Positions 1-37,722 of a DNA stretch of 37,722 nucleotides are shown here, in pieces (positions within the stretch are counted from its first letter, which is position 1; every line of letters starts with the position of its first letter). Both the position numbers and the translations under genes were made by a program. Source of the DNA: Spirulina sp. SIO3F2 (GTDB lineage: Bacteria > Cyanobacteriota > Cyanobacteriia > Cyanobacteriales > Spirulinaceae); NCBI GenBank assembly GCA_010672165.1, contig JAAHHN010000044.1, positions 1 to 37,722 on the forward strand, in the 5' to 3' direction. A model generated the notes under the pieces. It made no database searches. It had not been told where the DNA came from and worked only from the letters and a program-made list of their open reading frames with translations.

Positions 1-1511
1 TCGCTTGGTGTCTGACCATAGCTAAAGAACCAGGGGAGATGTTTGGGGCAATGACGTTGTAACCAATCTCGTCCGTAAGGACTACCGTAGAGGACGATGA
101 CACTTACCTGTTGTTGTTTTAAAAGTTCCTTAACCTGTTGTTGCAGAATGATACTTAGACCGGCCTGACCGCGAAAGGGATTGCCCCGGATAAACAGTTG
201 TAAAAGATGGGGTGCATCGGGCAAAGTCGCGGTTTGGAACTGTTGATAACTAAGAAGCTGAATGGGATATCCCAGGTCTGCTGGACGGGCAATGGCGGGG
301 GTGTGATGCCCCAAACCCTCACAGCGCAAGATATCAGGAACAACAACAACATTCCATGCTGAGCTGTTGGAGGGAGAATGGAATTGAGGAAGGTTGGCAG
401 AATTAGAGGCAACGAGGAGGGTGTGATTGGTTTGCCGAGCGACCGTCCCGTTGATCTGAGTCAGGGCAGATAAAGGGGGACTGGTGTGAATTTTTTGAAC
501 TTTTTGTTTCGCTTCGTGAATGCGGGCTACGGAAGCGGCGATCCGTTCAGCGGTGATTATTCCCTGTTCAACTGCATCGACCACAGCGGCGATCGCCACC
601 TCTGGATCAGCAGGCATCAGCAAAATATCTGCCCCCGCTGCGATCGCCGCGACACAGACCTCGGCGGGAGATCCCCATTGAGCGACGCCTGCCATCACCA
701 AGGCATCGGTGACAATCAAACCTTCAAAGCTTAAGTCTTGGCGTAAGGTTTGGGTCAACGCGCGGTGAGAGAGGGTTGCTGGTGCTTGAGCGTCCCAGGC
801 GGGCAGCAGGACATGGGCTGACATCACTGTATCCACCCCCGCCGCGATCGCGGCTTGGAAGGGGGGTAGCTCAATTTGTGCCAGCCGCTCAGGGGTATGG
901 CGCATGACGGGAAGACTCAAATGTGAATCCGTTGCCGTATCACCATGACCCGGAAAATGTTTGGCGGTCGTGAGGACTGGGGTTGTCTGTGCCCCTTGGA
1001 TAAAAGCGGTGGCAAGCCGACCGACTTGCTCGGGAGTTTGACCAAAAGCCCGCACATTAATCACCGGATTTTGGGGGTTGTTATTCACATCCACCACAGG
1101 CGCTAGCACCCAATTGATGCCGAGGGCAGCGGCTTCTTGGGCAGTAATTTGCCCCATCTGCTGGGCGAGGTTAAGCGCTAGCTCAGGCTCAGCGATCGCC
1201 TCCAATGCCATCGGCGGCGGAAACCAGGTCGCCCCTTCAAAGCGTTGTCCAACCCCTTCTTCAATATCAGCGGCAATCAATAGGGGAGTTTGAGTCCAGC
1301 TTTGCAATTGGGCTGTGCGCAAACAAATTTCAGCCGCGCTGCCCCCTAGCAAAATCACGCCCCCCACATTCAACTCTCCAAGCCAATACTGAAGCTGAGA
1401 ATTGTTTGCTTCCCACTGGGGATAACGAATTTGCGCATCAAAATAGTGGCCCGAAGCTCGCACCACGATCATTTGGGCAATTTGTTGCGACAATGTCCAG
1501 TCTGCATTCAT
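1..1511 (-). CDS. Glycoside hydrolase family 3 protein, beta-N-acetylhexosaminidase (NagZ-like), C-terminus cut by window edge
   Basis: The gene starts at the ATG at 1509-1511 and stays open for 503 codons to the left edge, so the C-terminus is missing. The GH3 N-terminal TIM-barrel is clear: the NagZ signature KHFPGHGDT lies at residues 184-192, followed by a downstream DSH, and VTDAL at 267-271 carries the Asp that acts as nucleophile in the family. GH3 enzymes of this type remove N-acetylglucosamine from muropeptides during peptidoglycan recycling. About 100 residues after the barrel belong to the C-terminal domain that cyanobacterial members often carry; the last visible part reads WFFSYGQTP, a typical ending. 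There is no signal peptide, which suggests a cytoplasmic enzyme. It is last in a minus-strand operon, 37 bases after rbfA, and has no obvious Shine-Dalgarno sequence. The family is certain; the exact substrate is inferred. Confidence 0.9.
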   Translation of the reverse strand, partial: MNADWTLSQQIAQMIVVRASGHYFDAQIRYPQWEANNSQLQYWLGELNVGGVILLGGSAAEICLRTAQLQSWTQTPLLIAADIEEGVGQRFEGATWFPPPMALEAIAEPELALNLAQQMGQITAQEAAALGINWVLAPVVDVNNNPQNPVINVRAFGQTPEQVGRLATAFIQGAQTTPVLTTAKHFPGHGDTATDSHLSLPVMRHTPERLAQIELPPFQAAIAAGVDTVMSAHVLLPAWDAQAPATLSHRALTQTLRQDLSFEGLIVTDALVMAGVAQWGSPAEVCVAAIAAGADILLMPADPEVAIAAVVDAVEQGIITAERIAASVARIHEAKQKVQKIHTSPPLSALTQINGTVARQTNHTLLVASNSANLPQFHSPSNSSAWNVVVVPDILRCEGLGHHTPAIARPADLGYPIQLLSYQQFQTATLPDAPHLLQLFIRGNPFRGQAGLSIILQQQVKELLKQQQVSVIVLYGSPYGRDWLQRHCPKHLPWFFSYGQTPS

Positions 1512-1535
1512 GGCAATTAGTCTCTAGCAGCCAAG

Positions 1536-1553
1536 AATAGCGACAGCGCTATT
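1536..1553. other. Small hairpin at the rbfA stop codon
   Basis: AATAGCG (1536-1542) and CGCTATT (1547-1553) form a perfect 7-bp stem with a 4-base loop. It overlaps the rbfA stop codon and lies just before the GH3 gene. It has no T-run, so it is not a terminator; it could tune the rbfA/GH3 ratio by processing. Role unproven. Confidence 0.4.
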
Positions 1554-1938
1554 CATCTATCTCTGTCATAGGCGGTTGCTCAAGACGTTTCGCACTTAAC
1601 TCATCTAACAGATGAACCATACGATTGCCCCGTTCAAGAGAACGATCTTCACAAAAGAGGATTTCTGGTGTTCGCCGTAGACGAATGCGTTGGCCAAGCT
1701 CCCGTCGCACAAAACCTCGGGAAGACTCCAAGCCTGCCATCGCTTGGGCACGTGCGTCATCACTGCCGTAGATGCTCACAAAAATCTTGGCATGTTGTAA
1801 GTCTCCAGAGACATCTACTTCTGTCACGCTGACCATACCAGCCCCAACCCGTTCATCCTTAATTCCATTACAGAGGAGTTGGCTGATCTCACGTTTGATC
1901 AGCGATGAAACCCGCGATATTCGACGATTGGTTGCCAT
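1549..1938 (-). CDS. rbfA: 30S ribosome-binding factor A
   Basis: This 129-residue protein has the length and sequence of RbfA, a single KH-type domain protein that binds 16S rRNA helix 1 and is needed for late 30S maturation and cold adaptation. Recognisable features are the basic N-terminus ([19 protein letters not shown]), the central [18 protein letters not shown] strand and helix, and the C-terminal [19 protein letters not shown] block. The ATG at 1936-1938 is preceded by a strong ribosome binding site, AGGAGGAGA (within 1941-1950), which fixes the start. It lies between the DUF751 gene and the GH3 gene on the same strand, so co-transcription is likely. Confidence 0.96.
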
Positions 1939-2012
1939 AATCTCCTCCTAAAACCTCAAGCTGCAAGTCATGAGTTGCAATGAGTGCTTCTAGTTTATAA
2001 GGTTTAGCGCAT

Positions 2013-2216
2013 CTAAAGGGTAGAGAGACCTAACATGGCGCGCAAGGTCAATACAACAAACGCGATGCCCCCCACAACAATACCCAGAAGCGCGATCGCA
2101 CTGATTCGATTATTGAGCAAGGGACGCACCCAGCTGAATACTGAGAAAAAAATGCCCAGCGTAAACGAAATCAAATAGCGGGGATAACGGGCAACATTCT
2201 CAAAAAATTCTTTCAT
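2013..2216 (-). CDS. DUF751 family small membrane protein
   Basis: The protein has 67 residues, starting MKEFFENVARYPRYLISF, the usual beginning of DUF751 proteins of cyanobacteria and plastids. Two hydrophobic segments, about residues 12-30 and 38-58, indicate a small integral membrane protein, and it ends in the typical TLRAMLGLSTL. A TTG 36 bases further upstream could extend it by 12 residues, but the extension is charged and unlike the family, so the ATG at 2214-2216 is preferred. Its function is unknown in the family as a whole. It is the first gene of the DUF751-rbfA-GH3 group. Confidence 0.85.
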   Translation of the reverse strand: MKEFFENVARYPRYLISFTLGIFFSVFSWVRPLLNNRISAIALLGIVVGGIAFVVLTLRAMLGLSTL

Positions 2217-2537
2217 AAGGAAGTATCGCTCTTCAGGGCGGGCTTTGTTCAATCACGTTAATACAGGCCATTGTCATGATTCTACAAGGCTTGGGAAATC
2301 AGGATCACTGATGTTGAACCGCATCCTCTGGAAATCCAGAAAGTCTGTGCAGAGTGAATTGCTGTATTCAAAGTTACAGAAAAACAAGGACACCTCCTCG
2401 AAGATGTACGGGTTTCTCTCTCCTTGAATGAGAGCTAGAAACATCATTAGGGCTTGGGGGGTTCAGAACGTCAGCTCGAATTGACTCAGCAGTCCCCCAT
2501 CAACCCACCTCTAAACCGTAAAGTACAAACGAAATTT

Positions 2538-2561
2538 ATTAAGTTCTGGATTAAGTTCTGG
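2538..2561. repeat. Perfect 12-bp tandem direct repeat upstream of amt
   Basis: ATTAAGTTCTGG occurs twice in a row (2538-2549 and 2550-2561). A period near one helical turn is what a dimeric regulator binding direct repeats would use. No known regulator is assigned. Confidence 0.6.
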
Positions 2562-2835
2562 ACTTTCGTTCTAACCATCCGGTAGGTTTATTAACCAATA
2601 ACGGTGCGGTGCATAAAAAATCAACGCGAAAAACAGATTGGACTCGTAATCAAGACCTGCAATGGGTGGGTTTTGAAGGCAGTAACCACTGTTGATCATG
2701 GTGAATCTTGCATCCCACACGCCAAAAGTTCAAACAGAGCAGGCTACAGACCGATTATTCGTCCATTAACACAGATGAGCGATACGCAGTTGAGTCCTGC
2801 TTTTTACAGGATTTCTTAATCTGTGGCTTAGTTCT

Positions 2836-2864
2836 CCCCTACTGGGGAATTGACCCCTATGGGG
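2836..2864. other. Two adjacent C4/G4 mini-hairpins 54 bases before the amt start
   Basis: CCCC-TACT-GGGG (2836-2847) is followed after six bases by CCCC-TAT-GGGG (2854-2864). In the amt leader RNA these could form two short stems, or switch partners because every C4 can pair with every G4. This is a structural observation only. Confidence 0.4.
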
Positions 2865-2917
2865 TAGTTTGGCTTTCAGTTCTCTTAACTCAAGACATTC
2901 AGGAAAGTTTTGAAGTG

Positions 2918-4393
2918 ATGTCCCAATCAACGTTTAATCGTTTTCTTTCTCGGTCAAATGGCTCGGGCAGAACAGCGATCGCTGGCAATCTGAAGCCAGT
3001 GGCACGCCTTGTGCGCTCGTTCTCACCCTACCTTTTAGCCTGCATTCCCTTGACAGCCGTGATCACCGTGGTGTGGCATTCTTCGGCTGTTGCTCAAGGG
3101 CTAGATGCCCCCAGTTCCCTTGAAGAGCTTCAAGTGGTTCTGGACTCCATTTTTCTATTGATTGCATCTGTGCTCGTCATTTTCATGAATGCGGGCTTCG
3201 GTATGCTGGAAACGGGTTTTTGCCGCCAAAAAAATGCGGTTAATATCCTCTCGAAAAACTTGATCGTTTTTGCGGTGGCGACCATTGCTTATTGGGCGAT
3301 CGGTTTCGGCTTGATGTATGGTGAAGGCAATCCCTTCATTGGCTTACAGGGTTTTTTCTTCAACAATGATCCTGCCCCCTATGGTGATGCCGCTTACCCT
3401 GAAGGCGTCCCAGTGGCAATCTCTTTCCTGTTCCAAGTTGCCTTCGCGGCGACAGCTGCCACCATCGTTTCTGGGGCAGTAGCTGAGCGGATTCAATTTG
3501 TTGCCTTTTTGATCTTTAGCTTCCTACTGGTCGCTATTTCCTATCCCATTACAGGTCACTGGTTCTGGGATGGGGGTTGGCTCTCTGATCTTGGAAACTT
3601 TGGGAGCTTCCATGATTTTGCCGGTTCTACAATTGTCCACTCCGTTGGGGGTTGGGCAGCTTTGGTTGGGGCGTTCGTGCTTGGACCCCGGTTGGGTAAA
3701 TACAGCGACAGCGGTATCAATGCGATTCCTGGTCACAACATGAGTATTGCGACCCTAGGTTGCCTGATCCTGTGGATTGGTTGGTTCGGATTCAACCCTG
3801 GCTCCGAGTTGGCAGCAACCGCCAATGTCCCCTATATTGCAGTGACCACCAACTTAGCTGCAGCTGCAGGTGGCGTGGCCGCAACAATTACATCTTGGAT
3901 TAAAGATGGCAAGCCTGACCTCTCGATGATTATCAACGGTATTCTGGCTGGCTTGGTCGGTATTACTGCGGGTTGTGATTCGGTGAGTTTCGGCGCTGCC
4001 ATTCTGATTGGCTTAATCGCTGGGGTGATTGTCGTCTTCTCTGTATCGTTCTTTGATGCGATTCAAATTGATGATCCTGTAGGTGCGACTTCAGTTCACT
4101 TGGTTTGTGGGATTTGGGGCACGTTTGCTGTAGGCTTATTCGTCGCTGACGTTAATCCGATCGCTCAAATCATTGGTATTCTATCCATCGGTGGTTTCAC
4201 GGTGCTGTTTAGCTTGATTGTTTGGTATGCCCTCAAGTTTACAGTCGGCATTCGTGTGAGTCCTGAAGAAGAAATTCAGGGTCTCGATATTAGCGAACAT
4301 GGTATGGAAGCCTACAGCGGCTTTGTGACTGAAACAGACACGTTCGGTAGCCATGCGCCGATGGGTGTTAGTGGCAGTGATTCGCCAAGCTAG
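2918..4393 (+). CDS. amt: Ammonium transporter, Amt/MEP family
   Basis: The product has 491 residues from the ATG at 2918-2920, the usual length of a cyanobacterial Amt1-type channel. A GTG three bases earlier is also possible; AGGAAAG at 2901-2907 fits either. A hydrophobic signal-like segment ending in AVAQG precedes the mature protein, then about eleven membrane helices follow. Family hallmarks: [19 protein letters not shown] near the N-terminus, [10 protein letters not shown] with the first pore His, [21 protein letters not shown], and [20 protein letters not shown] with the second pore His. The trimer takes up ammonium at low concentration. In cyanobacteria such genes are usually under NtcA and PII control, but no perfect NtcA site is visible here. 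The gene stands alone and is followed by a strong terminator. Confidence 0.96.
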
Positions 4394-4444
4394 TTCCCGC
4401 GCTGATACCTCGGTTCAATGACCCCTCAATGGGGTTTAAATAAG

Positions 4445-4503
4445 GTTCCGCTTTCTGTTGGGCTCAATTTGAGCCGCAACGTTATGAGAGCGGGACTTTT
4501 TTT
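4445..4503 (+). terminator. Rho-independent terminator of amt, with nested palindrome
   Basis: GTTCCGCTTTC (4445-4455) pairs with GAGAGCGGGAC (4486-4496), using two G-U pairs, and is followed directly by seven T (4497-4503). Inside the loop, GGCTCAA-T-TTGAGCC (4461-4475) makes a second perfect stem, so the whole is a branched terminator. The T-run ends only 16 bases before the next ATG. Confidence 0.85.
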
Positions 4504-4519
4504 GTCAAAATAGAACTTG

Positions 4520-5347
4520 ATGTCTGCCCAAAGGTGGTTAACAGGCTTGAAATTCCCACGTGACTGGTTAATGCTCTCGTTAATTGCCAACGGTGTTTTA
4601 GGGGTAATCGCGATCAGCCTTTGGCTACGTTGGGAGCCATTTGCTTTGGCTCGTTCTGGACAAAATGCAGTGATTGCTGCTGAACGAGAAGCGGCAGTGC
4701 GCAAGGGTCAGCCACGATCGCTGACCTATGAGCAATGGGTAGATTTACTGGCCCAAGAAGCGCGAGTCGCCGCAGTTGCTCGACCCGAACGGCTCAAGAT
4801 TTTATTAGGAGATTCCCTGAGTTTATGGTTTGAGCAGCAAAACTTACCGGAGGATTGGGCTTGGCTGAATCAGGGGATTTCTGGCGAGAAAACCCTCGGT
4901 CTCTTACGTCGATTGGCGGCCGTCGCGGATACAGAGCCAGAAACCATTTTTATTATGATTGGCATCAATGACCTGCTCTGGGAGGTGCGGGATGAGACGG
5001 TACTTGCCAACTATCAACTCATCGTGCAGCAACTTCAGCGTCAGCATCCTCAGGCTGAAATTGTGATTCAATCCATTTTGCCCCACGGCGCCGATCGCGC
5101 CACCTGGGAAGGAAAGGCAAAGTTCGCAACCGTTTCCAATCAACGAATTCAACGCTTAAATGTCCGACTCGCAGCGATCGCCCAGCAAGATGACCAAGTC
5201 CATTATCTCGATCTCTATGCCCTCTTCAGCGACGATCGCGGTAATTTGAAGATGTCTTTTAGTACCGATGGTTTGCATCTCAATGCTCAAGGCTATCAGG
5301 TTTGGGCGACCGCAATTCAGTTGTTCACGCAGATAGAGCTAGAGTAG
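4520..5347 (+). CDS. Membrane-anchored SGNH/GDSL hydrolase
   Basis: A 275-residue protein. A hydrophobic helix at about residues 17-36 (WLMLSLIANGVLGVIAISLW) anchors it, with the hydrolase domain presumably outside. All four SGNH blocks are present: GDSLSLWF (catalytic Ser 99), NQGISG near 118, GINDL near 148 and DGLHLN near 251 (catalytic Asp-x-x-His). The family covers esterases, lipases and acyl-hydrolases of lipids or sugars; the substrate cannot be told from sequence. The ATG at 4520 is preferred over the adjacent TTG at 4517. It is transcribed alone, between two terminators. A second protein of similar architecture lies at 22802-23554. Confidence 0.88.
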   Translation: MSAQRWLTGLKFPRDWLMLSLIANGVLGVIAISLWLRWEPFALARSGQNAVIAAEREAAVRKGQPRSLTYEQWVDLLAQEARVAAVARPERLKILLGDSLSLWFEQQNLPEDWAWLNQGISGEKTLGLLRRLAAVADTEPETIFIMIGINDLLWEVRDETVLANYQLIVQQLQRQHPQAEIVIQSILPHGADRATWEGKAKFATVSNQRIQRLNVRLAAIAQQDDQVHYLDLYALFSDDRGNLKMSFSTDGLHLNAQGYQVWATAIQLFTQIELE

Positions 5348-5421
5348 ATGATCTAGTTTGGAAGCTGAGTAATCTGCTGAGTTGAGACAAGATGAAAAAT
5401 GGGATGATAGCTAAAGATTCC

Positions 5422-5458
5422 AAGCCCACTCGGCTGTGCTGGCTGAGTGGGCTTTTTC
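5422..5458 (+). terminator. Rho-independent terminator after the SGNH hydrolase gene
   Basis: AAGCCCACTC (5422-5431) pairs perfectly with GAGTGGGCTT (5445-5454), and the stem runs into a T-run ending at 5457. The loop has 13 bases. Confidence 0.92.
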
Positions 5459-5556
5459 AGGTGACTGTGCAAGCGAGGAGGTGGAACATTACAGTGCGCG
5501 AAAATAGCAAACCTATCTCCTATCACAAGGTTTAAAACGTTAGGACATCGATCGGG

Positions 5557-6258
5557 TTACATCTCTCGGACGCTGGGCTGACCATCATTGATTTCGCCCA
5601 CAAGCACTACATCAGTGCAGTTGACAAACAAACCATTCTCCAACACACCAGGTAAATTATTTAGGGTTGCTTCTAAGGCAACAGGGTCATCAATCTGCTC
5701 AAACTTCACATCAATTACCAAGTTCCCTTGGTCTGTGACCACGGGCCCCGCCTTCTTAATGCCCATTCGCAGTTCAGGCTTACCACCCAGTCCCTCAATC
5801 GCTCGCATCACAGGGGCGATCGCCATCGGTAGCACCTCAACGGGTAATAAGAAGGTTGACCCCAAGCGGTCTACCAGCTTGCCCTGATCCACCACCACAA
5901 TAAAAGTCTCAGCGAGTGTGTCTACAATCTTTTCGCGGGTATGGGCTGCGCCACCCCCTTTGATCAAGTTTTTCTGGGGATCAACCTCATCCGCCCCATC
6001 GATCGCCACATCAATTTTGTCCGTCGCATCGAGTGTGGTGAGGGGAATGCCGTATTGTTTGGCTAACACTTCCGCTTGGAACGAGGTCGGGATACCCACA
6101 ACATTTTCGAGTTCGCCGGATTTCAGGCGATCACCTAAAAACTGAATGGCATAGGCGGTTGTTGACCCCGTGCCTAAACCAACGACTGAATTGGATGTTA
6201 CGCGTGCAGCTGCCGCTTTACCCACCTCTTGCTTCATTACCTTAACGGCATCACTCAT
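5557..6258 (-). CDS. rpiA: Ribose-5-phosphate isomerase A
   Basis: A 233-residue protein of standard RpiA length. The characteristic motifs are all present: [12 protein letters not shown] (substrate phosphate loop), [17 protein letters not shown] (catalytic Asp residues) and [14 protein letters not shown] (catalytic Lys and Glu region). It interconverts ribose 5-phosphate and ribulose 5-phosphate in the cytoplasm, linking the Calvin cycle and the pentose phosphate pathway. The ATG at 6256-6258 is chosen over a TTG one codon earlier. It lies convergent to the SGNH gene and is separated from the next upstream gene by a terminator and a MITE, so it probably has its own promoter in the 6260-6335 stretch. 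Confidence 0.97.
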
Positions 6259-6334
6259 CAATCTCGCTCCAACAAATTTACATCACCTAAAAACACTACC
6301 CTAGGATGGCCTTTGCGCGTAGGGATTTAGCGAA

Positions 6335-6368
6335 ATCAAAAATGCCCTCTGCTTAGCAGGGGGCATTT
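6335..6368 (-). terminator. Terminator downstream of the RRM protein gene
   Basis: AAATGCCCTCTGC (6340-6352) pairs with GCAGGGGGCATTT (6356-6368) with one G-U mismatch and a 3-base loop. On the minus strand the stem is followed by TTTTTGATTT, which fits a terminator for the minus-strand gene ending at 6519. The MITE lies between that gene and this terminator. Confidence 0.75.
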
Positions 6369-6410
6369 GATGTTGCAAACCAATGTTATTGACAGAGGCT
6401 TAAAAATAGA

Positions 6411-6522
6411 CTAGTACTCGACGGCGGAAGTAAGCCACCTATTCAAAATCCACCCGATATCTGTCATACAGACACTTTGAACTTTGAACTCTGCACTTTG
6501 AACTTCCGCCCTGCGGTACTAG
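6411..6522. mobile_element. MITE family 1, copy A (112 bp), at the stop codon of the RRM protein gene
   Basis: The element runs from CTAG at 6411 to CTAG at 6519-6522. Its ends are imperfect inverted repeats of about 21 bp that share CTAGTAC and GGCGGAAGT. It is present almost identically, in opposite orientation, at 14667-14770; the two differ only by one extra TTCAAAG unit and one or two single bases. There is no coding capacity, so mobilisation would need a transposase in trans. A TA duplication inside CTAG would fit an IS630/Tc1-mariner-type parent, but that is inference. The terminal TAG on the minus strand is the stop codon of the neighbouring gene. Confidence 0.85.
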
Positions 6523-6974
6523 GAGTTTGTCGCTTGCGCCGTCAGCATCTCTTTGAGCTTCGCTAAATCCGCTGCCCAACGCGGATCAGGCTGGGTTGCT
6601 GTATTGCTATTGTTCTGGTGGCTATTCCCCCGCTTCTTACCACTGCGAGCCTTGTTACCACCGCTATTATTGGTCGGACGGCTACTATTGCTTGCACCTT
6701 CTTTATCACCCTTGGCGCTTTTCTCACGGGGCAAAGCTTTTTCGATTTTGAGCGTTACATCCATAAAGTTTGTGCCGTTATGCTGCTCAATAATTTGATC
6801 CGCAAGCTCATCAGTCGGCACGGTGACAAAGGCAAAACCGCGGCACTTGCCCGTCTTACGATCTTTAATCACCTTTGTAGAAATGTCAGAGCCATGACTA
6901 CTGAACATTTCTTGCAAAGCCTCTCGATCAACGGTGTCTTTCGGCAAATTGCCAACATATAAACGAATAGACAT
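6519..6974 (-). CDS. RNA-binding protein with one RRM domain (cyanobacterial Rbp type)
   Basis: A 151-residue protein with one RNA recognition motif at residues 1-80: RNP2 is LYVGNL (residues 5-10) and RNP1 is KCRGFAFV (around 43-50). A Ser/Asn/Gly/Lys-rich linker follows (about 85-130), then the short C-terminal block DPRWAADLAKLKEML seen in other cyanobacterial Rbps. Such proteins bind RNA, and several are cold-induced or direct mRNAs to membranes. The stop codon TAG coincides with the terminal CTAG of a MITE, so the 3' untranslated region is now the MITE followed by the terminator at 6335-6368. The C-terminus ends in a usual-looking TNS, so truncation is not obvious. Confidence 0.93.
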   Translation of the reverse strand: MSIRLYVGNLPKDTVDREALQEMFSSHGSDISTKVIKDRKTGKCRGFAFVTVPTDELADQIIEQHNGTNFMDVTLKIEKALPREKSAKGDKEGASNSSRPTNNSGGNKARSGKKRGNSHQNNSNTATQPDPRWAADLAKLKEMLTAQATNS

Positions 6975-7433
6975 CAGATATTTATCTCCAGTTATTAAGA
7001 ATTAGGGTTTAGGGTTTAGGGTTTAGAGGACTCATACGAAAAAATGAGTCCGAAATCTGCGAAGAGCTTCCGTCTCTGTTGTCGTCACATGTAAGGCTAG
7101 AATTTTTTCGATCGCTCGCACGTTGTGCTGTAGATAAATCGTGGGTGTCTAGATTGAATTGATCGGGTCACTGAAAAATCAAACGATCACACATGGATGA
7201 GCTGAAAACCGAACACCAACGGAATGCCGTGTGCGAGCTGGTCTCACTTTCATTAACTGAGTGGGAGTTCAATTGCGTTGGGCAATCATGACGGACTCCA
7301 GGTGTAATTATTACAGAAGATTTACAGGTTTCGTCAAGTTAAATTGAAGATTTTTGGTAAAAATTTAGCCTCAAGGGAGCGAAAAGAACAAAAGAACTGT
7401 TTTCCACACCAAAACCCCTTGATATCCGATGCT
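6975..7433. other. Non-coding region upstream of the RRM gene
   Basis: About 460 bases without a convincing gene. It should hold the promoter and 5' leader of the RRM gene and the 3' end region of the CHAD protein gene. The only marked structure is the heptamer repeat at 7002-7026. No terminator with a T-run is evident near 7433. Confidence 0.6.
7002..7026. repeat. Heptanucleotide tandem repeat (TTAGGGT, about 3.5 units)
   Basis: The unit TTAGGGT is repeated head to tail over 25 bases in the leader region of the RRM protein gene. Short heptamer tandem repeats are common in intergenic cyanobacterial DNA and can change length by slippage. Confidence 0.85.
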
Positions 7434-9365
7434 TTAGCGAAGTACCAGATAGGGCTCTAGCCATTGAGCGATCGCGCTCTGGGCAGCTAATGGAGATTGC
7501 TGAGCAATCAATTGTAAAAGCTGGTTCACAAATGGCTGATAAAGGTCGTCCTGCTGTGCCAACTGTTGTGCTGCCGTTTTCACTTGTTTGAGATCTCCAT
7601 CACAAGCTGCGTGATAGAGCGACTGTAAAAGGTTAGGTTGCGGTAATACCACAGATCGATCAGTTGCTGTGGGAACCGAGCCTGGGAATGATGAACTGGG
7701 CATGAGTACTTCAACAGGAATCTCAAACCAAAAAATGCTGCCCTGGGTGGGTATTGTTGCCACCTGAAGCTCACCACCCATTTGACGTACAGCGTGGCGA
7801 CTGAGTGTTAGCCCCAATCCAAGACCAGGAAGCTGATTGGCAGCGCCAATTTGTACAAACGGCTCAAATACCCGCTCTCGATCCACTGCACTTAAACCAA
7901 CCCCCATATCTTCTACCTCAATCCGCAGCCCACAGTTATGCTGCGAGTTGAGCGGCTGCCCAATGGTCAACGGCAAGCTTCGTACCCGTAAGGTGATCTG
8001 GCCTTGGGGTGTATAGCGAATCGCATTTTCTAACAGGGCATTGAGGACTTGGCGCAATAACCGCTCCTGGACTTTAATATGGCTGGGCAGGGTGGGACTG
8101 GGCTGGAACTGCAAGGTTAATCCCTGATCCGTAGCATGGAGCGTATATATCTGCACTATGGTGTTGAGAAAAACTGTGAGTTCCACTGTGTCAGCTAGCG
8201 GTGCGCTCGTCGGTTGCAGATCATTATGGGTCATTGTCAAAAGATCCTGGAGAACGTGAGCCATTTGTGTGGTGCAAGTTCTTATTTGCAGTAAAGATTG
8301 ACGCTGCTCTGGAGTCAAAGGGCGTGAACCTTGTAATTGCGCTAAACGACCCACAATGGTCTGAAGGGGTGTTCGTAATTCAGAATTCAAGTTCACCAAC
8401 ATTTGTTGCTGGGGCTGAAGCGGCAGCACGGGGTCTTTAGGTTGAGCGATCGTGACAAGCGCTCGTAAATTCTGATGTCCAGCATCACTGAGATAGCCTT
8501 GGCGTAATCGTTCCCAATCTTGCAGAGCCGCTGTTCGGTTCTGGTGGAACTCTTGTTGCAGGGCATTGAGGGTTTCAGGATGCTTCACATATTGCCCAAG
8601 CCAAGCCGCGAGCACCACAGCGTCTTGAATCGCGCCTAAATTTTCTTGCAACAGTTTCAATTCTGTTAGCCATTGGCAAAACGCTTGACTGTGGATGGGC
8701 GCAAAAAATTCTGCTTGGTATCGGGTTTGCTTAATCAGTTTGCGCAAATCATGCAAGGTTTCAAGTTCATGGTCTCTGAGCATCTGCTGACCACTAATTT
8801 GCCAACCCGGATGCGCTAGCAGTTGTTCAAGCTGGGCCTGGAGAACAGGTGTCGCCATGATGTTTGCTGCTCTATCCGCCAATGCCCCTTTAAGTGGGGT
8901 CTGAAGCCATTGTTGATACGTCTTTTTAAAGCGACGATAGGGTCGATCGCGGAGCACCCGATACACTTGCTTGGCCACCTTTTGCCGTCGTTTGCCCAGT
9001 TTTTTGATCAGTTGATCGAGAGCCTGCCGTTCCGTCTTGGGCAATCGGGGTCGATAGGTCTGTTGCAAGCTTTCGAGTTGCACATCCAGATCTCGCAACT
9101 GGCCCAACTGACGTCCCAATTTTCGCAGTGCTCGATTTTCCTGTTTTAGGGGAAGATTAAGCACCTCACCAAAGGTTTTGAGGGTTGCCCGTAGACGACG
9201 CAGACCCACGCGCATTTTATGCAAAGGTTCTGGATCGCGATCGGCCAGCACTTTCGGCCGCTGTTTGGTGATCTGTTGATAATGCTTTTGAATCAACATG
9301 TGGGCATAGTCACCCCAGGACACTTCGGAGTTAGGGTTTGAAGACATGGGTTTGAAGTGGTGCAT
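7434..9365 (-). CDS. CHAD domain fused to a histidine-kinase-like core lacking the phospho-acceptor histidine
   Basis: A 643-residue soluble protein. Residues about 15-300 form a CHAD domain: the two half-repeats carry the hallmark basic helices LHKMRVGLRRLRA (48-60) and LHDLRKLIKQTRY (204-216). CHAD domains bind inorganic polyphosphate. Residues about 318-555 align with a sensor kinase: dimerisation helix NLNSELRTPL (325-334), N-box ALLENAIRYTP (443-453), G1 EDMGVGL, F-box VFEPF and G2 LPGLGLGLTLS. In the H-box the expected His is Ser 328 (codon TCT on the minus strand, 8382-8384), so normal autophosphorylation is not possible, although the ATP-binding boxes look intact. A helical tail (about 580-643) resembles the end of some cyanobacterial hybrid kinases. 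No receiver domain or partner regulator lies nearby. Confidence 0.88.
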   Translation of the reverse strand: MHHFKPMSSNPNSEVSWGDYAHMLIQKHYQQITKQRPKVLADRDPEPLHKMRVGLRRLRATLKTFGEVLNLPLKQENRALRKLGRQLGQLRDLDVQLESLQQTYRPRLPKTERQALDQLIKKLGKRRQKVAKQVYRVLRDRPYRRFKKTYQQWLQTPLKGALADRAANIMATPVLQAQLEQLLAHPGWQISGQQMLRDHELETLHDLRKLIKQTRYQAEFFAPIHSQAFCQWLTELKLLQENLGAIQDAVVLAAWLGQYVKHPETLNALQQEFHQNRTAALQDWERLRQGYLSDAGHQNLRALVTIAQPKDPVLPLQPQQQMLVNLNSELRTPLQTIVGRLAQLQGSRPLTPEQRQSLLQIRTCTTQMAHVLQDLLTMTHNDLQPTSAPLADTVELTVFLNTIVQIYTLHATDQGLTLQFQPSPTLPSHIKVQERLLRQVLNALLENAIRYTPQGQITLRVRSLPLTIGQPLNSQHNCGLRIEVEDMGVGLSAVDRERVFEPFVQIGAANQLPGLGLGLTLSRHAVRQMGGELQVATIPTQGSIFWFEIPVEVLMPSSSFPGSVPTATDRSVVLPQPNLLQSLYHAACDGDLKQVKTAAQQLAQQDDLYQPFVNQLLQLIAQQSPLAAQSAIAQWLEPYLVLR

Positions 9366-9489
9366 GGCGTTAAGGCTAGAGGAGAGGGTGAAGCGTTGAT
9401 GTACTTGGGGTTTAGAGTCTGTTCAAAAACACCGTATAAACTATCTTTAACCTAATAGAATGGTCAGACTTTAATTTTATCCTGACCGT

Positions 9490-9621
9490 CTAGGGCGCGT
9501 CGTCATTTAAAACCAAAAGTCTTACAGGATAAGGGACAGAGCGCCCGACCCAAACAACAAGAAAAGGGGCTGTAAGCCAATCACTGTAAGAGTTGGCAAC
9601 CTAACTGACGGCAGCCCCTAG
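9490..9621. mobile_element. Small inverted-repeat element, family 2, copy 1 (132 bp), between the CHAD gene and aas
   Basis: It is bounded by CTAG on both sides (9490-9493 and 9618-9621). The ends are imperfect inverted repeats: left GGGCGCGTCGTCATTTAA, right (complement) GGGGCTGCCGTCAGTTAG. Two internal stems are visible: GGGCGC (9493-9498) with GCGCCC (9541-9546), and GGGGCTG (9566-9572) with CAGCCCC (9612-9618). A related copy in the same orientation lies at 32249-32375; shared core sequence includes AGAGCGCCCGACCC, AGCCA and AAGAGTT. A non-autonomous element is the simplest reading; a structured RNA family is an alternative. It lies 93 bases before the aas start. Confidence 0.7.
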
Positions 9622-9714
9622 AACCGGGCCAATCTGGTGAGCTGTCCACTCTTGCCAACAAACGTTGAACCGCATTGCTACGGTTGATATAGAACTTCAC
9701 CTTTGACGGGTAAG

Positions 9715-11643
9715 ATGACTACAGAACTTTGTGTACCTGCGATCGCGCCCCCAGTTATGAACGCTCCCCTGCAAGCTCTTTCTGATATTTGGTATCAGTC
9801 CGCCGCGCAATATGGCGACGTGGTGGCAGTGCATGATCCCCACAACACACCAGAGATTCAGCTCACCTATCAAGAGCTAACGGCACAGATGGACACATTT
9901 GCTGCAGCCCTGCAACATCTCGGGGTGCAGCGGGGGGACAAAGTGGCACTTTTTGCCGACAACAGTCCCCGTTGGCTCGTGGCTGACCAGGGCACGATGA
10001 AAACAGGGGCAACGAATGTGGTGCGCTCCGCTCAGGCGGAACGCCTGGAACTCCTGTACATTTACAGCGATAGCGATAGTACCGCTTTGATTGTTGAAGA
10101 TCTCAAAACCCTGGCAAAACTGCGTCCCGAACTCGATGATCGGCCGGTTAACTTCATTATTCTGCTCTCAGACGAGACACCACCCCAGGCTGAACCGACG
10201 CAAGTATTGAACTTTAACCAGGTGCTGGAGTTAGGCGCACAATATTCCCTGAAATCGGTGGCAATTACGCCTGATGATCTCGCTACGCTGATCTATACTT
10301 CCGGCACCACGGGCAAACCCAAAGGGGTGATGCTCTCCCACGGCAACCTGCTCCACCAAGTTCGCGCCTGCAAAAGCGTGATTCACCCTCGTCCGGGCGA
10401 TCGCGTTTTGAGCATTTTGCCCAGTTGGCATTCCTATGAGCGCAGTGTGGAGTATTTCCTGTTTGCCAATGGTTGCAGCCAAACCTACACCAATATTCGC
10501 TTTTTCAAAAAAGACCTGACCCAGGTGAAACCCCACTTTATGGTGGGAGTACCGCGCCTTTGGGAATCCATTTATGAGGGAGTCCAAAAAACCTTTCGGG
10601 AACAGCCTGCGGGGAAACAAAAACTGGTGAATCGCTTTTTCAAGATTTCGACCCAGTACATCAAAGCCAAGCGCATTGCTGAGGATTTAGAACTAGAACA
10701 TCCTAATCCCAGCCCTAGCAAACGACTAAAGGCCCGGATCAAGGCAGCCCTGCTCTCACCGTTGCATCAACTCGGCGATCGCCTTGTCTATCAAAAAGTC
10801 CGAGCCGCCACAGGGGGGTGTGTGCGCTATTTCGTCAGTGGCGGAGGCTCTCTGGCACGACATATCGACTTATTTTATGAAATTGTCAATGTTCCCATCA
10901 TTGTTGGCTATGGACTAACAGAGACCTCTCCAGTGGTGACGGTGCGCGATCGAGATCGCAACTTACGCGGTGCGTCAGGACAACCCTTGCCCGACTCTGA
11001 AGTCAAAATTGTTGACCTCGAAACCTGTCAGCCTGTCCCAGCTGGCCAGAAAGGTTTGGTGCTGTTGCGTGGCCCCCAAATCATGCAGGGCTATTACAAC
11101 AAACCTGAAGCTACGGCCAAAGCGATTGACGCTGAGGGGTGGTTCGACAGTGGTGATATTGGCCTACTGACCCACGGCGATAACTTAGTGATCACCGGCC
11201 GCGCCAAGGACACGATTGTCCTCAGCAATGGTGAAAATATCGAACCCCAACCCCTTGAAGATGTCTGTGTCCAGAGTCCTTATATCGACCAGATCATGGT
11301 GGTGGGCCAAGACCAAAAACAACTGGGTGCGTTGATTGTGCCCAATCTAGAAACCGTTGCCCAATGGCTCGCTGAGCAGCAATTAGAGCTGAAACTGCCG
11401 GAGCTGGGGGCCAGCGATCGCCTCGATCTCGATCATCCCAAAATTCAGGCACTGTTTGCCCAGGAACTCCGTCAACGGGTCAAGGATCGACCAGGCTACC
11501 GTCGGGATGACCAGATTGGCGTCTTGCGTCTAATTCTGGAGCCCTTCACAATTGAGAACGGCCTGCTCACCCAAACCCTGAAAGTTCGTCGGCCTGTGGT
11601 AAGCGATCGCTATCACGCTATCATTGACGGGATGTTTCAGTAG
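9715..11643 (+). CDS. aas: Long-chain acyl-ACP/acyl-CoA synthetase
   Basis: A 642-residue adenylate-forming enzyme. Motifs: the P-loop-like YTSGTTGKPKGVMLSHGN, GYGLTETSPVV, WFDSGDIG and GRAKDTIVLSNGENIEP. It has the length and sequence of cyanobacterial acyl-ACP synthetase, which attaches free fatty acids to acyl carrier protein to recycle those released from membrane lipids; in other bacteria the same family makes acyl-CoA. A TTG at 9703 could extend it by four residues, but the ATG at 9715 is preferred. It is followed after 37 bases by ylqD on the same strand, so the two probably form an operon. The family 2 element lies in its upstream region. Confidence 0.93.
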   Translation: MTTELCVPAIAPPVMNAPLQALSDIWYQSAAQYGDVVAVHDPHNTPEIQLTYQELTAQMDTFAAALQHLGVQRGDKVALFADNSPRWLVADQGTMKTGATNVVRSAQAERLELLYIYSDSDSTALIVEDLKTLAKLRPELDDRPVNFIILLSDETPPQAEPTQVLNFNQVLELGAQYSLKSVAITPDDLATLIYTSGTTGKPKGVMLSHGNLLHQVRACKSVIHPRPGDRVLSILPSWHSYERSVEYFLFANGCSQTYTNIRFFKKDLTQVKPHFMVGVPRLWESIYEGVQKTFREQPAGKQKLVNRFFKISTQYIKAKRIAEDLELEHPNPSPSKRLKARIKAALLSPLHQLGDRLVYQKVRAATGGCVRYFVSGGGSLARHIDLFYEIVNVPIIVGYGLTETSPVVTVRDRDRNLRGASGQPLPDSEVKIVDLETCQPVPAGQKGLVLLRGPQIMQGYYNKPEATAKAIDAEGWFDSGDIGLLTHGDNLVITGRAKDTIVLSNGENIEPQPLEDVCVQSPYIDQIMVVGQDQKQLGALIVPNLETVAQWLAEQQLELKLPELGASDRLDLDHPKIQALFAQELRQRVKDRPGYRRDDQIGVLRLILEPFTIENGLLTQTLKVRRPVVSDRYHAIIDGMFQ

Positions 11644-11680
11644 ACATTGCGCGTAAATTTTTAACAGGAAATCTTAGATC

Positions 11681-12121
11681 ATGACCAGTTCATTGACTGT
11701 CAAGCGTCCCATTGTGCTGAAAGTGATTGTGACCCCTCGTTGGCAAGAGGAAGTCACAACTCAACTTACGGCTCAGAGTGGCCAGCTTGAAAAGCAAATC
11801 CAGGATGTAGAACTCCAAGGACAACGCGCCGTCTCGGAAATTCAAAAACAGGGAGTTGCTATGACCAACCCCCAAGCACTTCAGCAAATTGAGGCTATTC
11901 AGAACCAAGTCAACCAGCGCAAGAGTGAGCTACAGCAAAAGCGCAATCAACTCTTACAGCAGCTTGAGCAAATCGGCAAGTTGGAAATGGAGCAAGAGGT
12001 GGCACAGGGCCAGCTTGAGGGCTTTTGTGATGTGAATATCGGTGATAATCTCGTCAAAAAGCTGCAAGTAGAAGTTGTGGTGCGCGATGGTGTCGTCGAG
12101 GAGATTCGCGGCGAGTTGTAA
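11681..12121 (+). CDS. YlqD family protein
   Basis: A 146-residue protein, mostly a long central coiled coil (about residues 25-110, rich in Gln, Glu and Leu heptads), flanked by a short beta-rich start (VKRPIVLKVIVTP) and a beta-rich end (LQVEVVVRDGVVEEIRGEL). This arrangement matches the YlqD family of Firmicutes and cyanobacteria, whose function is unknown. The ribosome binding site AGGAAA lies at 11666-11671. It follows aas closely and ends just before a strong bidirectional terminator, so aas-ylqD looks like a complete transcription unit. Confidence 0.85.
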   Translation: MTSSLTVKRPIVLKVIVTPRWQEEVTTQLTAQSGQLEKQIQDVELQGQRAVSEIQKQGVAMTNPQALQQIEAIQNQVNQRKSELQQKRNQLLQQLEQIGKLEMEQEVAQGQLEGFCDVNIGDNLVKKLQVEVVVRDGVVEEIRGEL

Positions 12122-12144
12122 CGCTCAAGTTTGAATCTAAGCTT

Positions 12145-12177
12145 AAAAAGGCAAGAGATTTATTCTCTTGCCTTTTT
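12145..12177. terminator. Bidirectional terminator between ylqD and the transferase pair
   Basis: A perfect 14-bp stem AAAAAGGCAAGAGA (12145-12158) / TCTCTTGCCTTTTT (12164-12177) with a 5-base loop. It has T5 on either strand, so it can end both the plus-strand ylqD unit and the minus-strand gene ending at 12211. Confidence 0.93.
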
Positions 12178-12210
12178 GTATTTTTTAATGAAGCAAGTGT
12201 AATCGCTTTG

Positions 12211-13356
12211 TTATGCACGTGGCTTAACCGTTCCTGATTGCTTGAGATAAAGCTCAGCAGTGATGATACTAAGGAGTGTTAGGAGTGCCGCGATCGCGGA
12301 GCCAACCAAATTAAACTGATAAACCAGCAAAGCGATCACTCCGGTCATCCCAGCGTAGGTCAGGGCGATTTTCTGGTCAGACCAGCCTGCTTGTTGGAGT
12401 CGTTGATAGAGATGTAGGATTCGGGACTTGCGGATTCGGAAGAAATCTTCGCCACGCAAAAGACGACGGATCGCAGTATAGGTGGCATCTCCCATCAGTG
12501 GAAAGGTAACGGCGATCGCTGACCAAAATAACTCTGGGCTGGTATCAAAAAGATCTACAGGATCGCCATTGAGCAGGATGACTGCTACGAGCAACCCGAG
12601 CGCATTATTCCCTGTTTTTCCTATCACAACCTTTGCAGGTGGCCAGTTCCATGGCAAGAAACCAATGAGAGCAACAGGGAGAAAAATTAACGCGGGTTGG
12701 TCAAGATAAATCGCCAGAAAAATGGTTTGAATGATGGCTGTGCCAGTCACTAAGCCATCAACACTACCCATGAAATTGTAGAAGTCGAGGAAGGCTGTGA
12801 CAAACATCAAGGTGATGGGCAAACCAAAGAGCACAGCCATAGGGTCTGATTGTTCTAAACCTGGAAGGGGGACAACACCAAAAAGTAATGAGATAAATAC
12901 TGACACGAGTGTGAGCAAGCGTGCCCAGTCAAATTTTTGATTGAAAGCGGACAAATCTTGGTGTATAGATTGTGTATTCAAGAGAATGCCCATCTGCATA
13001 ATGAGAATGCCGTGAGGCAGATCAAGAGACCAAGTATCCCTTGCCAGTCCACCTGTTAAACAAAATGCTAGTCCCCAGGAAGACCACAGATTAATTATTG
13101 GGGTTTGAGGTTGCTTCTGTCTGGAGTCAATATTGCTGGAACCAACATCATCTGATGCAGGTGGTATTTTCTGTTTTGCGGTGTATCTTGTGCCCCAATA
13201 CGAGAGATACCAGGCTGACCCGCTCAGTCCCAACCAAACCCAAACGATAAAATCTTCATTCACTTCAATCGGCCGCAAAGCCCAACGGCCAAACAATAAG
13301 ATGGCAATGAGGCAGGCAATCCAGGTGCCGAGTTCGACATTAAAGATTTTACGCAT
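12211..13356 (-). CDS. Degenerate paralogue of the MraY/WecA-type transferase next door (probable pseudoenzyme)
   Basis: A 381-residue polytopic membrane protein that aligns over its length with the 385-residue product of the gene just upstream. Shared: the C-terminal HLYQRLQQAGWSDQKIALTYAG block, the LFWSAIAVTFPLMGDATYT segment and most membrane helices. Lost: the PRGGG motif is replaced by unrelated residues at about 60-90, the DD motif of the catalytic loop is absent (the region reads QSIHQDLSAF), NFMDGLDGL has become NFMGSVDGL (194-202), and MGDVGS has become IGKTGN. With the Asp residues gone it should not catalyse sugar-phosphate transfer. The frame is intact, which argues for a retained non-catalytic role. 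Its ATG overlaps the upstream gene by 8 bases with no Shine-Dalgarno, suggesting translational coupling. Confidence 0.85.
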   Translation of the reverse strand: MRKIFNVELGTWIACLIAILLFGRWALRPIEVNEDFIVWVWLGLSGSAWYLSYWGTRYTAKQKIPPASDDVGSSNIDSRQKQPQTPIINLWSSWGLAFCLTGGLARDTWSLDLPHGILIMQMGILLNTQSIHQDLSAFNQKFDWARLLTLVSVFISLLFGVVPLPGLEQSDPMAVLFGLPITLMFVTAFLDFYNFMGSVDGLVTGTAIIQTIFLAIYLDQPALIFLPVALIGFLPWNWPPAKVVIGKTGNNALGLLVAVILLNGDPVDLFDTSPELFWSAIAVTFPLMGDATYTAIRRLLRGEDFFRIRKSRILHLYQRLQQAGWSDQKIALTYAGMTGVIALLVYQFNLVGSAIAALLTLLSIITAELYLKQSGTVKPRA

Positions 13357-14506
13357 CAGACTTGGATGGAGGAGTTAGTTTGCCTTTGTTTTGAAGATAC
13401 AGTTCAGCACTCAGAATTCCGGCTAGGGTGAGCAGGGCTGCGATCGCTGAACCCGCCAAATCCCACTGATAAATAAGAACAGCAATGATCCCCGTGACTG
13501 CAATATAAGTTAACGCCACTTGGCGGTGCGTCCAGCCGGATTGATGGAGGCGTTGATAGATGTGAAAACGATGGGCTTTGAAGATATTTTCTTGGCGTAA
13601 TAGGCGACGGAAGATCGTGTAGGTGGCATCGCCAATGAGTGGAAAGGTGATGGCGATCGCCGACCAAAATAATTCCGGTGTTGTCCCCCAATCTGTATTC
13701 ATTCCCGAGCCATTGATCAGCGCTAGGATGATAATTGCTCCCAAGGTTGTACTGCCCACATCCCCCATAAAAACTTTAGCAGGCGACCAATTCCATCGCA
13801 AAAAGCCCACTAGACCTGCGGCTAAAGGAATCAAGGCAGGCTGATGCAGATAAAGAGCTAAGAAAACAGTCTGAACTAAAACCGTTCCTGCCACCAAACC
13901 ATCTAAACCATCCATAAAGTTATAGAGGTTGATGAAGCCTGTAATAAACAGGAACGTCAGTAAAACTCCGAGAATATGGATAACATCTGGGGATTGTCCA
14001 AAAATGGGAAGCGGAACCCTGCCAAAGCTAAAGGCTAAAATCGCCACGAGAAAGTGAACGAGATAGCGCAGCCTTGCTGAAACATGACCCTGATCATCTT
14101 GGATACTGACACAATATAAAATCAGGAGCTGGATTGTGAATAAATCCCTGCCCAGACCACTAGAAATCAAACTGGCCGACCAAATGTATTTCAGTAATAT
14201 ATTGCCAAGTAAAAAACCCAAAAAGAAGAATTTCCCTCCACCTCTAGGCGTGGGTTTTCGATGGGAACTCCGCTTGTTAGGAATATCAAGAAAATCCTCA
14301 TTCGCTTGCTTGATGAATTTACGACTACAGGTGAAGGAGAAATACCAACAACAGAAGACTAATGTAATCCACAAGAGAATGCTAAGGGACAAGTAGGATG
14401 TTGTCGGAAAAACTTCATAAAATTCAATGGCAGAGATGCCAAATAATCCTCCGTAAACCAGAAAAAGAATCCACAGATCAAGATCAACATCGAATAGTTT
14501 GGGCAT
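13349..14506 (-). CDS. MraY/WecA-family undecaprenyl-phosphate sugar-1-phosphate transferase
   Basis: A 385-residue protein with about ten membrane helices. The family motifs are in order: NKRSSHRKPTPRGGG (77-91), SIQDDQGHVSARLRY (134-148, catalytic Asp pair), NFMDGLDGLVAG (196-207, catalytic Asp), MGDVGSTTLGA, and HIYQRLHQSGW near the C-terminus. Members move a sugar 1-phosphate from a UDP-sugar onto undecaprenyl phosphate at the inner membrane face, starting O-antigen, exopolysaccharide or similar glycans. It resembles the WecA branch more than true MraY because of its length and HIYQRL ending. The substrate is not known. It is the first gene of a two-gene unit with the degenerate paralogue; no glycosyltransferases lie nearby. 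Confidence 0.9.
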   Translation of the reverse strand: MPKLFDVDLDLWILFLVYGGLFGISAIEFYEVFPTTSYLSLSILLWITLVFCCWYFSFTCSRKFIKQANEDFLDIPNKRSSHRKPTPRGGGKFFFLGFLLGNILLKYIWSASLISSGLGRDLFTIQLLILYCVSIQDDQGHVSARLRYLVHFLVAILAFSFGRVPLPIFGQSPDVIHILGVLLTFLFITGFINLYNFMDGLDGLVAGTVLVQTVFLALYLHQPALIPLAAGLVGFLRWNWSPAKVFMGDVGSTTLGAIIILALINGSGMNTDWGTTPELFWSAIAITFPLIGDATYTIFRRLLRQENIFKAHRFHIYQRLHQSGWTHRQVALTYIAVTGIIAVLIYQWDLAGSAIAALLTLAGILSAELYLQNKGKLTPPSKSDA

Positions 14507-14582
14507 TTTTAAGACAGCAAACTAGAGTTTGAGCCAACTGAAAATTTCAGCGGCTGTGAGGTGTAAGCCTGCATTATTCATT

Positions 14583-14654
14583 GGGCAGGCGGGGGGACGC
14601 CTACGCTATGATTTTTCCTCATCTACAGTCCGTAGCGCGGGCATCTTGCCCGCC
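14583..14654. repeat. Imperfect inverted repeat, family 3, copy 1
   Basis: The left arm (14583-14610, containing ACGCCTACGCTATG) and right arm (14630-14654, CCGTAGCGCGGGCATCTTGC and more) can fold back with several mismatches. The right arm is nearly identical to 30977-30996, so this is a dispersed repeat. Non-coding. Confidence 0.6.
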
Positions 14655-14666
14655 GCTTTGCTAAAG

Positions 14667-14770
14667 CTAGTACCGCGGGCGGAAGTTCAAAGTGCAAAGT
14701 TCAAAGTGTCTGTATGACAGATATCGGGTGGATTTTGAATAGGTGGCTTACTTCCGCCGTCGAGTACTAG
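14667..14770. mobile_element. MITE family 1, copy B (104 bp)
   Basis: The reverse complement of copy A (6411-6522), bounded by CTAG at both ends (14667-14670 and 14767-14770). It lacks one TTCAAAG unit and one G relative to copy A, and is otherwise almost identical, so both insertions are recent. It lies in the spacer between the transferase gene and the oligopeptidase gene, 13 bases after a family 3 repeat. Confidence 0.87.
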
Positions 14771-14857
14771 CAATTCAGAATGTTTGGGGAGAATTTGATG
14801 AATAATGCAGGCTAAATCTAAGGTGTGAGAGTCCGATGTTTTGTATGGTGGAGCAAT

Positions 14858-14883
14858 GTGCCCTGCTTTGGCAAGCGGGGCAC
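14858..14883. other. Hairpin downstream of the oligopeptidase gene
   Basis: GTGCCCTGCTT (14858-14868) pairs with AAGCGGGGCAC (14873-14883) with one G-U pair. There is no T-run on either strand, so it may stabilise the 3' end or act as a weak terminator for the minus-strand gene ending at 14909. Confidence 0.5.
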
Positions 14884-14908
14884 GGTAGATAAAGATTGGC
14901 CAGCGAAA

Positions 14909-16981
14909 TTAAGCCGTGACTAAACCGTTATGGCGCAACAGTGCCGCCGTATCGGGTTCCCGACCCCGGAACGCTTTGAACACAGCCATCGGATGCTGAC
15001 TGCCCCCGAGGGCCAGCACCGTATCCCGGAAGCGCTCACCCACCGAGACGATCGCGCTCTCATTCTCCAGACCCACTTCCTCAAAAGCAGCAAAAGCATC
15101 TGCACTGAGGACTTCTGCCCATTTGTAGCTGTAATAGCCTGCCGCATAACCACCAGCGAAGATATGTCCAAAGGTGCAAAGGAAACTATCGTCTGGGAGG
15201 GGGGGGAGCACAGTGGTGGTTTGAGCGAGGCGATCGCGTACCTGTTGAGGCGTTTCGCTGCCATCCGGTTGGTAGCGATGGTGTAGCTCAATATCCACAA
15301 AGCTAAAGTGCAACTGCCGCAACATCCCCAAGCCGCTGTGATAAGTGCGAGCGGCGAGGAGCTTTTGGTATTCTGCTTCTGGAAGCGTTTCCCCTGTGGT
15401 GTAATGCTTGGCCATGCCAAAGAGGGTCTGACGTTCATAACACCAATTCTCCATAAACTGGCTGGGCAACTCCACCGCATCCCATTCCACATTGCGGATG
15501 CCCGAGACCTCGGGGTTATCCACTTGGGTGAGCATATGCTGCAAACCATGCCCAAACTCATGAAAGAGGGTTTCCACTTCGCCAAAGCTCATCAAACTGG
15601 GTTTGTCGGCAACAGGGGGCATTTGGTTGCAGGTGAGGTAGGCCACGGGCAGCCGGACTTGGGTTTTGTCCCCAACTGTGAATTTTGCGCGACCCACACA
15701 GTCATCCATCCAAGCGCCACCTCGCTTTTCGGCTGGGCGGCTGTAAGGATCAAGGTAGAAATAGGCGATCGCGGCGCCTTGGGCGTTATTCACCTGAAAA
15801 TAACGCACATCCTCATGCCAGACCGGAGCTTGGCCATCCGCCGCGATGATTTCTACACCAAACAATCGTTGAGTCAAGCCAAACAGCCCGTCCAATACCT
15901 GAGATAAGGGAAAGTAAGGACGTAACGCTTCTGCGTCGAGGTCAAACTTGGCTTGGCGCTGACGCTCTGCCCAATAACTGAGATCCCAGAGCTGGAGGTC
16001 ATTGGTCTGGGCAAAGGTTTTAAGGTCAGCCAATTCTTTTTGGGCGGCGGGGTAACTCACGTCACGAAGTTCACCTAGGAGTGTCTCCACACTGACAACG
16101 TCGGGAGCCATCTTCCGTGCTAGGCTCAGTTGAGCATAACTCTCAAACCCCAACAGTTCAGCTTGCTCCTGTCGTAGGGCCAGAATTCGGGTAATCAATG
16201 GATTGTTATCAAGTTCACCACTCGAAGCACGGGTTACATAAGCGCGATAGACCTGCTCACGTAAGTCACGGGCAGAGCAGTAGCGCAGGAAGGGGCCAAA
16301 GTTGGGCGCATCTAGGGTAACCATCCAGGGACCACTGTCTGGGGTGGCTGATGTCTCGCCTTTATTGCAAGCTGTTTGGGCTGCTAAACTCCGCCAACTT
16401 TCAGGCATGCCATCCACTTGAGCCGGATCGGTGATTTTTAGCTCAAAGGCTTTGGTCGCATCCAGCACATGGTTGGAGAAGTTTGTCCCCAACTCGGCGA
16501 GCTCAAGCTGAATAGCATTGAAGCGCTCTTTTGCTTTACCAGTTAAACCTACGCCTGAGAGTTCAGCGCTTTGGAGTTCCGCTTCAATGGCCCGTTTCTG
16601 AGCAGTGGTGAAAGTTGCCCATTGTTCGCTTTCCCGTATGGCTTTAAAGCCCTGATAAAAAGTTGTATTTTGGCTCAACTGGCTGCCAAACTTTACTAGC
16701 TCGGGCTGTACCTGTTCGTAGGCGGTGCGGAGTTCGGGACTATTCTGGACGCCCATCAGATGGCCAATCACGCCCCATGTCCATTCCAATTTTTCGCCGA
16801 TCGCGGTCAAGGGCGTCATCAGCCCGTCCCAGGTTGGGGTGAGATTGGCTTCGAGTTGAGTTTGTGCCTGCTGCAAGGTTTGCAATAACTGCTCCACCGC
16901 AGGGACAACATGATCAGGGGTAATGTCTGCAAAGGGCGGCAGGCCTTCGCCAATAAGAAGTGGATTGCGAGTTAAGGTCAT
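14909..16981 (-). CDS. prlC: Oligopeptidase A, M3 metallopeptidase
   Basis: A 690-residue protein, the usual length of M3A oligopeptidases. It begins NPLLIGEGLPPFADI as in PrlC/OpdA. The zinc site is FHEFGHGLQHML, preceded by the conserved FGEVETL. The last part (FGHIFAGGYAAGYYSYKWAEV) carries the Tyr and His residues that contact substrate. It is a cytoplasmic enzyme that degrades small peptides, including cleaved signal peptides. The ATG at 16979-16981 is unambiguous. It is divergent from the S4 protein gene, with 108 bases of shared promoter region containing one HIP1 octamer. Confidence 0.96.
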   Translation of the reverse strand: MTLTRNPLLIGEGLPPFADITPDHVVPAVEQLLQTLQQAQTQLEANLTPTWDGLMTPLTAIGEKLEWTWGVIGHLMGVQNSPELRTAYEQVQPELVKFGSQLSQNTTFYQGFKAIRESEQWATFTTAQKRAIEAELQSAELSGVGLTGKAKERFNAIQLELAELGTNFSNHVLDATKAFELKITDPAQVDGMPESWRSLAAQTACNKGETSATPDSGPWMVTLDAPNFGPFLRYCSARDLREQVYRAYVTRASSGELDNNPLITRILALRQEQAELLGFESYAQLSLARKMAPDVVSVETLLGELRDVSYPAAQKELADLKTFAQTNDLQLWDLSYWAERQRQAKFDLDAEALRPYFPLSQVLDGLFGLTQRLFGVEIIAADGQAPVWHEDVRYFQVNNAQGAAIAYFYLDPYSRPAEKRGGAWMDDCVGRAKFTVGDKTQVRLPVAYLTCNQMPPVADKPSLMSFGEVETLFHEFGHGLQHMLTQVDNPEVSGIRNVEWDAVELPSQFMENWCYERQTLFGMAKHYTTGETLPEAEYQKLLAARTYHSGLGMLRQLHFSFVDIELHHRYQPDGSETPQQVRDRLAQTTTVLPPLPDDSFLCTFGHIFAGGYAAGYYSYKWAEVLSADAFAAFEEVGLENESAIVSVGERFRDTVLALGGSQHPMAVFKAFRGREPDTAALLRHNGLVTA

Positions 16982-17089
16982 TGCGATCGCGGATTTCCGT
17001 AGCGTGATGGTTTTTCTCTAACCTAACGTTTTGCTACGCTTCTATGCCATGATCAAAGCGCAAAAGGACGGAGATTTGAGCCAAGAAAC

Positions 17090-17284
17090 ATGACGGCTGA
17101 CTTTATCAAGCTGGATCAATTTTTAAAGCTGAAGGGGGTGGCGGCGACTGGCGGCCAGGCCAAGATGATGATCCAAGATGGCATTGTCACGGTCAATGGT
17201 GAGACGGAAACGCGGCGGGGCAAGAAGCTCCGGACAGGCGATCGTGTGGTGGTGAATGAAGAAGTGTTTGTCGTGGAGTTGTGA
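17090..17284 (+). CDS. Small S4-domain RNA-binding protein (YbcJ-like)
   Basis: A 64-residue protein that is one S4 domain and nothing else: FIKLDQFLKLKGVAATGGQAK, then MMIQDGIVTVNGETETRRGKKL and the closing strand DRVVVNEEVFVVEL. Basic residues (RRGKK) lie where S4 domains contact RNA. Such stand-alone S4 proteins are thought to bind structured RNA, but no target is known. It is divergent from prlC and convergent with the gene ending at 17294, leaving only 9 bases between them. Confidence 0.9.
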   Translation: MTADFIKLDQFLKLKGVAATGGQAKMMIQDGIVTVNGETETRRGKKLRTGDRVVVNEEVFVVEL

Positions 17285-17293
17285 GACTTTGAA

Positions 17294-17728
17294 TTATTCC
17301 AGGTCTGCTGCCCAATCAACCGCGATCGTGTTGGCTGGCTCATTTATACGGCATATGTAGTTGTGGCGTATCCTACGCCCGGCATCATCTTTGGACTCAA
17401 TCCAGGCCTGATAGTGCCATACACCTTTAGTATTTCTGACTGGTTTGGGAGCATTGTCTTGGTGTGTGGCTCTGCTCAAGGACTGTAGTTCGATGTCAGA
17501 GTGAATAAGACAGTAATCTCGTACGTCTGACCGTGTCATATTGTTATTTTCGGGTTGCTGTGCTTTGGCAATTTGTTGTTGGCGTTCTTGGCTCTCGCTC
17601 CATAAGACCAGAGTGGTTGCCAGTGTGAGCACACTGATTTGGAGCAAACCATCCATCCAACGGTAATTTCTGGCCTGCCACCATTGGGGCGGCTGGCTAT
17701 TGATGCGCTGATTGTTGATACTCACCAT
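17294..17728 (-). CDS. Unknown protein with one membrane segment
   Basis: I do not recognise this gene. From the ATG at 17726-17728 it codes for 144 residues: a short N-terminus, one hydrophobic segment (MDGLLQISVLTLATTLVLW) and a hydrophilic remainder with three Cys, which would be outside the membrane if the N-terminus is inside. An earlier in-frame ATG at 17939-17941 would add 71 residues of low-complexity sequence and overlap the upstream gene by 41 bases, so it is less likely. It lies downstream of the 17901-18317 gene on the same strand. Confidence 0.5.
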   Translation of the reverse strand: MVSINNQRINSQPPQWWQARNYRWMDGLLQISVLTLATTLVLWSESQERQQQIAKAQQPENNNMTRSDVRDYCLIHSDIELQSLSRATHQDNAPKPVRNTKGVWHYQAWIESKDDAGRRIRHNYICRINEPANTIAVDWAADLE

Positions 17729-17900
17729 GCCACTGTTCAACTGACTACCTTGCGTAAGGGCTGATCTTCCCTTCTGGGGCATGAAGACGAAATCAGGATA
17801 ATCTGTCCTGTTTATTGGAGAGAGTGGTGGAGCATAATCTGATTCCAACGTAAATAAATCACGTCTATTGTAGGGACTCTTATTCAGTCCATAATCCCAT

Positions 17901-18317
17901 CTACAAAACCTTTGGATTGGAGTAGAGCGCAACAAACTCATCTTCTGATTGCGTGATGTGAGCTTGCCCAAGACTGTGTTCCATTTCCAATGGCATATGT
18001 GTGACGCATTCAGGGGAGCGGACGATAAACCCCCTTGCACCGGGTTCAAAAAGCACACAATTGCCGAGCCCCATGACACAGCACAAACATACTGCAAGTT
18101 TGGGATCGCTGCATGGGCGTCTCACCATAATGCAGAGACTCATATCTTCATTAACTGCGAAGAAGAGCACTGAGCTGTTACTGGGGCTAAACCTGGCCTG
18201 AATCCAGCGATCGCCTTGCTCAACAATAAAATCGCTAAAACAGTTCAAGATATCAAGCGTTCGGAGTTGCTGAGGTTTCCCATTCTTAAACGCTTGAATA
18301 AACAGTTCAGTGCTCAC
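17901..18317 (-). CDS. Unknown small soluble protein downstream of the peroxiredoxin
   Basis: A 138-residue protein if it starts at the GTG at 18315-18317 (V/M-STELFIQAFKNGKPQQL); a TTG at 18345-18347 directly after the peroxiredoxin stop is the alternative. There is no signal peptide or membrane segment. A Cys-rich middle (LAVCLCCVMGLGNCVLFEPGA) is followed by HMPLEMEHSLG. It resembles widespread small hypothetical proteins that begin with ELF-x-Q-x-F-x-NG, whose function I cannot state. It is probably co-transcribed with the peroxiredoxin gene, 30 bases upstream. Confidence 0.6.
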   Translation of the reverse strand: MSTELFIQAFKNGKPQQLRTLDILNCFSDFIVEQGDRWIQARFSPSNSSVLFFAVNEDMSLCIMVRRPCSDPKLAVCLCCVMGLGNCVLFEPGARGFIVRSPECVTHMPLEMEHSLGQAHITQSEDEFVALYSNPKVL

Positions 18318-18347
18318 AGTGGTTTGATGATTGACCAAACTGGGCAA

Positions 18348-18983
18348 TTATTTATTCGGTTGTGGGGTCATTCGCAGATAGGGCTTAATTTCCTGAACAC
18401 CTTTCGGAAACTTCACCTTGGCATCTTCCGTAGAAATTGAGGGCACGACGACACAGTCTCCTCCATCCTGCCAATTCACAGGAGTCGCCACCTGATGGTA
18501 ATCCGTAAGTTGCAAAGAATCGAGCACACGGATGATCTCATCAAAGTTGCGACCAGTTGCTGGTGGGTAGGTGATGGTCAGGCGCAATTTTTTGTTGGGG
18601 TCAATGATAAATACGGAACGCACCGTGACTTTAGCGTTGGCTTTCGGGTGAATCATGCCGTAGAGATCAGAAACCGTTTTGTCCACATCGGCCAAAATCG
18701 GGTAGTTCACTGTGGTGTTTTGGGTTTCATTAATGTCATTCACCCAACCATTGTGAGAGGCGACATCATCGACACTCAGGGCAATTACCTTTGTGTTGCG
18801 AGCCTCAAAGTCAGCTTTGCGGCGGGCGACTTCTCCTAATTCTGTGGTGCAAACGGGCGTATAGTCAGCCGGGTGGGAAAAGAGCACAACCCAGCTCTCT
18901 CCTGCCCAATCATAGAAAGAAATCTTGCCTGCTGTGGAGTCTTGGGTAAAGTTGGGGACAGTGTCGCCTAGTTGTAAGGTCAT
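18348..18983 (-). CDS. 1-Cys peroxiredoxin (Prx6 type)
   Basis: A 211-residue protein of Prx6 length. The peroxidatic Cys 45 is in HPADYTPVCTTELG, preceded by the usual FTQDSTAGKISFYDW. The C-terminal domain (YLRMTPQPNK ending) is present and there is no resolving Cys at the usual 2-Cys position. It reduces hydrogen and alkyl peroxides in the cytoplasm. The ATG at 18981-18983 has AGGAGA 11 bases upstream, which supports it over an in-frame TTG at 19011-19013. The next gene downstream starts within about 30 bases. Confidence 0.96.
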   Translation of the reverse strand: MTLQLGDTVPNFTQDSTAGKISFYDWAGESWVVLFSHPADYTPVCTTELGEVARRKADFEARNTKVIALSVDDVASHNGWVNDINETQNTTVNYPILADVDKTVSDLYGMIHPKANAKVTVRSVFIIDPNKKLRLTITYPPATGRNFDEIIRVLDSLQLTDYHQVATPVNWQDGGDCVVVPSISTEDAKVKFPKGVQEIKPYLRMTPQPNK

Positions 18984-19145
18984 TGCGGTGTTAATCTCCT
19001 GATCAAGAATCAAAGTGTTATCTGTGATACCGCAGATATCTTGACTTTAGACATTAAGTAAGTCATTTCTTAACAACTCTGCCTGGGCACAATGTCTAAT
19101 TACACTCCAACGTGCTCAGCCAATGCTCTGCCCCATGACAGCCAC

Positions 19146-21038
19146 TTATATTCCCATCGGATCAGCATTCGGACGCATCTTGATCCGAATCGCCAAGCCA
19201 GTTAAATTATCGTGACCGTTATAAATATTGGCCGCATCAACCAGTTCCATCACGCCTTGCTCTAGATTCGCCCGTGAACTAATCAATGGCGTGAGACAGT
19301 CTTCAAAATGTTCTTCAAGGAAGTCGCCATCCGAGATGCCATCGGAGCAAAGGAAGAGCAGCGTATCTTCATTCAGTTCGAGATATTGTACATCGGGTTT
19401 AACGGCATCATTGTCGCGGGGGCCTAAGGCTTGGGTGAGCTGATAGGCATCAGGCCGGGCGTAGGCATCATCAGGATCAACACCCCGTAAAATTTCGCGT
19501 TGGCCCACCTCATGGTCAATTGTGAGCTGTTCAATACCGTGCTTGCGTGTGACTCGGTAAGCACGACTGTCACCGACATGGGCGATCGCCACATGGATAT
19601 CCTGGACCAGCACCATCACCAAAGTTGTACCCATACGACCACTACCCGATCGAGCATTTTTCATATTGACGGTGTAGATCTTTTCGTTAGCCGTATGGAT
19701 CGCTTGGGTAATCATGGCCTCATCCGGTAAGGAACTGCGATCCATCCAATTTTCTTGGAAATATTGTTGAAGTGTCTCCACTGCCATCGCGCTGGCGACT
19801 TCCCCTGCTGCATGACCCCCCATACCATCACAGACGATATAAAGACCATCAGTTTGAATCAACTTCCCCATCGCGTTTTCCTGGCGACGAACAGTGGTTT
19901 CAATCCCAAAGTGGTCTTCGTTATGATCCCGTTGCTCACCAATATCGGTGAAGCCACTATCGCTAATGCTCAACAATTGCATTGGCAGTACCACGGTCGG
20001 TAAATCATCCCCCATCCCCTGATAGACCATTTTCTCCGGATTCTCGGGGGGCTGCGTCGTTGCCTCAGAGGAATTAGGATTCGTTGGGTCAGCAGCTTGG
20101 GCGGGGTCTTCCCCATCGGCTGGATTGGGTTGGTTGGCCGCAATGGCTTGTAAATCTTGGCGTAATTCTTCCACAGTTTGATACTCTCCCTCAATTAAAC
20201 GACTTAATAGTTCAGCGATCGCTCCCTCTGTTGTTCGACCCGATGTCACAAACAATTGTTGCCAGACCTGTCCCAGACTCTCCAGCGAAAGGGATGTTCC
20301 ATCCGGATCAATATAGAGCTTGCGCAGGCAAAGGGTCTGATCTTCATCCAAACACAGGTTATCTAAGCTTTGCAGGCTCTGGCAAACCTGCAACTTTTGC
20401 AGTTCTCCCCATAAGCGCAAGGTTTCGTTGAGCCAATATAAAAGCTGCGAGAACGGTGTGGTCTCATCTTGCCAAACTGTCAGCAGAGCTGTCCATGCTG
20501 AGCGGTCTTCAATCAGCACAATCTCCTGTCCCTGATAATTCCAGGTATCTTGCAGTACAGGGATTGCTGGTGCTAACGCTTCCTGCAAGACGAGATAGGG
20601 AATTGCTGCTGAGGAAACCCCTAATTGTTGCCAAAACCGGATATTGGCATTGTCTTGATCCTCACTAGCCGCTACTAAACCTTCAGTATTGTCCTGTTGT
20701 TCCAACAAACGTTCGAGATAGGTCTTTTGCAGTGGCTGTTGATCCCAAACTTGAACTTGCACCCAGTCTGGAACGATCGCTACCTCCTGATCCAAGCGTT
20801 GGTAGCGAGCTTCCGGATCGATCTGACCCTCTGTAGGGATGGGGGGAGATGAACTGGGCCAGACCGCTAACCCCATTGAGGCAATTTGAGCACCGCAGGC
20901 TGGACAATCTTTTGCGCTCCATGCAACATCAGCACCACAGTCTGGACAGGGCCGGACGATAAATGATGTGCCACATCGCTGACAATAGTTATTGGTATCG
21001 GGATTTTCAAATTGGCAATCAGGACAGACCAGAATCAT
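19146..21038 (-). CDS. PP2C-type Ser/Thr protein phosphatase with two N-terminal zinc ribbons
   Basis: A 630-residue protein. Residues 1-50 hold two zinc ribbons (Cys 5, 8, 19, 22 and Cys 31, 34, 45, 48). Residues about 70-305 form a region without clear motifs that resembles a degenerate kinase-like fold in its helical stretches (LNETLRLWGELQKL, TVEELRQDLQAI). A Pro/Asn-rich linker follows. The PP2C catalytic domain occupies about 365-630: DHNEDHFG, VCDGMGGHAAGEVAS, HVGDSRAYR, CSDGISDGD and GHDNLTGLAI supply the metal-binding Asp residues, so it should be active. Family members reverse Ser/Thr phosphorylation, for example of PII. It appears monocistronic, 105 bases upstream of the peroxiredoxin region. 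Confidence 0.93.
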   Translation of the reverse strand: MILVCPDCQFENPDTNNYCQRCGTSFIVRPCPDCGADVAWSAKDCPACGAQIASMGLAVWPSSSPPIPTEGQIDPEARYQRLDQEVAIVPDWVQVQVWDQQPLQKTYLERLLEQQDNTEGLVAASEDQDNANIRFWQQLGVSSAAIPYLVLQEALAPAIPVLQDTWNYQGQEIVLIEDRSAWTALLTVWQDETTPFSQLLYWLNETLRLWGELQKLQVCQSLQSLDNLCLDEDQTLCLRKLYIDPDGTSLSLESLGQVWQQLFVTSGRTTEGAIAELLSRLIEGEYQTVEELRQDLQAIAANQPNPADGEDPAQAADPTNPNSSEATTQPPENPEKMVYQGMGDDLPTVVLPMQLLSISDSGFTDIGEQRDHNEDHFGIETTVRRQENAMGKLIQTDGLYIVCDGMGGHAAGEVASAMAVETLQQYFQENWMDRSSLPDEAMITQAIHTANEKIYTVNMKNARSGSGRMGTTLVMVLVQDIHVAIAHVGDSRAYRVTRKHGIEQLTIDHEVGQREILRGVDPDDAYARPDAYQLTQALGPRDNDAVKPDVQYLELNEDTLLFLCSDGISDGDFLEEHFEDCLTPLISSRANLEQGVMELVDAANIYNGHDNLTGLAIRIKMRPNADPMGI

Positions 21039-21342
21039 AGGGGTTTGAGCGAGGTAGAAAGAGCAGTGAAGCCACGCACCCGCAACCAGAAAAGAGGGGT
21101 CAATTTTAGAAGAAGCTCGGGAAAAGCTTGAGTTATATAGGTTGGGGTTGAAAGGGGTGAACAGTCAGATGGTTAGCAGCACCAAGACTCAATACCACTA
21201 TGAGACAAAGTTTAGCTAAAAAATAATGAGCGATCGCATCAGCGGGACATAGGCTTAACACAGTCCCTGCTCAATTGTAGAAGCGCGATCGCTTCCCGTC
21301 ACCGCCCCTGCTGTTTTTTCTCAGGCGAAAACTTGGCATATC
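21039..21342. other. Spacer between the PP2C gene and asnS
   Basis: About 300 bases with two HIP1 octamers and no gene. It should contain the PP2C promoter and the asnS 3' end. A weak GGGAC/GTCCC pairing is visible near 21243-21268, but no terminator with a T-run was found. Confidence 0.5.
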
Positions 21343-22734
21343 CTAAAATTCAGCGCTTAATGGCGTCCGGGGGAAGGGGATTACATCTCGGATATTGCCC
21401 ATTCCAGTCATAAACTGCACCACTCGCTCAAAACCCAAGCCGAATCCTGCATGGGGCACCGTGCCATAGCGCCGTAGATCCCGATACCACCACAATTCCT
21501 CTAACGGCATCTCCGCCTCGGTAATCCGCCGTTCTAGGACATCAAGACGCTCCTCCCGCTGAGAACCGCCCACAATCTCACCGAGCTTGGGGGCGAGGAT
21601 ATCCATTGCTGCCACGGTCTTACCATCATCATTGAGCCGCATATAAAAGGCTTTAATGCCCACGGGGTAGTCGGTGACGATCACAGGCTTTTTAAAGAGT
21701 TGTTCAGCGAGATAGCGCTCATGCTCCGACTGCAAGTCTTGGCCCCAAGCCACAGGATATTCAAAGGACTGGGTGGCTTTTTCCAGGTGAGCGATCGCCT
21801 CGGTATAGGTAATCCGTTCAAATCCATTGTTGATAATATTCTCAGCCGTCGCAAGCACTGTATCGTCGATGCGCTGATTGAAAAACGCCATATCCTCTGG
21901 GCATTGCTCCAGCACTGTGGCGAAGATATGTTTCAAGAACGCTTCAGCTAAGTCCATGTTGCCGACAAGATCGCAAAACGCCATCTCCGGTTCTACCATC
22001 CAAAACTCCGCGAGATGACGCGAGGTATTAGAGTTTTCGGCACGGAATGTGGGGCCGAAGGTATAGACATCCCGAAATGTCAGCGCCATCACTTCCGCTT
22101 GGAGTTGACCACTCACCGTGAGGTAGGCGGGTTTACCAAAAAAGTCTTGGCTGTAGTCCACTACGCCCGTGTCGGTTTTGGGCACATTGGCCAAGTCAAA
22201 GCTAGAGACGCTAAAGAGTTCCCCTGCCCCTTCGCAGTCGTTGGTAGAAATCAAGGGCGTATGTACCCACAGGAAGCCCCGTTCCTGAAAAAACTCATGG
22301 ATGGCGCGGGCACAGGCGTTGCGCACCCGGAAGACGGCCCCGAGGGTGTTAGTACGCGATCGCAGATGCCCGATCGTCCGCAAAAATTCAAAGGAATGGC
22401 GCTTTTTCTGGAGCGGGTAGGTCTCAGCATCACAGCCTCCCACCACCTCAATTTGGCTCGGTTGTAGCTCCACGCTCTGGCCTTTGCCCTGGGAGGCCAC
22501 CAACTCTCCAGTGACGCTGACCGCTGCGCCTACGGATAGCTGCTTGAGCAAGTTGGCATAATCGGGGAAGTCTTGGTCAATCACCACTTGTAGGTTGGCC
22601 ATAAAGGAGCCATCGTTGACTTCCATAAAAGAGAACTTTTTCAGTTCGCGCTTGGTGCGCACCCAGCCTTGAATTGTGACGGTTTCACCGGGTTGGCCGG
22701 CCCTGAGAATCTGAGCAATCCGTTGTGCGGTCAT
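21343..22734 (-). CDS. asnS: Asparaginyl-tRNA synthetase
   Basis: A 463-residue class IIb synthetase. The N-terminal OB-fold anticodon-binding domain ([20 protein letters not shown]) is followed by the catalytic core with motif 2 [20 protein letters not shown] and motif 3 [20 protein letters not shown], ending [14 protein letters not shown] as typical for AsnRS rather than AspRS. It charges tRNA-Asn with asparagine in the cytoplasm. The start ATG is at 22732-22734. It is transcribed on the minus strand, 67 bases after the SGNH hydrolase gene. Confidence 0.97.
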
Positions 22735-22801
22735 ACTGGAGCTTGAGCAACAATTAATGAGTCTTCCACTGTAGTGGTTTTTACGAGCGATCGCACGGTT
22801 T

Positions 22802-23554
22802 CTAACGCTTCTCCTGCGCTAACATCGCCAACAACTCAGGATTGAGCTGTGCATAACCCGCAGGCGTTAGATGTAATTCATCTTTTTGATACGCCCGTTG
22901 GTTTTTTCCCTGCTCATCAGCGAGCAACCCAAACGCATCGAGAATAATCACCCGATCGCTGGCCAAGGTTTGGATTTCAGCATTGACCTGAGCGATCGCC
23001 TGCTCAATCTCACCAGACCAAAACGGTCGCCGCTCCAGCGGAATATCGCCCACTGGAAAAATGGTGGTGAGGATCACCGTTGCACCCAGCACTTCAGCGG
23101 TCGTGACAATTTGGTGAATGTGGCTGATGCAGTTGGCGACAATCTCGTCACGGCGTTGGGGAAACAGGCCAATAGTCTTAAGATCATTGATACCTACCTG
23201 CACAACCACGACATCTGGCTGGAGATCAATTACATGCTCAGGGAAGCGTTGCCAGACCTGAACGCTGGTTTGACCATCAATACCGCGATTGAGCCATTCA
23301 TAAGCCTTTTGTTCTGGTGCGGGCCAACTCTCCGCCCGCGAATCTCCAAAAAAGACCACACGGGGGCGATCGCTTTGCTTCTCGGGTGGCGATTCAGGAT
23401 AGTAACCCACCTCGGCGGGGTCAAGTCGCACTTCGTTGAGTTCGAGATAATAGAATTTAGCACGCTTAAACAGCAGCCAATTGAGCGTCAGGGATGCGCT
23501 GAGGGTGAGGAGACCGAGCGCGATCGCAACTTGGGTGAGGATGCGGGAATTCAT
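22802..23554 (-). CDS. Membrane-anchored SGNH/GDSL hydrolase, second copy type
   Basis: A 250-residue protein with an N-terminal hydrophobic helix (residues 8-29). SGNH blocks: [10 protein letters not shown] (Ser 72), [19 protein letters not shown] and [14 protein letters not shown] (Asp and His). The architecture matches the 4520-5347 protein (anchor plus SGNH domain), but the sequences are clearly diverged, so this is not a recent duplication. The substrate is unknown. It lies just upstream of asnS on the same strand. Confidence 0.87.
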
Positions 23555-23666
23555 AGATTCTCATACTGTGTAGATCATCAACCGGGTTATGTCATGTTGG
23601 CGAAGCCTTCATCGCAGAGTAACCCAATCGATAGTCTCAATCTAGTCTTGGTAGCGGAGTAAAAGC

Positions 23667-24386
23667 ATGAGAATTCCGGTTGGCCCAACGATGATTCGAT
23701 TCCAGTCGTTCTCTTCCGAGGAAGAACGGCAATTATTTGACGATCTCACGGTTTTCTTTACAGAGTTCAATGGCCAAGAAATCACGGCTGACTTTGCGAG
23801 TGGTGATCGATATGGAGGAACCCATGAAAAAACACATTCATTGTATTTCGATAAAGATGATGTGTTTTTTGATTTCAGCTTGATCTTTTACCACACTTCT
23901 ATTCCTTATGCCGAACTGATAATGTGGGAAGGCAAGGGAAAAAATTTCAATTTGGGATGGTGTTTTGATACTGAATATACAACGCCCCTGATTGATGCAG
24001 GCTTTATTGATATTGCTCATGGTCAAGAAGCGATTGAACCCAAATATCCCTGGCTACCATTACAGCGAACGTCTCAAGATTTGACGATGGGTTGTGAGTT
24101 GTGGATCTATCTATACCTAAAAATACTTGCAAGACCAAAACTTAGCACTCTATGGCGCTATGCCAGCCATTTGACGGGAGATGAATTTTATGATTTTGCA
24201 GCGTTAATTGATAGTCGGATTGAGCTAAATTCATCAACCCCGAGGACACTGATCGACAAGGATGAACCAAGCTTTATCCAAAGCTATGATGAAGCAATCT
24301 TAGGTGCTTTTACACAAGCGGAATTGGAAAGCCAAATGAAAAGTCTTGATCTTCAGCTCCAAGACTGGTTCCCCACGATCGCCTAG
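23667..24386 (+). CDS. Unknown soluble protein
   Basis: I do not recognise this 239-residue protein. It is acidic and aromatic-rich (DFSLIFYHTSIPYAEL, CELWIYLYLKIL), with no signal peptide, membrane segment or Cys/His motif. The ATG at 23667 has GGAG about 8 bases upstream. It is noticeably more AT-rich than its neighbours and stands alone on the plus strand among minus-strand genes, which may indicate acquisition by transfer. Confidence 0.65.
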   Translation: MRIPVGPTMIRFQSFSSEEERQLFDDLTVFFTEFNGQEITADFASGDRYGGTHEKTHSLYFDKDDVFFDFSLIFYHTSIPYAELIMWEGKGKNFNLGWCFDTEYTTPLIDAGFIDIAHGQEAIEPKYPWLPLQRTSQDLTMGCELWIYLYLKILARPKLSTLWRYASHLTGDEFYDFAALIDSRIELNSSTPRTLIDKDEPSFIQSYDEAILGAFTQAELESQMKSLDLQLQDWFPTIA

Positions 24387-24419
24387 GGTTTAATGGGTTG
24401 GGCATTGACAGCATTATTC

Positions 24420-25307
24420 CTAACGACTCAACCACAACACGAGCGGCAGACTGACAAAACTCAACAGCGTTGAAAGAACGACCGTTCGAGAAACCTGGGT
24501 GCGATCGCCCCCTAATTCTGTCACCCAGATCAGCGCATTCACCGCCACAGGCATCGCCGATTGCAACGTCAGTACCTGCAAATCCAGACCCGTTAACCCT
24601 AAACCCCGGCCGATGAAATTCGCGGACAGGGGCGAAACCACCAGACGCAAAAATACGCCTAACAGTTCATCTCGCCCAAACCCCCATTCTGTGCGCGAGA
24701 GCTGAATGCCCAACATCAGCAGCGCCACCGGAATTGCGCCCCCTGCCAGCAGCGTCACAGCGCGACCGATGCCATCTGGCAGGGGGTAATTGGAGACCTG
24801 GAAGCTAATGCCCACGAGCGCCGCCCAAAACACGGGCAACCGCACACTGGTGTTCACCCCAGCTTTGAGCCCCGCCCCCTTGAGCAAAACCGGAAAGATG
24901 GTACTGGTCATAATGCTCGAACCAACTAGATACAGCCCCGCCCGTTCTAGACCTGGATCTCCAAGGGCAAAGAGGTTAAAGGGCAAGCCAATATTGCCTG
25001 CGTTGGCAAACAGCGTGATCGTAATCAGGCTTTTGCGACGCTCAGGGGGGAGTTGGAGGAGGTGACTGATACCCAGCACCACGCCATAGAGCAACACCAT
25101 GTTGAGGGCAAAGGCACTGAGGAAGGCGATCGCGTCTGACCAGGCGAGGGTGAGCTTCAGCCAGCTCTGGAGAATCAGAGCGGGGACGAGGCCATAGATG
25201 TTGATGCGGGCGAGTGTGGCGGTGTCGAAGTGGAGGGCACGGCCGAGGCTGAAGCCAATCAGAGCAATCAGGGCGATGGGGAAGACAGCGGAGAAGAGAA
25301 CAGACAT
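24420..25307 (-). CDS. AEC family transporter (auxin efflux carrier type)
   Basis: A 295-residue protein with about ten hydrophobic helices in two five-helix halves, as expected for the family. Recognisable segments: LARINIYGLVPALILQ, TLFANAGNIGLPFNLFALG (the conserved N-x-G-x-x-GLP crossover), and QSAMPVAVNALIWVTELGGD near the end. Bacterial members are permeases for organic acids or related compounds; the substrate cannot be deduced. It lies 29 bases downstream of the 25337-25852 gene on the same strand. Confidence 0.88.
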   Translation of the reverse strand: MSVLFSAVFPIALIALIGFSLGRALHFDTATLARINIYGLVPALILQSWLKLTLAWSDAIAFLSAFALNMVLLYGVVLGISHLLQLPPERRKSLITITLFANAGNIGLPFNLFALGDPGLERAGLYLVGSSIMTSTIFPVLLKGAGLKAGVNTSVRLPVFWAALVGISFQVSNYPLPDGIGRAVTLLAGGAIPVALLMLGIQLSRTEWGFGRDELLGVFLRLVVSPLSANFIGRGLGLTGLDLQVLTLQSAMPVAVNALIWVTELGGDRTQVSRTVVLSTLLSFVSLPLVLWLSR

Positions 25308-25336
25308 GGGCGATCGCCAAGAGATTGGGTCACGCT

Positions 25337-25852
25337 CTAGTTTAGATTGGGGTCGTTTGGCAACATGTTTATTTGATTATTGAGTAGCCAATCGTCAATA
25401 CATCTGTAAACGGCATTAATTTCTGATTGCGATCGCCCCTGTTGATGCATCCATTCTTCGAAAGGGTTCTCTCCTGCCAAGAGACGGCTGAGAAGTTCGT
25501 CAAATTGTGTGCCTGAGAGTCCACAAACAGCTAGCCATTCTGCTTGGGTCATAGGAATCACTTGATCTGCCATCAAACTTAATAGCTCACAGCGATTCCT
25601 TTGCACTAATTTTGACAAAAATTTGTTGACAGCTTTTTTGTGTTCTATTGAAAAACGTCGGACATTCATCTGACGATTAAGATGCTGCTGGACACGATGA
25701 ACTCCTCCAGTTGCCAACCAGCTTTTCAAATCATCGACAGAGCTACCTGCCCATTGAAAGCGATCTTCTGCCAGGAGTTGAATTGCGGTCTCAAAACTCT
25801 GTTCTAAGAATCCCTGCCAATCACCGAATTCTAATCTTTCGATTAATGACAT
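25337..25852 (-). CDS. Unknown helical protein
   Basis: I do not recognise this 171-residue protein. It is predicted mostly helical, with no signal peptide or membrane segment. The composition is Gln/Leu-rich with two Cys and several Trp. It sits directly upstream of the AEC transporter gene and may be co-transcribed with it. The ATG at 25850-25852 has no strong ribosome binding site. Confidence 0.6.
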   Translation of the reverse strand: MSLIERLEFGDWQGFLEQSFETAIQLLAEDRFQWAGSSVDDLKSWLATGGVHRVQQHLNRQMNVRRFSIEHKKAVNKFLSKLVQRNRCELLSLMADQVIPMTQAEWLAVCGLSGTQFDELLSRLLAGENPFEEWMHQQGRSQSEINAVYRCIDDWLLNNQINMLPNDPNLN

Positions 25853-26065
25853 TTTTTTAAGCTTTCATTTTTTTGAGTGCGATGGTAATTCCATACCATG
25901 ATTATAGATGTGTTGTTGATTAGTGCATTCGACAATTGCTGTAGGAGCGATTGCTTCGTGATTGGATAAAATTAGGCTGTGGTTCATTTATTCTATTCTC
26001 CAAGTTTTATAGTAAAAATGCATTGCTTCATTTTGGCTACATAACAGCACGGTGCAATCTGTTTC

Positions 26066-27331
26066 TTAAGACTTCAAAATCTTTGGCAACCAACGCCATG
26101 CCAAACTGCCGCACCCCACCCCACACAGCAGACTGATCACTAAAATCAACACCACATCAAACCCTTGTGACCACATTGATTTGGGTTCGACCTGGGGCTG
26201 CACAATCTGAGGGATGATTGCAATCCCCGTCAGCGTGGCACTACCGAGACCGACCGTTGCCGCGATCGCGGTTCGTTCTAGATGAAACTGCTGGCTAAAC
26301 TGCTCAATCTGCAACATCCCCTGCATAATTTGGATCGAATCTTCGAGCAACTGCAACCCCGGATTGAGTTGGACATAATCCTGCTTTAAGGGTCGGATAT
26401 AGCGCCGGATGGCAAAATTGCGAAACCGTTCCAGGAATTGGATTTGGGCATTGGCATCCAGTTTGGCCAGCAGACGATAGCGATCGCGGTATTGCTCTAG
26501 GGCACTTTCAAGCAAATGAATGTTTCTTACCAAACGGTTCAGACTCTCGGTGTAGCGAGAGAGCATCAGTAAACCCTGGCCGAGGGTTTGGGTGAGGGCT
26601 GCAAACTCAGGCTTCTCTTGCTCCAGATTAAAGCGTGCGGCTTGGTGCAGCGTGCGGATGGTGTGGTAGTCATCTAGCAATGTTGATTGGATAGCCCGAC
26701 TCTGCTGATACGCCCAAGTCGCTTGATGGCGATAGAGTCCCAGTGTTAATAGATGATGATAAAGGCGATCCAGGCGCTTGAGACCCGCCCCATAGTCAAA
26801 AATACAGATGTAGAGATGATAAACGGGCTTGGCATCTACGCTCGGCGGCGACCAGAGTTCATAACAGGTGGCATCTAAAATACGGCCATGACCGACTAAG
26901 TCTTCTTGCCAACTGAGCTGTTCGGAAACCCCGATCGCTTGGTAGCAATGCTCCGCTACCATTTGAACATCTTGATCCGGTTCAGCGAGACGCCCCACCG
27001 CCACCCAAGTTTCGCCTAAGGAGCCTGCTCCAATGGTATCCTTCTCCGCTACAAGGGTTTCTTTAATTTCCAACAGACAATTTAGAGACTTGGGATGATA
27101 GGTCCAGTGGGCATCATCGCTGCTATCCATGCCATTGATTTGCAGGGCATAAAAATCCCCCAGGATGCGCTGATAGCGATAGCCGTTGTAGGGTGCGGGC
27201 AACCGTCGGACTTGTTTATCGCCCCAGTCTTCTCGAATTGGATCGCGATCGCGCCCATCATAAAGCAGCAGGTTCAAGGCAGGGTAGATTAGCCAATCCG
27301 CCGTGTGGTTTTCGGCCAGGGTCATTTGCAT
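26066..27331 (-). CDS. Unknown protein with helical bundle and two C-terminal membrane segments
   Basis: I do not recognise this 421-residue protein. The N-terminal half (to about residue 200) is mixed alpha/beta with many Tyr and Trp, and resembles a ligand or effector domain without known motifs. Residues about 205-350 are strongly helical and probably a bundle or coiled coil. Two hydrophobic segments follow, about 358-374 (TAIAATVGLGSATLTGIAI) and 392-415 (VVLILVISLLCGVGCGSLAW). A coiled coil ahead of two C-terminal helices recalls the CorA layout, but the GMN motif of CorA is absent. A second in-frame ATG lies two codons downstream (27323-27325); neither has a clear ribosome binding site. 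Confidence 0.65.
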   Translation of the reverse strand: MQMTLAENHTADWLIYPALNLLLYDGRDRDPIREDWGDKQVRRLPAPYNGYRYQRILGDFYALQINGMDSSDDAHWTYHPKSLNCLLEIKETLVAEKDTIGAGSLGETWVAVGRLAEPDQDVQMVAEHCYQAIGVSEQLSWQEDLVGHGRILDATCYELWSPPSVDAKPVYHLYICIFDYGAGLKRLDRLYHHLLTLGLYRHQATWAYQQSRAIQSTLLDDYHTIRTLHQAARFNLEQEKPEFAALTQTLGQGLLMLSRYTESLNRLVRNIHLLESALEQYRDRYRLLAKLDANAQIQFLERFRNFAIRRYIRPLKQDYVQLNPGLQLLEDSIQIMQGMLQIEQFSQQFHLERTAIAATVGLGSATLTGIAIIPQIVQPQVEPKSMWSQGFDVVLILVISLLCGVGCGSLAWRWLPKILKS

Positions 27332-27452
27332 GGGAGCACCGCACCAGTCAGGTCATTTTTGACTCTTCGCGTGGTTGCAGTGCTCATCCGGATGGCTGGG
27401 AGGAAAGGGAGCGATAGTAATTCAGGAATTCGGTTGGAGTTGCCCCAGATCT

Positions 27453-27483
27453 AGAAAGGGAGGGTTTTCCACCCTCCCTTTCT
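27453..27483 (-). terminator. Hairpin terminator downstream of the CAP gene
   Basis: A perfect 12-bp stem, AGAAAGGGAGGG (27453-27464) with CCCTCCCTTTCT (27472-27483) and a 7-base loop, begins 25 bases after the stop codon at 27508. The T-run is weak, so termination is probable rather than certain. Confidence 0.65.
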
Positions 27484-27507
27484 CCAAATTTCAAAGTGAA
27501 CCTTAAA

Positions 27508-28080
27508 TTAGTAGGGTTTCTGCCCAACGTAGTTACCTGGCGGGTTGTAGTTACAAACCCAAATTTCCTGACGGCCATATTGGGGATGGTTCCCACCAAC
27601 CATGCCACAGCCGACTGCTGTGGTATCGCGCCAGACGATTTGGGTGTAATGACCACAAACCGCACTACAACTATTGTTGCGATAGTTGTAGTCTTTTTTC
27701 TCGCTGGCCCAGCTACCAACGACTTGAGTGGGGGTGTTCTCTTGACCCGCAGACCAGAAGAGGTTTTCGCCAATGTTATATTGCTGACGATCGCTGGCCG
27801 AGCGGTGCTGCATGGTAAAGCCATTGTTCGCTAAGTGCTCCGCCCAATCCTGCGCGATCGCTGCAATTTCTGGTGACCAGGCTAGGGGCGGTAAACCCAC
27901 TTCTGCTCGTACAGCATTGTGGGCTTCAAGAAATTCAGCTTGGTCAGCAGCACTGAAGGCTAACGGTTGGGGGGCAGGTTGTAACTGGGTGGGTTGCGCA
28001 TGAGTCGGTTGACCCAGGGAAACAGTCAGACCAGCAGCAATAGCGAGCATTGCCCCTCGCTTCAGATAATAATTCAGCAT
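27508..28080 (-). CDS. Secreted CAP-domain protein (SCP/PR-1-like)
   Basis: A 190-residue protein from the ATG at 28078-28080. A signal peptide (LKRGAMLAIAAGLTVSLG, cleavage after HAQ) is followed by a CAP domain with all four signatures: EAHNAVRAEVGLPPLAW, AEHLANNG, GHYTQIVWRDTTAVGCG and WVCNYNPPGNY. The cavity His and Glu residues are present. Bacterial CAP proteins are secreted; their activity is unsettled. An upstream ATG (28141-28143) would add 21 residues ahead of the signal peptide and is less likely. Confidence 0.9.
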   Translation of the reverse strand: MLNYYLKRGAMLAIAAGLTVSLGQPTHAQPTQLQPAPQPLAFSAADQAEFLEAHNAVRAEVGLPPLAWSPEIAAIAQDWAEHLANNGFTMQHRSASDRQQYNIGENLFWSAGQENTPTQVVGSWASEKKDYNYRNNSCSAVCGHYTQIVWRDTTAVGCGMVGGNHPQYGRQEIWVCNYNPPGNYVGQKPY

Positions 28081-28259
28081 TACTAATGTTCTCAAAACGA
28101 AACGTCTTGTCTTTCTGAAGGAAGATGCCGTCAGAAATGCCATCCCCTCATCACAACTCCGAATGAGGCCTAAAACGGAACCATTCCATCAGGTCTGAGT
28201 TGAGAATGGCTTAGGCTAATCTTAACTTAGCAATTGGCCAGCTTGATATACCGTTCCTA

Positions 28260-28823
28260 ATGCCCCTCTCTCCTTGGTCTCCTGATATTTTCGCTGTTGC
28301 TTGGGACTTTGCCACCCTGGCTCACGAAGGGCAAACCTACGGCAGTCACCAGCCTGGTGAACGAATTACTTATCTCAACCATTTAGGTAGCGTGGCGATG
28401 GAGGTGATGTGGGCGTTGACGCTGACGCCGGATGAATTTGATGGCAACTTAGCAGTGCAATGCGCCATCTTGCACGATGTGATTGAAGATACCGACTCTA
28501 CCTATGCAGATCTTGCTGCGCAATTTGGTGAAGCGGTGGCTAATGGCGTGCAAGCCTTGACCAAAGATGAGACGCTGCCGACCAAAACTGCACAAATGCA
28601 AGACTCTTTGCAGCGGATTCAGCAGCAACCCCGCGAGGTTTGGTTGGTTAAGTTGGGCGATCGCATTACCAATCTTGCCGAACCCCCTTATTACTGGAAA
28701 CTAGAGAAAAAACACGCCTATCGTGCTGAGGCGCAGATGATCTATCAAGCGCTGCACCCTGCCCATAGGGCTCTCGCCCAGCGTCTCCAGCACAAGATCC
28801 AGGCCTATGAACAGTATTTTTGA
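28260..28823 (+). CDS. Stand-alone HD-domain (p)ppGpp hydrolase type protein
   Basis: A 187-residue protein consisting of one RelA/SpoT-type HD domain: FATLAHEGQTYGSHQPGE, YLNHLGSVA (metal His), AILHDVIEDTDSTYADL (HD pair and ED) and VKLGDRITNLAEPP (last metal Asp). There is no synthetase, TGS or ACT domain, so the architecture is that of small alarmone hydrolases such as Mesh1. A Mn-dependent cytoplasmic hydrolase of ppGpp or a related nucleotide is likely, but substrate choice is inferred. It is divergent from the CAP gene. The start ATG at 28260 lacks a clear ribosome binding site. Confidence 0.87.
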   Translation: MPLSPWSPDIFAVAWDFATLAHEGQTYGSHQPGERITYLNHLGSVAMEVMWALTLTPDEFDGNLAVQCAILHDVIEDTDSTYADLAAQFGEAVANGVQALTKDETLPTKTAQMQDSLQRIQQQPREVWLVKLGDRITNLAEPPYYWKLEKKHAYRAEAQMIYQALHPAHRALAQRLQHKIQAYEQYF

Positions 28824-29132
28824 GGTCTGTCATCTCGCCAATCGCCCCAGGACACGTTTTAACCAGTAGCCAAATCCCGAATGGCACAAGTCCTTCTGTC
28901 GTGGGCTTGGGGCAAAGTTCAGAATCCTGAAAACCCTGATTTGCTGGGCATTGCCCACCCTACGAACAAACATTTAGACACTTTTGCCTACATCCCTTGT
29001 CCCCAAACCTCAAGACGCTCGACAGACTTGTTAAGCTGCGGTAATGTTTTTTTATATTTTATTTATAAAGTCATTCATCTGCTCTCAAGAGACAATCTTC
29101 AGAACGAAGCGTTCGACGGCACGGAAAGAAAC
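28824..29132. other. Spacer before the duplicated-repeat protein gene
   Basis: About 310 bases with no convincing gene, although the frame of the next gene is open upstream to 28881. The stretch 29040-29075 is AT-rich and could hold the promoter. No terminator was identified after the HD gene. Confidence 0.5.
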
Positions 29133-30128
29133 ATGGCACTCAAAGAAACAATGTATCGCTTGGCAATCGGAAGCTTGGTCTGGGGGGCAACCCTAACCGC
29201 AGGCAGCCTCGCCGCACAGGAACTTCCAGAACCCGCACCGGAAGGCGCCAACACAATAGAAGAACAGCCGACGCCTAGTTTGGACCTGGGTGCGCCGAAG
29301 GTACTCGAAGAAAGTGACAGCCTCTTGAGTTTTGGCGGTGGGGAACGGTTGATGGCACAAGGGGATGAAGCGCTCGCTGCCGAAGACTATGACCTTGCCT
29401 CGGATAAGTTTCAAGCGGCTCGTCAAGTTTTCAACCAACTCTCAAACTTTTATCAACAGCTCTCCGGCACCTTTTCTGGGATTAACAGCCGTCTGGCCGA
29501 TCAGCAGCGTCGTAATGCCTTGCGTTCCTCACAGCTCCGTGATCAAGCCACCTATAAGCTGGCGTTAGTCCACAAGGCTCAAGGTCAACCCGAACTATCG
29601 TTACCGCTCCTGGTTCAAGTTATTCGCTCCCAAAATCCCACGTCACCTCTGGGGCAAGCAGCGCATGAACAGTTGGTCTATCTCGGGTTGCTGGATAGCG
29701 AAATTTCCGAAATTCCTTTGCCATCGGAAGGCGCACCCAGTAACCTGCTGAGTATTCCGGGTGGTGAACAACTGATGGCGGACTCGGACGATGCAGTGGG
29801 TCAGGGGGATTATCCCCGCGCCAAGGAAAAGCTTCAGCAAGCTCGACAGGTCTTCAACCAGCTCTCGAACTTTCATCAGCAACTTGCCGATAGCTTTGCC
29901 GGGATTCGGCCGGAAATCGCCCGAGATCAACGGGATAAAGCCCGTGCTAGTGCAGAACTCCGCGATCGCGCCACCTATCAACTTGCCCTCGTGCATCGCG
30001 CTCAAGAGCAACCTGAGCTGTCTGTACCCTTGCTGATTCAGATTGTCCGCTCCCAAAATCCCACAAGCGGTTTGGGCAGACAAGCCTATCAACAACTGGT
30101 GGAACTGGGCTTTGTCGATCCGCGTTAA
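29133..30128 (+). CDS. Secreted protein with two tandem copies of a conserved cyanobacterial domain
   Basis: A 331-residue protein starting at the ATG at 29133, with GGAAAG six bases upstream. A signal peptide (YRLAIGSLVWGATLTAGSLA, cleavage near AAQ) precedes a Pro/Glu-rich linker. Two units follow, residues 64-188 and 205-331, each containing GGG/GGE-x-LM, QARQVFNQLSNF, LRDxATYxLALVH, QPELSxPLL and RSQNPTS. Each unit is mainly helical and TPR-like. Single-unit homologues occur in other cyanobacteria as I recall them; the function is unknown. Site of action is periplasm or cell surface. It precedes bolA and grxD on the same strand. Confidence 0.8.
   Translation: MALKETMYRLAIGSLVWGATLTAGSLAAQELPEPAPEGANTIEEQPTPSLDLGAPKVLEESDSLLSFGGGERLMAQGDEALAAEDYDLASDKFQAARQVFNQLSNFYQQLSGTFSGINSRLADQQRRNALRSSQLRDQATYKLALVHKAQGQPELSLPLLVQVIRSQNPTSPLGQAAHEQLVYLGLLDSEISEIPLPSEGAPSNLLSIPGGEQLMADSDDAVGQGDYPRAKEKLQQARQVFNQLSNFHQQLADSFAGIRPEIARDQRDKARASAELRDRATYQLALVHRAQEQPELSVPLLIQIVRSQNPTSGLGRQAYQQLVELGFVDPR
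29322..30128 (+). repeat. Internal coding duplication, two units of about 125 codons
   Basis: Unit 1 spans 29322-29696 and unit 2 spans 29745-30128. The protein-level similarity is high in the QARQVFNQLSNF and RSQNPTS segments, and the nucleotide sequence is also partly conserved, so the duplication happened within the gene. Confidence 0.85.
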
Positions 30129-30191
30129 CCCAGAAAGGGGAACCACTCGATACAATAAGGGTGTTTTGATCATTTACAGTCAATAGCAATA

Positions 30192-30428
30192 ATGGTAGAC
30201 CTCAAACAGGTTGAATCTCTTATTAAAGCTAAACTCCCTGACGCTCAGGTTACAGTTGAGGACTTGACAGGCGGCGGCGACCACTTGCAGGCCACTGTGA
30301 TTTCCGCAGCGTTTACGGATAAGTCGTTAGTCCAACAACACCAGTTGGTCTATGGGGCACTCCAGGCAGAGCTGGCCTCTGAGGCAATTCATGCATTAGC
30401 ACTGAAAACCTCTGCTCCCCAAAACTGA
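30192..30428 (+). CDS. bolA: BolA family protein
   Basis: A 78-residue protein of BolA length with the beta-alpha-beta core: [41 protein letters not shown], and the closing helix and strand with the invariant His in AIHALALKT. BolA proteins pair with CGFS glutaredoxins to hold a bridged [2Fe-2S] cluster, and the gene at 30539 is exactly such a glutaredoxin. It starts with the ATG at 30192, 63 bases after the preceding stop. Confidence 0.93.
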
Positions 30429-30538
30429 ACCAATAGCGATTAACCTGCGTAACGTTTTAGACTCTGATCGCTAGTCAACAGTTACCAACTGATTTTTTTG
30501 GTATTTTTCCTTTTTGATGCTCCATTTCTAATCCCATC

Positions 30539-30862
30539 ATGACTCCAGAACTCAAACAGCGCATCGCGGATTTAATTGCCCAGGACAAAATTTTTGTCTT
30601 TATGAAAGGCGCGAAGCTAATGCCTCAATGTGGCTTTTCCAACACAGTTGTCCAAATTTTCAATACACTAGGCGTCTCTTATAGCACGTTCGATGTGCTC
30701 TCCGACCCTGAAATTCGCCAAGGCATCAAAGAATATTCCAGTTGGCCAACGATTCCCCAGGTTTATATCAATGGCAAGTTTATTGGTGGCTGCGACATTA
30801 TGATTGCGGAATATGAAAGTGGTGAGCTACAGCAGAAAGTTGAAGTTGCTCTCGCGTCTTAA
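30539..30862 (+). CDS. grxD: Monothiol CGFS glutaredoxin (Grx4 type)
   Basis: A 107-residue protein with the monothiol active site MPQCGFS (Cys 31), the cis-Pro loop [19 protein letters not shown] and the usual length of Grx4/ycf64-type proteins. It binds a [2Fe-2S] cluster with glutathione and works in iron-sulphur cluster delivery and iron sensing rather than disulphide reduction. It forms a likely functional pair with BolA, encoded 110 bases upstream. Confidence 0.96.
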
Positions 30863-30934
30863 TCCAAGCGCTTTGCACCACGATTGGGGTGGACGAAAAA
30901 AAAGCGAGGTGCCATAATCTGTTGATTTTTATCA

Positions 30935-30996
30935 GGCAGACGAGATGTCTACGCTACGGTCTTTCGTCCCATTCATCCGTAGCGTGGGCATCTTGC
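30935..30996. repeat. Inverted repeat, family 3, copy 2, after grxD
   Basis: AGATGTCTACGCTACGG (30943-30959) pairs with CCGTAGCGTGGGCATCT (30977-30993) in a 17-bp stem, using wobble pairs. The right arm matches 14630-14649 almost exactly. The element lies between grxD and the POTRA gene 3' end. Confidence 0.7.
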
Positions 30997-31020
30997 TATA
31001 ATCCCGCGTAAAATTTCATC

Positions 31021-31057
31021 AACCCCCATGATGGTCGTATTCACCATCATGGGGGTT
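31021..31057. terminator. Strong hairpin between grxD and the POTRA gene
   Basis: A perfect 15-bp stem, AACCCCCATGATGGT (31021-31035) with ACCATCATGGGGGTT (31043-31057), and a 7-base loop. Genes on both sides converge on it. T-runs are short on either strand, so it works as a bidirectional 3' end signal, most likely for the gene ending at 31074. Confidence 0.7.
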
Positions 31058-31073
31058 GAGTGCTTTTAGAGTC

Positions 31074-31802
31074 TTACTCTACTGAAGTGTTAATGATCTC
31101 AACTTGGAGAATTTGGCTTTGGGGATAAGCGCCAGGGACAAATTCAGTGTGAATAGAATCGATCAACGGATCATGCTCTAGCTGCTGTAGTACCGATTGC
31201 AGTTGATCCAAATGTAAGGGTTGAGCTGCTGAAGCGAGGCGATCGCAAATCTCAGCAGTATCGAGGCGATCGCTAGTCAAGGCGTGGGTAAGCTGGATTT
31301 TTTCGACGCCGCTTTCCAGGATCACAACCGTGAGTCGGTTTTTTTCATCGGGAATCTGAGCGGGAACCGCAGTCCAGGTATTCACATAGCCATTGTCTTG
31401 ATAGGTTTGCGCGATCTCTGCGGCGATCGCTTCTACATCCTGCCAACTGTAGGGCGTCGTGGCAATCGGGTGAACCGCTTGTTCCCGGAGTTGGCGATCG
31501 CTATAGATTTGATTGCCTACAAAGCGTATCCCTTTAACGGTTTCTATGGGGATGGTTGCTGAGTCGACGGAGGAACCGGGGTCCGGCAGATGGGCCCACA
31601 AATGCTCAGTGGCTGTACCAGCATCAAGCTGACAGTCATAGGTTAAAGGGGGTAAAGAAGGTAAATATTGGAGGTGAGAGGGGGTATCCAACAACGCGAG
31701 TGGGGTTTGGGCGGTGGCAATTTCCAGAGCCCAACCTGAGGGGCTACTCAGCAGTAATCCTAAAGCGCTGAGTACGCCAGTACGAATCATTGGTAGATGC
31801 AT
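31074..31802 (-). CDS. Secreted protein with POTRA domains and no beta-barrel
   Basis: A 242-residue protein. GGGAG 10 bases before the ATG at 31800-31802 fixes the start. A signal peptide (VLSALGLLLSSPSGWA) is followed by a linker, then a POTRA domain of the ShlB/FhaC type at about 85-163 (IETVKGIRFVGNQIYSDRQL, then QDNGYVNTWTAVPAQI and RLTVVILES) and a second POTRA-like unit at about 165-237 (DRLDTAEICDRLASAAQPLHL, IHTEFVPGAYPQSQILQVEI). In TpsB two-partner secretion proteins these precede a barrel of some 300-350 residues, which is missing here. It is either a stand-alone periplasmic POTRA protein or the remnant of a TpsB. The gene has an unusually long upstream region with a CRP-like site. 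Confidence 0.8.
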   Translation of the reverse strand: MHLPMIRTGVLSALGLLLSSPSGWALEIATAQTPLALLDTPSHLQYLPSLPPLTYDCQLDAGTATEHLWAHLPDPGSSVDSATIPIETVKGIRFVGNQIYSDRQLREQAVHPIATTPYSWQDVEAIAAEIAQTYQDNGYVNTWTAVPAQIPDEKNRLTVVILESGVEKIQLTHALTSDRLDTAEICDRLASAAQPLHLDQLQSVLQQLEHDPLIDSIHTEFVPGAYPQSQILQVEIINTSVE

Positions 31803-32163
31803 AAGTCTAGATCTCCCGCTTTGAAATCATAAATAGACTAGGGGATCAAGCAGACACGTACAGACGACGGTATTCCCAAGTGTAGGGTGAGGTGATTGAT
31901 GCTAAGTCCGAGTTGTGTATACCCCAAATGCGATGCCTGCTACAAGAGAGAATTAAAACCTCTCTGATCTAATGCTTTTTAGGGTTTACACGACAGTATT
32001 AGTACGAAACCACTAGGCCGTCGTTGTACACTTGATTTCAGGCCAATAAAAAATGGCAAACGCTAGTTCTTGGTTGTTCGTTAGAACACCCACAGAATGT
32101 TAGCGTGACTCTAGTATGACTAAGCTGTAACGTTACAGAGCTTCAGAAAAGTCAGATCTTTTC
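31803..32163 (-). promoter_or_regulatory. Long 5' region of the POTRA gene
   Basis: About 360 bases between the CRP-like site and the POTRA start codon contain no gene. A -10-like CATACT on the minus strand (32113-32118) lies about 56 bases from the CRP-site centre, compatible with class I activation and a start near 32106. That would give a leader of about 300 bases, or the transcript of a small RNA. Confidence 0.45.
32125..32138. promoter_or_regulatory. Perfect 14-bp palindrome between the CRP-like site and the putative -10
   Basis: CTGTAACGTTACAG is a perfect palindrome. Its position over the expected -35 region suggests an operator for a dimeric regulator. No regulator is assigned. Confidence 0.5.
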
Positions 32164-32179
32164 TGTGACAAAAGTCACA
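32164..32179. promoter_or_regulatory. CRP/SyCRP1-type binding site
   Basis: TGTGA-CAAAAG-TCACA is a perfect match to the cAMP receptor protein consensus TGTGA-N6-TCACA. The only gene start it can serve is on the minus strand, the POTRA gene at 31802, or an unannotated RNA between them; the WD40 gene end lies on the other side. Confidence 0.7.
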
Positions 32180-32248
32180 ATTTTTGGTTTTCCCGTGCTG
32201 AGTAGGGCTATCCGGATGTTTTTGAGACAGCTTGCGACATTTCTGATG

Positions 32249-32375
32249 AGGGCGTGTTGTCAGTTAGCATCCGCAGCCTGACGAAGGGATAGAGCGCCCG
32301 ACCCCAAAAAAGGGAAAAGAGGGCGGTCAGCCAGTCACAGCAAGAGTTTTAAGTCTAGCTGACGACAGCCCCTAG
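32249..32375. mobile_element. Small inverted-repeat element, family 2, copy 2, at the stop codon of the WD40 gene
   Basis: The ends are imperfect inverted repeats: left AGGGCGTGTTGTCAGTTAG, right (complement) AGGGGCTGTCGTCAGCTAG. It has the same orientation as copy 1 (9490-9621) and shares the core AGAGCGCCCGACCCC, the two internal stems and the terminal CAGCCCCTAG. The left boundary reads TGAG rather than CTAG, so it has diverged. The right CTAG (32372-32375) supplies the stop codon of the minus-strand WD40 gene. Confidence 0.68.
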
Positions 32376-34237
32376 TGGGAGGGCTTGACGCGATCGCGCC
32401 AAATCCTGACTGTGTGATCGCTACTGCCACTGATCAGCGCCAATGGACTTGAACCATTGCCATAGCGCTCCTGAGCAAACGCTAGCGTCATCACTGCCGC
32501 TGTATGCCCAGTGAGGGTGTCGAGTTCTCGGCCGGTTTGCAAATCCCAGAGTTTAATGCTGCGATCCCAGCTCCCGCTCGCCAGCACCTGACCATTGGGG
32601 CTGATGGCCAGGCTGTAAACATGGCCGCGATGGCCCATAAAGTGAAAGGCTTCCCGGCCATTATCTAAGCGCCAACCTTTAATTGTGCTGTCACTGCTGG
32701 CACTAAACAAAAATTGGCCATCGGGGCTAAAGGTTAGGTCGTTGACCGTATCATGATGGCCCGCCAGGGTGTGGGTAATTTTGCCTTGGGTTAAGTCCCA
32801 AAGCTTAATGGTTTTATCATCGCTACTGCTGGCCAAGGTTTTGCCGTTTGGGCTCATTGCAACGGCTTTCACACCGCTAAACCATTCGGAATGACCCGTG
32901 AGGGTTTGGTCAAGTTGGCCGGTTTTAACTTGCCATATTCTGACGGTCTTATCCGCACTACCACTAATTAATTGCTCACCATCGGGGCTAAATGTGAGGG
33001 AGGAGATGGCACCATTGTGGCCTTGCAAGATACCAATCCGCTGGCCCAACGTCACTTGCCAGAGTTGGATGACTTTGTCATTGCCCGCACTGGCTAGCAT
33101 CTGCCCATTGGGACTTAGGGCAATGGTTTTGACCGGACTGACCCGGGATGTGTCAGGGGTGCCGAGGGTGCGAACATCTTGACCCGTGGCCAGTTGCCAC
33201 AGCTTGATGCTCTGGTCATCGCTACCGCTGGCAAAAGTTTGGCCATGGGGCGCGATCGCCAATGTATTCACACTTCCCAAATGCCCTTGCAACGTTTGAG
33301 CGCAATGCCAATGATTGCCCTGACCAGGATTGAGTTGTGTGGTGGGGGTAATAGTGTGGGTAACCTTGGCCGCCGTGGTGGCTCCAGCCGGATTACGGGC
33401 GCTGGTGGGATAGGCTGAGGTTTCTTCTAAACGGGCGATCGCGGTCTTGAGATCATAAATTTGCTGCTCAGTTTTAAGCGTATTGGATGGGCTTTGACCG
33501 CGAGTTTGAAGTTCTTGAATTTGACTATTGAGGGGTTCGAGTTCTTTGCTGATCTGGGTTTGTTGGGCAAGCAATAATTCGCGCAGTTCTGTAATCTGAG
33601 CTTGAAGTTCGGGTGATTTTGCCTGCTGCTCTAGCTGTTCGACTTGAATTTTCAGCGGCTGGAGCTGTTGTTGAAGCTGGCCTACGGTCGTTTCCAGCGT
33701 CTGGAGCTGAGTAAGGGTTTGAGGGTTGGCTTGGTTGGCCAGTGCTTCGAGTTGCGCCAGGTGCTCTCGAATGCGCTCAAAAAACTGATCCATTTGAGCT
33801 AAGGTTGCTTCCTTAGCCTGTTGTTGATGCTCCCTCAATTCACGAATTTGCTGCTGCGTTAGGGTTTCCAGTTCACCAAACTGCTCCACTTTCAGCTTGA
33901 GGGGGTTAAGGAGCTTGTGAACTTGAGCGATCGTACCTTTAAATTGCGCCGCTTCTTCCCTGACCTGCTGCTGTACCGTCTGCGTCGTTGTTTCAAGATC
34001 ATTCAGACGAGTTTCAAGGGGATCAATAATTTGGTGCAGATGGGTCAAGCCTGTAAGCTGCTGATCTTGGGAAAGCCGATTAATCCGGTTGCGGTTATCG
34101 GCATTCACAAACACCGTCACTGTTAAAGGGGCAGCCGCATAAACAGGATTTCGGGTGATCATCGATGTGACAGTGCCAGCAGCGCATAACACAACAAGCG
34201 CGTACTCAATGTTCACAAGCCAGTGGCGTCGGGGCAT
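32372..34237 (-). CDS. Membrane-anchored coiled-coil protein with seven WD40 repeats
   Basis: A 621-residue protein. One N-terminal hydrophobic segment (LVNIEYALVVLCAAGTVTSM) anchors it or serves as signal. Residues about 60-275 form a long Gln/Glu/Leu coiled coil. Residues about 310-621 hold seven WD40 repeats, each ending in patterns such as SIKLWQL, VIQLWQV, TVRIWQV, TIKLWDL, TIKGWRL, SIKLWDL and TVRIWRD, so a complete seven-bladed propeller is expected. This would act as a scaffold for protein contacts at the membrane; no catalytic domain is present. The stop codon TAG lies on the boundary of a family 2 element. Confidence 0.93.
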   Translation of the reverse strand: MPRRHWLVNIEYALVVLCAAGTVTSMITRNPVYAAAPLTVTVFVNADNRNRINRLSQDQQLTGLTHLHQIIDPLETRLNDLETTTQTVQQQVREEAAQFKGTIAQVHKLLNPLKLKVEQFGELETLTQQQIRELREHQQQAKEATLAQMDQFFERIREHLAQLEALANQANPQTLTQLQTLETTVGQLQQQLQPLKIQVEQLEQQAKSPELQAQITELRELLLAQQTQISKELEPLNSQIQELQTRGQSPSNTLKTEQQIYDLKTAIARLEETSAYPTSARNPAGATTAAKVTHTITPTTQLNPGQGNHWHCAQTLQGHLGSVNTLAIAPHGQTFASGSDDQSIKLWQLATGQDVRTLGTPDTSRVSPVKTIALSPNGQMLASAGNDKVIQLWQVTLGQRIGILQGHNGAISSLTFSPDGEQLISGSADKTVRIWQVKTGQLDQTLTGHSEWFSGVKAVAMSPNGKTLASSSDDKTIKLWDLTQGKITHTLAGHHDTVNDLTFSPDGQFLFSASSDSTIKGWRLDNGREAFHFMGHRGHVYSLAISPNGQVLASGSWDRSIKLWDLQTGRELDTLTGHTAAVMTLAFAQERYGNGSSPLALISGSSDHTVRIWRDRVKPSH

Positions 34238-34335
34238 GGTGTCTTCGGGAAAACTGATGTCTACAATAGAAGTTTCTGTTTGGTTCGGAACCAGGAGCCA
34301 ACACCCCCCTTAAATTACATTAAGAATATACAAAG

Positions 34336-34473
34336 ATGTCCGGAGTCTTCAACATCGTGAAGGGGGCAATGGGAAAAACAGGGAAATCCCTGATGGTTCT
34401 GAGCACACTTACAATGTCCATCCTGATGGTGGTTTTACCTACATTTCTATGGGTTGGCTGGGCGATCAGGTGA
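34336..34473 (+). CDS. Candidate small membrane protein of 45 residues
   Basis: An open frame runs from the ATG at 34336 to the TGA at 34471. The product has a basic N-terminus (VKGAMGKTGKS) and one membrane segment (STLTMSILMVVLPTFLWVGW), ending in AIR. It is divergent from the WD40 gene, with 98 bases between. There is no strong ribosome binding site and I do not recognise a family. Small single-helix proteins are common in cyanobacterial membrane complexes, so it could be real, but the evidence is only the frame and its composition. Confidence 0.4.
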   Translation: MSGVFNIVKGAMGKTGKSLMVLSTLTMSILMVVLPTFLWVGWAIR

Positions 34474-34729
34474 TAAACCCCTGTGATACACAAACAACGG
34501 TTTTCGATCGTCTTCTCCAACTCCAGCAGCAGAATCAACTCCCGGATACATGGCGGGGGGGTACAACTGCGAGCTGTGCGAAAACGACTCTTATATTGCA
34601 ATAGGCAAAGGAGAGTTTTTCATTGAAAGTGGGAGGACACGCTATGTCCTCCCAAACCTTAGTGCCACATTATATTTGTATCCACCGCTGTCGTTTGCCG
34701 CCTGCGGTTGAGGCAGCGATCTTGGCATC
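34474..34729. other. Spacer with a hairpin between the small ORF and the radical SAM gene
   Basis: GGGAGGACA (34631-34639) pairs perfectly with TGTCCTCCC (34645-34653). Both flanking genes point toward it, so it could end either transcript, but neither strand shows a T-run. Nothing else was recognised. Confidence 0.5.
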
Positions 34730-36352
34730 CTAGCTGGCGATCGGCTCAAACACCTCCTCTTCGGCAACTATGGCTTCTTGCTGGGCCTTCGCCGCTAAAA
34801 ATGCGGCCACCTGACCCTCAATTTCCGTTCGCACAATCTGACGATATTCCATAAAGTGACCAATCTGGGCATAGGTTGCCAGGAAGCTAGAGATGCCGTT
34901 GGGGTTGATGCGATACATTTGCCAGAGGTAGCGCCAGTACCAGAAGCGGGTTTTTTCCACCACACCATATTGCCAACAGAGGGTACAAAAGGCCCGCACG
35001 ATCGCCCAATCAAATTTGCTACCTTTGGGTGGGTTGGCTCGCTTGAAGCGTTGCTTTTCCTGACGATAGGGCGCACTTTCCACAATTGAGGCGTGACGGA
35101 AGACGCGATGCAAAAAGGTCAGCGGATCATAAAGTTGCCAAAAGCCTTCTACATATTCTCGGGCGATTTCTTCGATGGGACGCGTGGGGACGAAGTTCAT
35201 CAGGTTGGTTTGGTTCCCGCTGGTGCTGTTGGGATCAAGGAGACGACCTTCTTTGGCTAATCGATGGGACAGCGCCGTATTGGGCAACGCCTGCAACATG
35301 CTGAAGAATGCCGTAGCGATGCTGGTGCGCTCCACAAATTGGACGATGCGATCGCCCGCCCCCGACTTCTCGCCATCAAAGCCCACAATAAATCCTGCCA
35401 GAACCCGTAGCCCGGAAGCCATAATGCGATTCACCGATTCACTGAGGGGATCGCGGGTGTTTTGGAATTTCTTAGTGACCTCTAGGCTGCCTTCATCAGG
35501 GGTTTCAATCCCGAGGAACACCGCACTAAAACCTGCCTGCACCATCATGTCCATGAGTTCCTGGTCTTGGGCCAAATCCACGGACGCTTCGGTGGTGATC
35601 CCAAAGGGATAGCCATGCTCTTTCATCCAAGGAATCAGGTCCTTGAGCAGAAGCTTCACATTGCGCTTGTTGCCAATAAAGTTGTCATCCACCAAGAACA
35701 GATTCCGCCGCCAGCCCAATTCATAGAGACGTTCCAGTTCAGCGATAAGCTGCTGGGGGCTTTTGGTGCGGGGTTTGCGACCGTAGAGAACAATAATGTC
35801 GCAGAATTCGCATTGGAAGGGACAGCCTCGGGAGAACTGCACTGACATCTCGTTATACGCGTCGAAGTCAAGCAAATCAAAACGCGGCACGGGCGTGATG
35901 GTAACATCGGGCTTCTCTTCGGCGCGGAATGTACCGGAGGTTTCGCCCCGAGCGATCGCCTCGGCAAACATTGGTAGGGTAATCTCGCCCTCATCCAAAA
36001 TCAGGAAATCTGCCCCCGCAGCAGCTAACTCTTCTGGTAGAGAACTGGGATACGGCCCACCAACAGCAACTAACTTATTTCGGCGTTTGGCTTCTTTAAT
36101 TTGGGCAGCAAAATCCTGTTGTTGCACAATCATGCCGGAGAGCAGCACGAGTTCTGCCCAATCCCAGTCCGCTTCACTGACATCGGCAACGTTACGGTCA
36201 ACTAGCCGAAATTCCCAGTCTTGGGGCAAAATTGCCGCTACGGTAACTAGACCCAAGGGGGGGAGCATGGCGCGACGACCTGCCAGTTCCAAGGTTTTTT
36301 CAAACGACCAAAAGGTCTTGGGGAAAAGGGGATAAATTAAAAGGACTTTCAA
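34730..36352 (-). CDS. B12-binding-type radical SAM protein with DUF4070-like C-terminus
   Basis: A 540-residue protein. Residues 1-140 form a cobalamin-binding-like Rossmann domain (MKVLLIYPLFPKTFWSF, VAVGGPYPSSLPEELAAAGA, LDEGEITLP) without the DxHxxG motif, as is common in this class. The radical SAM core begins at FSRGCPFQCEFCD: Cys 177, 181 and 184 form the CxxxCxxC cluster site. The C-terminal part (LMNFVPTRPIEEIAREYVEGFW and HFMEYRQIVRTEIEGQVAAF) matches the conserved tail of this cyanobacterial family. Class B radical SAM enzymes of this layout methylate or rearrange unactivated carbons; HpnP, which methylates hopanoids, has a similar layout, but assignment to HpnP is not certain. A paralogue lies two genes upstream. 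Confidence 0.9.
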   Translation of the reverse strand: MKVLLIYPLFPKTFWSFEKTLELAGRRAMLPPLGLVTVAAILPQDWEFRLVDRNVADVSEADWDWAELVLLSGMIVQQQDFAAQIKEAKRRNKLVAVGGPYPSSLPEELAAAGADFLILDEGEITLPMFAEAIARGETSGTFRAEEKPDVTITPVPRFDLLDFDAYNEMSVQFSRGCPFQCEFCDIIVLYGRKPRTKSPQQLIAELERLYELGWRRNLFLVDDNFIGNKRNVKLLLKDLIPWMKEHGYPFGITTEASVDLAQDQELMDMMVQAGFSAVFLGIETPDEGSLEVTKKFQNTRDPLSESVNRIMASGLRVLAGFIVGFDGEKSGAGDRIVQFVERTSIATAFFSMLQALPNTALSHRLAKEGRLLDPNSTSGNQTNLMNFVPTRPIEEIAREYVEGFWQLYDPLTFLHRVFRHASIVESAPYRQEKQRFKRANPPKGSKFDWAIVRAFCTLCWQYGVVEKTRFWYWRYLWQMYRINPNGISSFLATYAQIGHFMEYRQIVRTEIEGQVAAFLAAKAQQEAIVAEEEVFEPIAS

Positions 36353-36486
36353 AGTTGCAATTGCTCCAGCTACGGGATTTTATGGCGCTCTCTGGCTGCA
36401 CCATACCAGAAGACCGTGGGTAAATGCTCTCTATGGTACTGAGAATCCTTGAGTTACGGGGGTTGAGTCTGCGATCGCCTCATTGC

Positions 36487-37167
36487 CTATCGCATCGCCC
36501 ATTGCAATCCACCGGGTAAATTTTGATGAGTTAGCTCTAGGTGAATCACCCGACGATCGCGCTCTGTTTGGCTTTTGCGGGAAGAATGCAATAACAACGG
36601 TTGCATCATCAGCACATCTCCAGCATTGAGGCAGCAAGTAACTGGCGATCGCTCCTTTTTGAGTCGGTCAATGTCAGCTCTCACTAAAAACCCGTGGCGA
36701 TGGGAACCGGGAATGGCTTGTAACGCCCCATTGTTTTCATTGGTGGGGTCAAGATGAATACGCAGGGTTAGGATTTGTTCCAGAATCCTGGTAGGGGGCT
36801 GGACATGAATCACCCCTTGTTTCACTGACCAAGCTGAAAAGCCAGGTATCGCAATGCGCTGCTGCACTGCAATAGTCTTGTCTTGATGCCAGGGAACACC
36901 CCAGTTTGTATTCTGAGTTTTATTGAAGTAGAGAGCACGAATGAGTTTGGGGGGGCTGGAAAACAACGATGCCAACAATTCAGCAAGCGGTGCAGCAGTG
37001 ATGAGCGATCGCAACTCTGGCAAAACAGTCTCCACATGTCGAAAACCGTGACGGGGAAAAGCTTGGTTATGAAACCGTTCCCTAAAATCAGCAACAGTTT
37101 TGGGGGTGAGGATTTGTGGGGCGATCGCGTATCCCCTCTGATCAAGCTGGGTCGTCAGGGTTATCAC
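36487..37167 (-). CDS. Phytanoyl-CoA dioxygenase (PhyH)-like Fe(II)/2-oxoglutarate oxygenase
   Basis: A 226-residue protein if it starts at the GTG at 37165-37167 (VITLTTQLDQRGYAI). The iron ligands are His 94 and Asp 96 in VPWHQDKTI and distal His 194 in QPLLLHSS; the Arg of RDRRVIHLEL fits the 2-oxoglutarate salt bridge. NGALQAIPGSHRHG is the conserved PhyH loop. There is no ATG in this region; a longer reading from 37248 would overlap the upstream gene. It sits 17 bases after the radical SAM gene ending at 37184, so they are probably one transcript. The substrate is unknown. Confidence 0.82.
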   Translation of the reverse strand: MITLTTQLDQRGYAIAPQILTPKTVADFRERFHNQAFPRHGFRHVETVLPELRSLITAAPLAELLASLFSSPPKLIRALYFNKTQNTNWGVPWHQDKTIAVQQRIAIPGFSAWSVKQGVIHVQPPTRILEQILTLRIHLDPTNENNGALQAIPGSHRHGFLVRADIDRLKKERSPVTCCLNAGDVLMMQPLLLHSSRKSQTERDRRVIHLELTHQNLPGGLQWAMR

Positions 37168-37183
37168 AGCCGTATAAACAACA

Positions 37184-37722
37184 TTAGCTAGCGATCGCCG
37201 CCACCGTTTGCTCTTGTTCTGCTTGCTGGGCTTGCAGATCCCGCTCATGAGCCAGGTAAGCCGCTAACTGTTCCTCAATACCATCCTTAACCAGTTGACG
37301 GTATTCCAGAAAATGCTCTATCTGGGAGCAAATAGTGAGATAACTGAGCAATCCACCAGAATTATGGCGCACCATCCAAAACAGATACGGCCAAAATGTC
37401 CAGCGAGTAGAGCGCACCACCCCTTGGCTCCACAGCACGATTAAGCCCGCTTTAACAACCTGCCAGTCAAAGGGTTTCTTGATCTTTTTTTCTTTTTTGG
37501 GATAGTTGGCTTGCCCAAGGATTTGATAGCAGCGGAAGGTGCGATCGAGGAATTTTTGGGGATCGTAGAGTGCCCAAAACCCGTCTACATACTCACGGGC
37601 AATATCTTCAATCGGACGAGTCGGCACAAAATTCATCAACGTCGTTTGGTTGATATCGCTGCTGGTGTCGAGCAACCGACCTTCCTTGATCAGACGTTGA
37701 GAGAGAGCGGTATCCGGTAAGA
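37184..37722 (-). CDS. B12-binding-type radical SAM protein, N-terminus outside the window
   Basis: Only the last 179 residues are visible; the frame stays open to the right edge. They align with the C-terminal part of the 34730-36352 product: LPDTALSQRLIKEGRLLD versus LPNTALSHRLAKEGRLLD, MNFVPTRPIEDIAREYVDGFW, and HFLEYRQLVKDGIEEQLAAYL. Both end in IAS. The similarity is clear but with many differences, so they are old paralogues. The radical SAM cluster motif lies beyond the edge and cannot be checked. It is upstream of the PhyH-like gene on the same strand. Confidence 0.88.
   Translation of the reverse strand, partial: LPDTALSQRLIKEGRLLDTSSDINQTTLMNFVPTRPIEDIAREYVDGFWALYDPQKFLDRTFRCYQILGQANYPKKEKKIKKPFDWQVVKAGLIVLWSQGVVRSTRWTFWPYLFWMVRHNSGGLLSYLTICSQIEHFLEYRQLVKDGIEEQLAAYLAHERDLQAQQAEQEQTVAAIAS

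Follow-up and report, generated by a model that had tools for sequence, protein, structure and literature searches.

A CHAD–histidine kinase fusion in Spirulina with serine at the phospho-acceptor position and a predicted polyphosphate-binding site

What does a protein do when it joins a CHAD domain to a histidine kinase core in which serine occupies the place of the phospho-acceptor histidine? Such a protein is encoded in Spirulina sp. SIO3F2 by a gene on contig JAAHHN010000044.1, of which positions 1 to 37,722 were analysed (hereafter the window; 37,722 nucleotides), in a draft assembly (GCA_010672165.1) of 7.3 Mb in 453 contigs that is 96.5% complete. The original prediction for this locus was a polyphosphate-sensing, ATP-binding pseudokinase, and hence a new signalling layout, that might control a partner by conformation or phosphorylate another residue. 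Its reading of CHAD and HisKA/HATPase regions in one frame holds, as a single open reading frame of 643 aa with an ATG start spans 7434–9365, but the strand is corrected to minus (9365→7434); the plus strand across this interval is full of stops. The product comprises a CHAD domain (residues 25–256; 8598–9293, minus strand; Pfam PF05235, E 1.4e-54, 185.9 bits against a gathering score of 25.6), a linker, a HisKA domain (residues 320–380; 8226–8408, minus strand; Pfam E 7.4e-8, 32.8 bits against a cut-off of 26.9), a HATPase_c domain (residues 434–552; 7710–8066, minus strand; Pfam E 2.2e-21, 76.8 bits against a cut-off of 26.4) and a C-terminal helical tail (residues 575–643, or 577–642 in the structure model; 7437–7643, minus strand). 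Elsewhere in the window, two glycosyl transferase family 4 genes lie side by side in tandem (12211–14506), and an open reading frame at 37184–37675 resembles by eye the C-terminal part of a radical-SAM-like one at 34730–36352 (shared MNFVPTRPIE.IAREYV.GFW), of which it is likely a paralogue cut by the contig end.

The CHAD half retains the residues expected of a polyphosphate-binding protein. In CtCHAD, the central polyphosphate contacts tested by mutation are His253, Arg256, Arg260, Arg296, Arg418 and Tyr419 (PMC6537752). All six have counterparts by alignment in the Spirulina fusion, as in 39/39 standalone CHADs: H49, R52 and R56 (9198–9221, minus strand), R91 (9093–9095, minus strand), and R215 and Y216 (8718–8723, minus strand). 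An intact central site is thereby supported at the level of these residues. In the outer patches (CtCHAD numbering), K441 is kept and R438, R385, K386, K389 and K390 are not; a basic residue at those five positions is absent from most of the 39 standalone CHADs, with Lys at 438 in 12 and Lys or Arg at 390 in 10. Likeness to standalone CHADs extends to about residue 305, and a profile built from the 39 scores the fusion at 292 bits. Among the 64 columns conserved in at least 90% of them, 54 are kept (84%), against 92% or more for each standalone CHAD in a leave-one-out comparison, so this CHAD too shows some wear. The same genome contains a PP_kinase (ppk1-type) match. The Spirulina fusion therefore resembles the standalone CHADs or phosins (CtCHAD, SsCHAD; PF05235) in possessing all six central contacts, and probably binds polyphosphate, but differs from them in adding a kinase core and tail to what is otherwise a frame of 272–392 aa (74 such frames in 80 genomes).

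The kinase half departs from its class at the phospho-acceptor itself. Its H-box reads VNLNSELRTPL, and Ser328, as originally predicted, stands at the histidine position (codon TCT at 8384–8382, minus strand). A sequencing or assembly error at 8382–8384, or a chimeric join, might be suspected in so fragmented a draft; however, histidine is encoded by CAT or CAC, two base changes away from TCT, so that one base-call error cannot explain the serine, many other kinase positions also differ, and a homologue in another genus is collinear across the join, all of which makes an artefact extremely improbable. Serine at this position is also exceptional in its surroundings. A degenerate DNA pattern for ELRTPL, which also accepts a small number of near neighbours, EFRTPL among them (5 and 0 matches in the reversed-pattern control), gave 53 matches in the source genome, with a histidine codon directly before 50 of them; the other three are the fusion, an Amt-HisKA protein with threonine, and a match on contig C104 whose stop-to-stop frames are all shorter than 80 aa. 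Across 53 aligned reference kinases, counted after removal of 8/63 rows (seven named long-branch or partial sequences and one shorter than 200 residues), the H-box column holds His in 51, Thr in one and a gap in one. Among the loci most similar to the kinase half, the 21 H-boxes that were read all have histidine; one of them belongs to the related fusion G001, described below.

The threonine belongs to the Amt-HisKA protein, a second kinase of the source genome without the histidine (G000:C417:23144-26512; 1123 aa), in which an ammonium transporter is followed by HisKA, HATPase and adenylate/guanylate cyclase domains. Its H-box is NTSTELRTPL, and its first N-box asparagine is replaced by histidine. 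Eleven relatives were fetched and the Amt-linked H-box was read in nine, with histidine in 9/9, including a full-length relative (G641; 48%).

Beyond the H-box, the kinase half is a mixture of kept and lost residues. The N, G1, F and G2 boxes had all been taken to remain; this is correct for G1, F, G2 and the second N-box asparagine (N447), but the first N-box asparagine, present in 52/53 reference kinases, is Ala443 (8037–8039, minus strand). Of 39 columns conserved in at least 90% of the references, the Spirulina fusion keeps 27, including E329, R331, T332, P333, N447, D486, G488, G490, F500, G514, G516 and G518, so that the nucleotide pocket appears mostly kept and E329 and T332 preserve an ExxT motif; the losses include F322, H328, D377, K380, D433 and N443. 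Among 54 aligned kinases, with one gap row set aside, the first N-box asparagine is missing solely in the two rows that lack the histidine (S/A in the Spirulina fusion, T/H in the Amt-HisKA protein; Fisher p 0.0007), a post hoc comparison in which both rows come from one genome. In HWE kinases glutamate replaces this asparagine (PMC12148442), and the metal is typically held by the second (PMC10017428), so its loss alone is no proof of a dead kinase. Phosphoserine is reported as too stable for a His-Asp relay (PMC5054060), and Ser328 is therefore not expected to take part in one. Autokinase activity has probably been lost; ATP binding may persist as in the chloroplast sensor kinase (CSK), or be weak as in DivL.

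It has also been considered that Ser328 or another hydroxyl residue serves as an alternative phospho-acceptor, making the protein a Ser-type kinase with a histidine kinase fold, as PDK is reported to be and as plant CSK may be according to one suggestion (PMC5054060). There is a hydroxyl at the position in question, the Amt-HisKA protein has threonine at the same place, and CSK without its histidine still binds TNP-ATP (at 1 uM), with PDK, ETR2 and plant phytochromes grouped as Ser/Thr-type (PMC5054060). However, both proteins without the histidine also lack the first N-box asparagine, and no relative found has serine, which leaves such an activity quite improbable. The suggestion that the kinase phosphorylates another residue is weakened by the same N-box loss, although HWE kinases carry glutamate there.

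Degeneration of the kinase half into a pseudogene, with the whole gene on its way out or replaceable, would account for the 12/39 conserved kinase columns that are lost and for the very long branch of this half in phylogenetic trees (below). Yet the frame runs for 643 codons without a stop, the glycines and aspartate of G1 (D486, G488, G490) and the glycines of G2 (G514, G516, G518) are in place, and the CHAD half is well kept; simple decay of the gene is accordingly judged improbable. Across the 990 nt of the kinase half the frame is open despite 4.3% of possible single-base changes there creating a stop, which suggests that selection maintains production of the protein.

Whether serine reflects a conserved design depends on relatives with the same architecture. 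One was found, in another genus of the same family (G001:C221; about 627–637 aa). The two fusions are collinear across CHAD, kinase and tail (189/645 residues identical; 22/64 aligned residues in the tail), but their state is opposite. The G001 fusion has an intact histidine (NINHELRTPL) and keeps 36/39 of the conserved kinase columns, sharing N327 and T377 with the Spirulina fusion, whereas its CHAD retains 0/6 central contacts by alignment (Q, Y, S, T, C and K instead) and 26/64 conserved CHAD columns, and scores 37 bits in Pfam against 186 for Spirulina (93.5 bits with the profile from 39 standalone CHADs). Its genome, in addition, encodes a separate standalone CHAD.

The search for further members was made by tblastn in 59 genomes and by profile, from a two-row alignment of both fusions, in overlapping draws of 388 genomes of the order (E to 1e-30, best matches first), 388 of the class (to 1e-62) and 386 of the phylum (to 1e-68). 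No third fusion occurred among the matches listed in the order, class and phylum searches, in which three candidates were scored per genome and the class and phylum limits were strict, so that a diverged fusion could be missed. CHAD-side matches listed in the class search lie in frames of 313–411 aa; 80 genomes searched separately for CHAD yielded 75 matches above the cut-off, of which 74 lie in 272–392-aa frames and the remaining one is the G001 fusion. Among plasmids, 2839 records matched, none with a single place covering 80% of the query. A contig scan with short single-sequence patterns, which constitutes weak evidence, returned 22 loci, none of whose matches begins before residue 260, which places them on the kinase side. 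Three loci with similar kinase and tail (G001:C342, G228:C20 and G125:C383) were rejected as fusions, since by eye they begin with segments other than CHAD; L111 and L112, the nearest kinases in a quick tree, were likewise set aside as they carry no CHAD. A CHAD–kinase family with conserved serine was thus not found among the matches listed from these 388, 388 and 386 genomes, and the sole other fusion found has histidine, so that neither serine as a conserved design nor a conserved new signalling layout is supported. The finding that had been named in advance as marking the Spirulina copy as an isolated mutation, the same fusion with an intact histidine, was in fact obtained; that description is nevertheless too simple, given that the fusion with histidine lacks the polyphosphate site and that the Spirulina fusion is its genome's sole CHAD match.

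The two fusions probably have a common origin. At CHAD columns where both depart from nearly all references, they share the same residue in 17/71, against a mean of 4.8 and a maximum of 14 in shuffled data (0/10,000 shuffles reach 17), and the best of the 39 standalone CHADs shares 10 rare residues with the Spirulina fusion. The equivalent count in the kinase half is 10/53 (shuffled mean 4.2, p 0.007), and two other kinases, L049 and L032, have 12 and 11 rare residues in common with the Spirulina kinase half, more than the 10 of G001. The signal of shared rare residues is clear in CHAD, and weak and not decisive in the kinase half. The two fusions group together in a quick kinase tree (SH-aLRT 87), while a careful one separates them without rejecting a forced pairing (p-AU 0.265). 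The Spirulina kinase half has one of the longest branches in both (2.45 and 4.09 in the quick and careful trees, against medians of 0.42 and 0.55), and in the CHAD tree the end branches reach 9.44 for G001 and 1.74 for Spirulina; with end branches of such length, trees cannot settle a single origin. When G001 is omitted, the Spirulina CHAD branches outside a group formed by 30 standalone CHADs from its order (support 100/99), which makes it unlikely that the family's own CHAD was recently fused, with the caution that this branch is also long. Taken together, the sequences look like the outcome of a single fusion event followed by decay of opposite halves in two lineages, the pair providing one case each way because there are only two members.

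A possible reason for this pattern lies in the number of CHAD proteins that each genome encodes. One standalone CHAD is present in 12/12 family relatives, G001 having it in addition to its fusion, and CHAD matches exceed the cut-off in 72/80 related genomes, with none above it in eight, so that its absence is uncommon though not unique. In the source genome the fusion is the only CHAD match, though at 96.5% completeness a standalone CHAD could be missing from the assembly. It may be inferred that the polyphosphate site was kept where the fusion is the sole CHAD and was free to decay where a standalone copy is present, and that the Spirulina fusion has replaced a lost standalone CHAD. Genes for an acyl-CoA synthetase and YlqD adjoin the Spirulina fusion (window 9703–12121); of 18 standalone-CHAD loci compared, just one, in G051, has this pair too, at a distance of about 1 kb. 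Synteny was rejected as proof of replacement, this pair recurring at a single locus and no site of a lost standalone CHAD having been found. Near family standalone CHADs, genes named by eye as Crp/Fnr-like, small exported-protein and pentapeptide-repeat genes recur, each at 5/12 loci. Two genes recurring near family CHADs, other than the pentapeptide-repeat one, were sought in the source genome; one gave a 35% match, and the other none in a search run without a positive control.

Histidine kinases without the histidine are known from other systems, among them CSK, which has Tyr, Gln or Glu in its place across green algae and plants and no CHAD domain. CSK resembles the Spirulina fusion as a modified histidine kinase that lacks the histidine, and it is still ATP-binding (PMC5054060). 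DivL of Caulobacter likewise has a HisKA/HATPase core with a residue other than histidine at this position and its other boxes kept, works without kinase activity and binds TNP-ATP at 57 uM (PMC4211667). It differs from the Spirulina fusion in having PAS domains in place of CHAD, in its known partners DivK and CckA, and in that its tyrosine is conserved among orthologues (except for Ala in Magnetospirillum; PMC4211667), whereas the serine of the Spirulina fusion stands alone, its one orthologous fusion having histidine. RetS of Pseudomonas has a transmitter unable to autophosphorylate, as is proposed for the Spirulina fusion, and its core dephosphorylates GacS, for which it needs the Thr of HExxT (T428, the Thr of the transmitter-phosphatase ExxT motif), and inhibits GacS autophosphorylation (PMC5992135). 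In RetS, however, the HATPase domain is without G-boxes and the phosphorylation sites are present, the reverse of the Spirulina fusion. A catalytically dead variant of ChrS promotes signalling via a paralogous kinase (PMC9491836). Fusion of CHAD to another domain also has precedent in the CYTH/TTM-CHAD proteins (ygiF and an Acidithiobacillus cyclase), for which polyphosphate has been proposed as a regulator, but there the partner is a triphosphate-tunnel enzyme and lies N-terminal to CHAD. Both elements are thus known separately, in DivL and CSK on the one hand and TTM-CHAD on the other; neither a CHAD–kinase fusion nor this combination was found in the open-licence literature searched.

These precedents bear on the reading closest to the original prediction, a polyphosphate-gated pseudo-histidine kinase in which polyphosphate bound by CHAD would alter a dimeric transmitter and so control a partner kinase or regulator, or in which the protein would act solely as a phosphatase via ExxT. 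In an AlphaFold2 model of the Spirulina fusion (mean pLDDT 68.8, pTM 0.42), most of the HATPase domain is predicted with high confidence and the helical tail with fair confidence, but CHAD residues about 142–262, roughly half of that domain, are modelled poorly owing to the near absence of usable CHAD rows; neither the CHAD half nor the domain arrangement of the model is used as a basis here. Foldseek matches of the model comprise GacS, RetS (6dk7, TMt 0.81), HK853 and DivL (4q20, TMt 0.70) among many ordinary kinases, and place the fold rather than the function. The confident HATPase fold with its RetS and DivL matches, the mostly kept HATPase pocket with E329 and T332, the maintained open frame, and the examples of DivL, RetS and ChrS are consistent with a pseudokinase. 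However, no second member lacking histidine was found, and with it no sign of selection for a pseudokinase state; the kinase half has one of the longest branches in the trees; and a Pfam scan of 14 other open reading frames from among those in the window gave no receiver domain, though a partner could be encoded at a distance. A gated pseudokinase is possible but doubtful. More tentative still is the fuller scenario in which an ancestral polyphosphate-sensing histidine kinase gave rise to a polyphosphate-gated pseudokinase in Spirulina, where an ATP-loaded but dead dimer would tune a partner kinase or dephosphorylate a regulator.

The reading given slightly better than even credence is instead that this CHAD protein has been preserved for its polyphosphate binding, its kinase half persisting as a dimerising pseudo-transmitter whose role is minor or conformational. 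One CHAD–histidine kinase fusion would have arisen in or before the family of the Spirulina fusion. In Spirulina, where the fusion is the sole CHAD match and no standalone gene turned up, the polyphosphate-binding half would have been kept, while the kinase half would have lost its phospho-acceptor histidine and first N-box asparagine and stopped autophosphorylating. The HisKA helices may now hold a polyphosphate-bound, phosin-like CHAD protein as a dimer, and the ATP-binding-like pseudo-transmitter would be retained with at most a conformational or accessory role. Running counter to this account of a polyphosphate-binding CHAD protein, G1, F, G2, N447, E329 and T332 are all kept, which is more than pure decay needs.

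Polyphosphate is an ancient store and signal. Direct links between it and two-component systems seem scarce, and a polyphosphate-sensing histidine kinase was not encountered as a sensor type in the open-licence literature searched; the existence of a CHAD–kinase fusion points to at least one origin of such a link. If the pseudokinase reading were true, the Spirulina protein would tie two-component signalling to the phosphate store of the cell, and do so without self-phosphorylation. The locus also carries a warning that a lone kinase without its histidine need not be a designed pseudokinase. The oppositely decayed pair amounts to a natural experiment, if a small one, in which part of a sensor-kinase fusion is worth retaining, and what survives in the Spirulina fusion is CHAD, the domain for which its genome shows no standalone counterpart.
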